NCBI RefSeq assembly: GCF_900091495.1
Contig: NZ_LT607413.1
Span: 620,001-684,000 of the forward strand
Reading direction: 5' to 3'
DNA: 64,000 nt
Origin: Micromonospora echinospora
GTDB lineage: Bacteria > Actinomycetota > Actinomycetes > Mycobacteriales > Micromonosporaceae
Each line of letters starts with the position of its first letter. Within the stretch, counting starts at the first letter, position 1. Positions 1 to 64,000 of this stretch are shown here, piece by piece. Both the position numbers and the translations under genes were made by a program. A model generated the notes under the pieces. That model did no database searches, was not told the DNA's origin, and was given only the letters and a program-made list of their open reading frames with translations.

Positions 1-613
1 GGTCCACCGGCCCCGGCCCGGTGTAGGACCCGATCTCCTCGTCGAGCCGGGCCCGCAGGACCGCCGGGTCGGTGGGCAGGTCGGCCAGCCAGCGCGGGGT
101 CGGGAAGTACCAGCTACCGCCCGCGGCGGCCACCCGCCGGTTCTCCTCGGCGGTGCTGCCCGGCGGGTACGGCGCGTCGACCGGCCGGTCGACGCCGTCG
201 ACGCGCAGCCGCAGCGGCAGCGCGGTCTGCCCGTCGAACCAGGTCTCCCGGACCTCCTGCCAGCCCTCCGGGCCCTCGCTGCGGCGGTAGAGCAGCATGC
301 CGGGCGGGACCGGCTCGGCGGGAACGTGCCCGGCCTGCTCGATCAGCCGGGCCATCACCTCCTGCGGGTTCGGGGCCGCCGGCACCGGCGTCGGCCGGCC
401 GGGCGCGAGCACCACCGCCCCGCCGACGGCGAGCGCGACGACGGTCGCGGCGGCGGCGACCGGCGCGAGCCAGCGGGTTCGCCGCACCGGGTGGACGGCG
501 ACCCGGTGCCGGCTGATCGCGTGCCAGGTGCGGGCGACCGACTCGGCGGTCGGCTCGCGCCGTCCGGGGGGCAGTTCCCGGACGGCGACCAGGTCGGGCT
601 CGTGACGGCTCAT
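1..613 (-). CDS. CU044_5270 family membrane protein (3' end outside window)
   Basis: The gene starts at the ATG at 613 and runs off the left edge, so only about 204 N-terminal residues are seen. The product has a cytoplasmic N-terminus, one membrane segment at about residues 46-68 (Ala/Val-rich, after a basic stretch) and a Pro-rich extracytoplasmic part. Its layout and motifs such as YRRSEGPEGW match the actinobacterial CU044_5270 family, which commonly sits behind ECF sigma genes. The start overlaps the sigma factor stop by ATGA, so the two are translationally coupled. An anti-sigma or sigma-linked sensor role is an inference from this context; no zinc-binding anti-sigma motif is visible. 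Confidence 0.75.
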   Translation of the reverse strand, partial: MSRHEPDLVAVRELPPGRREPTAESVARTWHAISRHRVAVHPVRRTRWLAPVAAAATVVALAVGGAVVLAPGRPTPVPAAPNPQEVMARLIEQAGHVPAEPVPPGMLLYRRSEGPEGWQEVRETWFDGQTALPLRLRVDGVDRPVDAPYPPGSTAEENRRVAAAGGSWYFPTPRWLADLPTDPAVLRARLDEEIGSYTGPGPVD

Positions 614-1149
614 CGGGCGGCTCCTTCGGTGGCCAGGGCGGCCCGGACCTTGCTCCGGGCCCGGTGCAGGGCGGACTGGACCGAGCCCAGCGGGATGTCC
701 AGGGCGGTGGCGATCTCGGCGTACTCCAGCTCGGCGACGGCGTACAGGAACAGCACGTCCCGCTGCCGTCGGGGCAGCCCGGCGAGCACGGCGGAGAGCC
801 GGGCGACGGCGCGCTCGGCGTCCACCCGTTCGGCGGTACGCCGCAGCGGCCCCTCGACCTCCGGACCGGCCCGCGCGGCGAGGCGCAGCGCGCGGATCTC
901 GGTCCGGCGGTGCCGACGCAGGAGGTTGGTGGCGATGCCGTAGAGCCACGGCAACAGCTCGCCCCGGGCGCGGTCGTACCGGTCGCGGCGTTCGTAGGCG
1001 ATCAGGAAGGTCTCCGCCACCACGTCCTCGGCCAACTGCTCGCCGACCCGTCGGGTGCAGTAGCGCAGCAGGTCGCGGGCGTACCGCTCGAACATGCCGG
1101 CCAGGTCGGCGGGATCCGCCCCGGCCGGCGTGCGCGTGGGCGTCGTCAT
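610..1149 (-). CDS. ECF sigma-70 family RNA polymerase sigma factor
   Basis: A protein of about 179 residues with both conserved sigma regions. Region 2 (about residues 20-85) includes AEDVVAETFLIAYERR and ends in WLYGIATNLLRRHRR. Region 4 (about 115-175) has the helix-turn-helix EYAEIATALDIPLGSVQSAL. It directs core RNA polymerase to alternative promoters. The ATG at 1149 is chosen because it gives the usual MTTP-type start behind a purine-rich stretch; an in-frame ATG at 1164 is also possible. Its stop overlaps the start of the CU044_5270-type gene, which makes that membrane protein its likely regulator or partner. The signal it answers cannot be read from the sequence. Confidence 0.9.
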   Translation of the reverse strand: MTTPTRTPAGADPADLAGMFERYARDLLRYCTRRVGEQLAEDVVAETFLIAYERRDRYDRARGELLPWLYGIATNLLRRHRRTEIRALRLAARAGPEVEGPLRRTAERVDAERAVARLSAVLAGLPRRQRDVLFLYAVAELEYAEIATALDIPLGSVQSALHRARSKVRAALATEGAAR

Positions 1150-1198
1150 ACCCCTTCTTGCCATCCGCCGGCCGGCATGTTCCCCGGCCCGAAAACGG

Positions 1199-2188
1199 TC
1201 AGCGGAAGTGGTCCCACCCGGCGGGGCCGTCCCAGGGCTGGCCGTCGACGGTCACCCCGGCCCCCTCGGCCACCCGGCCGATCGCCCGCCACGGCGGGGG
1301 CAGGGCCACCGCCGGCGGGAAGGTCGCGGCCAGGGCGTGGTCGTCGCCGCCACCGAGGATCCAGCCGTACGGGTCGACGCCGAGCGCCTGGGCGGCGTCG
1401 GCCATCTGCCGGGGCACCTCGAACGCGTCGCGCCGGACGTCGACGGAGACCCCGCTGGCCCGGGCCACGTGCCCGAGGTCGGCCAGCAGCCCGTCCGAGA
1501 CGTCGATCATGGCGGTGGCGCCGAGCCGGGCGGCGTACGGCCCGGCCGGGTACGCCACCTCCGGTCGCCGGTACGCCTCGACCAGCAGTTTCGGCGTCCG
1601 GAAGCCTCGGGACAGCACGGTGTAGCCGGCCGCCGCGTACCCGATCCGCCCGGCCAGGGCGACCACGTCGCCGGGACGGGCGCCGGAGCGGAGCACCGGC
1701 GCCCGGCCACCCAGGTCACCGAGGGCGGTCACCGCGACGGTCAGCGTCGGGCTGGCGGACATGTCACCGCCGACCACTCCCGCCCCGACCTTGGCGGCCT
1801 CGGCGGCCAGCCCGTCGGCGAGCCCCTCCGCCCAGGCCACGTCGAGGTCCGGCGGCACGCAGAGGGCGACCAGCAGGGCGGTCGGGCTGGCCCCCATGGC
1901 CGCGATGTCGGCCAGGTTCGCCGCGGCCGCCCGGTGTCCGACGTCCACCGCGCTCGACCAGTCCCGCCGGAAGTGCCGCCCCTCCACCAGAACGTCGGTG
2001 GAGGCGACCACCCGGCCGTCCGGGGCCGCCACCACCGCCGCGTCGTCGCCGGGGCCGAGCAGGCACGCCGACCCGTACGACAGCCGGGCGGTCACCCGGT
2101 CGATCAGCTGGAACTCTCCGCTGCCCACGACGCTCCTGTCGTTGTCGGCGTCACCGTTGCCGCGCTCCACGCCGCTCTGCTCGCTCAC
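1199..2188 (-). CDS. thiL: thiamine-monophosphate kinase ThiL
   Basis: This cytosolic kinase phosphorylates thiamine monophosphate with ATP to give thiamine diphosphate, the last step of thiamine cofactor synthesis. The 329-residue product has the AIRS/PurM-like motifs: GPGDDAAVV near residue 28, GGDMSAS near 120, DVSDGLLADLGH near 215 and GGGDDHAL near 285. The GTG at 2188 is preferred over the upstream in-frame start at 2242 because AAGGAG lies five bases before it. It is divergent from the Lrp-type gene. Its place near ddl and the DUF3515 gene resembles the mycobacterial arrangement. No TPP riboswitch is visible upstream. Confidence 0.93.
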   Translation of the reverse strand: MSEQSGVERGNGDADNDRSVVGSGEFQLIDRVTARLSYGSACLLGPGDDAAVVAAPDGRVVASTDVLVEGRHFRRDWSSAVDVGHRAAAANLADIAAMGASPTALLVALCVPPDLDVAWAEGLADGLAAEAAKVGAGVVGGDMSASPTLTVAVTALGDLGGRAPVLRSGARPGDVVALAGRIGYAAAGYTVLSRGFRTPKLLVEAYRRPEVAYPAGPYAARLGATAMIDVSDGLLADLGHVARASGVSVDVRRDAFEVPRQMADAAQALGVDPYGWILGGGDDHALAATFPPAVALPPPWRAIGRVAEGAGVTVDGQPWDGPAGWDHFR

Positions 2189-2283
2189 CGCTTCTCCTTG
2201 ACCACCGATCGGGGTCGGCCCTGGTGGGTAGGGTAGTTTCACTCCTCGGGCCGCCCCTGGTGGCGACGGACGGAGGTCGAGTC

Positions 2284-2517
2284 GTGGTTCAGGCGTACAT
2301 CCTCATCCAGACCGAGGTCGGCCGGGCACGTGACGTGGCCGGTGTGATCGCGGATCTTGCCGGCGTGGTACGGGTCGACGCCGTCACCGGGCCGTACGAC
2401 GTGGTGGTGCTCACCGAGGCGAACAACGTCGACGAGCTCGGCAAACTGATTGTCAGCAAGGTGCAGATGGTGCCCGGCATCACCCGCACCCTGACCTGTT
2501 CGGTGGTGCGACTGTAA
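2284..2517 (+). CDS. stand-alone Lrp/AsnC ligand-binding (RAM) domain protein
   Basis: This 77-residue protein is only the effector-binding RAM domain of the Lrp/AsnC family (beta-alpha-beta-beta-alpha-beta, with GPYDVVVLTEANN and VPGITRTLTC). It has no helix-turn-helix, so it cannot bind DNA as Lrp does. Such orphan domains form oligomers that bind amino acids or similar ligands. A GTG start at 2284 follows GGAGG by seven bases. The stop codon is immediately followed by the GTG of the DUF3515 gene, so both are probably one transcript. Its ligand and partner are unknown. Confidence 0.88.
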   Translation: MVQAYILIQTEVGRARDVAGVIADLAGVVRVDAVTGPYDVVVLTEANNVDELGKLIVSKVQMVPGITRTLTCSVVRL

Positions 2518-3189
2518 GTGGACGAGAAGACTCCCCCTGCTGGCCCCGAGGAGACCACGGCGGCCACCGCCCCGGTGGACTCCGGCGCGGAGCCGACCGG
2601 CCCGGTGAAGCGGCGCGGCGGCTGGGACCGGTCGACCCGGACGGCGGCCCTGGTCGCCGCGCTGGTCGCCCTGCCGGTCACCGTCGCTGTGGCCGGTCTC
2701 ACCTTCAACGCGCTCGCGCCGGACGAGTCGGCCGCGCCGAGCCCGAGCGAGAGCGTGCAGGCGCTCGGGCCGAAGTCCACCGTCCCGGTGGAGATGGCCG
2801 CCCAGCCGCTGGCGGAACGCCCCGCGACGGTCTGCCGGGCGCTGCTGTCGAAGCTCCCCTCGACCGTCCGGGAGCTGCCGCAGCGACCGGTCACCGCCGG
2901 ACCGGAGCAGAACGCGGCGTACGGCGACCCGGCGCTCACCCTGTCCTGCGGCGTGCCCGAGCCGACCATCCCCCTGACCGACACGGTCTGGGTGGTCGAG
3001 CAGGTCTGCTGGCACGCCAGCGAGCAGGGCGACGCCACGGTGCTCACCACGGTCGACCGGGAGGCCGCGGTCCGGGTGACCGTGCCGAAGCGGTACGAGC
3101 AGCCGTTGCAGTGGGTGAGCCCGATATCGGAGGCGATCGTCGCCTCCATCCTCAGCGCCGGTCCCGTCCCGTCCGGCTGCCGGGGCTGA
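2518..3189 (+). CDS. DUF3515 domain-containing membrane-anchored protein
   Basis: The 223-residue product has a cytoplasmic acidic/Pro-rich N-terminus and one membrane segment at about residues 41-63. An extracytoplasmic domain follows, with conserved cysteines in CRALLSKLP, TLSCGVPEP and EQVCWHAS. This layout matches the DUF3515 family of actinobacteria, including the protein beside ddl in mycobacteria. Its function is unknown. The GTG start abuts the stop of the Lrp-domain gene. The three or four cysteines probably form disulfides outside the membrane. It converges on ddl, with about 90 bases between them. Confidence 0.85.
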   Translation: MDEKTPPAGPEETTAATAPVDSGAEPTGPVKRRGGWDRSTRTAALVAALVALPVTVAVAGLTFNALAPDESAAPSPSESVQALGPKSTVPVEMAAQPLAERPATVCRALLSKLPSTVRELPQRPVTAGPEQNAAYGDPALTLSCGVPEPTIPLTDTVWVVEQVCWHASEQGDATVLTTVDREAAVRVTVPKRYEQPLQWVSPISEAIVASILSAGPVPSGCRG

Positions 3190-3277
3190 GTCGTCACCGC
3201 CGCAGCGGGATCGGCGGCCCCGGCCCGGTCGCCGGGAACGCCCAGCCTCCCGCCGGCGCTCAGCCTCCCGCTGGCGC

Positions 3278-4372
3278 TCAGCCGCGCCGCAGCGCGGTGC
3301 GGATCAGCCGGTTGACCAGCTTCGGGTACTCCAGCCCCGAGGCCGCCCACATCCGGGGGAACATCGACGACGGGGTGAAGCCCGGCATCGTGTTCACCTC
3401 GTTGAGGTAGACGTCCAGCTCCGGGGTGACGAAGAAGTCGACCCGGGCCAGACCGGCACAGTCCAGGGCAGTGAAGGCCCGGGTGGCGTACTCGCGCACC
3501 CGCCGGGTGACGTGCTCGGGCAGCTCGGCCGGGACGTCGTACTCGCAGACCTCGTCGGCGTCGATGTACTTCGCCTCGAAGTCGTAGAAGTCGTGGCCGG
3601 CGACAAGGCGCACCTCGGCCAGGACGGACGCCTCGGGCGCGCCGCCCGCCTCCCCCTCCAGCACGCCGCACTCGATCTCCCGCCCGACGACGGCCGCCTC
3701 GACCAGCACCTTCGAGTCGATCTGGCGGGCCGTGGCGATGGCCGCGTCGAGCTGCGACCAGTCGGTGACCTTGCTGATGCCGAAGGACGAGCCGGCCCGG
3801 GAGGGCTTGACGAAGACCGGCAGGCCGAGCCGCTCCTTCTCCTCCTCGGCGAGGGTCGCGCCGCTGCGCAGCACCGCGTACGGGCCGACCGGGATGCCCT
3901 CGGCGGCACAGAGCTTCTTGGTGAACTCCTTGTCCATCGCGGCGGCGGAGGCGAAGACGTTCGCCCCGACGTACGGGATGCCGGCCATCTCCAGCAGGCC
4001 CTGGATGGTGCCGTCCTCCCCGTACGCGCCGTGCAGCACCGGGAAGACCACGTCCACCCCGGCCAGCGCGCGGGGCCCCTCGGTCGGGTCGAGCACCATG
4101 AGGCCGCCACTGGTCGGGTCGGCCCGGAGCACCACCTCCGCCCCGGTGGCCGTGGTGATCTCCGGCAGCCGGCGGTCGGTGATCGCCAGGCGGGACGGGT
4201 CCCCGTCGGCCAGCACCCACTGCCCGGCGCGGGTGATCCCGACCGGCACCACGTCGAACTCGTCCGGGTCCAGCGCGCCGAGCACGCTGCCCGCGCTCAC
4301 ACAGGAGATGCCGTGTTCGGGGCTACGGCCACCGAAGACGATGGCGACGCGGGTCTTGCCTGGGGTGGTCAC
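3278..4372 (-). CDS. ddl: D-alanine--D-alanine ligase
   Basis: The enzyme joins two D-alanines with ATP for the peptidoglycan stem peptide, in the cytosol. The 364-residue protein has the N-terminal motif [14 protein letters not shown], the ATP-grasp motif [11 protein letters not shown] and the C-terminal metal and phosphate site [19 protein letters not shown]. The GTG at 4372 is used because a GGAG lies about nine bases upstream; the in-frame ATG at 4381 directly abuts that GGAG and is the alternative. It is divergent from the AAA ATPase gene. The omega-loop residues look like an ordinary D-Ala-D-Ala ligase rather than a D-Ala-D-Lac type, but this was judged by eye only. Confidence 0.95.
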
Positions 4373-4565
4373 TGGCTTCATCTCCGGTTCGGCGAATGCG
4401 GTGGCCCGCGAGCCCGCTGACGGCGCTCGCCTGGTCGACCCTACTGTGCGTGGCGGCACGCCGGTGGCGATACCCGGACCGGTCGCCACCCTCACCGCAA
4501 TCGGTCAACACGACATGTACGGTGCGTGACACCCCCGGCGAGGACGGCGGTGCGACGGCGGGCAC

Positions 4566-4571
4566 TACCCT
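4566..4571 (+). promoter_or_regulatory. -10 element of a leaderless promoter for the AAA ATPase gene
   Basis: TACCCT lies six bases before the GTG at 4578. Transcription starting about seven bases after this hexamer would begin at the start codon itself, as in leaderless actinobacterial mRNAs. No Shine-Dalgarno sequence is present, which agrees with this reading. Confidence 0.5.
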
Positions 4572-4577
4572 GCCCTG

Positions 4578-5894
4578 GTGACCGATGCCGACCCGTTGAT
4601 CGCCAGTCTCACCGCCGCCGTCGACGCCCGTCCGGAGGACCTGCCGCTGCGCCTGCACCTGGCCGGGCTGCTGCTCGACGCCGGACGCGGCGGGGAGGCG
4701 ATCGCGCACCTCGGGCAGGCGCTGACCCGCGACCCGGGCAACACCGGGGCGCAGGCCCTGATGCAGCGCGCGCTGGGCGTGCCCCCGGCCGGAGGTCGCA
4801 CCCCGGGCGGGGACGGCACCGCAGGCGTGGGTGGCGCCCCGGGCGGGGACGCCAGCACCGGCGGGGGCACCCCGGCGCCGACCGTGTCTCCGGGCGCCCC
4901 GGCTTCCCCGGCCGATCCGCTCGCCGCGTACGAGCGGGAGCTGGCGGACGTCGTACCGCCCCGGTTCGTCCGGTCCGGGGACGAACCGGAGCCGGTGACC
5001 GGCGACGCGGACCGGGCGTACGACGTGGAGACCTCGACGGTGCGGCTGGCCGACGTCGGCGGCATGGAGGCGGTGAAGGAGCGGCTGGAGCTGGCCTTCC
5101 TCGGCCCGCTGCGCAACCCGGAGCTGCGCCGGATGTACGGCAAGAGCCTGCGGGGCGGCCTGATGCTCTACGGCCCGCCCGGTTGCGGCAAGACGTTCCT
5201 GGCCCGCGCGGTGGCCGGGGAGATGGGGGCGAAGTTCCTCTCCCTGTCCATCGTGGACGTGCTGGACATGTGGATGGGCAACTCGGAGCGGAACCTGCAC
5301 GAGCTGTTCCAGGCGGCCCGGCGCAACGCCCCCTGCGTGCTTTTCCTCGACGAGGTGGACGCGCTGGGGCACAAGCGGTCCAAGGTCACCTCCAGTTCGA
5401 TGCGGACGGTCGGCAACCAGCTCCTGGCCGAGCTGGACGGTATGGAGGGCAGCAACGAGGGCGTCTTCGTGCTGGCCGCCACCAACACCCCGTGGGACGT
5501 GGACGCGGCGCTGCGCCGACCGGGACGGCTGGACCGGATGGTGCTGGTGCTGCCGCCGGACGTGGCGGCCCGCCGGGCCATCCTGGAGTACCACCTGCGG
5601 GACCGGCCGATCGCCGGGATCGACCTGCGGAAGGTGGTGGCCGCCACCGAGGACTTCTCCGGCGCGGACCTGGCGCACCTCTGCGAGACCGCCGCCGAGT
5701 TCGCGATGGCCGACTCGGTACGCCGGGGCGAGGTGCGGATGATCGGCCAGGGCGACCTCGACCGGGCGCTGAAGGAGGTCCGGCCCTCGACGCGTCCGTG
5801 GCTGGCCACCGCCCGCAACGTCGCCATGTTCGCCAACGAGGGCGGCGTCTACGACGACCTGGTCGCCTACCTCAAGCAACGGCGGCTGCTCTGA
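4578..5894 (+). CDS. TPR-linked AAA+ ATPase (CDC48/FtsH-like AAA domain)
   Basis: The 438-residue protein starts with a TPR-like helical part (residues 1-70). A low-complexity Gly/Pro/Thr linker follows (about 70-115), and then one classical AAA domain. Walker A is GPPGCGKT near residue 199, Walker B is LFLDEVDAL near 255, and a second region of homology carries RRPGRLDRM. It most likely forms a hexamer that remodels protein substrates bound through the TPR part. No protease motif is present, so it is not FtsH. The start is a GTG with a leaderless-type -10. Substrates are unknown. Confidence 0.85.
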   Translation: MTDADPLIASLTAAVDARPEDLPLRLHLAGLLLDAGRGGEAIAHLGQALTRDPGNTGAQALMQRALGVPPAGGRTPGGDGTAGVGGAPGGDASTGGGTPAPTVSPGAPASPADPLAAYERELADVVPPRFVRSGDEPEPVTGDADRAYDVETSTVRLADVGGMEAVKERLELAFLGPLRNPELRRMYGKSLRGGLMLYGPPGCGKTFLARAVAGEMGAKFLSLSIVDVLDMWMGNSERNLHELFQAARRNAPCVLFLDEVDALGHKRSKVTSSSMRTVGNQLLAELDGMEGSNEGVFVLAATNTPWDVDAALRRPGRLDRMVLVLPPDVAARRAILEYHLRDRPIAGIDLRKVVAATEDFSGADLAHLCETAAEFAMADSVRRGEVRMIGQGDLDRALKEVRPSTRPWLATARNVAMFANEGGVYDDLVAYLKQRRLL

Positions 5895-5937
5895 GTCGGG
5901 TTCTCCCGGCGGCCCGGGGGCGCGCCGTGGAGCGGGA

Positions 5938-6360
5938 TCAGCAGCTGCCGTAGCGGCGTCCGACCGCGATCACCTTGACCCGCTGCCGGCCGGCGCGGAC
6001 CATGCCGAGCGCCATGAAGGCGCTGGCGATCCGGTCGGCGGCGGCCCGGCTGCTCGCGCTGACCACCTGCCGCCGCCGCTCCGGCATGATCCGCTCGTTG
6101 CGGACCGTGTCGTCGAGCGGACGGACGTCGGTGAGCACGACCAGGAACCGGGTCACCGGGGACCACCGCCGCTCCACCCGGGCCGCCGCGCGTCCCGGGC
6201 CGGGGGTGCCGCCGGCCCGTTCGCGTCGTACGGCGCGTGCCGCGCCACGCCACCCCTCGCGTGACGCGGCACGCCGTACCGGACGGCCGCTCCCGTCGTC
6301 CGGTCGTTTCCCGCGTGCCGCGCGCTCCCCGGCCCGGGCCGGCAGGGGGTTCGCGGACAC
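5938..6360 (-). CDS. small basic protein of unknown function
   Basis: The reading frame encodes up to 140 residues. The N-terminal half (1-65) is Arg/Ala/Gly-rich and low in complexity, and may not be translated. The C-terminal 70 residues, from VTRFLVVLTDVRPLDD to the end, look like a folded alpha/beta unit. The GTG at 6360 has no good ribosome binding site, and a GTG at 6156 would give just the ordered part. It follows the 57-residue gene on the same strand, seven bases after that stop. I recognise no family. Coding status of the C-terminal part is likely, the exact start is not known. Confidence 0.5.
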   Translation of the reverse strand: MSANPLPARAGERAARGKRPDDGSGRPVRRAASREGWRGAARAVRRERAGGTPGPGRAAARVERRWSPVTRFLVVLTDVRPLDDTVRNERIMPERRRQVVSASSRAAADRIASAFMALGMVRAGRQRVKVIAVGRRYGSC

Positions 6361-6366
6361 CCGGGG

Positions 6367-6540
6367 TCAGGAGGCACGACGCACCTCCTCGGGCTCGGCG
6401 GTGGTGGCGGCGAGGCCACCGGAGGAGTCCCGGCAGACGTAGGCGAGGTTGGTGTGGATCCAGGCGCCCTCGTTGTCCCGTAGCACCGGGCACGCGCACC
6501 AGCGGCAACGCGACACCCGAGGCCAGCAACCGGTGGTCAT
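6367..6540 (-). CDS. 57-residue cysteine-rich protein of unknown function
   Basis: ATG at 6540 follows AAGGGGAG by four bases, which strongly supports the start. The product begins MTTGCWPRVSRCRWCACPVL and has five cysteines in its first 37 residues, spaced C-x6-C-x2-C-x-C-x18-C. This suggests a small metal-binding or disulfide-bonded module. Small proteins of this kind occur near Scr1-type regulators in Micromonosporaceae, and here one lies divergent to such a regulator. The function is unknown. A strong inverted repeat lies in its leader or promoter region at 6569-6620. Confidence 0.65.
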   Translation of the reverse strand: MTTGCWPRVSRCRWCACPVLRDNEGAWIHTNLAYVCRDSSGGLAATTAEPEEVRRAS

Positions 6541-6568
6541 CAGCTCCCCTTCCGGTGCGCCGTGGTGG

Positions 6569-6620
6569 GAGACACGTGGTGGTCGGGTGGGGGAGTAGGA
6601 ACCCGACCACCACGCGTCTC
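6569..6620. repeat. 20-bp near-perfect inverted repeat in a divergent promoter region
   Basis: Arms at 6569-6588 and 6601-6620 pair at 19 of 20 positions around a 12-base loop. The element lies 29 to 80 bases upstream of the small Cys-rich gene and about 150 bases before the HTH gene. It therefore sits between two divergent genes and not behind a gene. It could be a leader hairpin, an operator or a terminator shielding one promoter from the other. Confidence 0.7.
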
Positions 6621-6712
6621 ATTTCCCCTCCGTCACTCACCGCCACCGTCGCCACGACCACCGGCGGTGAGGACTCCGACACAGCCTGACACCTCGAACA
6701 GCATGAATGCAA

Positions 6713-6738
6713 CTCTCATGCACCTCTCTCTCATGCAC
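6713..6738. promoter_or_regulatory. direct repeat, possible operator of the HTH regulator
   Basis: The 11-mer CTCTCATGCAC occurs twice, at 6713-6723 and 6728-6738, with a start-to-start distance of 15 bases. It lies just upstream of the regulator gene starting at 6771. Self-binding by the regulator is an inference. Confidence 0.4.
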
Positions 6739-6770
6739 GCATTCCCATGGATCTGTGCGACGATCGAGGC

Positions 6771-7616
6771 ATGGCACCGAAGACCGCCCGGGCCCGTCGG
6801 CTCGGCATCGCGCTGCGCAGTCACCGGGAGGCGGCCGGCCTGACCCTCGAAGCCGCCGCAGACGAGATCAACAGCACCCGCAGCACCCTGTCCCGCTACG
6901 AGAACGCCCAGACGCTGATCAGTCCGGCCACCGTCCGGGCGCTGCTCACGCTCTACGGCGTCGGCGCGGAGGACATCGACGCCGCCGTCGCGCTGGCCAA
7001 GGACGCCCGCAAACCCGGCTGGTGGGTCTCCTACTCGTACGTCCTCGACAAACGCACCATCGACTTCATCGCGCTGGAGGCCGAGGCGAGCGCCATCGCC
7101 AACTTCGAGCCGTCCGTGGTGCCGGGCCTGCTCCAGACCGCCGACTACATCCGGGCGGTAATGCGGGGCGGCCCGCACACGCTCACCGACGAGGGGGTCG
7201 AGCAGCGGGTCAAGGCCCGGCTGGACCGGCAGCAGCGGCTCACCGGTCCGGAACCGCCCATCTTCGACGCGATCATCGACGAGGGCGCACTGCTCCGACC
7301 GGTCGGCGACCAGGCGGTGATGGCGACGCAGCTCGACCACCTGCTCAAGATGATCGAGCTGCCCAACATCACGGTCCAGGTCATCCCGCTGGTCGCCGGC
7401 TACCACCGGGGCACCCGGGGCTCCCTGCACATCCTGGAGTTCCCCGACCCGGAGGACCCGATCATCGCCTCGGTGGAGACGGTCGCCGGTCAGATGGTCC
7501 TCGACCGCCCCGGTGACCTGCGCACCTGCACCAAGATCATGGAACACCTGCGGAGCGTCGCGCTCAGCCCGGCGGCGAGCCGCGACCAGCTCGTCCGACT
7601 TCTGAAGGGACGGTAA
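6771..7616 (+). CDS. Scr1-type XRE helix-turn-helix regulator with DUF5753
   Basis: The 281-residue protein has an N-terminal XRE helix-turn-helix (residues 10-65, with LTLEAAADEINSTRSTLSRYE). The rest is a DUF5753 domain with the typical VPGLLQTADYIRAVM and LPNITVQVIPLVAG motifs. These regulators are numerous in Streptomyces and Micromonospora and usually pair with a small DUF397 protein, as here two bases downstream. Pairs of this kind have been described as regulator plus modulator, or toxin-antitoxin-like. ATG 6771 is preferred; an in-frame ATG at 6747 would add eight residues. The direct repeats at 6713-6738 may be its operator. Confidence 0.9.
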   Translation: MAPKTARARRLGIALRSHREAAGLTLEAAADEINSTRSTLSRYENAQTLISPATVRALLTLYGVGAEDIDAAVALAKDARKPGWWVSYSYVLDKRTIDFIALEAEASAIANFEPSVVPGLLQTADYIRAVMRGGPHTLTDEGVEQRVKARLDRQQRLTGPEPPIFDAIIDEGALLRPVGDQAVMATQLDHLLKMIELPNITVQVIPLVAGYHRGTRGSLHILEFPDPEDPIIASVETVAGQMVLDRPGDLRTCTKIMEHLRSVALSPAASRDQLVRLLKGR

Positions 7617-7618
7617 CG

Positions 7619-7855
7619 ATGACACCGACGACCCACCCGGCGCTGGCCACGGCCCGGTGGCGCAAGAGCAGCCACAGTGGAGACGAGGGCGCCTGCGTGG
7701 AGATGGCGGTCGTCCCGGCCACGATCGCGGTGCGCGACTCCACGGGCACCGTTGCGGTGCGCGACTCCAAGGACCCGGACGGCCCGGTGCTCCTGTTCTC
7801 CCGACCCGCCTGGATCACCTTCGCCGGCGCCCCGCCGGCGTCGGCCCGGGCGTGA
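7619..7855 (+). CDS. DUF397 domain protein
   Basis: A 78-residue partner of the upstream HTH/DUF5753 regulator, separated from its stop by two bases. It has the family signature ARWRKSSHSGDEGACVEMA at the start and VRDSKDPDGP followed by F-x-R-x-A-W near the end. DUF397 proteins act with their cognate Scr1-type regulator, probably by direct binding. Unlike most relatives it carries VRDS twice, because a 27-base stretch is duplicated in tandem (16 identical bases at 7727-7742 and 7754-7769). That inserts nine residues before the conserved block. Confidence 0.9.
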   Translation: MTPTTHPALATARWRKSSHSGDEGACVEMAVVPATIAVRDSTGTVAVRDSKDPDGPVLLFSRPAWITFAGAPPASARA

Positions 7856-7860
7856 CGGAC

Positions 7861-7895
7861 CGGGCCCCTTCCTGCGCCCGACAGGAAGGGGCCCG
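7861..7895. terminator. intrinsic hairpin terminator
   Basis: Perfect 14-bp stem (7861-7874 with 7882-7895) and a seven-base loop, just after the DUF397 stop. There is no U-tract, which is usual for high-GC actinobacterial terminators. It may also serve the convergent gene whose stop is at 7999. Confidence 0.75.
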
Positions 7896-7998
7896 CCCAC
7901 CCGGCACGGGGCTCGCGGACGACGCGATCGGGGACGACGGTGGAGTCCCCGCGCAGGATCCGGCCGAAGGTCCGCCAGGAGCCCACGGACGCAGGACA

Positions 7999-9159
7999 CT
8001 AGTCACCAGGGTTCGGGGTGCTCCGGCGGGAGAACAGCCGCCGCCAGCCGCGGGGCGCGGACGGCGCCGGGGACACCGGCCGAGGTTCGGGTCGAGGCGC
8101 AGGCGGGGCCGGATCGCCGACGTCGGCCCCGAGCTCCGGGTCCGTCGTCGGCTGACGGAGCCGGACCTGGAACCCGTCCGCGTACGCGAGCAGCAGCGGC
8201 TCCTCGCTGGCCGGCCAGCCGGCACGCACGGTGGTGCGGTACTGGACCGGGCGGTCGGTGAGCACCGCGGTGTCCGTCATCGGCCACCACCAGCCCACCG
8301 CCCGGACCACCCGGGCCACGGCGGCCAACTCGGGCGACGGCGGCATGCCGGCGATCTCGTACGCGCACCGGAAGGCGGCCAGGAACGGCACCGGGCGCCA
8401 CGGGTCGATACCGCCGCCGTGCTCCTTGTCGTACAGCATCCACTCGGGGTCCGGCGGAAGCCCGACCGAGTCGATGACCGAGTTGATGAGCTCGCGTTGC
8501 ACGCCGGGCGGCATGGCCCGGTGGAGAAGCCGGAAGTGCTCGGCGTCCACCCGGTCGTGGACGTCCCGTTCCTCGCCGTCGATCAGCGTGTCCAGCCTGT
8601 CGTTCACCGCCTTCCACAGGTCCGCGGCCGGGTAGACGTCGTCCACGTCGCTCCACATTCCGTACTGGATGGGACTGCCGAGGTGGCTCTCGAATTCGCT
8701 CCGGAGACGATCGACGAGGTTGCGCCAAATGATCTCGTGCCGTTTCTGTCGGCGGTAGAAGTAGGCGTGCATGTCGGCTTTCAGCACGTCCATGTCCTCC
8801 ACCGTCCTGAACCAGGCGACGGGCTGGATGTCCTGCGGCGCGATCTCCGCCAGTCGGGCGACGATCCGCCCGGCGGCGGCACGCGCCGCCGGGTCGATGC
8901 GCTCCACGACGCGCATGGGGCGCACCCGTTCGCGGAACATCCGGGCGGCGAGCACGCCACCCAGCGGCGAGTCCATCCAGACGATCCGCGCCGGAGCCGG
9001 ATGGCCCATCGCGGTGTACGCCTCCACCACCAGCGCCTCGGCCGCCGGCCGGTCGCACGGCTCGACCGAGCCGACGTGCCCCCGCCAGGTGGCCGCCTCC
9101 GCCTCGAGGAGCGCCTCTTCGTCAGCAGACAGATCCCTCGCGTACGACATGCGACCCAT
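7999..9159 (-). CDS. large protein of unknown function, possibly DUF6745 family
   Basis: The 386-residue protein is soluble, with no signal peptide or membrane segment. It is rich in Trp, Asp and Arg, with a helical N-terminal half and blocks such as GMWSDVDDVYPAADLWKAV and GWWWPMTDTAVLTDRP. The last 55 residues are a Pro/Arg-rich tail. The pattern recalls actinobacterial proteins labelled DUF6745, but I am not sure of this. ATG at 9159 or 9150 could start it. It is transcribed toward the DUF397 gene and stands alone. I cannot name a function. Confidence 0.7.
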   Translation of the reverse strand: MGRMSYARDLSADEEALLEAEAATWRGHVGSVEPCDRPAAEALVVEAYTAMGHPAPARIVWMDSPLGGVLAARMFRERVRPMRVVERIDPAARAAAGRIVARLAEIAPQDIQPVAWFRTVEDMDVLKADMHAYFYRRQKRHEIIWRNLVDRLRSEFESHLGSPIQYGMWSDVDDVYPAADLWKAVNDRLDTLIDGEERDVHDRVDAEHFRLLHRAMPPGVQRELINSVIDSVGLPPDPEWMLYDKEHGGGIDPWRPVPFLAAFRCAYEIAGMPPSPELAAVARVVRAVGWWWPMTDTAVLTDRPVQYRTTVRAGWPASEEPLLLAYADGFQVRLRQPTTDPELGADVGDPAPPAPRPEPRPVSPAPSAPRGWRRLFSRRSTPNPGD

Positions 9160-9304
9160 TATTCTCGATCAATTGATTCCTCACGTCACCTTCCGATCCG
9201 AGGCGCGAGACAGAAGGGCGACACTGTCGCGGGTGGCGCGAGGAATCGGAGCGCCGACGTGACCGGGATGCACCACGCGACAGATCAGGTGACGGCAGTT
9301 CCCC

Positions 9305-10108
9305 TCAACCCTCGGTCGCGGTCCCACCCGTCAGGCGAGCGGTCACCGCCGTGGCGTCGAGTTCCGCCGAACGGGTGACCGTCGGCACCAGGCCACACCG
9401 GGTCAGCTCGGCGCAGAACGTGTCGACCTGGCTCTCACCGACCTCCACCACCAGGTGCCCGCCCGGGGCGAGCCAACGTACCGCGTCCCCGGCCAACCGG
9501 CGCAGCACGGCGAGCCCGTCCGTTCCGCCGTCCAGCGCCACGGTCGGCTCGTGCAGGCGGGCCTCGGGCGGCATCAACTCCACCGCCGCCGTCGGCACGT
9601 ACGGCGCGTTCGCCACGACCAGGTCCAGCCGGCCCCGCCAGTGGGCCGGCAGCGGGTCGAACAGGTCGCCCTCGTACACCGGCACGCCCAGCCCGGCCAG
9701 GTTGCGCCGGGCGCATCCGACGGCGACCGGGTCGACGTCGGCGGCGGCCTGCCAGCGGGGCCGCAGCCGCCGTGCCAGCAGCAGCGAGACGGCCCCGGAA
9801 CCGCAGCAGAGCTCCACCACCGCCGGTTCCGGCCCGGCCACCGCCTCGGCGGCGGCGGCCAGCAACGCGGTACGTCGCCGGGGCACGAACACCCCCGGCG
9901 CGACGGACACCCGCAGGCCACCGAACTCGGCCCAGCCGAGCAGGTGTTCCAGGGGATCGCCGGCCACCCGGCGGTCGGCGAGCGCCGCCAGCGCGGCGGG
10001 TGAGTCGGCGGCGGCGATGAGCAGGTCCGCCTCGTCCTCGGCGAAGACACAGCCGGCGGCGCGGAGCCGACGGACGAGAGCGGAACGGTCGGACGTGGAC
10101 GATGCCAT
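9305..10108 (-). CDS. PrmC-related putative protein-(glutamine-N5) methyltransferase
   Basis: A 267-residue SAM-dependent methyltransferase of the HemK/PrmC type. It has the N-terminal helical domain, motif I VVELCCGSGAVSLLLA near residue 97, and a catalytic-loop motif that reads NAPYVP instead of the standard NPPY. Release-factor methyltransferases hold the substrate Gln in that loop. The variant fits the PrmC-related group whose substrate is unknown, so this is probably not the release-factor enzyme itself. It lies nine bases downstream of the transsulfuration gene on the same strand and is probably cotranscribed with it. Confidence 0.85.
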   Translation of the reverse strand: MASSTSDRSALVRRLRAAGCVFAEDEADLLIAAADSPAALAALADRRVAGDPLEHLLGWAEFGGLRVSVAPGVFVPRRRTALLAAAAEAVAGPEPAVVELCCGSGAVSLLLARRLRPRWQAAADVDPVAVGCARRNLAGLGVPVYEGDLFDPLPAHWRGRLDLVVANAPYVPTAAVELMPPEARLHEPTVALDGGTDGLAVLRRLAGDAVRWLAPGGHLVVEVGESQVDTFCAELTRCGLVPTVTRSAELDATAVTARLTGGTATEG

Positions 10109-10117
10109 GATGGCGCC

Positions 10118-11293
10118 CTACGCCGGGCGCACGGCGTCCAGGGCGGCGGTCAGGTCGGCCACCAGGTCGGCGGTGTCCTCCACCCCGCAGGAGAGCCGGA
10201 CGAAGCCCGGCGCGGTGTCGTCGCCCCACTGGGCCCGCCGGTCGGCGGTGGTGTGCAGCCCGCCGAACGACGTGGCGGCGGCGACCAGCCGGGACGCCTC
10301 CACGAAGCGGGCGACCCGATCGGCGTCGCCGAGGTCGAACGAGACGATCCCCGGCAGCCGGCGCATCTGGACCGACGCCACCGGGTGGGCCGGGTCGTCG
10401 GGCAGCCCCGGCCAGCGCACCCCGGTCACGTCGGGGCGGCCGACGAGCAGCCTGGCCACCGCCTCGGCGTTCGCCGACTGCCGGGCCAGCCGCAGGTCCA
10501 GGGTGGCCAGCGAGCGGTGGGCCAGCCAGGCGTCGAACGCGCCGGGCACCGCGCCGGTGGTGGTGCGCCAGGCGGTCACCGTCTCCAGCAGGTGCGCCGA
10601 CCGGCTGGCGACGTAGCCGAGGAGCAGGTCGGAGTGGCCGGTCAGGGCCTTGGTGCCGGAGGCGACCACCAGGTCCGCGCCGAGGTCCAGGGGACGCTGC
10701 CCGAGCGGGGTCGCGGTGGTGTTGTCCACCGCGAGCAGCGCCCCGGCCGCGTGCGCCCGCTCCGCCAGCGCGGCGATGTCGCAGACGTCCAGGCCGGGGT
10801 TGGCCGGGGTCTCCACCAGCACCAGGCGTACGCCGTCCAGCGCCGGGTACGGCCCGGCGGTCGGCACGAAGCGGACGTCCACCCCCGTCCCGGCCAGGGT
10901 CTGCGTGGCGAACGAGCGGACCGGGAAGTACCCGTCGGCGGGGAGCAGGACGGTGTCCCCGGGGCGCAGCACGGCCAGCAGCAGCCCGGTGATCGCGGCC
11001 TGTCCGCTGGCGAAGACCCGGCAGTCGCCCCCCTCCAGCTCGCCGATCGCCGCCTCCAGCAGCCGACGGGTCGGGTTGTCGGGTCGGCCGTAGCCGTTCG
11101 GGCTGGCCGCCGGCCCCTGCCACGGGTCGAGGTGGTACGGCGCGGCGAAGACCGGGCCGGGGAGGAACGGCTGGCCGGGGGCCGGTTCGGGCAGCCCGGC
11201 GTGCACACACCGGGTGCCGTCGGCCCAGTCCTCCGGGAACCCGCCCGGCCCCGGTGCCGCCCCGTCCGCCGGTCCGCTCGTCCGCTCCCCCAC
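10118..11293 (-). CDS. cystathionine gamma-lyase/synthase family PLP enzyme
   Basis: A 391-residue fold-type I PLP enzyme of the Cys/Met metabolism family. The cofactor Schiff-base lysine lies in SGTKALTGHSD near residue 215, ASGQAAITGLL binds phosphate, and VETPANPGLDVCDI is the conserved strand. It should make or break the C-S bond of cystathionine or a related substrate in the cytosol. The exact reaction (gamma-lyase or gamma-synthase) cannot be fixed by eye. It starts with GTG 13 bases after the gpsA stop, in the plsC-gpsA-this-methyltransferase run. Confidence 0.85.
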   Translation of the reverse strand: MGERTSGPADGAAPGPGGFPEDWADGTRCVHAGLPEPAPGQPFLPGPVFAAPYHLDPWQGPAASPNGYGRPDNPTRRLLEAAIGELEGGDCRVFASGQAAITGLLLAVLRPGDTVLLPADGYFPVRSFATQTLAGTGVDVRFVPTAGPYPALDGVRLVLVETPANPGLDVCDIAALAERAHAAGALLAVDNTTATPLGQRPLDLGADLVVASGTKALTGHSDLLLGYVASRSAHLLETVTAWRTTTGAVPGAFDAWLAHRSLATLDLRLARQSANAEAVARLLVGRPDVTGVRWPGLPDDPAHPVASVQMRRLPGIVSFDLGDADRVARFVEASRLVAAATSFGGLHTTADRRAQWGDDTAPGFVRLSCGVEDTADLVADLTAALDAVRPA

Positions 11294-11306
11294 GTCCGCC
11301 CCCGTC

Positions 11307-12332
11307 CTACTCCGGTTTGGTCGTCCGGCTCATCAGGGCCCGGACCGCCAGGCGCGGGTCGACACCCTCGTGGCAGACCCGTTCGACCTGCTCGGTGATG
11401 GGCATCTCCACCCCGTGCGCGCGGGCCAGGTCGCGGATCGCCAGGCAGCTCTTGACCCCCTCGGCGGTCTGCCGGGTGGCCACCTGCGCCTGTTCCAGGG
11501 TCTCCCCCCGTCCCAGGTGCTCGCCGAAGGTGCGGTTGCGCGACAGCGGCGATGAGCAGGTGCCGACCAGGTCGCCCATGCCGGCCAGCCCGGCGAAGGT
11601 CAGCGGGTCCGCGCCGAGCGCCACGCCCAGTCGGGCGGTCTCGGCCAGCCCGCGGGTGATCAGCATGGCGCGGGTGTTGTCCCCGAACCCCATCGCGGTG
11701 GCGATGCCGTACGACAGGGCGATCACGTTCTTGACCGCGCCGCCCAGCTCGCAGCCGATCACGTCGTCGTTGGTGTACGGCCGGAAGTACGGCGTGGTGA
11801 CCGAGCGCTGCACCAGCGTGGCCCGCCCGACGTCGGTGCAGGCGACGACGGTGGCGGCCGGCTGCCCGGCGGCGATCTCGGGGGCCAGGTTCGGGCCGGA
11901 GACCACGACCACCCGGTCCGCCGCCACCTTGGCGGTCTCCACGATCACCTCGCTCATCCGCTTGGTGGTGCCCAGCTCGATCCCCTTCATCAGGGAGACC
12001 AGCGTGGCGTCCGGCTCCAGGTGGCCGGCCCACTCGGCGAGGTTGCCGCGCAGCGTCTGGGACGGCACCGCCAGCACCACCACCTCGGCCCCGGAGATGG
12101 CCTCGGCCGCGTCGGCGGTGGCCGTCACCCGCTCGGGCAGGCGCAGGTCGGGCAGGTACTCCGGGTTCCGCCCCCGGTGCCGGATCTCCTCGGCGACCGG
12201 TCGCCGCCGTGCCCAGATCGCCACCTCCCGGCCCGCGTCGGCGAGAATCTTGGCGAACGCCGTGCCCCAGGACCCGGCCCCGAGCACCGCCACGTGCCCG
12301 CTCATCGCAGACGGATCCCGCCGCGTGCTCAC
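11307..12332 (-). CDS. gpsA: NAD(P)H-dependent glycerol-3-phosphate dehydrogenase
   Basis: GpsA reduces dihydroxyacetone phosphate to sn-glycerol 3-phosphate, the backbone for phospholipids. The protein has the Rossmann motif [16 protein letters not shown], the catalytic-lysine segment [16 protein letters not shown] and [18 protein letters not shown]. The GTG at 12332 overlaps the plsC stop by GTGA, which suggests coupled translation and gives 341 residues. A second possible start is the ATG at 12305, closer to the usual family N-terminus. The pairing with plsC makes sense: one makes the substrate that acyltransferases use. Confidence 0.95.
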
Positions 12333-13084
12333 ACGCCACCCCCGGGTCGCTCGACGCCGTCCCGGCTCGCCTCGACGGCGCCCGGCCGCCCCGGACGCTC
12401 CCACAGCGGCGGGGGTGTGCCGCCCCGGATCCCGGCGAGCAGGTCGCGGATCCCGAGCATGATCTCGTCGGTCATCTCTTCCAACGTCGCTTTCGTCGGT
12501 GGCGCGTCCGCCCAACGGCCCAGGTCGACCGGCGGGCCGGCGGCCACCGTGACCGGGATGCGCGGACGCAGGCTCACCCGGTTCCGCCGGGGGTCGATGA
12601 TCCGCTCCGGTCCCCACATCGCCACCGGGACCACCGGTGCTCCGGTGGCCAGCGCGAGCCGGGCCGCGCCGGTCTTGCCGCGCATCGGCCACAGGTCCGG
12701 CTCCCGGGTGAGCGTGCCCTCCGGGTAGACGACCACCGCGCCGCCCTCGTCGAGCGCGGCGACCAGGGCGTCGAGGGAGCGGGCCGCGTCGACGGTGCCC
12801 CGCTCGACCGGGATCTGGCGGCAGCGGCGCAGGATCGCCCCCACCACCGGCACCCGGAAGACGCTGGCCTTCCCGAGGAAACGCGGCCACCGGCCGGCGT
12901 CGTAGACGAAGTGCGCGGAGACCAGCGGGTCGGCGTACGAGAGGTGGTTGGGGACGATGATCACCCCACCGTCACGGGGGATGTGCTCCATGCCGGTCCA
13001 GGTGCGGCGGGTCCAGACGGTCATCACGGGCTTGACCACCACCACGGCGAACCACTGCCAGAAACCCAGCCTGCGCCGTGCCAC
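12329..13084 (-). CDS. 1-acyl-sn-glycerol-3-phosphate acyltransferase (PlsC family)
   Basis: A 251-residue membrane-associated acyltransferase. It has the catalytic motif NHLSYAD (NHx4D) near residue 44, [14 protein letters not shown], and the glycerol-phosphate-binding YPEGT near 120. A hydrophobic segment ([17 protein letters not shown]) anchors it. It acylates lysophosphatidic acid to phosphatidic acid. The GTG at 13084 is chosen over the upstream in-frame ATG at 13186 because GAGGAGG stands a few bases before it. It overlaps gpsA by four bases, a lipid-precursor operon. The C-terminal 40 residues are Pro/Arg-rich. Confidence 0.92.
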
Positions 13085-13209
13085 CGTGCCTCCTCGTTCC
13101 GCCCGCCCCGCGACCGCGTCCACCGGTGACGCCCGCAGCGAAATCATGCCTGCTCCCCCCGGACGGGGCCAGCGAGGGTGCCGCACCCCGGCTGGGGCAG
13201 GATGAGCCG

Positions 13210-13848
13210 GTGAGCGAGCCGAGCTGGACCGTGGTGGTACCGGTGAAGCGCCTTGACGTGGCGAAGAGCAGACTACGCGGCGCGCTGCCGGGCGTACCGC
13301 ACGAGGCCCTGGCCCTGGCCCTCGCCCTGGACACGGTCCGCGCGGTGCTCGCCTGCGACGCGGTGGCCGCCCTGCTGGTGGTGACCGACGATCCCCGGGC
13401 CGCCGCGGCGGTCCGCGCGGCGGGCGCCCGGGTGCTGCCGGACGCCCCGGACGCCGGGCTCAACGCCGCGCTGCGGCACGGCGCGGGGGCCGTCGACGGT
13501 CCGGTGGCCGGGCTCACCGCCGACCTGCCCGCCCTGCTCCCGGCCGAGCTGGGCGAGGCGCTGCGGGCCACCGCCGACACCCCGGGGGTACGCCACTTCG
13601 TCGCCGACGCCCCGGGCGACGGCACCGTGCTGCTCGCCGCGCCGGCCGGCGTGCCGCTGGACCCACGTTTCGGGGCGGGCTCGGCCGCCGCGCACGCCGC
13701 CAGCGGGGCGCTCCCCCTGGCCGGTGGCTGGCCGAGCCTGCGCCGGGACGTGGACACCCCGGCCGACCTGGCGGAGGCCGCCCGGCTCGGGCTGGGTCCG
13801 CACACGGCCGCGCTGGCCGCCCGTCGCCCGGCCGTCGCCCCGGGCTGA
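13210..13848 (+). CDS. cofC: 2-phospho-L-lactate guanylyltransferase (F420 biosynthesis)
   Basis: CofC/FbiD uses GTP to activate 2-phospholactate (or phosphoenolpyruvate in mycobacteria) for coenzyme F420. The 212-residue protein has the nucleotidyltransferase start WTVVVPVKRLDVAKSRL, then VVTDDP, GLTADLPALLP and the end motif DVDTPADL. A GTG at 13210 is preceded six bases upstream by CAGGAT, so the mRNA may be leaderless. The same gene lies between gpsA and ppk in mycobacteria, which strengthens the call. It implies that the organism makes F420. Confidence 0.92.
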   Translation: MSEPSWTVVVPVKRLDVAKSRLRGALPGVPHEALALALALDTVRAVLACDAVAALLVVTDDPRAAAAVRAAGARVLPDAPDAGLNAALRHGAGAVDGPVAGLTADLPALLPAELGEALRATADTPGVRHFVADAPGDGTVLLAAPAGVPLDPRFGAGSAAAHAASGALPLAGGWPSLRRDVDTPADLAEAARLGLGPHTAALAARRPAVAPG

Positions 13849-13873
13849 CCCGCACGGGTGTACGGTGCGGGAC

Positions 13874-14071
13874 ATGCAGGGCACGGTGGCCACCTTCGAC
13901 GGCACGACGCGCACCGGGACGCTGCTGCTCGACGACGGATCCGAGCTGTCCTTCCCGGCCCGCGCCTTCGACGCCTCCGGGCTGCGCCTGCTCCGCCTCG
14001 GCCAACGGGTCCGCGTCGACCGGGACGCCGCCGGCGAGATCGTCAGGGTGACCTTGCCGACCATGGACTGA
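13874..14071 (+). CDS. small OB-fold (cold-shock-like) protein
   Basis: A 65-residue protein made almost only of predicted beta strands (MQGTVATFDGTTRTGTLLLDDG). It resembles the cold-shock fold but lacks the RNP1 and RNP2 aromatic motifs of CspA. Such proteins are common in actinobacteria between cofC and ppk and have no known role. TACGGT lies seven bases before the ATG, consistent with a leaderless mRNA. It is separated from cofC by 25 bases and from ppk by 54. Confidence 0.75.
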   Translation: MQGTVATFDGTTRTGTLLLDDGSELSFPARAFDASGLRLLRLGQRVRVDRDAAGEIVRVTLPTMD

Positions 14072-14125
14072 CCTGGCCTGCGCAAGTTCATTTCGTGTTC
14101 ACCCTCGTCAGGTCATGATGGCGGG

Positions 14126-16531
14126 GTGAGCACCCCTCCGCGCCGCCGACCGGTCCGTCCGCGCCGTACCCCCGAGCCGTCCGGCCCGGCTGCCACGGAG
14201 ACGGCCGACGGCGCGCCGGACGGCACCACCGACACCGCCGCTTCCCCGCTGCCCGGCGCCGCCCGGGGCGGCGGGGACGGGACGACCGCGAGCGACGTCG
14301 ACGGCCGGATCAACGACGGACAGCCGGAACCGGGCGCCGGGGGCGCCGCGTCCGCCGGGGTGGAGGAGGTCGCCGACCCGGACCGGGTCGGGCCGGCCGA
14401 CGCGGGCGCTCCGGCCGACGCGGGGCCGGGCGTTTCCGACCCCACCGGCGGCGGCCCGGCGGCCGAACCGCTGCCCGAGGACCGCTTCCTCAACCGGGAG
14501 CTCTCCTGGCTGGACTTCAACGCCCGGGTGCTCACCCTGGCCGAGGACCCGCGCACCCCGCTGCTGGAACGGGCGAAGTTCCTGGCCATCTTCGCCAGCA
14601 ACCTGGACGAGTTCTACATGGTCCGGGTCGCCGGGCTGAAGCGACGTCTCCAGGCCGGCCTGCCGGTGCGCGGCGGCGACCGGATGCCGCTGCGCACCCA
14701 GCTCGACCTGATCGCGGAGAAGACCGCCGGCCTGGCCGCCCGGCACGCCACCTGCTTCGTCGACGACGTCCAGCCGAGGCTGGCCGCCGAGGACATCCAC
14801 CTGCTGGACTGGTCCGACCTCGGCGACCCGGAGCGGGAGCGGCTGCGCACCTACTTCCGCGAGCAGATCTTCCCGGTGCTGACCCCGCTGGCCGTCGACC
14901 CGGCGCACCCGTTCCCGTACATCTCGGGGCGGTCGCTCAACCTGGCGGTGACGGTCCGCGACCCGCACGGCGGGACGGAGCTGTTCGCCCGGGTGAAGGT
15001 GCCGAACAACGTCCCCCGGTTCGTCCGGGTCTGCCGGGACCTGCCCGGGGTGCGGTTCCTGCCGGTCGAGGAGCTGATCTCGGTGCACCTGGGGCAGCTC
15101 TTCTCCGGCATGCAGGTGGTCGAGTGCCACCTGTTCCGGGTCACCCGCAACGCGGAGCTGGAGGTCGACGAGGACCGCGACGAGGACCTGCTCCAGGCCC
15201 TGGAGCGGGAGCTGGCCCGACGCCGGTTCGGCCCGCCGGTGCGCCTGGAGGTGGCCGCCTCCATCTCCGACCACATGCTGGAGCTGCTCGTCCGGGAACT
15301 GGACATGGACGCCACGGACGTGCTGCGGGTGCGGGGCCTGCTGGACCTCTCGGCGCTCTGGCAGCTCTACGGCGAGGCGGACCGCCCCGACCTGAAGGAC
15401 CCGCCGTTCGTCCCGGCCACCCACCCCCGGCTCACCGAGGGCGAGGTGCCGCGCAGCGTCTTCGCCACGCTGCGGGACGGGGACGTGCTGGTGCACCACC
15501 CGTACCACTCGTTCGCGACCAGCGTGCAGCGCTTCGTCGAGCAGGCCGCCGCCGACCCGAACGTGCTGGCCATCAAGCAGACCCTCTACCGCACCAGCGG
15601 CGACTCCCCGATCGTCGACGCGCTGGTCGACGCCGCCGAGGCCGGCAAGCAGGTGGTGGTGCTGGTCGAACTGAAGGCCCGGTTCGACGAGGTGGCGAAC
15701 ATCGGCTGGGCCCGCACCCTGGAACGGGCCGGCTGCCACGTCGTCTACGGCCTGGTGGGCCTGAAGACGCACTGCAAGACCGCCCTGGTGGTCCGGCAGG
15801 AGGGCAACCAGATCCGTCGCTACTGCCACATCGGCACCGGCAACTACCACCCGAAGACCGCCCGGCTCTACGAGGACTTCGGCGTGCTCACCGCCGACCC
15901 GGAGATCGGCGCGGACCTGACCGACCTGTTCAACGTGCTCACCGGTTACAGCCGGCAGACCATCTACCGACGACTGCTGGTCGCCCCGCAGGGCATCCGG
16001 CGGGGACTGATCGAGCGGATCGAGCGGGAGATCGCGCACACCCGGCTCGGTGCGCCCGGCCTGGTGCAGTTCAAGGTGAACTCCCTGGTGGACGAGGAGG
16101 TCACCGACGCGCTCTACCGGGCGTCGCGGGCCGGGGTGCACGTGGACCTGATCATCCGGGGCATGTGCACGCTGCGGCCGGGCGTACCGGGGCTGTCGGA
16201 GAACATCCGGGTCCGGTCGATCCTCGGCCGGTTCCTGGAGCACTCCCGGATCTTCCGGTTCGGCAACGACGGCGCGGCGGAGTTCTGGATGGGCTCGGCC
16301 GACCTGATGCACCGCAACCTGGACCGTCGGGTGGAGGCGCTGGTCCAGGTGAGCGACCCGGTGGCCCGCGCCGAACTGGACCACGTGCTGACCGCCGCGA
16401 TGAGCCCCGAGGTGGACGCGTTCGAGCTGGCCGCCGACGGCACCTGGAGCCGCCGGGAGAGCACCCCGGACGCGCCGTCGGAGCACCTCCAGGAGCTGCT
16501 GCTGCGTCGGGTCGGTGGCACCGCCGGCTGA
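14126..16531 (+). CDS. ppk: polyphosphate kinase 1
   Basis: PPK1 polymerises ATP gamma-phosphate into inorganic polyphosphate, reversibly. The 801-residue protein has a disordered Pro/Ala/Asp-rich N-terminal extension of about 115 residues. Its core begins at [19 protein letters not shown]. The autophosphorylated histidine is in [23 protein letters not shown] near residue 570, and a second PLD-type half includes [24 protein letters not shown]. The start is a GTG six bases after CATGAT. The extension is unusually long and acidic, and similar tails occur in related actinobacteria. It lies between cofC and mutT1 as in mycobacteria. Confidence 0.95.
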
Positions 16532-16545
16532 CCCGACGGCCGACA

Positions 16546-16551
16546 TAGTCT
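16546..16551 (+). promoter_or_regulatory. -10 element of a leaderless promoter (CYTH-CHAD gene)
   Basis: TAGTCT followed by six bases and the ATG at 16558. No Shine-Dalgarno sequence is present. It gives the CYTH-CHAD and mutT1 pair a promoter separate from ppk. Confidence 0.55.
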
Positions 16552-16557
16552 GGGGCG

Positions 16558-18093
16558 ATGGTCGAACAGGAGCGCAAGTACGCGGTGCCGGCCGACTTCC
16601 GGCTGCCGGACCTGTCCCCCGCCCTGCCCGCGGGTGGCCGGGTCGACAGTCCGGCACCGGTGACCCTGGTCGCCACCTACTTCGACACGACCGACCTGCG
16701 GCTGGCCCGGGCCGGCGTCTCGCTGCGGCACCGGGAGGGCGACGAGGTGCCCTGGACGGTGAAGCTGCCCACCGGCTCCCCCGGGGTCCGGCACGAGATC
16801 TCCCGTCCGGGGTCGACCGAGGCCGTGCCGACGGAGCTGGCCGAGCTGGTCACCGTGTACCACCGGGGTGCGCCGCTGGCCGCGGTCGCCCTGGTCAGCA
16901 CGGTCCGGGACATCCGTCGACTGCGCGACGCCGACGGCGAACTGCTCGCCGAGGTGGTGGAGGACCGGGTGACCTCGTTGGCCGCCGAGGGTTCGACCCG
17001 CACGGTCGACCTGAGCTTCCGGGAGGTGGAGGTCGAACGCGGCAGCGCGGACGCCGATCTGCTGGACCGGGTGGACGAACTGCTCACCACGGCGGGCGCG
17101 CGGCTGGCGGAGTTCGTCCCCAAGCACGTCAAGGCGCTCGGCGCGGCGGCACGGAAGGCGCCGGACCTGGTCCCGCCCGGCGACGTGCCGGCGGAGCCGA
17201 CCGCCGGTGACGTGGTCACCGAGGCGGTCCGGCGCGGCGTGCGCCGCATCCTCCGCTACGACCCGCTGGTCCGCCTCGGCGAGGAGGCCGGTGACGTCGA
17301 CGCGGTCCGGAAGATGCGGGTGGGCACCCGGCGGCTCCGCAGCGACCTGCGCACCTTCGCCCCGCTGCTCGACGCCACCTGGGCGGATCCGCTCGCCGAC
17401 GAGCTGCGCTGGCTCGGCGGGGTGCTCGGCGAGGCCCGGGACGTCGAGGTCCTCCGCGACCGGCTACGGCGTACCGCCGCGGCCGACCCGGTCAGCCCGC
17501 TCGACGCGGGCGCGCTGGACCGGCTGGACGCCGCGCTCGCCGCCCGGCAACGGCAGGCCGCCACCGAGGTGGCCGACGCGCTGCGTTCGCCCCGCTACGT
17601 CGCCCTGGTCGAGTCCCTGGTGGCGGCGGACCGTGCTCCCGGGCTGACGGGCAAGGCGGACGCGCCGGCGGGGAAGGTCCTGCCCCGGCTGGTCCGCAAG
17701 CCGTGGCGCCGGCTGGCCCACGGCACCGGCCGGCACGGCGGCGTGCCCGCGCTGGACCCGGTCGGGCCGGACGAGCAGTGGCACGACGTCCGCAAGGCCG
17801 CCAAGCGGGCCCGCTACGCGCTGGAGGCGGTCGCCCCGGTGCTGGGTACGGGTGCGGCGAAACTCGCCCGTGCCGTCCGGGAGAGCCAGACGCTGCTCGG
17901 CGCGCACCAGGACGCCGCCGTGGCCGCCGAGACCTGGACGGAGCTGGCGCTGGCGCACCCCGACGACCCGGTCCTGGCGGTGACCGCCGGCCGGCTGGCC
18001 GAGCGGGAACGGGCCGAGGTCCGCCGGGCCCGCGCCGACTTCCCGGACACCTGGCGTCGGGCGGTACGTCGCCGGAAGGGCTGGCTGCGGTGA
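16558..18093 (+). CDS. CYTH-CHAD domain protein
   Basis: The 511-residue protein has an N-terminal CYTH domain (1-210). It shows the signature EQERKYAV, the metal- and triphosphate-binding charged tunnel residues and VETYFDT-like ATYFDTTDLRLARAG. The C-terminal CHAD domain (220-510) has the conserved histidine segments MRVGTRRLRSDLRTF and WHDVRKAAKRARYALE. CYTH enzymes hydrolyse triphosphates and CHAD domains bind polyphosphate. Being next to ppk, it probably acts on or docks to polyphosphate, a reading from context. Its stop overlaps the GTG of mutT1. Confidence 0.92.
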   Translation: MVEQERKYAVPADFRLPDLSPALPAGGRVDSPAPVTLVATYFDTTDLRLARAGVSLRHREGDEVPWTVKLPTGSPGVRHEISRPGSTEAVPTELAELVTVYHRGAPLAAVALVSTVRDIRRLRDADGELLAEVVEDRVTSLAAEGSTRTVDLSFREVEVERGSADADLLDRVDELLTTAGARLAEFVPKHVKALGAAARKAPDLVPPGDVPAEPTAGDVVTEAVRRGVRRILRYDPLVRLGEEAGDVDAVRKMRVGTRRLRSDLRTFAPLLDATWADPLADELRWLGGVLGEARDVEVLRDRLRRTAAADPVSPLDAGALDRLDAALAARQRQAATEVADALRSPRYVALVESLVAADRAPGLTGKADAPAGKVLPRLVRKPWRRLAHGTGRHGGVPALDPVGPDEQWHDVRKAAKRARYALEAVAPVLGTGAAKLARAVRESQTLLGAHQDAAVAAETWTELALAHPDDPVLAVTAGRLAERERAEVRRARADFPDTWRRAVRRRKGWLR

Positions 18094-18959
18094 GCGTGAT
18101 CCGGGCGGCGGGCGGGGTGGCGTGGCGTCCCGCCACCGGCGGCGGGATCGAGGTCTGCCTGGTGCACCGTCCCCGGTACGGGGACTGGTCGCTGCCGAAG
18201 GGCAAGCTGGAGCCCGGGGAACACCCGTTGCTCGCCGCACTTCGTGAGGTCGCCGAGGAGACCGACGTCCGGGGGGTGCCGCAGGCCCGCCTGCCGAGCG
18301 TCTCGTACCGCAGCGAGGGCCGGCCGAAGGTGGTCGACTACTGGTCGCTGCGGGCGGGCGCCGACGGGGGCTTCCAGGCGGACACCGAGGTCGACGAGGT
18401 GCGTTGGCTGCCGGTGGCGGCGGCGCTGGAACTGGTGAGCTACCCGCACGACGCGCAGGTGCTGCACGCGTTCGCGGCCCTGCCGCCGGTGACCGGAACC
18501 GTGGTGCTGGTCCGGCACGCGCGGGCCGGCACCCGGGGCACCTGGTCCGGCCCGGACACCGCCCGGCCGCTCGACGCCATCGGGTGGGCGCAGGCGCGGA
18601 CGCTCGCCCGGCTGGTGGCCGCGATCCGCCCGGTACGCCTCGTCTCCGCCGCGCCCCGTCGCTGCGTGCAGACCCTCGACCCGCTGGCCGAGTTGGTGGA
18701 CCTGCCGATCGAGGTGGACCGTGACTTCGACGAGCCGGAGGCGGGGCAGCAGCCGGTGGAGCGGGCACTCGCCGCCGCGGCCCGGTTGACCGCGCTGGCG
18801 TCTCCGGACGGGCCGGTCGTGGTGTGCAGCCAGGGCAAGGTGATCCCACCGGCCCTGGAACGGCTCACCGGCCGGTCGGACGACTTCACCACCGCGAAGG
18901 GTGGCGGCTGGCTGCTGGCGTTCACCGCCGACGGTCTACTCCCGCCCGACCGTCTCTGA
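18090..18959 (+). CDS. mutT1: MutT1-type Nudix hydrolase fused to a histidine phosphatase
   Basis: The 289-residue protein has a Nudix domain (1-135) with the box GKLEPGEHPLLAALREVAEETDV (shown here by its key residues G, E, REVAEE). A histidine phosphatase domain (145-289) starts with LVRHARAG. This fusion matches mycobacterial MutT1, which removes 8-oxo-dGTP and also hydrolyses diadenosine polyphosphates. It protects against oxidative mutagenesis. The GTG overlaps the CYTH-CHAD stop (GTGA). A paired terminator lies between it and convergent hupB. Confidence 0.92.
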   Translation: MSVIRAAGGVAWRPATGGGIEVCLVHRPRYGDWSLPKGKLEPGEHPLLAALREVAEETDVRGVPQARLPSVSYRSEGRPKVVDYWSLRAGADGGFQADTEVDEVRWLPVAAALELVSYPHDAQVLHAFAALPPVTGTVVLVRHARAGTRGTWSGPDTARPLDAIGWAQARTLARLVAAIRPVRLVSAAPRRCVQTLDPLAELVDLPIEVDRDFDEPEAGQQPVERALAAAARLTALASPDGPVVVCSQGKVIPPALERLTGRSDDFTTAKGGGWLLAFTADGLLPPDRL

Positions 18960-19049
18960 GCCCGGCCCCGCCCGGGCGTCCACCGGCCGGGGCCGGCGTC
19001 GCGACACCCGTCCGCCGCCCCGGCCCGTCAGCGGGCCGGGAACGACGAA

Positions 19050-19076
19050 GGGCGCCCACCTCGACGGTGGACGCCC
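19050..19076. terminator. bidirectional terminator between mutT1 and hupB
   Basis: An 11-bp stem (19050-19060 with 19066-19076, one mismatch) and a five-base loop, placed between convergent genes. A second, smaller hairpin (GGCCCG/CGGGCC) lies at 19022-19037. Confidence 0.7.
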
Positions 19077-19093
19077 CTCGGCCGGTGCGGGAT

Positions 19094-19840
19094 CTAGCGG
19101 GTGGCGGTCTTCTTCGCCGGAGCCTTACGGGCCGGCGACTTCTTCGCCGCCGTGCTCTTGGCCGCCGTGCTCTTGGCCGCCGTGGTGCCGGCCTTTTTCG
19201 CGGCGGCCGTCTTCGTGGCCGTGGTCGTCTTCTTCGCCGCCGTGGCCTTGGTGGTGGCGCTCTTCTTCGCCGGCGCGGCCTTCGCGCCGGCCGCCTTGGT
19301 GCCGGCGGCCTTGGTGGTCGCCTTCGTCGCGGCCTTGGTGGCCGTCGCCGGGGCGGCCTTGGCCGCGGCGGTGGCCTTCTTCGTACCGGTGGCCTTGGCG
19401 CCGGCCGCCTTCGCCGTGGTGGCCTTCGTTCCGGCCGCCTTGGCCGTGGTGGCCTTGGTGCCGGTGGCCTTGGCTCCGGTCGCCTTCGCCCCGGTCGCCT
19501 TGGCCGCCGCCGTGGTCTTCGCGGCGGTCGTGGTCTTCTTCGCGGCGGTCGTGGCCTTCGGCGCCTTGCCGCTGGCCACCATCTCCTTGAACCCGGCGCC
19601 CGGACGGAAGGTCGGCACGGATGTCTTCTTGACCTTCACCGCCTCTCCGGTACGAGGGTTGCGGGCTGTTCGGGCAGCGCGTACGCGCTTCTCGAACGCT
19701 CCGAAACCGGTGATGGACACCTTCTCGCCCTTCGCCACCGCCGCCTGGACCTCAGCGAGGACCGCGTCGAGCGCCGCAGTCGCCGACTTCCTGTCCCCCA
19801 GGCGAGCGGCGAGCGCCTCGATGAGCTCGGCCTTGTTCAC
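19094..19840 (-). CDS. hupB: HU family nucleoid protein with long Lys/Ala tail
   Basis: The 248-residue protein has a canonical HU domain (1-95: [36 protein letters not shown], the DNA-binding arm). A histone-H1-like tail of about 150 residues follows, built from K/A/T repeats such as [11 protein letters not shown] and AAKKTT. It compacts DNA and is expected to be abundant. GTG 19840 follows GGAGG by six bases; the longer frame from 19918 is rejected. A promoter reads TTGTGT, 17 bases, TACCGT. Its place beside leuD matches mycobacterial hupB. The tail repeats may expand or contract between strains. Confidence 0.95.
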
Positions 19841-19889
19841 GACTTCCTCCCGATTGTGCAACTGACTCGACGCGAGCCATTCTGCGCGC

Positions 19890-19918
19890 ACGGTATGCCC
19901 TCTGCTGCCTGGACACAA
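19890..19918 (-). promoter_or_regulatory. hupB promoter
   Basis: On the minus strand, -35 TTGTGT (19918-19913) and -10 TACCGT (19895-19890) are separated by 17 bases, about 50 bases before the GTG. It is a sigma-70-like promoter read by eye. Confidence 0.45.
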
Positions 19919-19954
19919 ACATTCGGTGGAAAAAAGCCCTTGTGTCGTAACGGA

Positions 19955-19987
19955 TTCGCCCCCGCCGGTGGAGGAGACGGGGGCGAA
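19955..19987 (-). terminator. leuCD terminator
   Basis: A 10-bp perfect stem (19955-19964 with 19978-19987) with a 13-base loop lies about 27 bases after the leuD stop. It separates leuCD from hupB. Confidence 0.65.
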
Positions 19988-20014
19988 AACCCAAGGCGCG
20001 GGTGGGCCTTCCGG

Positions 20015-20614
20015 CTAGCTCAGGACGGGCAGGAACGGCAGCCGACGCGCCTCGTAGGTGCTGATCTCCGCCTCCTGACGGAGGGTCAGTCCAATGTCGT
20101 CCAAGCCTTCCATGAGCCGCCAACGGCTGAAGTCGTCCATGGGGAAGGACCAGGTGTCCGCCCCGACCCGGACCTCCCGCGCGGCCAGGTCGACGGTGAC
20201 CGGGATGGTCGGGTCGGCGTCGAGTCGATCCCAGAGTTCTTCGACCGTCCTCAATTCCAGCTCGACCGGCAGTAGCCCCTCCTTCAAGGCGTTGCCACGG
20301 AAGATGTCACCGAAGCGAGGCGAGATCACCGCGCGGAAGCCCCAGTCCCGGAGCGCCCACACCGCGTGCTCCCGAGATGACCCGGTGCCGAACTCCGGGC
20401 CAGCGACGAGAATCGATGCTCCGGAATACGAGGAATCGTTCAGCACGAATCCCGGGTCCTCCCGCCAGGCGCTGAAGAGACCGTCGGCGAAACCGGTCCG
20501 GGTCACCCGCTTGAGGTACACCGCAGGAATGATCTGATCGGTGTCCACATTGGAGCGCCGCAATGGCACGGCGGTGCCGGTGTGTGTGGTGAACCTGTCC
20601 ATCGTCCCAGTCAT
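20015..20614 (-). CDS. leuD: 3-isopropylmalate dehydratase small subunit
   Basis: LeuD provides the swivelling domain of isopropylmalate isomerase in leucine synthesis and works with LeuC. The 199-residue protein has the conserved [32 protein letters not shown] (substrate-binding loop) and [16 protein letters not shown]. The start is placed at the ATG at 20614, four bases after the leuC stop; an ATG at 20602 also fits. It forms an operon with leuC and ends at a hairpin at 19955-19987. Confidence 0.96.
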
Positions 20615-20618
20615 CCCT

Positions 20619-22064
20619 TCACAGATCGGCCGGCGCGGCCAGCCGGCCGACCACGGCGGTGGCGGCGGCGACCGGGGGCGACACCAGATGGGTACGCCCG
20701 CCCCGGCCCTGCCGGCCCTCGAAGTTGCGGTTGGAGGTGGAGGCGGACCGCTGCCCCGGCGAGAGGGTGTCCGGGTTCATGCCCAGGCACATGGAACAGC
20801 CGGCGAAGCGCCACTCCGCCCCGGCGTCGGTGAACACCTTGTCCAGTCCCTCCGCCTCGGCGGCCTGCCGGACCGCGGCGGAGCCGGGCACCACCAGCAT
20901 CCGCACCCCGTCGGCGACCCGCCGGTCCCGCAGCACGTCGGCCGCCGCCCGGAGGTCCTCCAGCCGGCCGTTGGTGCAGGAGCCGACGAAGACCACGTCC
21001 ACGGCGAGGTCGCGCAGCGGCGTACCGGGGCGCAGGTCCATGTACTCCAGCGCGCGACGCGCGGCGGTCCGTTCGGCCTCGTGGTCGAACTCGTCCGGGT
21101 CGGGCACCCGCTCGGCCAGGGGCGCGCCCTGGCCCGGGTTGGTGCCCCAGGTGACGAAGGGCGTCACCCGGGAGGCGTCCAGGGTCACCTCGGCGTCGAA
21201 GACGGCCCCCTCGTCGGTGGGGAGCGTCCGCCAGTACGCCACCGCGGCGTCCCAGTCGGCTCCCTGCGGCGCGTTCGGCCGACCCGCCAGGTAGGCGAAG
21301 GTCGTCTCGTCCGGGGCGATCATGCCGGCCTTCGCGCCCCACTCGATGGACATGTTGGCGATGGTCATCCGTCCCTCCATGGACAGCGACCGGATCGCCT
21401 CCCCCCGGTACTCCACGATGTGGCCGCGACCGCCGCCGGTGCCGACCTGCGTGATCAGCGCGAGAACCAGGTCCTTGGCGGTCACCCCGGGGCCGAGCTG
21501 GCCGGTGACGTTCACCGCCATGGTCCTCGGACGGGCCTGCGGCAGCGTCTGGGTGGCCAGGACGTGTTCGACCTCACTGGTGCCGATGCCGAAGGCGAGC
21601 GCCCCGAACGCGCCGTGGGTGGCGGTGTGCGAGTCGCCACAGACGATGGTCATGCCGGGCTGGGTCAGGCCGAGCTGGGGACCGATGACGTGCACGATGC
21701 CCTGGTTCTCGTCACCCAGCGGGTGCAGCCGGACGCCGAACTCGGCGCAGTTGCGGCGCAACGTCTCGATCTGGGTGCGGGAGGTCGGGTCGGCGATCGT
21801 GAGCAGGTCGCCCCGACGCTGGCGGAACGCCGGGTCGGCGTACCCGGTCGGGGTGTTGTGGTCCTCGGTCGCGATGGTCAGATCGGTACGCCGCACGGGG
21901 CGACCGGCCAGACGGAGGCCGTCGAACGCCTGTGGGCTGGTGACCTCGTGCAGCAGGTGCAGGTCGATGTAGAGCAGGTCGGGCTCGCCCTCGGCGGATC
22001 GCACGACGTGCGCGTCCCAGACCTTCTCGGCCAAGGTCTTTGGCTTCGGAGTGACTCCCACCAT
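20619..22064 (-). CDS. leuC: 3-isopropylmalate dehydratase large subunit
   Basis: The 481-residue aconitase-family subunit isomerises 2-isopropylmalate to 3-isopropylmalate with a [4Fe-4S] cluster. Cluster cysteines are in VGSCTNGR and in the [10 protein letters not shown] segment, and [14 protein letters not shown] is also conserved. The ATG at 22064 lies six bases after TAGGAT on the minus strand, indicating a leaderless mRNA. It is divergent from ndgR, with only 37 bases between the two start codons. NdgR therefore very probably controls it, as in Streptomyces. Confidence 0.96.
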
Positions 22065-22101
22065 CTGGACATCCTAAATTCTGGGAGGTAAGTTTCGGCT
22101 T
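22065..22101. promoter_or_regulatory. overlapping divergent leaderless promoters of leuCD and ndgR
   Basis: On the minus strand TAGGAT (22076-22071) stands six bases before the leuC ATG. On the plus strand TAAGTT (22089-22094) stands seven bases before the GTG of ndgR. Each -35 region must lie inside the other gene's promoter or coding start, so NdgR bound here would affect both. Confidence 0.6.
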
Positions 22102-22800
22102 GTGGGACACAGTATGAGCGGTGTCGGCGTTCTCGACAAGGCGGTGGTCATCCTGGCCGCCTGTGTCGACGGCGCCAGCCTGGCCGAACTCGTTGAGCGC
22201 ACCAAGCTGCCGAGGGCCACGGCCCATCGGCTGGCGCAGGCGCTGGAAATCCACCGGATGCTCGTCCGGGACACACAGGGGCGGTGGCGGCCCGGCCCAC
22301 GCCTCGGTGAGCTGGCCAACGCCGCGCCGGACGTCCTGCTGACCGCGGCCGAGCCACTGCTGGCCGCCCTGCGGGATGCCACGGGCGAAAGCGCCCAGCT
22401 CTACCTACGCCGAGCCGACGAACGGGTCTGCGTGGCCGCCGCCGAGCGGGCCAGCGGCCTGCGGGACACCGTGCCGGTCGGCTCGGTCCTGCCGATGACG
22501 GCGGGCTCGGCGGCCCAGATCCTGCTCGCCTGGGAACCGCCGGAGGCGGTGATGCCGCTCCTGCCCCGGTCGAAGTTCACCGGCCGCACCCTCGCCGAGG
22601 TACGCCGCCGTGGCTGGGCGCAGAGCGTCGCCGAACGGGAGGCCGGTGTGGCGAGCGTCTCGGCCCCGATCCGCGACCGCACCGGCCGGGTGATCGCCGC
22701 GATCAGCATCTCCGGCCCGATCGAACGCCTCGGCCGCCGCCCCGGCGAACGTCACGCCATGGCCGTCGTCCGGGCCGGCCAGCGCCTCTCCGGCCTCTGA
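22102..22800 (+). CDS. ndgR: IclR-family regulator NdgR
   Basis: The 232-residue protein has an N-terminal winged helix (GVGVLDKAVVILAAC to RATAHRLAQALEIHRM). An IclR effector domain follows (GESAQLYLRRADERVCVAAAERASGLRDTVPVG and WAQSVAEREAGVASVSAP). It closely resembles Streptomyces NdgR/AreB, which controls leuCD and other amino acid genes. GTG 22102 is chosen because TAAGTT precedes it by seven bases; ATG 22114 is the alternative. A long hairpin terminator follows at 22840-22887. Confidence 0.93.
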   Translation: MGHSMSGVGVLDKAVVILAACVDGASLAELVERTKLPRATAHRLAQALEIHRMLVRDTQGRWRPGPRLGELANAAPDVLLTAAEPLLAALRDATGESAQLYLRRADERVCVAAAERASGLRDTVPVGSVLPMTAGSAAQILLAWEPPEAVMPLLPRSKFTGRTLAEVRRRGWAQSVAEREAGVASVSAPIRDRTGRVIAAISISGPIERLGRRPGERHAMAVVRAGQRLSGL

Positions 22801-22839
22801 CCCACCCGGCGCCCGCGCGGCCCGCTCCGCTCGCGCACG

Positions 22840-22887
22840 CGGTCGTGGAGGTGACGGTGGAGATCGACACCGTCACCTCCACGACCG
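22840..22887 (+). terminator. ndgR terminator, 20-bp perfect stem
   Basis: A perfect 20-bp stem (22840-22859 with 22868-22887) around an eight-base loop, 40 bases after the ndgR stop. It is one of the longest hairpins in the window and has no U-tract. Confidence 0.75.
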
Positions 22888-22926
22888 GCGGAGGAGGAGT
22901 CGGCGCGGAAGGGCCCGAACGGAAAC

Positions 22927-22957
22927 GGCCCGTCCCCCGGAGTGGGAGACGGGCCGA
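22927..22957 (-). terminator. terminator of tRNA-Glu (copy 1)
   Basis: On the minus strand the stem GGCCCGTC/GACGGGCC directly follows the tRNA, and GTTTCC comes after it. This gives a short U-run, so it is a plausible intrinsic terminator. Confidence 0.6.
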
Positions 22958-22959
22958 CA

Positions 22960-23035
22960 TGGTAGCCCCGACCGGATTCGAACCGGCGCTACCGCCTTGA
23001 GAGGGCGGCGTCCTGGGCCGCTAGACGACGGGGCC
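22960..23035 (-). tRNA. tRNA-Glu(CTC), copy with encoded CCA
   Basis: The minus strand folds into a complete cloverleaf. The anticodon arm is CCGCC-CTCTCAA-GGCGG, giving anticodon CTC for GAG codons. The T-loop is TTCGAAT, the acceptor arm is GC-rich, and the 3' end reads ACCA, so CCA is encoded. A tRNA with the same mature body lies 229 bases upstream. TTAGACT on the minus strand about 50 bases before the tRNA is a likely -10 element. Confidence 0.95.
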
Positions 23036-23188
23036 AAGACTTTTCCTGCTTCACCACCCTGCCGGGCGGTGCCGCCGTAGTCTAACCATGTCCCCCGGGT
23101 CGAGTGTCGACCGGGTGGGACCGGGTAGACCCGGCAGAAGCGAAACAGCCCGCCCCGCTGAATGACACGGGACGGACCGGTGACGCTG

Positions 23189-23261
23189 TAGCCCCGACCG
23201 GATTCGAACCGGCGCTACCGCCTTGAGAGGGCGGCGTCCTGGGCCGCTAGACGACGGGGCC
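23189..23261 (-). tRNA. tRNA-Glu(CTC), second copy without CCA
   Basis: The cloverleaf is identical in sequence to the other copy through the discriminator base. Here the 3' flank reads CAG instead of CCA, so the tail must be added by the nucleotidyltransferase. The 5' flanks of the two copies are also related (CGCCCG, AGGGTGG, GCAGGA-AAG), so promoter and tRNA were duplicated together. TTAGAGT stands in place of the -10 element. Confidence 0.95.
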
Positions 23262-23399
23262 AGAACTTCTCCTGCACCGCCACCCTCGCGGGCGGCGATG
23301 CTGCACTCTAACAGAGATCGAACTCCCGTCTCCGTGTGGAGGCGGGAGGCGAACTCCGCCAGAATCCAGCGTCCGAGGCTCTCTCGAACCTCGGTTGCG

Positions 23400-23471
23400 C
23401 TGGGGTACCAGGACTCGAACCTAGACTAACTGAACCAGAATCAGTCGGGCTGCCAATTACCCCATACCCCA
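23400..23471 (-). tRNA. tRNA-Gln(CTG)
   Basis: The minus strand has acceptor TGGGGTA/TACCCCA and anticodon loop TTCTGGT with anticodon CTG (CAG codons). The D-arm contains GTAATTGGCAG and the T-loop is TTCGAGT. CCA is not encoded. It lies upstream of the two tRNA-Glu genes, the same tRNA pair found near gltX in mycobacteria. Confidence 0.93.
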
Positions 23472-23600
23472 TTGGTGCCCTGCGGCACCGGATCGGCACC
23501 TTCCGGCACCGGGGAGAAACTTTACTCCACCGGTGCCGACAGGCCAAATCGGGTTACCGAAACCGCCCTTGAGCTGCGATTTCACCCGCCGCACCGGCGG

Positions 23601-24401
23601 TCAGAGCGAGACCACCGGGTTCGAGAGTTCCCCGATCCCGTCGATACGTACCGTGACGGTATCCCCGTCCAGGAGCGGACTAACCCCGGCCGGGGTGCCG
23701 GTCAGGACGACGTCCCCGGGCAACAGCGTCATCACGTGCGAGACGTACGACACCAGGGACGGCACGTCGAAGACCATGTCCTTGGTCCGGCCCAGCTGAC
23801 GGACCTCCATCTCCTCCGGATCGCGACCGACCTCACAGCGGATCTCCAGGTCACCGACGTCCAGTCCGGTGGTGATCCAGGGCCCGAGCGGACAGAACGA
23901 GTCGAAGCCCTTCGCCCTGGTCCACTGCCCGTCGTTGCGTTGCAGGTCCCGCGCGGTCACGTCGTTGGCGCAGGTGTAGCCGAAGATGGCCCGCTCGGCG
24001 GCGGCCCGGTCGGCCCGCCGGGCGCCGGGCGGCCCGATCACCACGGCCAGCTCCGCCTCGTGCTCGACCTGCGTGGAGAAGATCGGCAGCCGGATCGCGT
24101 CCCGCGGCCCGATGACGCTGGTGGAGGGTTTGAGGAAGAGCAACGGCTCCTTCGGCACCTCGCTGCCGTGCTCGGCGGCGTGCTCGGCGTAGTTGCGGCC
24201 GACGCAGACCACCTTGCTGGGCAGGATCGGCGAGAGCAGGCGGACGTCCGACAGGGCCCACCGGGCCCCGCTGAACTGGATCTGCCCGAACGGGTGCCCC
24301 TCGATCTCGGCGATGGTGAGACCCTGCGGCCCCGCCCCCGGCTCCCCCTCGACGGCTCCGAACGACATTCCCTTGGCATGAGCGAAACGAGCGATACGCA
24401 C
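23601..24401 (-). CDS. fumarylacetoacetate hydrolase family protein
   Basis: A 266-residue metalloenzyme of the FAH superfamily. It has the KVVCVGRNYAEHAAEHG entry motif, the metal ligands around EHEAELAVVIG, the ANDVTARDLQ motif and GDVVLTGTPAGV. Members hydrolyse or decarboxylate acylpyruvates and related keto acids; the substrate here is unknown. The start is a GTG six bases after TAGATT on the minus strand, so it is leaderless. In mycobacteria the homologue is followed by gltX; here tRNA genes follow and gltX is absent. Confidence 0.9.
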   Translation of the reverse strand: MRIARFAHAKGMSFGAVEGEPGAGPQGLTIAEIEGHPFGQIQFSGARWALSDVRLLSPILPSKVVCVGRNYAEHAAEHGSEVPKEPLLFLKPSTSVIGPRDAIRLPIFSTQVEHEAELAVVIGPPGARRADRAAAERAIFGYTCANDVTARDLQRNDGQWTRAKGFDSFCPLGPWITTGLDVGDLEIRCEVGRDPEEMEVRQLGRTKDMVFDVPSLVSYVSHVMTLLPGDVVLTGTPAGVSPLLDGDTVTVRIDGIGELSNPVVSL

Positions 24402-24407
24402 GCAGCC

Positions 24408-24413
24408 AATCTA
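24408..24413 (-). promoter_or_regulatory. -10 element of a leaderless promoter (FAH-family gene)
   Basis: TAGATT on the minus strand, six bases before the GTG at 24401. There is no ribosome binding site. Confidence 0.55.
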
Positions 24414-24554
24414 GCCCCGCCGCCCAGGCCACGGGCACCCCGCCACCGGCCGGCGCAGCGTACCGGCGCCGCTGGTCGGGCGGGCCGGGTTCGGCACTTT
24501 CCATCCGAGCGGTACGGCCGTCCCCCTAGCGTCGGCCCCGGGAGGTGCGTTCGT

Positions 24555-26000
24555 ATGCCTGCATCGACACGACCCCACCGGACCCTCGCGGTGCTCGTCC
24601 ACTGCCTCGGTGTCCTCACCGCGCTGCCGGCGCTGCCGACACCCGATCCGCCACGTGCGGCGCTGACCCCGGTGGTCGCACCCGCGTCACCACCGGCCGT
24701 GGTCACACCCACGTCACCACCGGCCCCGGTGGTCGCCTCCGCGTCACCACCGGCCCGCACGGCGCTCGCGGAGCCGGCCCGGCCGGCCGCTGCGGCCACC
24801 GCCGGTCCGGGCACCCGGGCCACGCCGGGCGCAGGCTCCACACCGGGCGCCGGGAGCCCGTCGACGCACCACGGAGCGGACCGGGGGGCGCCACCGGCGG
24901 TCCGGGTCCGGGTCGCCCCCGCCGGCACGCCGGCGCCGGCCTACCGGATCGAGGTACGCAACAACGGCAACGCCCCGGTCGCCACCACGGTCCGCCAGGA
25001 ACTGCCGCCCGGCTCGTCGGCGACCACGGTCAGCGCCGGGGGGCGGACGACCCGGTCCGCCGGCCGGGCCGACTCGGCCGAGGTCACCTGGCGGCTCACC
25101 CTGCCGGCCCGGAGCACCACGACCCTGAACACCGCGCTGACCGCCGCCGTGGATCGGCCGTTGACCGCGCCGGCCTGCGCCTTCGACGGTTCCGGCAACC
25201 GGCCGTACGACTGCGCGACGGCGACCTGGCAACAGGCCGTCAAGCCCGGGGCCGACGCCGAGCCGCCGCCGCTCTGGCAACGCCCCACCACCGTCCTGGC
25301 GGCAGGCGCGCTGCTGCTGGCGGCGTTGGCCGCCACCGGCTGGTGGCTGCTGCGCCGACGCCGCCGGATGCCCGACGCGACGACCGGACGTTTCGGCACC
25401 GATCCCGACCGCACCGGCCGCCCGGACAGCCGGGGCACGGTGTACCCGCGCCCGGCGGTGCCGTCGCCCGCGTACCGCCGCCGCCGGCCGCCGGTCTGGC
25501 TGGTGGTCGGGATGGCCCTGGCGATCCTGGCGGGGGTGGTCGGCGCGGCGGCCTGGACCGCGACCACGCGGGTCGCCGCGATCGACACCGGCGCGCAGCC
25601 CACCAGCGGCGCGTGGACCGGACAGGGACACGCCGGCCCGCTCGGGGTGCCCCTGCGGGAAGCGGCGTTCGAGTTCACCGTCTACGGAATGGCCTGCGAC
25701 CCGGCGACGGCCCGGCGCCGCTGCCAGGCGACGGTCGGGGTGCGCAACCTCACCCCGCAGCAGCAGGTCTGGCATGGGGAACTCCAGCGCGCCTACCTGC
25801 CGGACGGCCGGTGGGTCACCGCCGACGAGCCGGCCACCCGGGCGGCCAACCAGGGGCGGGACGTCTTCGCCGAGCCCGTGGCGGCCGACCAGCGGATGCT
25901 GGTGCCGTTGGTCTTCACCGTCGGTGGACCGGAGCCGCCGAACCAGGTGGAACTGCGTAGCGGGGTGTTCTCCGCCGGGGTGCGGGTGGACGTGCCCTGA
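24555..26000 (+). CDS. secreted/membrane protein of unknown function with a DUF4352-like C-terminus
   Basis: The ATG at 24555 follows GGAGG by nine bases. The 481-residue product starts with a signal-like segment (residues 10-28). A Pro/Ala/Thr-rich stretch follows, then a beta-rich domain resembling DUF11/CARDB (about 115-220), a membrane helix (245-262) with a basic stop, and a second helix near 320. The C-terminal domain (about 350-481) has paired cysteines (MACDP and RCQATVGVRNLTP) and resembles the DUF4352 fold. Topology suggests surface-exposed domains. DNA coding for the Pro-rich part contains three tandem copies of a 27-30 base unit. Confidence 0.75.
   Translation: MPASTRPHRTLAVLVHCLGVLTALPALPTPDPPRAALTPVVAPASPPAVVTPTSPPAPVVASASPPARTALAEPARPAAAATAGPGTRATPGAGSTPGAGSPSTHHGADRGAPPAVRVRVAPAGTPAPAYRIEVRNNGNAPVATTVRQELPPGSSATTVSAGGRTTRSAGRADSAEVTWRLTLPARSTTTLNTALTAAVDRPLTAPACAFDGSGNRPYDCATATWQQAVKPGADAEPPPLWQRPTTVLAAGALLLAALAATGWWLLRRRRRMPDATTGRFGTDPDRTGRPDSRGTVYPRPAVPSPAYRRRRPPVWLVVGMALAILAGVVGAAAWTATTRVAAIDTGAQPTSGAWTGQGHAGPLGVPLREAAFEFTVYGMACDPATARRRCQATVGVRNLTPQQQVWHGELQRAYLPDGRWVTADEPATRAANQGRDVFAEPVAADQRMLVPLVFTVGGPEPPNQVELRSGVFSAGVRVDVP
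24671..24755 (+). repeat. three tandem 27-30 base units within a coding region
   Basis: Each unit has the pattern GTGGTCxCxxCCxCGTCACCACCGGCC with few differences. They encode repeated VVxxxSPPA peptides in the Pro-rich linker of the surface protein. Confidence 0.7.
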
Positions 26001-26022
26001 CCGCGACGCGGGGCGGCGGTCG

Positions 26023-26028
26023 TACCCT
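26023..26028 (+). promoter_or_regulatory. -10 element of a leaderless promoter
   Basis: TACCCT, seven bases before the GTG at 26036 of the DNA glycosylase-family gene. Confidence 0.5.
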
Positions 26029-26035
26029 GGGATCC

Positions 26036-26896
26036 GTGACCGCCGCCCTCGCCACCGTGCTCGACGCGCCGATCTGGCGGGCCCGCCGTCAGGCACACGA
26101 GGAGCGGGTCGACGCCTGGCTGGCCCCGCACCTCGCCCGGCGGCGTGACGGCGTCCGGCACCCGGTGGAGGACTTCCTCTTCACCTACTACTCGTACCGC
26201 CCGGCCCACCTGCGCCGCTGGCATCCGGGGGCCGGGGTGGAGCTCCGGGACGCCGACCCGGCCGAGTTCGGCCCGGACTACCGCGCCACCGCCGCCGGGG
26301 TCACCCTCGACCACGACGCGGTACGCGCCCGCCGCGCCGACTCCCTCGACTGGATCCGGGACCTGCTGGTCGCCACCGCCGGGCGGCCGGCGCACCTCGG
26401 CTGCTTCGGCATGCACGAGTGGGCGATGGTCTACCGGCAGACCCAGGAGGAGCTGCGCCACAACCGCTGGCCGCTGCGGCTCGGTCCGGAGCGGACCGCC
26501 GCGGTCGTCGACGAGCGGGGCGTCCGGTGCAGCCACTTCGACGCGTACCGCTTCTTCACCGCGCCGGCCCGCCCGCTGAACGTGCTCACCCCGACCCGGG
26601 AGAGCCAGCACGCCCTGGAGCAGCCGGGCTGCCTGCACGCCAACATGGACCTCTACAAGTGGTCGTACAAACTCTCCCCACTGGTGCCCGCCGAACTCGT
26701 CGCGGACTGTTTCGCGCTGGCCCGGGAGATCCGCACCCTGGACATGCGGGCCAGTCCGTACGATCTGGCCGCCCTCGGATACCCGCCGGTGCGGGTCGAG
26801 ACGCCGGAGGGGCGGGCCGAGTACGTCGCCGCCCAGCGTGGCTTCGCCGAACGTGCCACCGTGCTCCGCGCCCGCCTGCTCGCCGCCCTGGGATGA
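26036..26896 (+). CDS. 3-methyladenine DNA glycosylase family protein
   Basis: A 286-residue soluble protein highly similar in its motifs to actinobacterial proteins annotated as 3-methyladenine DNA glycosylase. It shows HPVEDFLFTYYSYRPAHLRRWHPG near the start, HLGCFGMHEWAMVYR in the middle, and ESQHALEQPGCLHANMDLYKW. It differs from TagA, AlkA and MPG, and I know of no direct proof of the activity. The name is therefore inherited. The start is a GTG behind TACCCT with no Shine-Dalgarno sequence. A perfect palindrome follows at 26933-26958. Confidence 0.75.
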   Translation: MTAALATVLDAPIWRARRQAHEERVDAWLAPHLARRRDGVRHPVEDFLFTYYSYRPAHLRRWHPGAGVELRDADPAEFGPDYRATAAGVTLDHDAVRARRADSLDWIRDLLVATAGRPAHLGCFGMHEWAMVYRQTQEELRHNRWPLRLGPERTAAVVDERGVRCSHFDAYRFFTAPARPLNVLTPTRESQHALEQPGCLHANMDLYKWSYKLSPLVPAELVADCFALAREIRTLDMRASPYDLAALGYPPVRVETPEGRAEYVAAQRGFAERATVLRARLLAALG

Positions 26897-26932
26897 GCGG
26901 GCCGGCGTAGGGAGATCCGGTCGGGTGCGGGA

Positions 26933-26958
26933 GGGCCCCGCCACCGGTGGCGGGGCCC
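26933..26958. terminator. bidirectional terminator, perfect 26-bp palindrome
   Basis: Two 13-base arms (26933-26945, 26946-26958) are exact reverse complements with no spacer, between convergent genes. It fits a shared hairpin terminator. Confidence 0.75.
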
Positions 26959-26965
26959 GCTGCGC

Positions 26966-28102
26966 TCAGGCCGCCGTGCAGGTCACCGCGGGTACGGCCG
27001 GGGTGCCGGTGGCACCGCCCAGGAAACCGAAGGTCGCCTCGGCACCGGGGGCGAGAGCGCCGTTCCAGCCCACGTCGCGGGCGGTCACCGTCGCGCCGGT
27101 CTGGGTCAGGTCGGCGTTCCACGCCTGGCTGATCCGCTGGCCGTCGGGCAGGGCGAAGGTCACCCTCCACCCGCTGGTGGCGGCGGATCCGGTGCTGCGG
27201 ACCGTCACCTCGCCCTGGAACCCGCCCGGCCACTGCCCGACGACCCGGTAGCCCGCGCTGCACCCGGCGCCCGGGGGCGGCGTGGCGGTCGGGGTCGGCG
27301 TGGCGGTCGGACTGACGGTCGGGGTCGGGGTACCGGTCGGGCTCGCCGTCGGCGTCGCGGTCGGGCCGGGAGTGACGTCGGCGAGGGCGGCGGCCAGCGG
27401 CGGGAACCAGCGGTCGGACATCTTCTGGTCACCGGCGGCGTTGGGGTGCACCCCGTCGTAGGTGTCCGTGGCGGTGCTGAAGCCCGTCCACTGGTCGACC
27501 ACCACGACCGGGGAGCGCGCGGTGGTCTTCCCCGCCGCCCAGCCGTCGATCGCGGCGTTGAGGGCCACCACCCGCTGCCCGCACTCGGCGCAGGTCGGCG
27601 GAGCCATCGGGATGATCTTCGCGACCAGCACCCGCATCCCGGGGTTGCTCTCCCGCATCTGGTCCACCAGCCGGGAGTACGCGGCCAGGATGGTCGCCGG
27701 CGGGATGTTGCTCCACACGTCGTTGGTGCCGAAGTGCATCAGCACGATGTCGGGACGGGTGGCGGCGAGCCAGCCGGGCAACAGGTTCTGGTTGGCGACG
27801 TTGGTCACCAGGTAACCGCCGTGGCCCTCGTTGTCACCGTCGTGCGGCTGACCGCAGCCCTGCGGGCCGAGGGTGCCGACGAAGTCCACGTCGGTGTGGC
27901 CGGTGGACTGGAGGCGGTTCCAGAGGATGGACCGCCAGCAGCCGGGCGAACCGGTGATCGAGTCGCCGAGCGGCATGACACGCACCGGTGACGCGGCGAC
28001 GGCCGGCCGGGCGGGCGACCCGGTGACCAGGCCGAGCACCAGGGCGAGCGGAACGGCGGCGAGAGCCGCGAGCAGGGCAGGAAGAAACGGCCTTCGGAGC
28101 AT
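26966..28102 (-). CDS. secreted SGNH/GDSL hydrolase with cellulose-binding module (CBM2)
   Basis: The 378-residue protein has an N-terminal signal peptide (MLRRPFLPALLAALAAVPLAL). Its SGNH hydrolase domain carries the nucleophile block PLGDSITGSPG, the oxyanion block HFGTNDVW and the catalytic block YDGVHPNAAG. A Pro/Thr linker (TPTASPTGTPTPT) joins it to a C-terminal CBM2 with conserved tryptophans (GGFQGEVTVR, SGWRVTFALPDGQ, DVGWNG). It probably removes ester groups from plant polysaccharides outside the cell. The ATG at 28102 is chosen for the signal peptide. GTCACGTGAC, a ten-base palindrome, lies 16 bases upstream and may bind a regulator. Confidence 0.92.
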   Translation of the reverse strand: MLRRPFLPALLAALAAVPLALVLGLVTGSPARPAVAASPVRVMPLGDSITGSPGCWRSILWNRLQSTGHTDVDFVGTLGPQGCGQPHDGDNEGHGGYLVTNVANQNLLPGWLAATRPDIVLMHFGTNDVWSNIPPATILAAYSRLVDQMRESNPGMRVLVAKIIPMAPPTCAECGQRVVALNAAIDGWAAGKTTARSPVVVVDQWTGFSTATDTYDGVHPNAAGDQKMSDRWFPPLAAALADVTPGPTATPTASPTGTPTPTVSPTATPTPTATPPPGAGCSAGYRVVGQWPGGFQGEVTVRSTGSAATSGWRVTFALPDGQRISQAWNADLTQTGATVTARDVGWNGALAPGAEATFGFLGGATGTPAVPAVTCTAA

Positions 28103-28210
28103 GGTGGAGGGACTCCTGTCACGTGACGTGAACGTACGGTGACGGCCCTGTGCTCCCGGAGAGATTCCACCAGAAAGCCGGCCCACGCTCAACGTCCGGC
28201 GGCGGTTTCG

Positions 28211-28816
28211 TCAGTGCTCCGGGTGCCCCCGGTGCACCGCCCACTCGGGAGCCAGGACGGACATGACCGTCGCGTCCACCCAGCGGTCGCCGTCCCGCAA
28301 CGCGTCCCGCAGCACGCCCTCGGCGACGAAGCCGACCTTCTCGTAGACCCGGCGCGCCCGGGGGTTGAGGTGGTAGACCTCCAGCGAGATCCGGTGCAGG
28401 CCGAGCCGCTCGAAGCCGTGGCCGACGACGAGGCGCACCGCCTCGGTGCCGAGCCCACGGTCCCGCCCGGCGGGGCCGATGAGGGTGCGGAAGTTGCAGC
28501 TGCGGTTGTGCGCGTCCCACTGGTTGAGCACCACCTCACCGACACACGTTCCGGTCGCCCGGTCCACCACCGCCAGGTCGAGCCGGTCGGTCTGCGCGTT
28601 GCGGCTGGCGTACCACCGGCGCAGGTGCTCCTCGTCGTGCGCGACGCCGACGCTGCCGGTCAGCCGGATCACCTCCGGATCGGCCAGGGCCGCCCGCAGC
28701 GCGGGCAGGTCGTCGTCGCGGAAGGGACGCAGCAGCACCCGCTCCCCGGTCAGCGTGGGTTTGTCGGCGAAGTCGGGGACATGGTGGGACGCGTTGGACG
28801 CCGGCTCGGTGGGCAT
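28211..28816 (-). CDS. GNAT family N-acetyltransferase
   Basis: A 201-residue RimJ/RimL-type acetyltransferase. It reads VLLRPFRDDDLPALRAAL at the start of the fold. The acetyl-CoA loop is the degenerate IGPAGRDRGLGTEAVRLVVGHGF, with LHRISLEVYHLNPRARRVYEKVGF after it. It transfers an acetyl group to an N-terminal or small-molecule amine; the substrate is unknown. It is followed on the same strand by the secreted hydrolase gene and preceded by arfB, but gaps of about 50 to 110 bases make an operon uncertain. Confidence 0.88.
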   Translation of the reverse strand: MPTEPASNASHHVPDFADKPTLTGERVLLRPFRDDDLPALRAALADPEVIRLTGSVGVAHDEEHLRRWYASRNAQTDRLDLAVVDRATGTCVGEVVLNQWDAHNRSCNFRTLIGPAGRDRGLGTEAVRLVVGHGFERLGLHRISLEVYHLNPRARRVYEKVGFVAEGVLRDALRDGDRWVDATVMSVLAPEWAVHRGHPEH

Positions 28817-28865
28817 CCGCCGATCCTCGCCGTCGCCGTACCGCCGGCCAACCAGATTTCCCCGG

Positions 28866-29291
<426 letters not shown>

Positions 29292-29363
29292 GTCCCGAGG
29301 CTAGTGCCCGGCACGGCGGGCGCGCCTGCCCAATTCGGCCCTGCCCGGTCCGTCCAGCCGTGG

Positions 29364-30224
29364 TCAGCCGCCCCGGCCGATGATCGTGTCGGCGGTCTGC
29401 TGGACCTGGTCGATGGGGATGGCGAAACCGATGCCGATCGAGCCGTTGCCGTCGATGGTGGCGATCGCGGTGTTCACCCCGACCACCTCGCCCCGGGCGT
29501 TGACCAGCGGCCCGCCCGAGTTCCCGGGATTGATCGAGGCGTCGGTCTGCACCGCCGTGTGCCGGTTGTCGCCGAGCCGTACCTCACGGTCCAGGGCGCT
29601 GACGATGCCGGCGGTCACGGTGCCGGAGAGGCCGAGTGGGGAGCCGACGGCCAGTACCGGCTCGCCGACCCGGGTGGAGCCCGGCTTCGCCAGCGGCAGC
29701 GGGGCCAGTCCGGCGGACGCCGGCACCCGCAGCACGGCCAGGTCGCTGCGCGGCTCGCGGCCGACCACCTGCGCCGGCACGCGCCGGCCGTCGGGCAGTT
29801 CCACGGCCACCGTCCCGCCGCCCCGGACCAGGATGTGGTCGTTGGTCACGATGTGCTGCTGGTCGTCCACCGCGAACCCGGAGCCGGTCGCCCCCCGGCC
29901 CCGGCCGTCGCCGGCCAGCACCGACACCACCCCGGGCACGGTCCGCTCGGCGGCGGTGACCAGTTCCGCCGGTACCGGCGCGGCCGAGGCCGCCGGCGGA
30001 TCGGCCAGCTCGTCCAGGTTGGCCGCCCAGGCGCCGGCCACCGCGCCGGAGGCGGTGGAGAGGGCCACCACCGCCGCCGCGGCGACGAGCAGCCGGCCCG
30101 GACCGTGCGGACCGGGTCGCGGCCCGGTCGCGGGTACGCCGTCTCGGGGACGCCCGTCCGGGTCCAGTTCGGGTGAGACGAACCAGGGTCCGCGCGGCTC
30201 GCCGAGTCCGGTCTGCACCGCCAT
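29364..30224 (-). CDS. membrane-anchored trypsin-like serine protease (S1C, no PDZ)
   Basis: The 286-residue protein has a 40-residue cytoplasmic part, one membrane helix (about 45-68) and a trypsin-like domain. The catalytic His is in VTNDHI, the Asp in SDLAVL and the Ser in GNSGGPL, so the triad is complete. There is no PDZ domain, unlike HtrA/DegP. The TNDH form replaces the usual TNAH. ATG at 30224 follows GAGGAG by seven bases. It is 46 bases downstream of the VWA gene and probably belongs to the MoxR operon. It may process envelope proteins assembled by that system, an inference. Confidence 0.9.
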   Translation of the reverse strand: MAVQTGLGEPRGPWFVSPELDPDGRPRDGVPATGPRPGPHGPGRLLVAAAAVVALSTASGAVAGAWAANLDELADPPAASAAPVPAELVTAAERTVPGVVSVLAGDGRGRGATGSGFAVDDQQHIVTNDHILVRGGGTVAVELPDGRRVPAQVVGREPRSDLAVLRVPASAGLAPLPLAKPGSTRVGEPVLAVGSPLGLSGTVTAGIVSALDREVRLGDNRHTAVQTDASINPGNSGGPLVNARGEVVGVNTAIATIDGNGSIGIGFAIPIDQVQQTADTIIGRGG

Positions 30225-30270
30225 ACGTACGCTCCTCACGTTGAGTCCGCTCTTGCCGTCGTCTGGCCGG

Positions 30271-31230
30271 TCAGGGCAGGCGGGAGAACCAGCGCATCGA
30301 GCCGGCCGCCGCGCCCATGGCGAGGATCAGACCCAGCCCGATGAAGCGGGCCGACACGTCCTGCCGCACCGTCCGGTAACCGACCGAGGTGCCGATGTCC
30401 TCGTAGACGGCGCGCAGCTCGTCGCTCGTGGTGGCCTCGTGGAAGCCGCCACCGGTCTCCTCGGCGACCGCGCGCAGGGTCTGTCCGTCGACCGGCACCT
30501 GGATCGGCCGCCCGCCCCGGTCCACGAACCCGCTCGGGGTGCCGAACGAGATGGCGTGCACCGGCACCTTCGCCGACACCGCGTCCCCGGCCGCCTCGAT
30601 CGGGTCCTTGCCCGAGGTGTTCGCGCCGTCGGAGAGGAGGATGATCCGGGCCGGCGGCGGATCCGTCGCCGCCCGGCTGTCCAGCGCCCGGACCGCGCCG
30701 AGGGAGGTGTTGATCGCCTCGCCGATCGCGGTGCCCTGGACCCCGGTGGCCCCCTCGACCAGCCGTTCGATCCCCTCGTGCAGCGCCTCCCGGTCGGTGC
30801 CCGGCGGGACCAGCACGGCGGCGCTGCCGGCGAAGGCGACCAGCCCGACGTTGAACTCCTCGGGCAGGCCGTCGACGAAGCGCCGGGCCGCCTGCTTCGC
30901 GGCGGTCAACCGGTCCGGGTCGACGTCGGTGGCGAGCATCGAGGTGGAGACGTCCACCGCCACCATCACGGTGGCCCGTTCCCGGGGCACCCGGACCTCG
31001 TCGGTCGGCCGGGCGAACCCGACCACCAGCAGCGCCAGCATGGCCAGGAAGAGCCCGGCCGGCAGGTGCCGCCGCCAGGTCGGCCGCTGCGGCGCGACCC
31101 GGTCGAGCAGGCGCAGGTTGGTGAACCGTACGGCGTACCGGCTGTGCCGACGCTGGGCCAGCACGTACGCCACGAGCAGCGCGAGCACGCCGAGCAGCAA
31201 CCAGAGCCGGATCGGGGACTGCCAGATCAT
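30271..31230 (-). CDS. VWA domain membrane protein (BatA-like)
   Basis: A 319-residue protein with two N-terminal membrane helices (5-24, 52-72). A von Willebrand A domain follows, with the MIDAS motif DVSTSM near residue 92, later TAIGEAIN and LLSDGANTSG. A C-terminal membrane helix (about 290-312) completes it. The ATG overlaps the DUF58 stop by four bases. VWA proteins of this kind are chaperoned by MoxR ATPases and act as metal-dependent scaffolds at the membrane. Confidence 0.93.
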   Translation of the reverse strand: MIWQSPIRLWLLLGVLALLVAYVLAQRRHSRYAVRFTNLRLLDRVAPQRPTWRRHLPAGLFLAMLALLVVGFARPTDEVRVPRERATVMVAVDVSTSMLATDVDPDRLTAAKQAARRFVDGLPEEFNVGLVAFAGSAAVLVPPGTDREALHEGIERLVEGATGVQGTAIGEAINTSLGAVRALDSRAATDPPPARIILLSDGANTSGKDPIEAAGDAVSAKVPVHAISFGTPSGFVDRGGRPIQVPVDGQTLRAVAEETGGGFHEATTSDELRAVYEDIGTSVGYRTVRQDVSARFIGLGLILAMGAAAGSMRWFSRLP

Positions 31231-32273
31231 GCGCCACCTCCCCCGGTCCGGGCGCCGCGACCGGCCGGGACGAGAGCCAGGCGACGCTGGGCGTGCACGT
31301 GCCGGACAATGTCCGCGCCCCAGTCCCGGTCGGTCCGGAGCGCCAGGTGCGTCGCCCCGCTCCGGCGCAGCGCCTGACGTACCTGTTCCCGTTGGGCCGC
31401 CGCCGCCTGGGCGAACCGAGCCCGCAGCACCGGGTCGCCCGTCCACACCTCGCGGCGCCGTCCGGTCTCCGGATCGACCAGGGTGACCAGTCCGACGTCC
31501 GGAAGCTCCAGTTCGCGCGGGTCGGTCACCTCGACGGCGAGCACCTGGTGCCGGGCGGCGAGCCGACGCAGCTGCGGTTCCCACCCGGCCTCGGCCTGGG
31601 GGTGGTCGGGAAGGGTGTCGAGGAAGTCGGAGACCACCACGACCAGCCCCCGGCGGGACGCGAGGCGGTGCACCGAGGTCAGCGCCCCGGCCAGCGACGA
31701 TGCGGCGTCCGCTGTGGCGTCCGCCGGCGCGCCGGCGGCGGTCCGGTCGCCGCGCGGGGCGGTGAGCAGGGCCCGGAGCAGGTTGACCAGGTGCTGGCGT
31801 CCGCACCGGGCGGGGAACCGGCGCACCCCGTCCCGGGTGAGCACCTGGGCGCCGAGTCGGTTGCCGGCACCGGCGGTGAGGAAACCGACCGCCGCGACGG
31901 CGGCCACCGCCAGTTCCCGCTTGTCCAGGTCGGCGGTGCCGAACTCCATGCTCGGACTGGCGTCCACCAGCAGCCAGGTGGTCAGTTCCCGGTCGGCGTC
32001 GACCTGCCGGACGTGCGGCACGGCGGTGCGGGCGGTGACCGCCCAGTCCATCCGGCGTACCTCGTCCTCGCCGGGGCGGTACTCCCGGCTGCCGGCGGCC
32101 TCGCTGCCCGGCCCGGGGAGCAGGCCCCGGTGCTGGCCGTGCAGCAGTCCGTCCAGCCTGCGCGTGACGGTCAGTTCCAGCCGGCGCAGTCGCTGGTCCG
32201 GGGTGAGTTCGGCCAGTCCCGGGTCACGCTGCGGGGAGGCCACCCGGTCCGGGAGGCGGTGGACCCTCCTCAT
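31227..32273 (-). CDS. DUF58 domain protein
   Basis: The 348-residue protein has the DUF58 signature REYRPGEDEVRRMDWAVTAR near residue 75 and a degenerate VWA-like fold including WLLVDASPSMEFG and VVVVSDFLDTL. It has no membrane helix. It always accompanies MoxR ATPases. The ATG overlaps the MoxR stop (ATGA) and its own stop overlaps the VWA start (ATGA), so the three proteins are translated together. Confidence 0.93.
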   Translation of the reverse strand: MRRVHRLPDRVASPQRDPGLAELTPDQRLRRLELTVTRRLDGLLHGQHRGLLPGPGSEAAGSREYRPGEDEVRRMDWAVTARTAVPHVRQVDADRELTTWLLVDASPSMEFGTADLDKRELAVAAVAAVGFLTAGAGNRLGAQVLTRDGVRRFPARCGRQHLVNLLRALLTAPRGDRTAAGAPADATADAASSLAGALTSVHRLASRRGLVVVVSDFLDTLPDHPQAEAGWEPQLRRLAARHQVLAVEVTDPRELELPDVGLVTLVDPETGRRREVWTGDPVLRARFAQAAAAQREQVRQALRRSGATHLALRTDRDWGADIVRHVHAQRRLALVPAGRGARTGGGGA

Positions 32274-33319
32274 GCCGCCGCCAGGTCGGTGGTGACCGGT
32301 CGGTGACCGGGGGCGATCCGGGGCGGGGGTACGGCCTCGACGAGCCGGTGGACCAGCGCCTCGGCGGACACCCCGTCGGCGACCGCGTCGAAGGAGAGCA
32401 CCAGCCGGTGGGCGAGCACGTCCACCGCCAGTTCCCGGACGTCCTCGGGGAGGACGTGGTCGCGACCGCGCAGCAGGGCCTGGGCGCGGGCGGCGGCGAC
32501 CAGGCCGAGGGTGGCGCGGGGGCTCGCCCCGTAGGCGAGCATGGGGGCGAGCCCGGGCAGGCCGAAGCGCCCCGGGTCGCGGGTGGCGAGGATGAGCCGG
32601 ACGACGTACTCGGCGAGGGCGTGGTGCACGAAGACGTCCCGGGCCCGGCTCTGGAGGGCACGCAGTCGCAGCGGGTCGAGCACCCGGCGGGGACACGGCC
32701 GGTCGGTGCTCATCCGGTAGAGGATGGCCAGTTCGTCGGCGTCGTCCGGGTAGTCGACGACCACCTTCATGAGGAAGCGGTCCCGCTGCGCCTCGGGCAG
32801 CGGATACACGCCCTCGGACTCGATCGGGTTCTGGGTGGCGAGCACCAGGAACGGTTCGGGTACGCCGAAGGTGCGTCCGCCGATGGAGACCTGTCGTTCG
32901 GCCATCGCCTCCAGCAGCGCCGACTGCACCTTGGCCGGCGCGCGGTTGATCTCGTCGGCGAGGACCAGGTTGGCCATGACCGGGCCGAGTTCGACGTCGA
33001 AGGTCTCCTGGGAGGCGCGGTAGATCCGGGTCCCGACGATGTCCGAGGGAACCAGGTCGGGCGTGAACTGGATCCGGGAGAAGGTGCCGCCGACCACGGT
33101 GGCGAGGGTTTGCGCGGCCAGGGTCTTGGCCACTCCGGGTACGCCTTCGAGCAGGCAGTGTCCGTCCGCCACGAGAGCGGTGAGCAGGCGGTCGACGAGT
33201 CGGTCCTGCCCGACGATCACACGTTTGACCTCGTGGAGGATCTGTTCCAACTCGACGCCGGGCGCGGCGGGAACGTCCGGGGTGGGCACGCTGGCCAGGG
33301 TGTCCGAGATGTCCGTCAC
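32270..33319 (-). CDS. MoxR family AAA+ ATPase
   Basis: A 349-residue MoxR ATPase. Walker A is GVPGVAKT near residue 60, Walker B is LVLADEINRAPAK, and the sensor region is ATQNPIESEGVYPLPEAQRDRF. It remodels or activates its VWA partners with ATP. The GTG at 33319 is chosen because conservation starts soon after; the in-frame ATG at 33418 would add 33 residues with no family support. It is the first gene of the MoxR-DUF58-VWA-protease operon. The target of the system is unknown. Confidence 0.93.
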   Translation of the reverse strand: MTDISDTLASVPTPDVPAAPGVELEQILHEVKRVIVGQDRLVDRLLTALVADGHCLLEGVPGVAKTLAAQTLATVVGGTFSRIQFTPDLVPSDIVGTRIYRASQETFDVELGPVMANLVLADEINRAPAKVQSALLEAMAERQVSIGGRTFGVPEPFLVLATQNPIESEGVYPLPEAQRDRFLMKVVVDYPDDADELAILYRMSTDRPCPRRVLDPLRLRALQSRARDVFVHHALAEYVVRLILATRDPGRFGLPGLAPMLAYGASPRATLGLVAAARAQALLRGRDHVLPEDVRELAVDVLAHRLVLSFDAVADGVSAEALVHRLVEAVPPPRIAPGHRPVTTDLAAA

Positions 33320-33514
33320 GGTGCTTGCTTCCCGAGGCACCGCTACGACAAACGTCGGAATTTCAGCCGCTAACCTGCCTTTTTCCCCTCTAACGGGACG
33401 CCATTCGTCGCCCGACACCCGGGTCCGACGGCCGGCGGCGTCGGCCCCCGTGGCGCGCGGGGGCCGACGCCGGTCGGGTGGCCGGCTTCCCGGCCACCCG
33501 ACGCCGTGCCGCGG

Positions 33515-34012
33515 TCAGCCCGCCACGTGCAGGTGGAAGGGCCGGTCGGCGACGGTACCGATGGAGTTGCGGGTCTGGACGAAGACCCCGTTCGGCGTGC
33601 CCAGCCGGGGCGCCACGGAGACTTCGCCGCCAAACGGGATGCAGCAGTTGGCAGAGTCGCCGATGGTGGCCACGTAGGCGCCACGGGAGACGACCCGGTT
33701 GAAGATCACCTCGTACTGCCCGGTGCCGTACCGGGTCACCGAGACCACGTCCAGCCCCCGGGCCAGGACGCCGTTCGACCCGACGACGGCGAAGGAGACG
33801 GTGGTGGCGAGCGTGCCCGCGTCCTGTTTCAGCGCCTCCCGCGCCTTCCGGGCCGACTCCGGCGTCAGCGGCGGCTGCTGGCCCTGCTGAGCCACCGGCT
33901 GGGCGCCGTTGCTCTCGGTCGGCTGGGCGACGGCGATCCCCCCTCCGGCGAGGGTCAGCCCCAACACGGCGACGGTCACCGCGACCGCCTTGCGTGAGAA
34001 CAATTTGGCCAT
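33515..34012 (-). CDS. small secreted protein of unknown function
   Basis: A 165-residue exported protein with a clear signal peptide (AKLFSRKAVAVTVAVLGLTLAGGGIAVAQ by position 1-30, cleavage after AVAQ likely). A Gln-rich linker and an alpha-helical stretch follow. A beta-sandwich of about 90 residues (YGTGQYEVIFNRVVSRGAYVATIG ... PFHLHVAG) ends it, with a CC pair. Similar C-terminal domains occur in many actinobacterial secreted proteins of unknown role. GGGAGA stands a few bases before the ATG. Confidence 0.8.
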   Translation of the reverse strand: MAKLFSRKAVAVTVAVLGLTLAGGGIAVAQPTESNGAQPVAQQGQQPPLTPESARKAREALKQDAGTLATTVSFAVVGSNGVLARGLDVVSVTRYGTGQYEVIFNRVVSRGAYVATIGDSANCCIPFGGEVSVAPRLGTPNGVFVQTRNSIGTVADRPFHLHVAG

Positions 34013-34355
34013 GACAGGTCTCCCTTGCTTCGATTTTCGAGCGAGGTGAATGGAACCGTCCCGCCATCAACGGGGCGGATTGTTACCGGATCAAAAGGTC
34101 GGAAAAATTGCGTCAGACGACCCCACGCGAGCAAGATTCCTCGGATTTACACCCAGCCTGAACTGGTAAAACTACGGAGAGTGTCGGCTGTAACCACACA
34201 GGAAAGTAGCACCGCAAAAAGCGCAGAGTCAATGCCCTAGCAGGACTTCGGTCACCCTCTCCGGCGCGCCTGCGAACAGCGGAGAGCGAAACAGAAAGCT
34301 GTTCACCAAACCGGGTGCCGACGGAGAGGGAAACCGGGGCGGCTAGCGTGTCGGG
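34013..34355. other. intergenic region, relatively AT-rich
   Basis: The 343 bases upstream of both the secreted protein gene and the EEP gene are clearly lower in GC than the surroundings, especially 34020-34240. An inverted repeat GAACAGC/GCTGTTC lies near 34275-34307. No RNA gene or conserved frame is visible. The low GC may mark an extended promoter region or acquired DNA. Confidence 0.5.
34344..34349 (+). promoter_or_regulatory. -10 element of a leaderless promoter (EEP gene)
   Basis: TAGCGT, six bases before the GTG at 34356. The same hexamer and spacing occur before the phosphatase gene at 39277. Confidence 0.55.
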
Positions 34356-35348
34356 GTGACCGTACGCGCCGAGGACCGACCGACGACCGGGGCGCGACGC
34401 CACGGCACCGCACTCTGCTGGCTCGCCGTCGCACCGGGGCTGGCCTTCGCGGCCGTCCGCCTACCCGGCCTGGAACGGGGCGCGCTGGTGCAGGCGGTGG
34501 CTTTCACGCCGTACGTGGCGGCCGGCGCCCTGCTGCCCCTGGTGCTGACGCTCGCCCTGCGGCGGTGGGGTCCCGCCCTGGTCGCGGCCCTGACCGCGCT
34601 GGCCCTGGTGGCCGTGGTCGCGCCCCGGGCCCTGCCCAGCGGCCAGCCGGCCGCCGACGGACCGGCCCTGCGGGTGCTCACCGCCAACCTGCTGGCCGGC
34701 GCGGGCGACGCCCGGCGACTGGTCGACCTGGTCCGGACCGGGGATGTGGACGTGCTGGCGGTGCAGGAGTTCACCCCCGACGCGCAGGCCGAACTCGACC
34801 GGCTCGGCATGGCCGGGCTGCTGCCGTACCGCGAGCTCAACCCCGAGGTGGGCACCACGGGATCCGGGCTCTACACGCGCTTCCCGCTCACCGCGACCGG
34901 GATCCGGCGCAACGTCGGCTTCGGCTTCAGCCAGGCGTACGGCACCCTCGCCGTGCCCGGCGCGCCCCCGGTACGGATCGAGTCGGCGCACCCGGCCGCC
35001 CCACACTCCCCGTCGGTGGTGCCGGACTGGCGGACCGACCTCGCGGCCCAGCCCCCGGCGACGCCGGACGGGCAGTTGTCCGTCCTCGCCGGGGACTTCA
35101 ACGCCACCCTGGACCACGCCCTCCTGCGGGACCTGCTCGCCACCGGGTACGTCGACGCGGCGGACGCGGTCGGGGCCGGGCTGACGGGCACCTGGGGACC
35201 GTACGACGGCGACCCGATCCCGCCGGTCACCATCGACCACGTGCTGGTCGACCGGCGGATCGCGGTGCACGCGGTGACGGTGCGCGCGCTGCCGGGCAGC
35301 GACCACCGCACCGTCCTGGCCGAACTGCGCCTGCCCCGCGCCGCCTGA
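34356..35348 (+). CDS. endonuclease/exonuclease/phosphatase family membrane protein
   Basis: The 330-residue protein has three predicted membrane helices in the first 100 residues. An extracytoplasmic EEP domain follows, with conserved VLTANLLAG, VQEFTPDA, ESAHPAAP, AGDFNAT and IDHVLV ... GSDHRTV. These residues bind the metal and the phosphodiester. Members cleave nucleic acids, phosphoinositides or sphingomyelin; no assignment is possible here. The GTG start sits behind TAGCGT. It is convergent with cimA. Confidence 0.88.
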   Translation: MTVRAEDRPTTGARRHGTALCWLAVAPGLAFAAVRLPGLERGALVQAVAFTPYVAAGALLPLVLTLALRRWGPALVAALTALALVAVVAPRALPSGQPAADGPALRVLTANLLAGAGDARRLVDLVRTGDVDVLAVQEFTPDAQAELDRLGMAGLLPYRELNPEVGTTGSGLYTRFPLTATGIRRNVGFGFSQAYGTLAVPGAPPVRIESAHPAAPHSPSVVPDWRTDLAAQPPATPDGQLSVLAGDFNATLDHALLRDLLATGYVDAADAVGAGLTGTWGPYDGDPIPPVTIDHVLVDRRIAVHAVTVRALPGSDHRTVLAELRLPRAA

Positions 35349-35364
35349 ACCGGGGCACCGGCCC

Positions 35365-35426
35365 GGGTGGTAGCAGGGGTCCCCTGTTACCGCTTTTTGA
35401 CGTGCAGGGGGCCCCTGCTACCACCC
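35365..35426. terminator. convergent terminator with internal palindrome
   Basis: Arms of 15 bases (35365-35379, 35412-35426) are exact reverse complements. The left half is itself nearly palindromic (GGTAGCAGGGG ... CCCCTGTTACC) and CTTTTTGA lies between. GGTAGCAGGGGCCCC-type units are dispersed in Micromonosporaceae genomes as I recall, so this may be a mobile palindromic repeat that also ends both transcripts. Confidence 0.6.
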
Positions 35427-35463
35427 CAGCCCACCCCCACCCCACCCCACCCCGACCCCCGCC
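35424..35463 (-). other. possible G-quadruplex tract
   Basis: The plus strand is a run of CCCC and CCCCC groups separated by single A or G bases, so the minus strand has at least six G-tracts of three to five. It lies about 50 bases after the cimA stop on the cimA-sense strand. Confidence 0.45.
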
Positions 35464-35509
35464 CACCGGGTCCGCCGGGTGGGCCGCCAGGCGCGGCCGG
35501 CGAGCGGGA

Positions 35510-37090
35510 TCAGACGTGGGCGCGGTCGAGGCCGTAGGTGAGCGCGTCGACCAGGGCGTGCCAGCTCGCCTCGACGACATTGGGGTGCACGCCGACGGTG
35601 GTCCAGTCCCGACCGGCACCGGTGGTCTCGACCAGGACCCGGGTGACCGCGCCGGTGCCCTGGCTCCCCTCCAGGATGCGGACCTTGTAGTCGGCCAGCC
35701 CGAAGTCGCGCAGCTCCGGGTAGTGCCGGGCCAGCCCGGCGCGCAGCGCCTCGTCCAGGGCGTTGACCGGACCGTTCCCCTCGGCGGTGGCGATCACCCG
35801 CTCCCCGCGTACCCGGATCTTCACGGTCGCCTCGGAGACCACCGCGCCGTCCTCCCGGTGCTCGACGATCACCCGGTACGACTCCAGGGTGAACGGCTTC
35901 GCCGGGGCGCGGTCCGGCAGCTCGGAGCGGACCAGCAACTCGAACGAGGCGTCCGCGGCCTCGAAGGACCAGCCGCCGGCTTCCAGTTCCTTGACCCGGT
36001 TGGTGACCCGGGAGAGCGTCTCCGGACGGCCGGCCAGGTCCAGACCCAGCTCACGACTCTTGAGCTCGATGCTGGCCCGGCCGGCCATCTCGGTGACCAG
36101 GATCCGCATGTCGTTCCCCACCACTGCGGGGTCCACGTGGTTGTAGAGCAGCGGATCCACCTTGATCGCGCTCGCGTGCAGCCCCGCCTTGTGGGCGAAG
36201 GCCGCGGCCCCGGCGTACGCCTGGTGGGTGTCGGGGGCGATGTTCGCGATCTCGGCGATGGCGTGCGAGACGCGCACCATCTGCTCGAGGCACCCGTCCG
36301 GTAGGACCGGGATCCCGAGCTTGAGCTGGAGGTTGGCGACGACGGCGAAGATGTCGGCGTTGCCGGGGCGTTCGCCGTAGCCGTTGGCGGTGCCCTGGAA
36401 GTGGCGGACCCCGGCCTCGACGGCGGCGATGGTGTTGGCGACCGCGCAGGCGGTGTCGTTCTGGCAGTGGATGCCGAGCCGCTCCGGTCCGACGCCGGTG
36501 CGGGCGGTCAGGTCGGCGATGGCGGCGGTCACCTGGGAGGGCAGCATGCCCCCGTTGGTGTCGCAGAGCACCATCACCTCGGCTCCGGCGTCGAGCGCCG
36601 TCTCCACCACCGCCGCCCCGTACGCCGGGTCGGCGCGGTAGCCGTCGAAGAAGTGCTCCCCGTCGACGAAGACCCGGCGTCCCTCCGCGACCAGGTGGGC
36701 CACCGTGTCCCGGATCATGGCCAGGTTCTCGGCCGGGGTGGTCCGCAGCGCCCGCTCGACGTGCCGCAGGTCCGCCTTGGCGACCAGCGCGATCGCCGGG
36801 GTCTCGGCGTCGAGCAGGGCGCGCACCTGCGGGTCGTCGGCGACCGCGACCCCGGCCTTGCGGGTGGCGCCGAACGCGACCAGCAGCGCATGACGCAGGT
36901 CGAGCTCGGTACGGGCCCGGCGGAAGAACTCGGTGTCCTTGGGCACCGCGCCCGGCCAGCCGCCCTCGATGAAGCCGACGCCGAACTCGTCGAGCAGCCG
37001 GGCCACGGCGAGCTTGTCGACCACGGAGTAGCTGATTCCCTCGCGCTGGGCACCGTCGCGCAACGTCGTGTCGTAGACCTGGTACGTCAT
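35510..37090 (-). CDS. cimA: (R)-citramalate synthase
   Basis: CimA condenses pyruvate and acetyl-CoA to citramalate, opening a threonine-independent route to isoleucine. The 526-residue protein has the HMGL-like TIM barrel (YDTTLRDGAQREGISYS, FIEGGWPG, HCQNDTACAVAN, GTANGYGERPGNAD). Its LeuA-type dimer and regulatory domain follows at about 385-526 (YKVRILEGSQGTGAVTRVL). The ATG at 37090 follows AAGG. The first-domain motifs favour citramalate synthase over 2-isopropylmalate synthase. A leader peptide, a hairpin and a terminator upstream point to attenuation by isoleucine/leucine supply. LeuC, LeuD and LeuB can carry the product onward. Confidence 0.93.
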   Translation of the reverse strand: MTYQVYDTTLRDGAQREGISYSVVDKLAVARLLDEFGVGFIEGGWPGAVPKDTEFFRRARTELDLRHALLVAFGATRKAGVAVADDPQVRALLDAETPAIALVAKADLRHVERALRTTPAENLAMIRDTVAHLVAEGRRVFVDGEHFFDGYRADPAYGAAVVETALDAGAEVMVLCDTNGGMLPSQVTAAIADLTARTGVGPERLGIHCQNDTACAVANTIAAVEAGVRHFQGTANGYGERPGNADIFAVVANLQLKLGIPVLPDGCLEQMVRVSHAIAEIANIAPDTHQAYAGAAAFAHKAGLHASAIKVDPLLYNHVDPAVVGNDMRILVTEMAGRASIELKSRELGLDLAGRPETLSRVTNRVKELEAGGWSFEAADASFELLVRSELPDRAPAKPFTLESYRVIVEHREDGAVVSEATVKIRVRGERVIATAEGNGPVNALDEALRAGLARHYPELRDFGLADYKVRILEGSQGTGAVTRVLVETTGAGRDWTTVGVHPNVVEASWHALVDALTYGLDRAHV

Positions 37091-37112
37091 GGGAGACCTT
37101 TCTGGAACCAAC

Positions 37113-37143
37113 AAAAAGACCCCCCGCGGGGTGCGGGAGGTCT
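37113..37143 (-). terminator. attenuator terminator in the cimA leader
   Basis: On the minus strand an 11-bp stem (37133-37143 with 37117-37127, one mismatch) with a five-base loop is followed by TTTTT. This is the classical intrinsic terminator form, rare in this GC-rich window, and it stands about 23 bases before the cimA start. Confidence 0.75.
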
Positions 37144-37172
37144 GCGCGCTCGGCGGAGGGTTGCCGGCGCGC
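37144..37172 (-). promoter_or_regulatory. pause hairpin of the cimA attenuator
   Basis: The stem GCGCGC-CGGC pairs with GCCG-GCGCGC across 37144-37172. It lies directly between the leader stop and the terminator, the place of a pause hairpin in amino acid attenuators. Confidence 0.6.
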
Positions 37173-37204
37173 TAGGTGCCAATAAGCAGGGCGGTGCTGG
37201 TCAC
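37172..37204 (-). CDS. cimA leader peptide VTSTALLIGT
   Basis: A ten-codon frame (GTG to TAG) just before the pause hairpin encodes two consecutive Leu codons and one Ile codon. CAGAGT lies seven bases before the GTG, so the RNA could start at it. A ribosome stalling at Leu-Leu-Ile would let the RNA refold and read through into cimA. This is a product-feedback leader by layout. Experimental support is unknown to me. Confidence 0.65.
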   Translation of the reverse strand: MTSTALLIGT

Positions 37205-37432
37205 GTTCCGTACTCTGCCACCCGCGGCCCGGATCTGGGAGGAGAAATCCACATCTCGGGACAACCGGTGGCGGAGGGTTGCGCTGGCGGACCGCAGGCC
37301 AACACGTCGCCGGAACACGCGATCGGTGATCGACTTCACAAGTAACCCGGCCGCCACCTGGGCGTTACGGGGTTGGGGCAATATCTGGAACCAGTCCAGT
37401 TACGGCCCCGTGCCACTCGTCAAGGAGGACCT

Positions 37433-37987
37433 GTGCTCACCGTCGGTGACAGCTTCCCGGAGTACGAACTCACCGCCTGCGTCTCCCTGGAGGCCGACAA
37501 GGCGTTCGAGACGATCCACCACAAGTCGCACCAGGGCCAGTGGCGGGTCGTCTTCTTCTGGCCGAAGGACTTCACCTTCATCTGTCCCACCGAGATCGCC
37601 GAGTTCGGCCGGCTCAACGGCGAGTTCGCCGACCGCGACGCCCAGGTCCTCGGCGTCTCCGTCGACAACGAGTTCGTCCACTACGCCTGGCGCAAGGACC
37701 ACCCGGATCTGCGGGAGCTGCCCTTCCCGATGCTCAGCGACATCAAGCGCGAGCTGACCGAGGCCTGCGGCGTGCTCGGCGAGGACGGCGTGGCCCAGCG
37801 GGCCACCTTCATCGTCGACCCGAACAACGAGATCCAGTTCGCCATGGTCACCGCCGGCTCGGTCGGCCGGAACGTCTCCGAGGTGCTGCGGGTGCTCGAC
37901 GCCCTCCAGACCGACGAGCTGTGCCCGTGCAACTGGAACAAGGGCGCCGACACCCTGGACGCCACCAAGCTGATGGCCGGGGCCTGA
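37433..37987 (+). CDS. ahpC: alkyl hydroperoxide reductase subunit C (peroxiredoxin)
   Basis: The 184-residue 2-Cys peroxiredoxin reduces hydroperoxides. The peroxidatic Cys is in FTFICPTEIAEFG near residue 48, and the C-terminal CPCNW holds two more cysteines including the resolving one. The actinobacterial AhpC is recharged by AhpD, here four bases away. GTG 37433 follows AAGGAGGA. No OxyR gene is adjacent. A perfect 15-bp hairpin terminator follows ahpD. Confidence 0.96.
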   Translation: MLTVGDSFPEYELTACVSLEADKAFETIHHKSHQGQWRVVFFWPKDFTFICPTEIAEFGRLNGEFADRDAQVLGVSVDNEFVHYAWRKDHPDLRELPFPMLSDIKRELTEACGVLGEDGVAQRATFIVDPNNEIQFAMVTAGSVGRNVSEVLRVLDALQTDELCPCNWNKGADTLDATKLMAGA

Positions 37988-37990
37988 CCG

Positions 37991-38521
37991 ATGGGCCTCG
38001 ACGCGATCAAGGCGGCTCTGCCGGAGTACGCCAAGGACATCAAGCTCAACCTCGGGTCCACCGTCGGCACCTCGACCCTGAGCCCGCTCCAGGCCTGGGG
38101 CACCGCGCTGGCCTGCGCGGTGGCCGCCCGTAACCCGGTGGTGCTGCGCGAGATCGCGGCCGAGGCGGCCGACCACCTCAAGCCGGAGGCGGTCGAGGCG
38201 GCCAAGGGCGCGGCCACGATCATGGCGATGAACAACGTCTACTACCGGTCCAAGCACCTGATCGGCGACGAGTCGTACGCCTCGATCCCGGCCCGGCTGC
38301 GGATGCAGATCATCGCGAGGCCCGGCGTGGACAAGGGCGACTTCGAGCTCTGGTGCCTGGCGGTGTCGGCGATCACCGGGTGCGGGGTGTGCCTGGAGTC
38401 GCACGAGAAGACCCTGCGCGGGGCCGGGTTCACCCGGGAGCAGGTGCACGAGGGGCTGCGGATCGCCGCCGTGGTGCACGCCGCCGCGGTGGCGCTGGAC
38501 GCCGAGGCCGCGCTGGGCTGA
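37991..38521 (+). CDS. ahpD: alkyl hydroperoxide reductase AhpD
   Basis: A 176-residue all-helical carboxymuconolactone decarboxylase-family protein. Its redox motif CGVCLESHEKTL holds the two cysteines that pass electrons to AhpC, and the nearby Glu and His activate them. It takes electrons from dihydrolipoamide in mycobacteria. It starts three bases after the ahpC stop, an obvious operon. It resists organic and peroxynitrite stress. Confidence 0.96.
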   Translation: MGLDAIKAALPEYAKDIKLNLGSTVGTSTLSPLQAWGTALACAVAARNPVVLREIAAEAADHLKPEAVEAAKGAATIMAMNNVYYRSKHLIGDESYASIPARLRMQIIARPGVDKGDFELWCLAVSAITGCGVCLESHEKTLRGAGFTREQVHEGLRIAAVVHAAAVALDAEAALG

Positions 38522-38543
38522 CGCCCTGCGTCCACCGGCACTC

Positions 38544-38580
38544 CGACCGGGGCCGTCCCACCGACGGACGGCCCCGGTCG
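38544..38580 (+). terminator. ahpCD terminator
   Basis: Perfect 15-bp stem (38544-38558 with 38566-38580), seven-base loop, followed by CGTCGTTTCC, 22 bases after the ahpD stop. Confidence 0.75.
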
Positions 38581-38763
38581 CGTCGTTTCCGGCGGCTCCC
38601 GCGACCGGGACGCCTCCGGCAAGCCGACTCCGCCGGTGCGCGGACCGGCGACTCCGGCCCCCCGGTACCGGCCGGCAGGTGTGCGACCGCGACCAGGGGG
38701 TACGAGGAGTCCTGACCGGACAGCATCCCCGATACGACGCAGTCGAGGCAGGAGGGCCGTGGA

Positions 38764-39219
38764 ATGGACAGGCTCGATCCGGGCGCGGCGCACGCCTCAC
38801 CGAAGCCGGTGACCGACGACGGGCAGGGCGCCTTCGCGGGCGGCGCGCCCGCCGGTGCCTTCGACCCCTGGCGCTACCGGGACGAGGCCGGGGTCACCGA
38901 CACCGACCTGACCGGCTACCACGTCAAGGCGACCGACGGGTCGATCGGGAAGATCGACGAGGCGAGTCACGACGTCAACGCCAGTTACCTGGTGGTGGAC
39001 ACCGGCCCCTGGATCTTCGGCCGGAAGGTGATGCTCCCGGCCGGCACGGTCAACCACGTCGACCACGATGTCCGCACGGTGTTCGTCGACCGGACCCGCG
39101 ACCAGGTCCGGGCCGCTCCCGAGTACGACGAGACCGACACCGACCCGGCGTACCGGGACCGGCTGGGCGGCTACTACGACGACACGTACGCGCCCGTGCC
39201 ACCGGGCACCGCCCGGTAG
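38764..39219 (+). CDS. PRC-barrel domain protein
   Basis: A 151-residue soluble protein. It has an acidic, disordered N-terminus (1-45), then a PRC barrel (VTDTDLTGYHVKATDGSIGKIDE to VFVDRT) and a short Asp/Tyr-rich end. PRC-barrel proteins of this type act in stress and envelope contexts in actinobacteria, but the function here is unknown. AGGAGGG precedes the ATG. Confidence 0.85.
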   Translation: MDRLDPGAAHASPKPVTDDGQGAFAGGAPAGAFDPWRYRDEAGVTDTDLTGYHVKATDGSIGKIDEASHDVNASYLVVDTGPWIFGRKVMLPAGTVNHVDHDVRTVFVDRTRDQVRAAPEYDETDTDPAYRDRLGGYYDDTYAPVPPGTAR

Positions 39220-39264
39220 GTGACCACGTCGTGACGGCCGGTGGGGTTCCGCCCCGCCGGCCGT

Positions 39265-39270
39265 TAGCGT
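39265..39270 (+). promoter_or_regulatory. -10 element of a leaderless promoter (phosphatase gene)
   Basis: TAGCGT, six bases before the GTG at 39277, with no Shine-Dalgarno sequence. Confidence 0.55.
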
Positions 39271-39276
39271 GTCGAG

Positions 39277-40017
39277 GTGGACACCCCTGGAGCGAATCGA
39301 CGAATCCCGTTCTCCGCGATGTTCAACTTCCGTGACGTCGGCGGCTACCGAGGCCACGACGGACGCACCGTACGGTGGGGGCGGCTCTACCGCTCCGACT
39401 CCCTGCACCGGGTCGACGAGACCGATCGGGCGGCGTTCGCCGCGCTCGGCGTCCGGACGGTGGTCGACCTGCGTCGACCGTCCGAGGTGGCCCGGGACGG
39501 CCGGGTGCCGGCGTACGACGGGCTCGCCTACCGCAACATCCACCCGGAACACCGGTCCTGGGCCGAGCAGATGTACGACCCGGCGACCAGCCTCGCCGGC
39601 TTCCTGGTCGACCGGTACGTCGCCCTGGCCACCACCGGCGCGGCCGGGCTGGCCGAGGCGGTCGGCCTGATCGCCGACGCCGAGAACGCCCCGGTGGTGG
39701 TGCACTGCGTGGCCGGCAAGGACCGCACCGGCATCGTCTGCGCGCTGACCCTGGCGTTGCTCGGGGTGAGCGACACGGACATCGCCGCCGACTACGCGCT
39801 GAGCACCGAGGCGTCGGCCCGGTTCAGCGCCTGGCTCGCGGCCAGCATGCCCGAGGCGGCGGATCCACCCGCGCCGTTCCTCGCCTCACCGGCCGAGGCG
39901 ATGCCGCTCTTCCTCGACGAGCTGCGCGACCGGCACGGGTCCGTCGAGGGGTACCTCCGCCACGCCGGGCTGGCCGACGCGCAGTTCGACGCTCTCCGGG
40001 CTCACCTGCTGGAGTGA
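39277..40017 (+). CDS. tyrosine-protein phosphatase, MptpB-like
   Basis: The 246-residue protein carries the phosphatase loop HCVAGKDRTGIVCAL near residue 147, with the catalytic Cys and Arg. The N-terminal NFRDVGGYRG is typical of the atypical dual-specificity/MptpB group, and the Lys-Asp pair after Cys marks phosphoinositide-capable members. It could dephosphorylate proteins or phosphoinositides. There is no signal peptide. The start codon is a GTG behind TAGCGT. Confidence 0.9.
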   Translation: MDTPGANRRIPFSAMFNFRDVGGYRGHDGRTVRWGRLYRSDSLHRVDETDRAAFAALGVRTVVDLRRPSEVARDGRVPAYDGLAYRNIHPEHRSWAEQMYDPATSLAGFLVDRYVALATTGAAGLAEAVGLIADAENAPVVVHCVAGKDRTGIVCALTLALLGVSDTDIAADYALSTEASARFSAWLAASMPEAADPPAPFLASPAEAMPLFLDELRDRHGSVEGYLRHAGLADAQFDALRAHLLE

Positions 40018-40106
40018 CCCGCCGGGTGGAGCCGCCCCCGGGGGCCCGCCCAGGACCGGAGGTGGCTCACGCGGTGACCGAGAACTGCCGACATGCTGAC
40101 TCCCTA

Positions 40107-40128
40107 TGACGCAAACGGTTCTGCGTCA
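40107..40128. repeat. inverted repeat after the phosphatase gene
   Basis: TGACGCA (40107-40113) and TGCGTCA (40122-40128) flank eight bases. It may be a weak terminator or a protein-binding site. Confidence 0.4.
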
Positions 40129-40219
40129 GCAAGATAGGTCACCATGGATGACGCCCGGTAGTCCGCCGCACCGGTCACGGAAAGTGAACAGAGCTGCTAC
40201 CGGCTGAAACAGCGACATC

Positions 40220-40255
40220 CCGGGGGTGATGTCCGATATCGGACATCACCCCCGG
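40220..40255. terminator. perfect 36-bp palindrome near the ilvE end
   Basis: Two 18-base halves (40220-40237, 40238-40255) are exact reverse complements with no spacer. It stands about 40 bases after the ilvE stop, so a terminator is the simplest reading. Its centre GTCCGATATCGGAC would also suit a dimeric DNA-binding protein. Confidence 0.6.
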
Positions 40256-40293
40256 CACGCCACAGCGGGCGGGACCGCGATCCCGCCGACGGG

Positions 40294-41391
40294 TCAGAGC
40301 ACCCGACGGACCCAGCCGTACGGGTCGGCGGCCACGCCGCGCTGGAGGTCGACGAGCTGCTGGCGCAGCCCCATGGTGACCCGGCCGGGCTCCCCCGCCC
40401 CGATGACGAACTCGCCGTCCGGGAAGCGGACGTGCCCGATCGGCGTGATCACGGCGGCCGTGCCACAGGCGAAGACCTCGCGCAGCCGCCCGCTCGCCGC
40501 GTCGGCCTGCCAGTCGGCGAAGCTGACCGACCGCTCCTGCACGGTCAGGCCGGCCTCGGTGGCCAGCGTCAGCACCGACTCGCGGGTGATGCCCGGCAGT
40601 ATGGTGCCGGTCAGCGGCGGGGTGACCAGCGTGCCGTCGTCGTAGACGAAGAAGACGTTCATGCCGCCCAGTTCGTCGACGAAGCGCCGCTCGACGGCGT
40701 CCAGGAAGACCACCTGCTCACAGCCGTGCTCGATCGCCTCGGCCTGCGCGGCCAGCGAGGCCGCGTAGTTCCCGCCGCACTTCGCCGCGCCGGTGCCACC
40801 CGGCGCCGCCCGGGTGTAGTCCGGGGAGATCCAGACCTTGACCGGCTTGACCCCGCCGGAGAAGTACGCCCCGACCGGGGCGGCGATCAGGACGTAGAGG
40901 TATTCCCGGGCCGGCCGGACCCCGAGGAAGACCTCACTGGCGAACATGAACGGCCGCAGGTAGAGGCTGCCGTCCTCACCGGACGGGATCCACTCCCGGT
41001 CGATCTCGATCAGCCGGTGCAGCGAGTCGAGGAACGCCTCCGGCGGCAGCGGGGGCATGGCCAGCCGCTCGGCCGAGGTGACGAACCGGTCGGCGTTGGC
41101 CTCCGGCCGGAAGAGCGTCACCCCACCGTCGGCGGTGCGGTACGCCTTGAGCCCCTCGAAGATCTCCTGCGCGTAGTGCAGTACGGCACTGGCCGGGTCC
41201 ATCGGGATCGGCGCGCGGGCCTCGACGCGGGCGTCGTACCAGCCCTTGTCCTCCGCGTAGCGGATCGTGACCATGTGGTCGGTGAAGACCCGGCCGAACC
41301 CGGGGTCGACCAGCAGGGCGGCCCGGTCGGCGGCGGATACGGGCGCGGGGTTCCGACGGATCTCGAATTCGAGCTTGTCACCACCGCTCAT
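40294..41391 (-). CDS. ilvE: branched-chain amino acid aminotransferase
   Basis: A 365-residue fold-type IV PLP aminotransferase that performs the last step of Val, Leu and Ile synthesis and the first of their breakdown. The cofactor lysine is in GTGAAKCGGNYAAS near residue 205; IFEGLKAYR, LYLRPFMFASE, ELGGMN and EVFACGTAAVI are typical. ATG 41391 follows GGAGG by eight bases; the in-frame ATG at 41433 has no such site. It forms part of the leu/ilv-rich region but has its own transcript. Confidence 0.96.
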   Translation of the reverse strand: MSGGDKLEFEIRRNPAPVSAADRAALLVDPGFGRVFTDHMVTIRYAEDKGWYDARVEARAPIPMDPASAVLHYAQEIFEGLKAYRTADGGVTLFRPEANADRFVTSAERLAMPPLPPEAFLDSLHRLIEIDREWIPSGEDGSLYLRPFMFASEVFLGVRPAREYLYVLIAAPVGAYFSGGVKPVKVWISPDYTRAAPGGTGAAKCGGNYAASLAAQAEAIEHGCEQVVFLDAVERRFVDELGGMNVFFVYDDGTLVTPPLTGTILPGITRESVLTLATEAGLTVQERSVSFADWQADAASGRLREVFACGTAAVITPIGHVRFPDGEFVIGAGEPGRVTMGLRQQLVDLQRGVAADPYGWVRRVL

Positions 41392-41552
41392 CGCGCTGAC
41401 CTCCCTGGGACGGCACGGCATGCCGGAGCGCATGCCGAAGGACTGGTGCAGTGGAACTTACCCCGAACGGCCGTTGCGCGGGAGGGCCGGCCAACGGGCC
41501 GGCGCTACGTACCGTGACGCCGGGCCGTCCGGGTGGCGGGCTGAGCGGGCGG

Positions 41553-42587
41553 TCAGCCCGCGGCGTACTCGGCCAGACGGTCGCCGACCTCGTCGGTGCG
41601 CAGCGGTACGCCCGGCGCCCGGTTCGCCAGCTCGCTGGCGACCGCCTCGGTCACCCGGTTGGCGGCGTCGGAGTGGCCGAGCTGCTCCAGCAGCAGCGCG
41701 GCGGAGAGCACGGCGGCCACCGGGTCGGCGAGGCCCTTGCCGGCGATGTCCGGGGCCGAGCCGTGCACCGGTTCGAACATCGAGGGGTAGCGCCCCTCGG
41801 GGTTGATGCAGCCGCTGGCGGCCAGCCCGATGCCGCCGGTGACGGCAGCGGCGATGTCGGTCAGGATGTCGCCGAAGAGGTTGTCGGTGACCACCACGTC
41901 GTACCGCTGCGGCTGGGTGACCAGGAACATCGCGGCGGCGTCCACGTGCTGGTACTCGGTGGTCACGTCGGGGTGCTCGGCGGCGACCGCCGCGAAGGCG
42001 CGGGCCCAGAGCGACCCGGCGTGGGTGAGCACGTTGGTCTTGTGCACCAGGGTCACCTTGCGGCGCTCCCGGCGCCCCGCCCGGGCGAACGCGTCCCGGA
42101 TCACCCGCTCCACGCCGTGCCGGGTGTTCAGGCTCTCCTCGGTGGCCACCTCGGCGGGGGTGTCCCGGTGCAGCGAGCCGCCCGCGCCGGCGTAGAGCCC
42201 CTCGGTGCCCTCCCGGACCACCACCAGGTCGACCTCGCCCGGCTTGACGGTGGCGAGCGGGCCGGTCACGCCGGGCCAGAGCCGGGACGGGCGGAGGTTG
42301 ACGTACTGGTCGAAGGCGAAACGGAGCTTGAGCAGCAGGCCGCGCTCCAGCACGCCCGGCGGGACGGTCGGATCGCCGACCGCGCCGAGCAGGATCGCGT
42401 CGTGCCCGGCCAGCTCGGTCAGGACCGAGTCCGGCAGCACCTCGCCGGTGCGGTGGTAGCGGGCGGCGCCGAGGTCGTACTCGGTGGCCTCCACGACGCC
42501 GGGAAGGACGGCGTCGACGACCTTGCGGGCCTGCGCGACCACCTCGGGTCCGATCCCGTCCCCGGCCACCACCGCGATCCGCGCCAC
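41553..42587 (-). CDS. leuB: 3-isopropylmalate dehydrogenase
   Basis: LeuB oxidatively decarboxylates 3-isopropylmalate with NAD. The 344-residue protein has [16 protein letters not shown], the substrate block [27 protein letters not shown] and the NAD/metal motif [21 protein letters not shown] with [14 protein letters not shown]. It also accepts 3-methylmalate in the citramalate route, known for the family and relevant since cimA is near. GTG 42587 follows GAGGAGTGG. Confidence 0.96.
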
Positions 42588-42807
42588 GTTCCACTCCTCA
42601 GCTCACCGTTGAACTCGTACGTTACGACGCCGTCCCGCCTCCCGGTACGTTGCGCTCATATTATGGGAATCTCGGATGCACAGCAGCTTTCCAGGTGACA
42701 TTCATGATCCGGTCAACTCGACCACCTAGGGTGGGGTTCGCACGGGTCACGGGGGCCCGTGACGGAGGGTCGGCGACGGCGCGGCACCATCCGGAGGGAG
42801 CAGGCAC

Positions 42808-43647
42808 ATGCGGATCGAGGAACAGACCCGGAGCCGGTGGGTGGACCAGCCCGCCCACGTCAGCCGTCGTCCCGACCTGCGGCTCGGTGGTCGCAGCCTG
42901 CTGGATCGCTGGGGTGGGGTGGCCACCGACCGGCTCACCGTCACGCACACCGTGCGCACCTCCACCGCCGAGTACACCCTCGTGCTGAACGCCCCGGAGT
43001 GGCTCGGACGGCGCGGGGTCGGCGAGGCGCTGCGCGACGCCGTCGCCGAACTACGGGCCGTCGACCTGACCTACGGCCCCGGCCGACCGCACAGCCTCGT
43101 CTCCCGGCTGCGCCGGGGCGAGATCAGCCCCGAGTCGTACGCCCCCCTGGCCGACCTGGTCGACCGCTGCGCCGCGATGCGGGCGGCCACCGACGGCTGG
43201 TTCGACGCCTGGGCGGTGCCCGGCGGCTTCGACCCGGGGGGCCTGCTCGGCGGATGGGCGGTGGAGCGGGCCGCCGCCCGGCTGCGGGCCTCCGGTGTGG
43301 ACGACTACGCCGTGGTCGCCGGCGCGGACCTGGTCGTCCGGGGGCACGCCCCGCACGGCGGGCCGTGGCGGGTCGCCGTGCTCCACCCGGACGGCGACCG
43401 TGCCCCGCTGGTGCTGGAGATGACGGCCGGCGCGATCGGCACCTCCGGGGTCAGCGGACGGCGTGACCACGTGGTGGACCCGCACACCGGGGAACCGGCC
43501 CGCCAGATGACCGCGGCCACCGTGGTGGGGCCGGACCTGTCCGTCGCCGACGCCTACGCCACCGCCCTCTACGCCGCCGGTCCGGCGGGACTGGACTGGT
43601 TCGGCGACGGATCGAACTACCGGCCGCTCTTCGCCCACCGGCGCTGA
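42808..43647 (+). CDS. ApbE-like FAD:protein FMN transferase
   Basis: The 279-residue protein has the family order of motifs: LDLTYGPGRPHSLVSRLRRG, DGWFDAW, GGWAVERAA, GAIGTSGVSGRRDHVVDPHTGEPA, then VADAYATALYAAG with the metal ligand Asp. It probably attaches FMN to a protein or handles FAD. It lacks a signal peptide and lipobox, so it is cytosolic. Flavoprotein partners such as Rnf/Nqr are not seen here. A 12-bp hairpin follows. Confidence 0.85.
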   Translation: MRIEEQTRSRWVDQPAHVSRRPDLRLGGRSLLDRWGGVATDRLTVTHTVRTSTAEYTLVLNAPEWLGRRGVGEALRDAVAELRAVDLTYGPGRPHSLVSRLRRGEISPESYAPLADLVDRCAAMRAATDGWFDAWAVPGGFDPGGLLGGWAVERAAARLRASGVDDYAVVAGADLVVRGHAPHGGPWRVAVLHPDGDRAPLVLEMTAGAIGTSGVSGRRDHVVDPHTGEPARQMTAATVVGPDLSVADAYATALYAAGPAGLDWFGDGSNYRPLFAHRR

Positions 43648-43693
43648 CCCCACAGGGGGCGCGGACCGGCTGGCGAGTGGGGACGACCGCGAT

Positions 43694-43729
43694 CGGCTCC
43701 CACGGGCGCGGCAACGACCGTGGGAGCCG
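43694..43729 (+). terminator. terminator after the ApbE-like gene
   Basis: A perfect 12-bp stem (43694-43705 with 43718-43729) with a 12-base loop, 47 bases after the stop. The rest of the intergenic region up to 43984 shows CACGCT seven bases before the next GTG (43985) and nothing else I can name. Confidence 0.65.
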
Positions 43730-43984
43730 GTCAGCGACGAGTGCGCGTGGCTCGCGCATCCGAGGGGTACGGAACCGACCGGCCGGACGCCGGACACCGC
43801 CACCCGAAGACGGGTCGACACCGTGAGTTCGGTCAGTAACCGCACGGATACGCTAGCGAACCGTCGTAGGCCGCCGCAAGGGTCTCCACAACCGACCGTC
43901 CTGGTATGACGCTGCGGGTTCCTTTCCGGACGGTCCACGGGGTCCGGTGACGCGCCGGGTCGACCGGATGGCACGCTGTCCGCC

Positions 43985-44389
43985 GTGAGTTTCGATCTGA
44001 GCGTGTGGGCCCTACCGGAAGGGGCCTCCCCCGCGGACGTGCGGGCGGCCGTGCAACGGTGCCGACAGGGACAGCACGTCGACAGCTATCCCGACCCCCG
44101 GGTGGTCGCCTTCTACCGGGCGATCACCGCCAGCTACCCGGACCGTCCCGGGCCGGGATCGCCGTGGGAGGTGACGCCGTTGCACGCCGCCGCTGACCAC
44201 GTGGCGATGAGCCTCTATCCGACCTGTGAGGACCAGGTGCTCCTGGACATCGAGCGGCTCGCCGCCGAGAACGGCCTGATGCTCTTCGACCCCCAGGACG
44301 GTTCCGTCTACCCGCCACCGACGGCTGCCCCCGCCCCCGCCCACCACGCGACCTTTCCCGTCCCCCACTCCACCGCCCACGCCCGCTAG
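43985..44389 (+). CDS. conserved protein of unknown function
   Basis: A 134-residue soluble protein starting MSFDLSVWALPEG, an opening shared by a widespread group of small actinobacterial proteins. Conserved features are FYRAITASYPD, DHVAMSLYPTCED and LMLFDPQDGSVYPPP. The last 25 residues are a Pro/Ala/His tail. The function is unknown; some relatives occur near toxin loci as possible immunity proteins, but nothing here supports that. The start is a GTG, and the mRNA may be leaderless. Confidence 0.75.
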   Translation: MSFDLSVWALPEGASPADVRAAVQRCRQGQHVDSYPDPRVVAFYRAITASYPDRPGPGSPWEVTPLHAAADHVAMSLYPTCEDQVLLDIERLAAENGLMLFDPQDGSVYPPPTAAPAPAHHATFPVPHSTAHAR

Positions 44390-44503
44390 GACCGGTCAGC
44401 GGCGACGGTCCCCTCGTCCGGCGGACCGCCTCGAACCCGGGGCCAGCGTGCCGGCGACGGCCGGACGACGAGCACCGGACGACGAACGCGAGCCCGACAG
44501 CGA

Positions 44504-44537
44504 GCAGGGGCCCGGCCACCACTGGCCGGGCCCCTGC
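44504..44537. terminator. bidirectional terminator beside serA
   Basis: A perfect 15-bp stem (44504-44518 with 44523-44537) with a four-base loop, 22 bases after the serA stop and also behind the convergent gene. Confidence 0.8.
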
Positions 44538-44558
44538 GTCGTGTGCGGGGACGGGGAT

Positions 44559-46154
44559 CTACTCGTCGCGCAGGTCGGCGGCGGAGGCGGCGGTCGCGCC
44601 GATCGACTCGGCGGCCGAGGTGAGCAGGTCCGCGCCGAGCGCCTGGTCGACGGTGAGCGTCATCAGCGTCTCGCCACCGGCCTCGCGACGGGCCACCTGC
44701 ATGGCCGCGATGTTGATGCCGGCCTCGCCGAGCAGCGTGCCGACGGTGCCGACCACGCCGGGACGGTCGACGTAGCGGAGGAAGAGCAGGATGCCCTCCG
44801 CCCCGATCTCCACGTCGAAGCCGTCGACCTCGGTCAGCTTCAGGACCTCCCGGCCGGGAGCGCCGACGACGGTGCCCGAGACGCTGACCGTCCGGCCGTC
44901 GGGCAGCGCGCCCCGGACGGAGACCAGGCTCGGCTGGTCCGGCTCGGGCTGGCTGGTCAGCGTCACCTCGACGCCGCGCTCGGCGGCGAGGTGCGGGGCG
45001 TTGACGTAGGTGACCTGCTCCTCGACGACCGAGCTGAACAGCCCCTTGGTCGCGGCGAGCTTGAGCACCGAGACGTCGTGGTTGGCGATCTCGCCGCGCA
45101 CCTCGACGGTGACGCTGGCGGCCACCCCGCCGGCCACGGCGGTGAAGGCCCGACCGAGCTTCTCGGCGAGCGGCAGCAGCGGCCGGACGTCCTCGGCGAC
45201 CACGCCGCCGGCCTGGACGTTCACCGCGTCCGGCACGAACTCGCCCTGGAGGGCGAGCTTGACGCTCTTCGCCACGGCGAGACCGGCCTTGTCCTGTGCC
45301 TCGTGGGTGGAGGCGCCCAGGTGCGGGGTGGCCACCACGTTGTCGAAGGCGAACAGCGGCGAAGAGGTGCAGGGCTCCTTGGCGTACACGTCGACACCGG
45401 CGCCGGCGACCCGGCCCTCGGCGATGGCGTCGGCGAGCGCCTGCTCGTCGACCAGGCCGCCCCGGGCGGCGTTGACGATCCGCACGCCCGGCTTGACGAT
45501 CGCCAGTTCCTTCTCGCCGATCAGGCCGACCGTCTCCGGGGTCTTCGGCAGGTGGATCGAGATGAAGTCGCTCTCCCGGAGCAGCTCCTCCAGCCCGACC
45601 AGACGGACCCCGAGCTGGGCCGCGCGGGCCGGCTGGATGTAGGGGTCGTACGCGATCAGCCGGGTGCCGAAGGCGGCGATCCGCTGGGCGAAGAGCACGC
45701 CGATCCGGCCGAGGCCGACCACGCCGACGGTCTTGCCCTGGATCTCGACGCCGGTGTACTTCGACCGCTTCCACTCCCCCGCCTTGAGCGCCGCGCTGGC
45801 GCTGGCGGTGTTCCGCGCCACGGCGAGGAGCAGGGCCACGGCCTGCTCGGCGGCGGAGACGATGTTCGAGGTGGGCGCGTTGACCACCATCACGCCCCGG
45901 GCGGTGGCGGCGGGCACCTCGACGTTGTCCAGACCGACGCCCGCGCGGGCGACCACCTTGAGGCGGGGCGCGGCGGCGACGGCCTCCGCGTCGATCTGGG
46001 TGGCACTGCGCACGATCACCGCGTCGGCCTCGGCGAGGGCGGAGAGCAGCGCCGGACGGTCGGTGCCGTCGACGTGGCGTACGTCGAAGTCGTGGGCGAG
46101 CACCTCGATGGCGGCGGGAGCGAGTTCTTCGGCGATCAGTACGACAGGATTCAT
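44559..46154 (-). CDS. serA: D-3-phosphoglycerate dehydrogenase
   Basis: SerA oxidises 3-phosphoglycerate with NAD to start serine synthesis. The 531-residue protein has the NAD-binding GVVGLGRIGVLFAQR near residue 150, the catalytic NAARGGLVDE and the PHLGAST His. After that come an ASB-type intervening domain (about 320-450) and a C-terminal ACT domain (450-531, RYVDRPGVVGTVGTLLGEAGINIA). This is the long type I form seen in mycobacteria, inhibited by serine through ACT/ASB. A CGAGGA stands before the ATG. Two similar direct repeats lie about 90-120 bases upstream. Confidence 0.96.
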   Translation of the reverse strand: MNPVVLIAEELAPAAIEVLAHDFDVRHVDGTDRPALLSALAEADAVIVRSATQIDAEAVAAAPRLKVVARAGVGLDNVEVPAATARGVMVVNAPTSNIVSAAEQAVALLLAVARNTASASAALKAGEWKRSKYTGVEIQGKTVGVVGLGRIGVLFAQRIAAFGTRLIAYDPYIQPARAAQLGVRLVGLEELLRESDFISIHLPKTPETVGLIGEKELAIVKPGVRIVNAARGGLVDEQALADAIAEGRVAGAGVDVYAKEPCTSSPLFAFDNVVATPHLGASTHEAQDKAGLAVAKSVKLALQGEFVPDAVNVQAGGVVAEDVRPLLPLAEKLGRAFTAVAGGVAASVTVEVRGEIANHDVSVLKLAATKGLFSSVVEEQVTYVNAPHLAAERGVEVTLTSQPEPDQPSLVSVRGALPDGRTVSVSGTVVGAPGREVLKLTEVDGFDVEIGAEGILLFLRYVDRPGVVGTVGTLLGEAGINIAAMQVARREAGGETLMTLTVDQALGADLLTSAAESIGATAASAADLRDE

Positions 46155-46241
46155 CGGTCCTCGTAGATATCGTCAGAGCGGGTCGGCGGCGTCGACTCCG
46201 ACGCCACGCTGCGCCCTGTGCTTGACCGGGCCATGGGCCGT

Positions 46242-46295
46242 GCGGGTGCCCGGAAGCACCTACCGCGGTGGCGCGCGGGTGCCGGGAACACCTAC
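46242..46295. repeat. two direct repeats upstream of serA
   Basis: About 22 bases each, 33 bases start to start, about 90 to 120 bases before the serA ATG. The second can also fold with its flank (CGCGGGT ... ACCCGCG). Such spacing, about three helical turns, is compatible with a repressor acting on serA. Confidence 0.45.
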
Positions 46296-46422
46296 CCGCG
46301 ATGGTAGGCCGCTGCCCACCACCGCTGTCCCAAGGACCGGGGTGAGGGCCCTCACACACCATCCGGACACCGGACCGGGCTCGATCCATCCTCCAGATCC
46401 GGCCCGACCCCGGAAACGCGCA

Positions 46423-46467
46423 GGTGGCGTACCCCGACGCCACAGAAGGGCATCGGGGTACGCCACC
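46423..46467 (-). terminator. ilvC terminator
   Basis: A perfect 15-bp stem (46423-46437 with 46453-46467) about 160 bases after the ilvC stop on the ilvC strand, ending the ilvBNC transcript. Confidence 0.65.
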
Positions 46468-46625
46468 GCACGGAACGACACCGCCAGCGAACGGAACGGG
46501 CCGTCGACGGGGCTGGCCGGCGTGCCGGAACACGACCGCGGGCCGCGGCCGTTCGCCGTGATCAGTCTCTCCCGGTGATCAGCCTCTCCCGGTCACGGGC
46601 GATCCGGCACCGGTCGTCAGGATGG

Positions 46626-48279
<1,654 letters not shown>

Positions 48280-48361
48280 GCCACGGCCTCGCTTCGTTCG
48301 GTCGCGCCGACGCGCGACAGGGGACTACGCCTGCTGGTTCGTTCGCTCCGTCCGCCCATGG

Positions 48362-50218
48362 TCAGACGTCGTCCTCGTCGAAGACCGGGCGGACGCCGCG
48401 GGCGAACATGATCTCGTCGTTGCTGGTGCCGGCGGCGACCATCGGCCAGACCATCGCGTCCTTGCCGACCACGAAGTCGATCACCACCGGCGCGTCGTCG
48501 ATCGCCATCGCGGCCTCGATGGTCTTGTCCACGTCGGCGGCGTTCTCGCAGCGCAGCCCGACGCAGCCGAGCGCCTCGGCCAGCTTGACGAAGTCCGGGA
48601 TGCGGTGCTTGTGGGTGCCCAGCTCGGTGTTGGAGTACCGCTCCCCGTAGAAGAGGGTCTGCCACTGCCGGACCATGCCCAGGTTGCCGTTGTTGATGAT
48701 GGCGATCTTGACCGGGATGCCCTCCAGGGCACAGGTGGCCAGTTCCTGGTTGGTCATCTGGAAGCAGCCGTCGCCGTCCACCGCCCAGACCACCGTGTCC
48801 GGCTGGCCGACCTTCGCGCCCATCGCGGCCGGGACGGCGTAGCCCATCGTGCCGGCGCCGCCGGAGTTCAGCCAGGTGTACGGCTTCTCGTACGAGATGA
48901 ACTGCGCCGCCCACATCTGGTGCTGCCCGACCCCGGCCACGTAGATCGCGTCCGGGCCGACGATCTCACCGAGCCGTTTGATCACGTACTGCGGGGCGAG
49001 GGTGCCGTCGGCGGGCTCGTCGTAGCCGAGCGGGTAACGCCCACGCAGCTCGTCGAGCTGCGCCCACCAGTCGGTCAGCTCGGCCGTCCGGCCGGCGGCG
49101 TGCTCGACGGTGACCGCGCCGATCAGCTCGTCGATCACGTGCCGGGCGTCACCGACGATCGGCACGTCCGCCGCCCGGTTCTTGCCGATCTCGGCCGGGT
49201 CGATGTCGGCGTGCACCACGGCCGCGCCGGGGGCGAAGGAGTCCAGCTGGCCGGTCACCCGGTCGTCGAAGCGCGCCCCCAGCGCCACGATCAGGTCCGA
49301 CTTCTGCAACGCGTACACCGCGGCGACCGTGCCGTGCATGCCGGGCATGCCCAGGTGCTGCTGGTGCGAGTCGGGGAACGCCCCGCGCGCCATCAGCGTG
49401 GTGACCACCGGGATGCCGGTCAGCTCGGCGAGCCGGCGCAGCCCCTCGGTGGCCCCGGCCTTGAGCACGCCGCCGCCGACGTAGAGCACCGGCCGGCGGG
49501 CGCCGGTCATCAGCCGGGCCGCCTCCCGGATCTGCTTGCCGTGCGGGTGCAGGGTCGGCCGGTAGCCGGGCAGGTCGAGGGTGGGCGGCCAGGTGAAGGT
49601 GGTCTGCGCCTGGAGGACGTCCTTGGGAATGTCGACCAGCACCGGCCCGGGACGCCCGGTGGAGGCCAGGTGGAACGCCTCGGCCAGCACCCGCGGGATC
49701 TCCTCGGGCGTCTGCACCAGGAAGTTGTGCTTGGTGATCGGCAGCGTGATGCCCTGGATGTCCGCCTCCTGGAAGGCGTCCGTGCCGATCGCCGGGCGCG
49801 CCACCTGACCGGTGATCGCCACCATCGGCACCGAGTCCATGTACGCGTCGGCGATCGGGGTGACCAGGTTCGTCGCGCCCGGGCCGGAGGTGGCCATGCA
49901 GACCCCGACCCGGCCGGTGGCCTGCGCGTACCCGGTCGCGGCGTGTCCCGCGCCCTGCTCGTGCCGGACCAGGATGTGCCGGACCCGGGAGTCGTAGAGC
50001 GGGTCGTACGCCGGCAGGATCGCGCCCCCGGGGATGCCGAAGACCACGTCGACGCCGAGCGCCTCGAGCGAGCGCACCAGCGAACCGGCGCCGGAGACCT
50101 GGAGCGGGGTGGCCGGGGCGGGTACCGCCGGGACGGCGGCACGGTCGGCGGCGGGCTCGGCGGTCGTCCGGGCTCGCCGGGTGGAGTGGGCGAGGGTCTC
50201 TGGCGTGGGTCTCGTCAT
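48362..50218 (-). CDS. ilvB: acetolactate synthase large (catalytic) subunit
   Basis: The 618-residue ThDP enzyme joins pyruvate with pyruvate or 2-ketobutyrate. The catalytic glutamate is in [16 protein letters not shown], and [16 protein letters not shown] ... [12 protein letters not shown] is the ThDP/Mg motif. [20 protein letters not shown] and [10 protein letters not shown] are also typical. The first 45 residues are a disordered Ala/Pro-rich extension before [14 protein letters not shown] 50218 is used. A leader peptide, hairpin and terminator lie between 50304 and 50417, so attenuation is expected, as known for ilvBNC in Corynebacterium glutamicum. Confidence 0.97.
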
Positions 50219-50303
50219 GACGGTTCTGGCCTTCGGCTCGGGTGAGTGGCTCGTCAAGCAGTGCAACGCGGGCGGGGCCCGCCCCGATGGGTCCAACGGC
50301 AAT

Positions 50304-50334
50304 AAAAACGGCCCTCGTGCAGACGCACGGGGCC
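50304..50334 (-). terminator. attenuator terminator before ilvB
   Basis: On the minus strand a stem (50334-50325 with 50320-50310, one bulged base, four-base loop) is followed by GTTTTTATT. The U-run makes it a textbook intrinsic terminator, about 86 bases before the ilvB start. Confidence 0.8.
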
Positions 50335-50364
50335 AGCGCACTCTCACGAGGAGGAGAGTGCGCT
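50335..50364 (-). promoter_or_regulatory. pause hairpin of the ilvB attenuator
   Basis: Perfect 11-bp stem (50335-50345 with 50354-50364), eight-base loop, overlapping the stop codon of the leader peptide and touching the terminator. Confidence 0.65.
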
Positions 50365-50417
50365 CAGGTAAGTACTCGCGGGAAGCGGAACGACGACATG
50401 GGGACAGCCTGACGCAT
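50364..50417 (-). CDS. ilvB leader peptide [17 protein letters not shown]
   Basis: A 17-codon frame ends in Val-Leu-Thr-stop right at the pause hairpin. Codons GTA and CTT, both rare in this genome, are used for Val and Leu, so the ribosome should be sensitive to their charging. An internal ATG at 50399 gives the shorter version [11 protein letters not shown]. No strong ribosome binding site is visible. It is placed as expected for an attenuator, but the branched-chain codon content is modest. Confidence 0.5.
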
Positions 50418-50451
50418 CTCAAGCGATGAGTCAACTGATCCCACATGTTGG

Positions 50452-52926
50452 TCAACGACGTGCCGCACCACCGTGCACGTCCCGTCCGGCACCGGGCCTG
50501 ACCTGCGTCGATACCGCGTCCTCGACGACCAGGTCGGACCCGTCCTCCCGCTCGCCCCGCACCGACTCCGGGGCGGGGCGCAGCGCAGGCACCGAGGGCG
50601 GGGCGGGCGGCCCGCCCTCCGCCGGGTCGCCGTCGGCGACCAGGGCCGGTCGCGGGCCCACCGAGGTCGCGGCGTCGAGCATCGCCTCCAGGTGTTCCGC
50701 CGGTACGCCCCAGCCGAAGAGCGCCCCCTGCCCGAACCGGCAGCCGGCGGCGACCACCGCGGCCAGCTCGGTCGGCGAGGTGACCCCCTCGGCGATCACC
50801 TCCAACCCGAGCTGGTGGCCCAGCCGCATCACGATGTCGACCATCGGGGCGAACGGCGGCCCGTCCCGGTCCACCGGACGGACGGGCTCGTGCTCGGCGA
50901 CCAGACTGTGGTCGATCTTGAGGATGTCGATCGGCAGCCGGCGGAGCTGCCCCAGGGAGGAGTACCCGGCCCCGAAGTCGTCCAGGGCGATCCGCACCCC
51001 GGTGCGGCGCAGCGCGGTCAACCGCCGGATCAGCTCGTCGACGTCGGTCGCCACGGTGTGCTCGGTCACCTCCAGCACCAGCCGCTGCGGCGGCACCCGG
51101 TGCGCCCGCAGCGCCTCGGCGACCTGGCCGACGTACTCCTCGGCGTGCAGTTCCCGGGGCGAGACGTTCACCGACACCCAGACGTCGTGGCCGTCGGCCA
51201 GCCAGCGGGAGAGCTGGAGGCAGGCCTGGTCGAGCACCCACGCGCCGAGCGCGGCGATCATGCCGCACTCCTCGGCGAGCGGGATGAACTCGTCCGGCCG
51301 GACGTTGCCCAGCTCCGGGTGACGCCAGCGCAGGAGCGCCTCCGCCCCGACCGGACGCACCGACGGCAGGGAGGCCACCGGCTGGAACACCAGCCGTAGC
51401 TCGCCGCGCCCGATCGCCCCGCGCAGTTCGTGCTCCACGGTCGTCCGGCGGCGCAGCATCCGTTCGTAGGCGGCGTCGTACCGTTCGACCCGGTTCTTGC
51501 CCTGCTGCTTGGCGTGGCGCAGGGCCAGGTCGGCGTGGCGCAGCAGCACCTCGACATCCGACTCGTCGACGCCCACCGGGCCGCTCCCGGCCGGTCGGAC
51601 CACCGGGTGGGACACGTCCGCGCCGTCGGGGTCGCCCTGTCCGGCGACCCCGACGCTCACCGAGAGGAAGACCGGTCCGTCCGGCTGCTGGTACGCCTCG
51701 CCGAGCGCGCGCAGCAACTCCTGGGCGAGCCGTTCGGCGTCCTCCGGACCACGGTGGGTCAACACCGCGAACTCGTCTCCGCCGAGGCGGGCAGGAAGGT
51801 CGTCGGGGCCCTGCCGGGCGCGCAGTCGCCGCCCCACCTCGGCGAGCACCGCATCGCCCACGTCGTGTCCCCGCATGTCGTTGACGTGCTTGAAGCCGTC
51901 CAGGTCGAGGCCGAGCAGCACCACCGGCTCACGGCCGGCGACGCCGGACGCCAGCGCCCGCAGCAGCCCCCGCCGGTTCGCCAGCCCGGTGAGCGGGTCG
52001 GTGTGGGCCAACTCACGGAAGTGCGCCTCCCGCTCGGCCAGCCGGGCAGCGTACCCGCGCATGTCGTGCAGGGTGAGGTACTGCCGGGTCACCAGCGCGA
52101 ACCCCTCGATGCTGCCGGCGGTGATGGCGAAGGCGTCGAAGCGGCCGTCCTGGAGGAGGTGGTACGCCGCCGAGGCGGCCATGGCGACCATCGGGATGAA
52201 GGCGTACTCGCTGTCCCGGCGGATCAGGTCGGCGTCGACCTGGCCGGGCGGCTTGGTGGTGTGCACGGCGAGCCCGGCGGAGAGCAGCCCGACGGCGAGG
52301 ACCGCCCCGCCGGCGGAGGTCAGCCACGCAAGACCCTCGAAGAGTCCGGCCGCCACCCCCAGCCCCCCGCAGACCATGTTGGTGACGCCGCAGCAGAGCC
52401 CGGCGAGTCGGGTGCGGGGGCGGGGGGCCCGGGCGGCGACGACCGCGTTCAGCCCGGCGGCGAGGGCCGCGCTGACCGTGACGAGCAGGAGCGGCGGACA
52501 GGACAGGTGGGAGGTCTCACCGAGCAGCCGGGTGGGCTCGGAGAACAGCACCCAGCCGACGAACCAGAGCGCCGCCGCGACGCTCACCCCGTCGAGCAGC
52601 AACCGGACCGCGCCGGACGGCGACCCGACGACCCCGGGCATCCGGAGCAGCCCGGCGCACCCGAGGAAGCCGCTGACCGCGATGCCGATCGCCACCGCGG
52701 TGGCCCACCGTGTTCGCTCTCCCTGGTCGTGTCCGGCGACGGCGACGGCGGCCAGCCCGGTGGCCAGACTGAGTGTCGCGACCGCAGCGCCGGCGGCCAG
52801 CAGCAGGTGCGCCGGACGGTATCCGCCGCTCCGGTGCCGGACCGAGGCGACCAGGAGACCGGTGGCCACCGTCGCCCCGAGCCCGCTCAGTACCGCCACT
52901 ACGATCATGACCGGGGAGAACTGCAC
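50452..52926 (-). CDS. membrane GGDEF-EAL protein (diguanylate cyclase/phosphodiesterase)
   Basis: The 824-residue protein has about seven or eight N-terminal membrane helices (1-230) and a short helical linker. A GGDEF domain (about 320-490) has an intact LGGDEFAVL, and an EAL domain (about 515-760) has intact [10 protein letters not shown], the [10 protein letters not shown] loop and EVIAEGV. Both active sites look complete, so it could make or destroy cyclic-di-GMP. The GTG at 52926 is chosen as the first start after the last upstream stop region; ATG 52908 is possible. The C-terminal 65 residues are disordered. It ends about 35 bases before the ilvB leader peptide. Confidence 0.88.
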
Positions 52927-53037
52927 AGCGTCAACTCTGCCGGACGGCGCACGGTCACGGGGGGCCGGGTGTGCATCTGTTGGGACACGGCGTGATCGCC
53001 GTCGGTCCACCCGCCCGGCGGTGCAACACTTGACCCC

Positions 53038-54885
53038 ATGCCTGAGCTGCGGTCGAAGACCTCCACGCACGGTCGGACGATGGCCGGCGCCCGGGCCCTG
53101 TGGCGGGCCACCGGGATGACCGACGACGACTTCGGCAAGCCGATCGTCGCCATCGCCAACAGTTTCACCCAGTTCGTACCCGGTCACGTACACCTCAAGG
53201 ACCTCGGCGGCCTGGTCGCCGACGCGGTGGCCGAAGCCGGCGGGGTGGGTCGGGAGTTCAACACCATCGCCGTGGACGACGGCATCGCCATGGGGCACGG
53301 CGGGATGCTCTACTCGCTGCCCAGCCGCGAGCTGATCGCCGACGCGGTCGAGTACATGGTCAACGCGCACTGCGCGGACGCCCTGGTCTGCATCTCCAAC
53401 TGCGACAAGATCACCCCGGGCATGCTGCTGGCCGCCCTGCGGCTGAACATCCCGACCGTCTTCGTCTCCGGCGGCCCGATGGAGGCCGGCAAGACGGTGG
53501 CGATCGAGGGGATCGTCCACTCCAAGATCGACCTGATCGACGCGATGATCGCGTCGTCCAACGAGGCGGTCACCGACGACCAGCTCGGTGCCATCGAGCG
53601 CTCCGCCTGCCCGACCTGCGGCTCCTGCTCCGGCATGTTCACCGCCAACTCGATGAACTGCCTCACCGAGGCGATCGGGCTGGCCCTGCCGGGCAACGGG
53701 TCGACCCTCGCGACCCACGCCGCGCGCCGGTCGCTCTTCGTCGAGGCCGGCCGCACCGTCGTCGAGATCGCCAAGCGCTGGTACGACCGCGACGACGCCT
53801 CGGTGCTGCCCCGGTCGATCGCGAACCGGTCCGCCTTCGAGAACGCCGTCGCGCTGGACGTGGCGATGGGTGGCTCGACCAACACGATCCTGCACCTGCT
53901 CGCCGCCGCCCGCGAGGCGGAACTGGACTTCGACGTCGCCGACATCGACGCGATCTCCCGGCGGGTGCCCTGCCTGGCCAAGGTCGCCCCGAACTCGCCG
54001 CAGTACCACATGGAGGACGTGCACCGGGCCGGCGGCATCCCGGCCATCCTCGGCGAGCTGGACCGGGCCGGGCTGCTGCACCGGGACGTGTCGTCGGTCC
54101 ACTCGCCCTCGCTGGCCGAATGGCTCGCCGCCTGGGACGTCCGGGGCGGGTCGGCGACGCCGGAGGCGGTCGAGCTGTTCCACGCCGCCCCCGGCGGGGT
54201 GCGCACCACCGAGCCGTTCTCCACCACCAACCGCTGGTCCACCCTGGACACCGACGCGGCCGGTGGGTGCATCCGGGACCGCGAGCACGCCTACTCGGCC
54301 GACGGCGGGTTGGCCATCCTGCACGGCAACCTCGCCCCGGAAGGCTGCGTGGTGAAGACCGCCGGGGTGCCCGAGGAGTGCCTGACCTTCCGGGGCCCGG
54401 CGAAGGTCTACGAGTCCCAGGACGACGCGGTGACGGCGATCCTCGCCAAGGAGATCGTCGCCGGGGACGTGGTGGTGATCCGCTACGAGGGCCCGAAGGG
54501 CGGGCCGGGCATGCAGGAGATGCTCTACCCCACCTCGTTCCTCAAGGGGCGTGGCCTCGGGCGGTCCTGCGCGCTGCTCACCGACGGCCGGTTCTCCGGC
54601 GGCACCTCCGGCCTGTCGATCGGGCACGCCTCCCCCGAGGCCGCCTCCGGCGGGCTGATCGCCCTGGTGGAGCCGGGCGACGAGATCGTCATCGACATCC
54701 CGAACCGGTCGATCGAGCTGAACGTGCCGGCCGACGTGCTGGAGGCCCGTCGGATCGCGCAGGAGAAGCGGGACCGGCCGTACACCCCGGTGGACCGGGA
54801 GCGGCCGGTCTCCGCCGCCCTGCGCGCGTACGCCTCGATGGCCACCTCCGCCAGCGACGGCGCCTACCGCCGCGTCCCGGACTGA
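53038..54885 (+). CDS. ilvD: dihydroxy-acid dehydratase
   Basis: IlvD dehydrates 2,3-dihydroxy-acids to the 2-keto acids of Val and Ile. The 615-residue protein has Fe-S cysteines in [14 protein letters not shown] and in [17 protein letters not shown], then [12 protein letters not shown] and [23 protein letters not shown] TDGRFSGGT. Three cluster cysteines are present. The ATG stands seven bases after AACACT, so the mRNA may be leaderless. Its 3' end overlaps the convergent ABA4-like gene by 22 bases. Confidence 0.97.
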
Positions 54886-55376
54886 CCGACGGCTCCGCCG
54901 GTCGGGAGCACCCCGACCGGCGGGGCCGGGTCGGACCCGGCCGACCTCGACTGCGACGACCTGCGCCCGGCCACCTCCCGCAATGCCAGATGGGCGAGGA
55001 GACCCACCGGGGAGAGCAGGATGGTCAGCGCCAGGATCGGCCCGGTCACCAGCGGATGCATCCCCCGCTCCCGCCCGTCCAGGTACATCCACCGGCCGAC
55101 GAAGAGGTCGAAGGCGATCACGTGCGCCCAGAGCGTCGCCGCGCCGGCCGGGGTGCCGAGGAACTCCGACAACCCGGTCAGCGAGGGTCGGCTCACCACC
55201 GGCCAGAGCCGGTCGAACTCCACGACCGCGAGAACCAGGTAGCCGACCAGCGGCGGCACCACGACCAGCGGCGAGCCGACGATCCGTCGGGTCCACGACC
55301 AGCCGGGCAGCAGGATCATCAGGGCCCAGAAGGGTACGACCAGCGGGAAGGTCAGGTCGAAGATCAGCCCGGTCAT
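54864..55376 (-). CDS. ABA4-like membrane protein
   Basis: A 170-residue protein with four membrane helices and the ABA4-like (DUF4281) motifs: [41 protein letters not shown] and a helical end. In plants ABA4 acts in neoxanthin formation; bacterial roles are unknown. The ATG overlaps the stop of the next gene upstream (ATGA), so both are coupled. The last 22 bases overlap the end of ilvD on the other strand. Confidence 0.88.
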
Positions 55377-56347
55377 TGCGTACCGCCGACGAGAGCCGGC
55401 GTGGCGGCGGACACCGGCGTCCGCGCGGTGGCGAGCACGACGGCGGCTGATCCGACGGTCGCCACCAGCAGTACGCCGGCCGCGGCGAGGGTGGCCGCGT
55501 CCGGGGCGGTCAGCGGCTGCCCGCGCAGCGCCTGCCAGGTGACCAGGACGACCAGCCCGGCGTACCCGGCGGCGACGGTGCGGACCAGGCCCCGGCGGGT
55601 ACCGTCGTCGCGCAGCCGGGGCAGGCGACGGCCGAGCCGGAGCAGCGCCAGGCCGACCAGGGGCAGCACCTGGAGTCCGTGCATCCCGACGAAGTGCGGG
55701 ATACGCAGGTCACCACCGGTGGTGCTCCAGCCGAGCAGCGGCAGACCCGGCCCCCCGTCCGGGACGCCGACGCTGTGCGCGCCGACCACGGTCGCCACGC
55801 CCTCGCGCATGGTGGTGGCCTGCTCCGGGGTGGGACCGGTCATCAGGAAGCCGAGCGCCATCCCGGCCACCGCCAGGGCCAGCCCGAGGCGGACGGCCGA
55901 CGAGGTGGCCCGGTCGGCGATCCGCTCCCGGAGCAGGAGGACGGCGACCACGAGGTTGGCCGCCCACAACACCCCGATGCTGACTCCCATGACCGTCCAG
56001 AGGGCCGCGTCGAACGCGGTGAGCATGTTGTAGTGGCTCTGCCGGCCCCGGAGCACCTGCGCCACGATGATCACCATCTCGACGGCGGCGGTGACGGCGA
56101 CGACCGTGCCGGCGCGTCGTCCGGCGGTGTGGTGGCGGCGGAGCAGGGAGAGGAGCCAGGCCAGCGTCGGCGCGTACAGCAGGAAGCTGAGGGCGAACTT
56201 GAGCGGCTTGGCCCAGATCGGCGCGCCGACCAGGGTGCGGTCGTCCACGACCAGACCGACGGCGCAGACCACCGCCAGGGCGGCCATCGCGGCGGTAAGG
56301 GCCATCAACGGTCGGTGCAGCTGGTAGAGGGAGGCGGGGCGGGGCAT
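55373..56347 (-). CDS. multi-pass membrane protein of unknown function
   Basis: The 324-residue protein has about eight membrane helices and short loops, with a conserved-looking HFVGMHGLQVLPLVGLAL that includes two histidines at a helix start. Histidines in helices might bind heme or metal, an inference. ATG 56347 follows GGAGG. It is coupled to the ABA4-like gene and divergent from a TetR regulator, so the pair is probably a small regulated unit. Confidence 0.75.
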   Translation of the reverse strand: MPRPASLYQLHRPLMALTAAMAALAVVCAVGLVVDDRTLVGAPIWAKPLKFALSFLLYAPTLAWLLSLLRRHHTAGRRAGTVVAVTAAVEMVIIVAQVLRGRQSHYNMLTAFDAALWTVMGVSIGVLWAANLVVAVLLLRERIADRATSSAVRLGLALAVAGMALGFLMTGPTPEQATTMREGVATVVGAHSVGVPDGGPGLPLLGWSTTGGDLRIPHFVGMHGLQVLPLVGLALLRLGRRLPRLRDDGTRRGLVRTVAAGYAGLVVLVTWQALRGQPLTAPDAATLAAAGVLLVATVGSAAVVLATARTPVSAATPALVGGTQ

Positions 56348-56366
56348 GACGTCCTCCAGGAAGCTT

Positions 56367-56385
56367 TACCTGATAGTGTCAGGTA
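56367..56385. promoter_or_regulatory. TetR operator
   Basis: TACCTGA (56367-56373) and TCAGGTA (56379-56385) are exact inverted arms around five bases, in the 94-base gap between the divergent membrane protein and the TetR gene. A second partial site (CACTG ... CAGTG, about 56422-56445) lies near the TetR start. Confidence 0.65.
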
Positions 56386-56441
56386 GAACGAACAACGTCA
56401 GGCTAGGAGGGTTTGTTGAACACTGTCAAGAAGGATGAGCA

Positions 56442-57167
56442 GTGTCAGTCGTAAAGCCGTCCGCCAGCCTGCGCGAACGCCGCCGGGCCGCCACCATCGA
56501 CGAGATCGTCGGCGTGGCGCTCCGGCACCTCGCCGAGCACGGCGTCCACGAGTTGTCGCTGCGGGCGGTGGCCCGCGAGGTCGGCATGACCGTGCAGGCG
56601 CTCTACCACTACTTCGACAGCCGCGACGCGCTGCTCACCGCACTGATCGCGCACGGGCACAACGCGCTCGCCGACGCCCTCCGGGCCACCGCCGACGCCC
56701 ACCGCGACGCCGGCTACGTCGACCGCTGTGTCGCGGTGAGCCTGACGTACCGGGAGTGGGCGCTGGACAACAAGCCCCTGTTCCTGCTCCTCTACGGCAA
56801 CCCGGTGCCCGGCTACGCCGCCCCCGAGGGAGGACCGACCATGATGGCCGGTCGCCGGGTGGCGGAGGTCTTCGCCGAGGTGGTCTTCGCCGGCTGGACC
56901 ACCGAGCAGATCGGCGCAGTGCCCGTACCGGCCACGGATCCGGCGCTGACCGCACAGCTCACCGGCGCGGCGCAGGCCATGGCGCCACACCTCTCCCCCG
57001 GCGCGCTCGCCCAGTTCCTCGGTGCCTGGGCGCAGTTACACGGTCTGGTCATGCTCGACCTGCTCAACCACCTGCGCTGGCTGGAGGGGGACGCGGCGAC
57101 CGAGTACCACCGGGCCATGCTCGTCCAACTCGGCAACCGGCTCGCCGCCATCCGCGACGGACACTGA
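56442..57167 (+). CDS. TetR/AcrR family transcriptional regulator
   Basis: A 241-residue repressor with the TetR helix-turn-helix (residues 20-65, with LSLRAVAREVGMTVQALYHYFDSRDALLTALIAHG). The C-terminal ligand-binding part resembles the TetR WHG-type domain (YREWALDNKPLFLLLYGNPVPGY). The GTG follows AAGGA by seven bases. It probably represses the divergent two-gene membrane unit and itself through the palindrome at 56367. The ligand is unknown. Confidence 0.9.
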   Translation: MSVVKPSASLRERRRAATIDEIVGVALRHLAEHGVHELSLRAVAREVGMTVQALYHYFDSRDALLTALIAHGHNALADALRATADAHRDAGYVDRCVAVSLTYREWALDNKPLFLLLYGNPVPGYAAPEGGPTMMAGRRVAEVFAEVVFAGWTTEQIGAVPVPATDPALTAQLTGAAQAMAPHLSPGALAQFLGAWAQLHGLVMLDLLNHLRWLEGDAATEYHRAMLVQLGNRLAAIRDGH

Positions 57168-57204
57168 TCCGACGACTCCGCTGGGTCAGGCCCGGAATCA
57201 GCGC

Positions 57205-57888
57205 TCAAGCACGCAGACGGAGGTGTCGAAGATCGGGTCGGTGATCGCCGACAGCACCGGCACCGGCCTGTTTCAACGCATATGCGAGGGACTGCGCTCG
57301 GGAGCCGGTCGTCCACGTGTCGTCCAAGACCAGTGCGCGCACAGGCTCGGCACGGTCGAAGGGCTGGACGGTGAACCAGTCGGCGTGGAAGCGCCGTTCC
57401 TCGGAGCCATACCGGGGGCTGGTCGAGGCGGTGAGCCAGGGCAGCCCGAGCCGGTCGCCGACCAGTTCCTGGAGCGCGTGCGGGCCCGACCTGCCACCGG
57501 TGCTGGGCACCACCACGGCGTGGGTAAGTGGACCACCCACCCCGCGAGCGACACAGTCGCGGTGATCGCGGAGGAAGAGCAGCAGCAACGCGAGCAGGCT
57601 CCACCGTGCCTGCCGGGACGGCGGGGTCGCCTTGTAGAAGCGCAGGTGGTGATGGTGCTGACCGTTTCGCGGCGAGTACGAGATCGGCACCACCACGTCG
57701 GCGAGCAGCCCGCCGGACTCGGTCTGATGGTCCTGGCAGGGATAGCAGTACGCGTAGCCCGGGTTACGCACACCTCGACAGGTCGGGCAGATCCCGGGGG
57801 CGGCCGGCAGCGGGTTGCGGAGGAAGTTCCGCTGCGGCTCGACGTACTCCCGGATTCTGACCCAGGGGTCAGAGGCTGGCGAAATCAG
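57205..57888 (-). CDS. ComF-like phosphoribosyltransferase
   Basis: About 227 residues. A zinc ribbon (CPTCRGVRNPGYAYCYPC, about 35-55) precedes a type I phosphoribosyltransferase core. It has the PRPP loop ALVLDDTWTTGSRAQSLAYAL near residue 195. The family's usual last strand after KQAGA is missing. No ATG, GTG or TTG lies between the dprA stop and the zinc ribbon. The best ribosome site (GGAGG) precedes a CTG at 57888 or ATT at 57885, so I set the start there. It overlaps dprA by 20 bases. DNA uptake or nucleotide-based defence are both possible roles. Confidence 0.65.
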   Translation of the reverse strand: MISPASDPWVRIREYVEPQRNFLRNPLPAAPGICPTCRGVRNPGYAYCYPCQDHQTESGGLLADVVVPISYSPRNGQHHHHLRFYKATPPSRQARWSLLALLLLFLRDHRDCVARGVGGPLTHAVVVPSTGGRSGPHALQELVGDRLGLPWLTASTSPRYGSEERRFHADWFTVQPFDRAEPVRALVLDDTWTTGSRAQSLAYALKQAGAGAVGDHRPDLRHLRLRA

Positions 57889-58783
57889 GAAAGCCCTCCA
57901 GGTCAGCCGTGGTCGGCATCCTCCGGAGGATGCCGTCGACCACCTCCAGCAGTTCCACGGTGCCGTGAGCGACGTGGACGCCCGGCCGCTCGGCGAACGC
58001 GCGAGCCCACTCATGCTGCAACACCTGGGCCGTCAACACCACCGGCCGCCCGTGTTGGAGCGCGAGCCGGGCCTGGATCCGCGCTCCGCTGCGGTCACCG
58101 GCCTCGACCACCACCGTCGCCGCGGCATAGCCGCTCATGACCGCGTTGCGCATCGGGAAACTCTGCTTCGTCGGAGTGGCGTCGGGCCAGAACTGGCTCA
58201 CCACCAGGCCGTGCTCGGCGATGCTCTCCTGTAGTTGCTGGTTGTCCGCTGGATAGCAGCGACGGATCCCGGTACCGATGACGGCCACCGTGCGACCTCC
58301 GGCGTCGAGCGCAGCCTCGTGAGCGGCGGTGTCGATGCCCCTGGCCAGGCCGCTCACCACGGTCACACCCTGGTTGGCCAGCGAGGTGGCCACCGACCGG
58401 GCTATCTTCAGTCCCCGGTCGCTCGCCTCCCGGCTTCCGACGACCGCGATGGCGCGTGGCTCGGGCCGCAGGTCTCCCCGCGTGAACAGCAGTGGCGGCA
58501 TCTCCCTGATGTCCCGCAGCTGCGCCGGATAGTCGTCGTCGTAGAAGGCGCGCACGGTGATGCCCTCGGCCTGCCACTCGGCAAGCTCGGCGGCAGCCGC
58601 AGCAAGCAGGGGCTCGACGGAACGGACATCGGCGAAGAGCGTGTCCGCCTGACCGGCCACCCGATCAAGCACGGCGAGCGCACTGCCGGCTTCCTGGACG
58701 TCGTGGGCGATCTCGGACCAGCTCAGGCCGGGCTGACGCAGCAGCGCCACCAGCGCCGCCCGCTCTGCCGTCCCCAGGTCCAT
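57869..58783 (-). CDS. DprA/Smf-like DNA-processing protein
   Basis: A 304-residue SLOG-fold protein with a short helical N-terminus and the Rossmann-like core IAVVGSREASDRGLKIARSVATSL, VVSGLARGIDTAAHEAAL, IGTGIRRCYPADN and RNAVMSGYAAATVVVEAGDRSGA. Real DprA loads RecA on incoming single-stranded DNA; this copy lacks the C-terminal winged helix and lies away from rnhB/topA. The ATG stands seven bases after TAGGCT, so its RNA may be leaderless. Its constant neighbour here is the phosphoribosyltransferase. Confidence 0.85.
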   Translation of the reverse strand: MDLGTAERAALVALLRQPGLSWSEIAHDVQEAGSALAVLDRVAGQADTLFADVRSVEPLLAAAAAELAEWQAEGITVRAFYDDDYPAQLRDIREMPPLLFTRGDLRPEPRAIAVVGSREASDRGLKIARSVATSLANQGVTVVSGLARGIDTAAHEAALDAGGRTVAVIGTGIRRCYPADNQQLQESIAEHGLVVSQFWPDATPTKQSFPMRNAVMSGYAAATVVVEAGDRSGARIQARLALQHGRPVVLTAQVLQHEWARAFAERPGVHVAHGTVELLEVVDGILRRMPTTADLEGFPDFASL

Positions 58784-58790
58784 GCGCTGG

Positions 58791-58796
58791 AGCCTA
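58791..58796 (-). promoter_or_regulatory. -10 element of a leaderless promoter (DprA-like gene)
   Basis: TAGGCT on the minus strand, seven bases before the ATG at 58783, with no Shine-Dalgarno sequence. Confidence 0.5.
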
Positions 58797-58908
58797 GCCC
58801 CAGGATCCGATTCGTCGGCCCGTTGAGCAGGGCAAACCGGCGCGACTACCGAGCGAACACCGGATCCCCAACCCACTTGCCGAACATATGTTCGTGCCCG
58901 GTGCCGAG

Positions 58909-60939
58909 TCAAACGACACACGGCAGGTCCACCAGTCGCATGCCGCCGTCGTCGTCGTGCAGGTGGGCGGTGCGGCCGGCGCGGGTGAAGCGGAGGGTCA
59001 CCGCCCGGCCGGCGTGCTCGGCAGCGAGCCGGAGCAGGGCGGGCTCCGGGTCGGCGACCGGCTCCCCGGCCGGGAAGCCGGGTAACGGCAGCGACTCGTC
59101 CGGGTCGGCGGGGACCAGCCCGGCCAGGTCGTCGGCGAGGTGGGTCAGGCACTCGTCGAGCGCCGTCGCCAGGCTGGGCCGGGTGGGCAGGTCAGCCGGG
59201 TGCACCGGGGCGTACCGGTGCCGTACCTCCACCGACCAGTAGCGGCCGTCGGGTCGCAGCGGGTGGTCGGTGTGCCGCCGCAGGTCGAGCAGACTGACGT
59301 GCAGCGCCAGGTCCAGGCCGACCACGAGCCGGATCAACTCGACCAGCGGCGGGACGTCGGGGCGTACGGCGGTGACGACGAGCCGTCCGGCGGGCAGCCC
59401 ACGGCCGACCTCGCGGACGTACTCCCCCACCGGATCCGCTCCCGGCCAGGGCAGCGTGACGTACCCGTCGCGCAGCTCACGCGGGATCGCGTGGCCGCCG
59501 TCGGCCTCCGCCAGGTCCTCCGGTCGTACGCCGAACACGCGTGCCCAGGCACCGAGCCGGTACCGCTCGGGAAGCTGGACCACCGGCCGCCCGCCGGGTT
59601 CGGTGGCGACCTCGCAGGGGACCTCCGGGGCACCGGCCTGCCACGTCAGGTGCACCACCCGGTGCCGCAGGTCGGTGAGGGTGACCAGCACGGTCCGGCG
59701 CAGCCGTCGGGTGCCGCCGCAGGTGGCGCAGCGCAGTGCCGATCGCTGCCGGCCGGTTCCGCCGCAGCGGTCGCAGTCGTCGGCCGGTCCGCCACCGATT
59801 CCACACCGGCAGACCCGCGTCGCTTCTCGCGAGCGGCAGTCCGGACAGGGGCGGCCGGGCACCGGTTCGCGGAGCCGGAGCGGTTCGGGCGGCTCGACGA
59901 CCCGGTGCAGCGACGGCCGGGGACGGCCGCCGACCGGCAGCGCGGACCGGCCCGGCGACCCTTCGGGGGTGCACCGCAGCCCGGTGCGCCACCAGCGGCC
60001 GTCCCGCCAGATCGCCTCGGCACTCGGCCGGGCGGTGCCATCGGGCCCTCCCCCGTCCCGTGATCGACGCGAGTCGCGGCATGTCGGGGTGTCCGCCGGG
60101 CTGGACACCCCGACATGCCGCGCATCGTGTGGATCACCTTCGGCCGGCTCGACCAGCTCGGCGAGGATGCTCCGCTCGATCCGGTCCACCGGCCCGGTCT
60201 GCGGCGGGGGCCGCCGGATGGTGGGCGGCACGTCCGGCACCTCACGCCCGAGCGGCCCGTCCAGCACCTCGTGCGTGAGCGGCAGGGCCGGATCGAGCAG
60301 CCGGGCCGGCGCGGTCAGCCCCCGGTCGGCGAGACCGGCCAGGGCCGCCGGCACATCGGTGCGGAGCAGCGCGGTCGCCAGGTCAGGACTTCCCTCGACC
60401 GGGCCGGCCGGGACGGGCGAGCCGGGGATGTCGTACCGGACCGTCCAGTGCGCCCGGTCGCCGTTCCGGCGGACCGCCACGACCAGGTCGAGCAGGAGCA
60501 GGTCGGCGAGGCCGCAGAGCCGGGAGAGTCGGGCGGCCGGGTCGACCGGGGCCGTCGCGGTCGAACGGCCCAGCCAGAGCCGCCACGGGTGACGGGCGGC
60601 CCCGGCGAGGGCCTCCGCCGCCAGCAGGTGCCGGTCGGCGGTGGGCAGGTCGGGCCGCCAGGTCGGCGGGAGGTGTACCACCAGTGGGTCGGGGTCGAGC
60701 ACGGCGACGACGGTGGCGGCGAGGTCGCGTACCCAGGGAGTCAGCTCGGCCGTCCAGCCGCCCGCCGGGTCCGGGCGAGGGTCGAGGTCGGCGGGCGTCA
60801 CCCGGCGGGACGCGACCGCGCCGGTGTCCCGGTTGGCGACGGTGAGCAGGAGCTGTGCGCGGCGGCGGCCCTGCCACTGGCAGCGCGGGCAGCCGGTGCC
60901 GGCGCATTCCGGGCAGGCGACCGTGGAGGCCACGCTCAT
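58909..60939 (-). CDS. large zinc-ribbon protein of unknown function
   Basis: The 676-residue protein has an N-terminal Zn ribbon (CPECAGTGCPRC, residues 9-20). A long alpha/beta part follows, then a Pro/Arg-rich hinge, and then a DnaJ-like zinc region with CxxC and CxxCGGT repeats (CDRCGGTGRQ, CATCGGTRR, about 415-460). A second alpha/beta half completes it. A 20-bp perfect inverted repeat (60075-60122) lies in frame in the hinge. ATG 60939 overlaps the small upstream gene by ATGA. No family could be named; protein folding or nucleic-acid binding are guesses from the zinc region. Confidence 0.7.
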   Translation of the reverse strand: MSVASTVACPECAGTGCPRCQWQGRRRAQLLLTVANRDTGAVASRRVTPADLDPRPDPAGGWTAELTPWVRDLAATVVAVLDPDPLVVHLPPTWRPDLPTADRHLLAAEALAGAARHPWRLWLGRSTATAPVDPAARLSRLCGLADLLLLDLVVAVRRNGDRAHWTVRYDIPGSPVPAGPVEGSPDLATALLRTDVPAALAGLADRGLTAPARLLDPALPLTHEVLDGPLGREVPDVPPTIRRPPPQTGPVDRIERSILAELVEPAEGDPHDARHVGVSSPADTPTCRDSRRSRDGGGPDGTARPSAEAIWRDGRWWRTGLRCTPEGSPGRSALPVGGRPRPSLHRVVEPPEPLRLREPVPGRPCPDCRSREATRVCRCGIGGGPADDCDRCGGTGRQRSALRCATCGGTRRLRRTVLVTLTDLRHRVVHLTWQAGAPEVPCEVATEPGGRPVVQLPERYRLGAWARVFGVRPEDLAEADGGHAIPRELRDGYVTLPWPGADPVGEYVREVGRGLPAGRLVVTAVRPDVPPLVELIRLVVGLDLALHVSLLDLRRHTDHPLRPDGRYWSVEVRHRYAPVHPADLPTRPSLATALDECLTHLADDLAGLVPADPDESLPLPGFPAGEPVADPEPALLRLAAEHAGRAVTLRFTRAGRTAHLHDDDGGMRLVDLPCVV
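60075..60122. repeat. 20-bp perfect inverted repeat inside a coding region
   Basis: Arms 60075-60094 and 60103-60122 are exact reverse complements around an eight-base loop. The frame reads through it as ARHVGVSSPADTPTCRD in the linker. It looks like a palindromic repeat inserted in frame. Confidence 0.8.
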
Positions 60940-61187
60940 CGCGGCGGCCTGGCCGAGCAGGTTCCGTCGTGGTCGACCCGGCGCACACACCGGCGACGGT
61001 CGGGCAGCGGCAGGTCACAGAACACCCGGTGGCGTACGCCCTGCTCGTCCTCGAAGCTGACGGTGACCTCGGCGGCGTCCACCTCGGACAGGAAGCTCAC
61101 CGAACGGGCCAGGGTGCCGGTGAACTGGCGGGCGGCGGGCAGGTCGGCGGCGGTGAACGGCAGGTGTGCCACGAACCGTTCGCTCAC
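60936..61187 (-). CDS. 83-residue protein of unknown function
   Basis: A small soluble protein with FVAHLPFTAADLPAARQF, a strand-rich middle (AEVTVSFEDEQGVRHRVFCD) and a C-terminal Cys/Arg/His segment (RRCVRRVDHDGTC). The GTG overlaps the stop of the upstream gene and its own stop overlaps the start of the large zinc protein. It is clearly part of one translationally coupled operon. No family is recognised. Confidence 0.7.
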   Translation of the reverse strand: MSERFVAHLPFTAADLPAARQFTGTLARSVSFLSEVDAAEVTVSFEDEQGVRHRVFCDLPLPDRRRCVRRVDHDGTCSARPPR

Positions 61188-61540
61188 CGGGCACCCGCCA
61201 GCTCACGCCGGGCCGCCGCCGTCTGCCACTCGCGCAGGGCCGCCTTGATCCGGTCGGCCTCGGCGTGCGTGCGGGCCACCTCGGCGTAGAGAGCGGTCAG
61301 GTCGTCGGCGACCCGGTCGAGGAGGGCCCGCACCTCGGCGGCGTCGACCCCGTGCCGGCCGCGCGGGGTGAAGAGCCGGTCGCGGACCTGCCAGGGCCGC
61401 AGCGGTCCGACCGCCCTGCTCCGGTACGCCGTCCCGCGCGGCCTCCCGCCGACCGACCGGACCGGCTCGACCTGGGATTCCCGTGGTTCGACAATTGCGT
61501 GCCGGCCGGTTGTCGTTGCCCAACGAAGAAATGCGCGCAC
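61184..61540 (-). CDS. DivIVA-domain coiled-coil protein
   Basis: The 118-residue product begins at a GTG with AAAGGAG ten bases upstream. It has a basic N-terminus and, from residue 45, the DivIVA-type block RPWQVRDRLFTPRGRHGVDAAEVRALLDRVADDLTALYAEVARTHAEADRIKAAL, shown here by its ordered parts FTP, GVDAAEV and the heptad helix. This is the small DivIVA-like type common in actinobacteria. It first stands in the operon with the 83-residue and zinc proteins. The frame could also start at 61660, without a ribosome site. Confidence 0.75.
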   Translation of the reverse strand: MRAFLRWATTTGRHAIVEPRESQVEPVRSVGGRPRGTAYRSRAVGPLRPWQVRDRLFTPRGRHGVDAAEVRALLDRVADDLTALYAEVARTHAEADRIKAALREWQTAAARRELAGAR

Positions 61541-61843
61541 GAGGGCAACACTCCTTTCCGAATTCAGGGTGACCGGCCTGGGATCAACCGTCAGACCGGG
61601 AAGCGAGAAGAGGCACGGCGACCCCACCGGGGGAGGGCAAGACCGCCGCACCACGGCCATATTGCGGCCCCGACCAGCAATAACACAACTTTATCCGGCC
61701 CCGATTCCGGACTTATTTCTGGCCAACAGTCAGGCATTCCAGAGACGAGGTTCGGGATGTTGCAAATTTGGAGGGCGGCAGGGCCGCTGCGTGCTCGACC
61801 GCCCGGGGCGGGACCCGCTACATCGGCGGATCAGCAGGCTCGG
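61541..61843. other. 303-base intergenic region
   Basis: The DNA upstream of the DivIVA-type operon is relatively AT-rich (notably 61670-61780). It should contain the operon promoter. No RNA or conserved frame could be named, and no dioxygenase terminator was clear. Confidence 0.4.
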
Positions 61844-62725
61844 TCAGATGTTGGACGCGTCGGGAGGCAGGTCGGCCGGCGGTTGCGGGGAGCCGACGCC
61901 ACCGGGGACGCTCTGGCCGGTGCGGCCGAGCACGTACGCCGTCATCGACAGCGACCCGTAGGCGTAGCCGTCGACGAGGACCTCGGTGTTGGGCGTTTCG
62001 GCAGCTCCGGCGAGGCCGGCGAGGTACAGCGCGGGGATGAAATGGTCCGGGGTGGGCACCGCGAGGGCGTAGTCACGGTGGGCGTCGAGGCTCGCGAACC
62101 CGGTCGGGTCGGTGAGCATGCGGGCCTTGGCGTCCTCGTCGAAGCGCCGCGCCCAGTCGTAGCCGTCGTCGGTGAGGTTCCAGTCCATCCCGCGCAGGTT
62201 GTGCACCACGTTGCCACTGGCGACGACGAGCACCCCCCGGTCGCGCAGGGGAGCCAGCTTCGCGCCCAGTTCCAGGTGGTAGTCCAGGGGCTTGGCGGCG
62301 TTGATGCTGAGCTGGACTACCGGGATGCTGGCGTCGGGAAAGGCGTGCACGAGCACCGACCAGGTGCCGTGGTCGATGCCCCAGCTGTCGACGTCCGCGC
62401 CCACCCACGTCGGGTGGACGACGTCGCTGACCTCCTCGGCCAGCTCGGGTAACCCGGGTGCGGGGTACTGCACCTCGAACAGCGCCCGGGGGAAGCCGTA
62501 GAAGTCGTGGATGGTGCGCGGCCTCGGCATGGCGGTCACTGCGGTGGCGTTGATGTACCAGTGGGCGCTGACGACCAGGATCGCCCGGGGTCGCGGCACG
62601 CTCTCGCCGAACGCCTTCCACGCTGCGGTGTAGCGGTTGACCTCCAGCGCGTTCATCGGGCTGCCGTGGCCGAAGAAGGCCGCCGGCATCCGGACGTCCG
62701 AGGTCCTGACCGGGTGCGCCGTCAC
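61844..62725 (-). CDS. 4,5-DOPA-extradiol-type dioxygenase (YgiD family)
   Basis: The 293-residue class III extradiol dioxygenase has the metal-ligand His in [35 protein letters not shown] and [11 protein letters not shown]. YgiD-type enzymes open catechol rings such as L-DOPA using Fe or Zn. The GTG at 62725 follows AGGAAGG and gives a slightly longer start than the ATG at 62689, which fits the usual family length. It stands alone and is divergent from the second HTH gene. The physiological substrate is unknown. Confidence 0.9.
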
Positions 62726-62932
62726 GATCGCCGCCTTCCTCGATGCCGGTTGGTGGCAACGCCGCAGCCTGCCGTCAGCCGGACGGTCACGGCGATCACG
62801 CCGCACCGAGCCTATCCACTGTCGTTGACGCGCGCGCCACTTCGACCGATCGGCAACCGCGCTCGCGATCGCAACAATTACGACAACCCCAGGGCGGAAT
62901 ACCAATAACGCAACGTTCCACAATTTCGATTC

Positions 62933-62961
62933 TTGACTCGACGACAATCAACAGATAGGCA
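62933..62961 (+). promoter_or_regulatory. promoter of the second HTH/DUF397 module
   Basis: TTGACT (62933-62938), 17 bases, TAGGCA (62956-62961), about 40 bases before the TTG start at 63002. It is the clearest -35/-10 pair in the window. Confidence 0.65.
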
Positions 62962-63001
62962 TTTCAGGGGCGGAGTCGAAAATCGGATGGAGGCGTGATC
63001 G

Positions 63002-63886
63002 TTGGCCGAGGACATGGGCTCGACAGTGCCGCGACGACAACTCGGTCGGGCGTTGCGGCAGTTGCGCACCGAGGCGGGCGTCACCCTCGACGCAGCAGCC
63101 GAGGCGCTGGAATGCAGCCGGCAGAAGGTCTGGCGGATCGAGAGCGGCCTCGGGTCGGTTCGCTCGGTGGACGTTCGGGCCATGTGCCAGCTCTACGACG
63201 CGAACCCGGAACTGACCGGCGCGCTGGCCGCTCTCGCCAGCGAGACGAAGGCGAAAGGCTGGTGGCACGCCTACGGCGACGCCATCCCCGACTGGTTCGA
63301 GCTGTACGTGGGTTTGGAGTCAGCCGCTTCCCGCCTCCGGTTCTACAAGAACACGCTGGTTCCGGGCCTGCTGCAGACGAGGCGGTACGCCCTGGGGATC
63401 TACCAGGTCGACCAACCGGAGATGACCGACGAGGATCGGGAGCTGGCGGTCGAGTTGCGCTTGCAGCGACAGTCGCTGCTCACCCGTCGCCTGCCCCGCG
63501 CACCACGGGTGCAGGTCACGCTCTGCGAATCGGTGCTCCTCCGTCCGGTCGCCGACGCTGCCGTCATGGCCGAACAGCTCCGTCACCTGTTGGAGGTGAC
63601 CGACCTCCCCAACGTCTCCATCCGCATCCTGCCGCTGGCAGCCGGGCCACACAGCGGCAATGTTGCCGGGGAGTTCGTGATGTTGGAGTTTCCGCCCGGC
63701 AACCGGAGCACTCCGGAGCCGGCTGTCGTCTACAGCGAGTCGCTGACCGGCGGGCTCTATCTGGACCGGCCGGCGGAGTTCGCGGCCTACGAGAAGGTCT
63801 GGGCGAGTCTCGGGCGACTTGCCTTCGATGAAGGACAATCGAAGAACGTGATCAGCAAGATCCTTGGGGAGGTTCATCATGGCTGA
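63002..63886 (+). CDS. Scr1-type XRE helix-turn-helix regulator with DUF5753
   Basis: A 294-residue regulator starting with TTG, preceded by GGAGG at eight bases. The XRE domain (15-70, VTLDAAAEALECSRQKVWRIESG) is followed by DUF5753 with FYKNTLVPGLLQTRRYALGIY and LPNVSIRILPLAAGPH. It is paralogous to the gene at 6771 but clearly diverged. It overlaps the DUF397 gene by eight bases. Such pairs are typical regulator-partner units of the order. Confidence 0.92.
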   Translation: MAEDMGSTVPRRQLGRALRQLRTEAGVTLDAAAEALECSRQKVWRIESGLGSVRSVDVRAMCQLYDANPELTGALAALASETKAKGWWHAYGDAIPDWFELYVGLESAASRLRFYKNTLVPGLLQTRRYALGIYQVDQPEMTDEDRELAVELRLQRQSLLTRRLPRAPRVQVTLCESVLLRPVADAAVMAEQLRHLLEVTDLPNVSIRILPLAAGPHSGNVAGEFVMLEFPPGNRSTPEPAVVYSESLTGGLYLDRPAEFAAYEKVWASLGRLAFDEGQSKNVISKILGEVHHG

Positions 63887-64000
63887 CCTGACCGGTGCCC
63901 GATGGCGCAAGAGCACTCGCAGTGCTGGCAACGGCGGTGAGTGTGTGGAGGTCGCCGACAACCTGCCTGGCCTGGTCGCCGTACGGGACAGCAAGGACCC
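63879..64000 (+). CDS. DUF397 domain protein (cut by the right edge)
   Basis: Forty residues are visible: ARWRKSTRSAGNGGECVEVAD and later VAVRDSKDP, the DUF397 signature. The ATG at 63879 lies inside the end of the upstream HTH gene with GGGGAGG a few bases before it. The rest lies beyond the window. It has only one VRDS block in the part that is visible, in contrast to the copy at 7619. Confidence 0.88.
   Translation, partial: MADLTGARWRKSTRSAGNGGECVEVADNLPGLVAVRDSKD

Follow-up and report, generated by a model that had tools for sequence, protein, structure and literature searches.

In the classical attenuators of the enterobacterial trp, his, ilv, and leu operons, the position of a ribosome on a leader peptide decides the fate of an intrinsic terminator, and the stems involved are mutually exclusive helices with a strand shared between them. 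Leaders of a comparable kind are on record from the Actinobacteria. Seliverstov 2005 (PMC1262725; cited here, like PMC10272879 and PMC4824070, from excerpts) predicts leader attenuators for trp, leuS, and others and finds leaders with terminators at ilvB, where it calls the mode of regulation unclear. As excerpted, those ilvB leaders resemble both ilvL of Streptomyces lividans (PMC8079986) and the leader described below in combining a short open reading frame (ORF) that contains branched-chain codons with hairpins and a U-rich stretch; the S. lividans ilvL is reported to be leaderless, as we propose for the leader described below (PMC8079986). In Corynebacterium ilvB-II (excerpts of PMC10272879), an upstream ORF with Ile, Leu, and Val codons spans most of a stem P1, a second stem P2 is the terminator, and pairing between the P1 loop and P2a is proposed as the antiterminator. 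The LEU element of actinobacterial leuA likewise has a leucine leader ORF and precedes a pathway gene whose product shares an enzyme family with CimA, but in the excerpted account it forms a pseudoknot, the base of which holds the ribosome-binding site, and has no obvious terminator (PMC1262725).

Here we describe a leader upstream of cimA, the gene for (R)-citramalate synthase, in a 64,000-nucleotide stretch of Micromonospora echinospora DNA (the window). We consider it likely that this leader is a ribosome-mediated attenuator that senses isoleucyl-tRNA and permits read-through when isoleucine is short; from its sequence, it appears to work like the attenuators above, minus the shared-strand feature of the classical kind. 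Like the enterobacterial leaders, it has codons for the pathway product near the end of its ORF and an intrinsic terminator before the gene; unlike them, it has no strand common to both of its stems and no conserved antiterminator that draws on a strand of the terminator. Two differences set it apart from ilvB-II as described in excerpts of PMC10272879: its ORF mostly ends at the edge of P1 instead of spanning it, and no loop-P2a pairing is conserved.

The original prediction, made from the window alone, knew of no published attenuator of citramalate synthase, and we found no account of a leader peptide or attenuator for cimA or citramalate in the open-licence literature. A search of the same literature for SCO5529, which we take to be the cimA tag of Streptomyces coelicolor, returned only work on Lon protease. 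No cimA leader is seen in the excerpts of Seliverstov 2005 (PMC1262725), none is among the eight leader peptides of the S. lividans survey, from whose text the words cimA and citramalate are absent (PMC8079986), and cimA goes unmentioned in Naville and Gautheret 2010.

RESULTS AND DISCUSSION

Anatomy of the cimA leader

The features of the locus are collected in Table 1. The leader ORF, the hairpin, the terminator, the U-run, and cimA lie exactly, base for base, where the original prediction had placed them, and its naming of the downstream gene proved correct (601 bits against a TIGR00977 cut-off of 450). Folding of the 92-nt leader RNA yields −49.3 kcal/mol compared with −32.0 ± 3.0 kcal/mol for dinucleotide shuffles (z −5.7), and none of 200 shuffles folded as well. 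A further claim, that U-tailed terminators are otherwise almost absent from the window, was checked over positions 35500-51500. A terminator scan of this region found three terminator-like sites (2.7 were expected), the cimA leader site accounting for two, and overlooked an ilvB leader at 50300-50399.

Table 1. Coordinates of the cimA leader and of the ilvB leader within the window
Feature	Position	Strand	Sequence or basis
-10-like element CAGAGT, TG just before	37212..37217	-	7 nt 5' of leader start codon; sequence
Leader ORF VTSTALLIGT, stop TAG	37172..37204	-	GTG ACC AGC ACC GCC CTG CTT ATT GGC ACC TAG
Putative sensor codons of the window leader	CTT 37184..37186; ATT 37181..37183	-	sequence
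Hairpin P1, 10 bp, 5' arm from G of stop codon, flush with P2	37144..37172	-	
Hairpin P2, intrinsic terminator stem, 11 bp	37117..37143	-	
Terminator U-run	37113..37117	-	sequence, terminator scan
AGAAAGG, probable cimA ribosome-binding site	37097..37103	-	by position only
cimA, encoding an (R)-citramalate synthase that has the LeuA allosteric domain	35510..37090 (ATG at 37090)	-	TIGR00977; PF00682, PF08502
ilvB leader ORF	50364..50399	-	same kind of leader, same window
P1 of ilvB leader, flush with its P2	50335..50364	-	
P2 and T-run of ilvB leader	50304..50334	-	

The mRNA probably starts at, or within one base of, the leader GTG and would thus be leaderless. An xAxxxT hexamer stands 6 to 9 nt 5' of the start codon in 166 of 172 leaders, a count that must be read with the fact that our parse of the leaders demanded such a hexamer at 5 to 9 nt. 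Among these 166 hexamers the spacing is 7 nt in 112, the first base is C in 141, and a TG extension is present in 154, the latter two figures coming from a parse that preferred C or T first and TG.

Conservation and spread

All 151 of the genus genomes searched contain cimA, as do, by a cimA match, 147 of 150 family genomes. We compared 50 loci from the genus (the window itself, the 29 loci that scored best after it, and a further 20 that include the most divergent) with 40 loci from 38 other genera of the family, and the leader, P1, and P2 are present at every one of the 50, window counted, and of the 40. These 90 family loci were found by protein homology, and the element itself was therefore no criterion of their selection. 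The original claim of an attenuator-type leader for cimA is strongly supported.

An RNA model of the leader, R1, matched one place in the source genome, which was cimA. In a sample of the order, R1 matched at an E value of 0.01 or better in 134 of 200 genomes, ilvB leaders included, and cimA is found in 155 of the 200; at least 106 of the 150 cimA genes listed have an R1 match 15 to 149 nt upstream on the same strand. We read 20 of the 44 cimA genes lacking a listed match. Fourteen of these follow a leuB-like frame (by eye), mostly at a short gap that is longer in L383 and L388; four have neither a leader nor a leuB-like frame; and L390 and L391 possess the same kind of leader, absent among the matches listed, with one unlisted match in the L390 genome. 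At these 14 loci (L374-L385, L387, and L388), read by eye, cimA sits behind the leuB-like frame and the leader is missing, as if lost when the gene joined that operon. R1 also matched in 132 of 197 genomes of a class sample and in 40 of 149 of a phylum sample; some weak matches cover a single place on either strand and probably represent chance palindromes.

A DNA pattern composed of the end of P1 plus P2 recovered at least 120 stretches in named genomes. Eighty of these loci, from genera that include Streptomyces, Kitasatospora, Pseudonocardia, Lentzea, and Actinoplanes, were inspected for a CimA motif, which occurs within 420 nt in 68. The motif is too strict and misses real CimA frames: at least eight of the other 12 loci are CimA by eye, and three others run off the end of the fetched DNA. 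For the analyses that follow, 10 of a set of 60 loci were dropped, three for want of a recognised P2 start and seven for want of a CimA motif within 330 nt. Those seven comprise two loci before ilvB, one before ilvA, L174 (cimA by position), L203, L218, and L226. L141, off-centre at a contig end, was also dropped. The resulting set holds 172 cimA leaders (90 from the family and 82 from outside it), of which 166 were parsed; measurements were taken at 165 loci, leaving out the six unparsed leaders and L063.

Two abutting stems that covary

The original prediction had called for an alignment of the regions upstream of cimA in relatives; in two such alignments both stems covary, and the isoleucine codons are kept in the parsed leaders. 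In alignment A1, of 48 family sequences, 12 of 21 pairs vary on both sides (4.9 in shuffled alignments) with 29 two-sided compensatory cells (12.3 shuffled), none of 500 shuffles reaches the observed pairs or cells, and 89.5% of cells are paired; the inner part of P1 is misaligned (80% of P1 cells paired). One control was adverse: when the partners are displaced by +1, two-sided cells number 45 against the 29 observed, with only 43% of cells pairing. Alignment A2 comprises 71 sequences from outside the family, aligned anew. Here 13 pairs change on both sides (6.1 shuffled), with 103 two-sided cells (17.9 shuffled) and again none of 500 shuffles reaching pairs or cells; slid partners pair in 37 to 62% of cells compared with 94.7% and give at most 18 two-sided cells. 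The layout of A2 is not independent of A1, as its members were found with a model made from A1, but its compensations are. With the element kept at all 90 family loci and both stems covarying, chance is excluded. Four basal P1 pairs (GCGC/GCGC, A2 columns 14-17 and 51-54) are invariant in all 71 sequences, and higher pairs often compensate; on these basal pairs the covariation is consequently silent.

P1 and P2 abut. Of the 165 measured loci, 152 have no nucleotide between the stems and 13 have a single one; in the family set, which was collected through protein homology instead of an RNA model, the spacing is 0 nt at 80 of 88 loci and 1 nt at the other 8. No nucleotide is common to both stems, and they fold together at equilibrium: mean P2 pairing is 0.985 with P1 free and 0.973 with the P1 5' arm masked, and at one locus it falls to 0.022 once that arm is masked.

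If the leader were a classical attenuator, the G-rich 3' arm of P2 would be captured on starvation by RNA further upstream, for example by the pyrimidine-rich loop of P1. Some figures lean that way. In the window, nine positions of pairing are possible between GCGGGGGGU and the P1 loop with its neighbours (ACCCUCCGC); at 81 of 165 loci it is the P1 loop that offers the P2 3' arm its best partner, and at 131 the best partner upstream pairs at −12 kcal/mol or lower; and an analogous pairing of loop and P2a is drawn for Corynebacterium ilvB-II (excerpts of PMC10272879). Shuffled sequence, however, does as well. Across the 165 loci, pairing of the P1 loop to P2 comes to −6.55 kcal/mol compared with −6.21 for shuffles, that of the P2 3' arm with its best partner in the whole leader to −14.25 compared with −14.11 (P2 itself, −19.7), and that of the P2 5' arm with its best upstream partner to −5.5 compared with −6.46. 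The P1 loop, moreover, ranges from 3 to 16 nt and is not C-rich in several genera. We therefore reject conserved pairing of the P1 loop with P2, whether as a pseudoknot or as an antiterminator, and regard classical attenuation as improbable. The description of the leader as a complete classical attenuator fails with it: the two stems lack a common strand and fold together, and neither arm of P2 has a conserved alternative partner.

Several other structural readings were also set aside. A three-way junction of GGCAGC in the leader with GTTGC behind the U-run, seen in some folds, would exist only in read-through RNA. A SAM-IV-like reading of GGCAACCCTCC in the P1 loop has no Rfam match at the gathering threshold, and the loop sequence is unconserved. 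The weak Rfam matches ar14, Guanidine-III, and ClpQY_promoter are below gathering and were taken as chance. The T-boxes of ileS answer to isoleucyl-tRNA, and in this they resemble the proposed cimA leader. A T-box reading of TTGGCACC nevertheless found no T-box match, whether in the window at the gathering threshold or in 36950-37480 at E values up to 10, and the cimA leader, which would be translated, differs in this as well from the T-box leaders of actinobacterial ileS (excerpts of PMC1262725).

A proposed ribosome-gated stem

The stop codon has a nearly fixed place relative to the stems. It starts within 4 nt of the P1 5' edge in 134 of 165 loci and inside P1 in 30, and the distance from its first base to P2 has a median of 32 nt (27 to 37 nt in 141 of 165; 21 to 60 nt overall). 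The last Ile codon ends 5 to 8 nt 5' of P1 in 151 of 165. A ribosome footprint reaches 9 nt beyond the A site; under this assumed footprint, a ribosome at the stop codon masks at least half of the P1 5' arm in 164 of 165 loci, whereas one with the first Ile codon in its A site masks at most 20% of that arm in 163.

We infer the sign of the response, the leaderless start, and the steric step of the following scheme. RNA polymerase would start at the leader GTG, and the leader would be translated from the 5' end of the RNA. With isoleucine plentiful, the ribosome would reach the stop at the 5' edge of P1 and cover the P1 5' arm; P1 being blocked by the terminating ribosome, P2 would fold freely and transcription would stop at the U-run. 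When isoleucine is short, the ribosome would halt a few codons earlier, at the Ile codons, and P1 would fold at once. With the 3' base of P1 abutting P2 and no spacer between them, P2 could not close its lowest pairs inside the exit channel of the polymerase, and transcription would read into cimA.

Steric exclusion is proposed because a rise of cimA on isoleucine shortage demands that P1 hinder P2, and the only conserved relation that we found between the stems is their contact at the base. Taken by itself, the step in which P1 sterically blocks P2 is one on which we are about evenly divided. Equilibrium pairing gives no sign that P1 hinders P2, and stacking of P1 on P2 could even help P2. 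GC-rich structure before a terminator is advised against in excerpts of PMC4824070, where it can inhibit the hairpin. In Escherichia coli a terminator regains full strength some 30 bp behind a stop codon, and nearer ones are repressed to varying degree (excerpts of PMC4824070); since our median of 32 nt is near this figure, P2 should mostly, if perhaps not wholly, escape disturbance by a ribosome at the stop. At the 47 of 165 loci where the stop is nearer than 30 nt to P2, that ribosome might itself disturb P2.

The original prediction had read P1 as a pause hairpin, and its coordinates for the hairpin stand. On such a reading P1 would keep ribosome and polymerase in step, and regulation would arise from how closely the ribosome follows. 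The 3' base of P1 does lie about 11 nt before the P2 loop, and hairpin-stabilised pauses occur at this distance. Terminator efficiency changes when ribosome and polymerase are coupled (excerpts of PMC4824070), and with the stop a median of 32 nt before P2, some effect of coupling is possible. A pause alone, however, yields no read-through state under starvation, and a ribosome held at the Ile codons, further from P2, would favour termination just when isoleucine is short. We find this role unlikely, and P1 is better read as an isoleucine-starvation stem than as a mere pause hairpin.

Isoleucine codons in the leader

We parsed each leader from a start codon with an xAxxxT hexamer 5 to 9 nt upstream, preferring C or T first and TG and then the shortest peptide; Ile played no part in this rule. 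Ile is nevertheless present in 165 of the 166 parsed leaders, and in the exception, L063, a wrong ORF was parsed and Ile codons are visible by eye. An Ile-Ile pair occurs in 145 of 166 (43 of 50 in the genus, 35 of 39 in the rest of the family, and 67 of 77 beyond it). The Ile codons of these leaders (n = 341) are ATT in 246 cases, ATC in 94, and ATA in one, whereas ATT accounts for none of the 458 Ile codons in 30 cimA genes of the genus and for one of 66 over the cimA, ilvB, and ilvE regions of the window. That isoleucine is the amino acid this leader would sense follows from the pair, mostly written in a codon absent from those cimA genes.

In most relatives both of these codons are Ile, as a rule ATT ATT; the window has CTT ATT (Leu-Ile) and so keeps one Ile of the pair. 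The same Leu-Ile is found at four of the seven exceptions in the genus, L001 (which is the window), L015, L027, and L033; the rest have Ile-Leu (L014 and L025) or a single Ile (L044). In two loci from other genera of the family, L067 and L055, the pair is likewise reduced to one Ile. The second Leu codon of the window, CTT, is, by comparison with these leaders, a local variant.

The original prediction had proposed a Leu-Leu-Ile sensor, which would amount to sensing of leucine or of branched-chain amino acids in general. Leu is common before Ile-Ile (29 of 43 leaders in the genus, 31 of 35 in the rest of the family, and 30 of 67 beyond it), and the window reads CTG CTT ATT. Elsewhere, however, that residue is V, M, R, A, S, T, or another, while Ile is kept in 165 of 166, so that the isoleucine part of the proposal holds and the leucine part does not; broader sensing strikes us as quite unlikely. 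An unregulated upstream terminator preceded by a chance ORF is highly improbable, given that rare-form Ile codons and the position of the stop are kept and that both stems covary. One published result points against isoleucine sensing by codons: as told in excerpts of PMC1262725, candidate codons of the S. coelicolor ilvB leader were changed and regulation was unaffected, which would count against codon sensing here if it is valid for the architecture of the cimA leader.

The same architecture before other genes

R1, although built on cimA leaders, also finds ilvB leaders. Among the 44 listed matches of the order sample that are unlinked to cimA, 28 lie 4.6 to 26.6 kb from cimA on the same contig. 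Sixteen order loci were fetched: 14 precede ilvB (13 assigned by reading frame, and L137 from a shifted frame together with the leader), one precedes leuS, and one is cimA itself. In these 14 ilvB leaders, found with the cimA model, and in the window's own, the spacing of P1 and P2 is 0 to 1 nt (15 of 15), a flush layout that we computed here and that is not described in the publications on ilvB leaders as far as the excerpts of PMC1262725 and PMC8079986 extend. The ilvB leader of the window (Table 1) was not listed in the original prediction; just 5' of it, within 50300-50448 on the minus strand, are a -35-like hexamer TTGACT and the box ACATGTGGGAT.

The codons differ with the gene: ilvB leaders carry mainly Leu and Val codons, and cimA leaders carry Ile-Ile. 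Over the last six codons, 117 cimA leaders average 1.68 Ile, 0.52 Leu, and 0.32 Val, compared with 0.68 Ile, 1.47 Leu, and 1.37 Val in 19 ilvB leaders (19 of 21 loci, at least four wrong stops or parses included). Leu codons occur in the leaders before leuS (L129) and leuA (L354), one locus each, and inside the class a leader with one Ile codon precedes ilvA, the gene for threonine ammonia-lyase (L373). Of 15 R1 matches read outside the class, nine were assigned to a gene and none was identified as cimA: five precede ilvB, one leuA, and one leuB. The other two of the nine precede isocitrate lyase and prephenate dehydratase (L358 and L361), genes that do not fit branched-chain sensing; their scores are weak and may be chance. 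At L370 and L372, a leader with Ile-Ile, P1, and P2 stands before a region without a cimA-sized reading frame.

We entertain, short of favouring it, the idea that Actinobacteria share one modular chassis in which a ribosome-gated P1 sterically blocks an abutting P2 at the exit channel of the polymerase, alternative base pairing playing no part, and the leader codons retarget the device, with Ile for cimA and ilvA, Leu and Val for ilvB, and Leu for leuS and leuA. Were this correct, it would offer a new view of the branched-chain leaders of the phylum, such as that of ilvB.

Pathway context and neighbouring sequences

The source genome also encodes a threonine ammonia-lyase that scores above its cut-off, and CimA is therefore probably a second route to 2-ketobutyrate. 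If our reading of the leader is right, the entry enzyme of the threonine-independent isoleucine route is under translational sensing of isoleucine across much of a class of industrially important bacteria. The leaders would then constitute a large natural set for testing attenuation without competing helices, and the leader could be a practical site for engineering precursor supply.

Upstream of cimA, two minus-strand frames (37400-38800 and 38797-39705) have no NCBIfam or Pfam family match. An ATGTGGA-type box lies at 37232-37254 on the minus strand of the window; in relatives it stands 40 to 75 nt 5' of the leader start, and it occurs at 48 of 50 genus loci. A similar box, ATGTGGGAT, is found upstream of ilvB, and these boxes are possibly sites for a regulator common to cimA and ilvB. 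In some genera the box resembles the palindrome TGTGGGA-N6-TTCCACA (L076).
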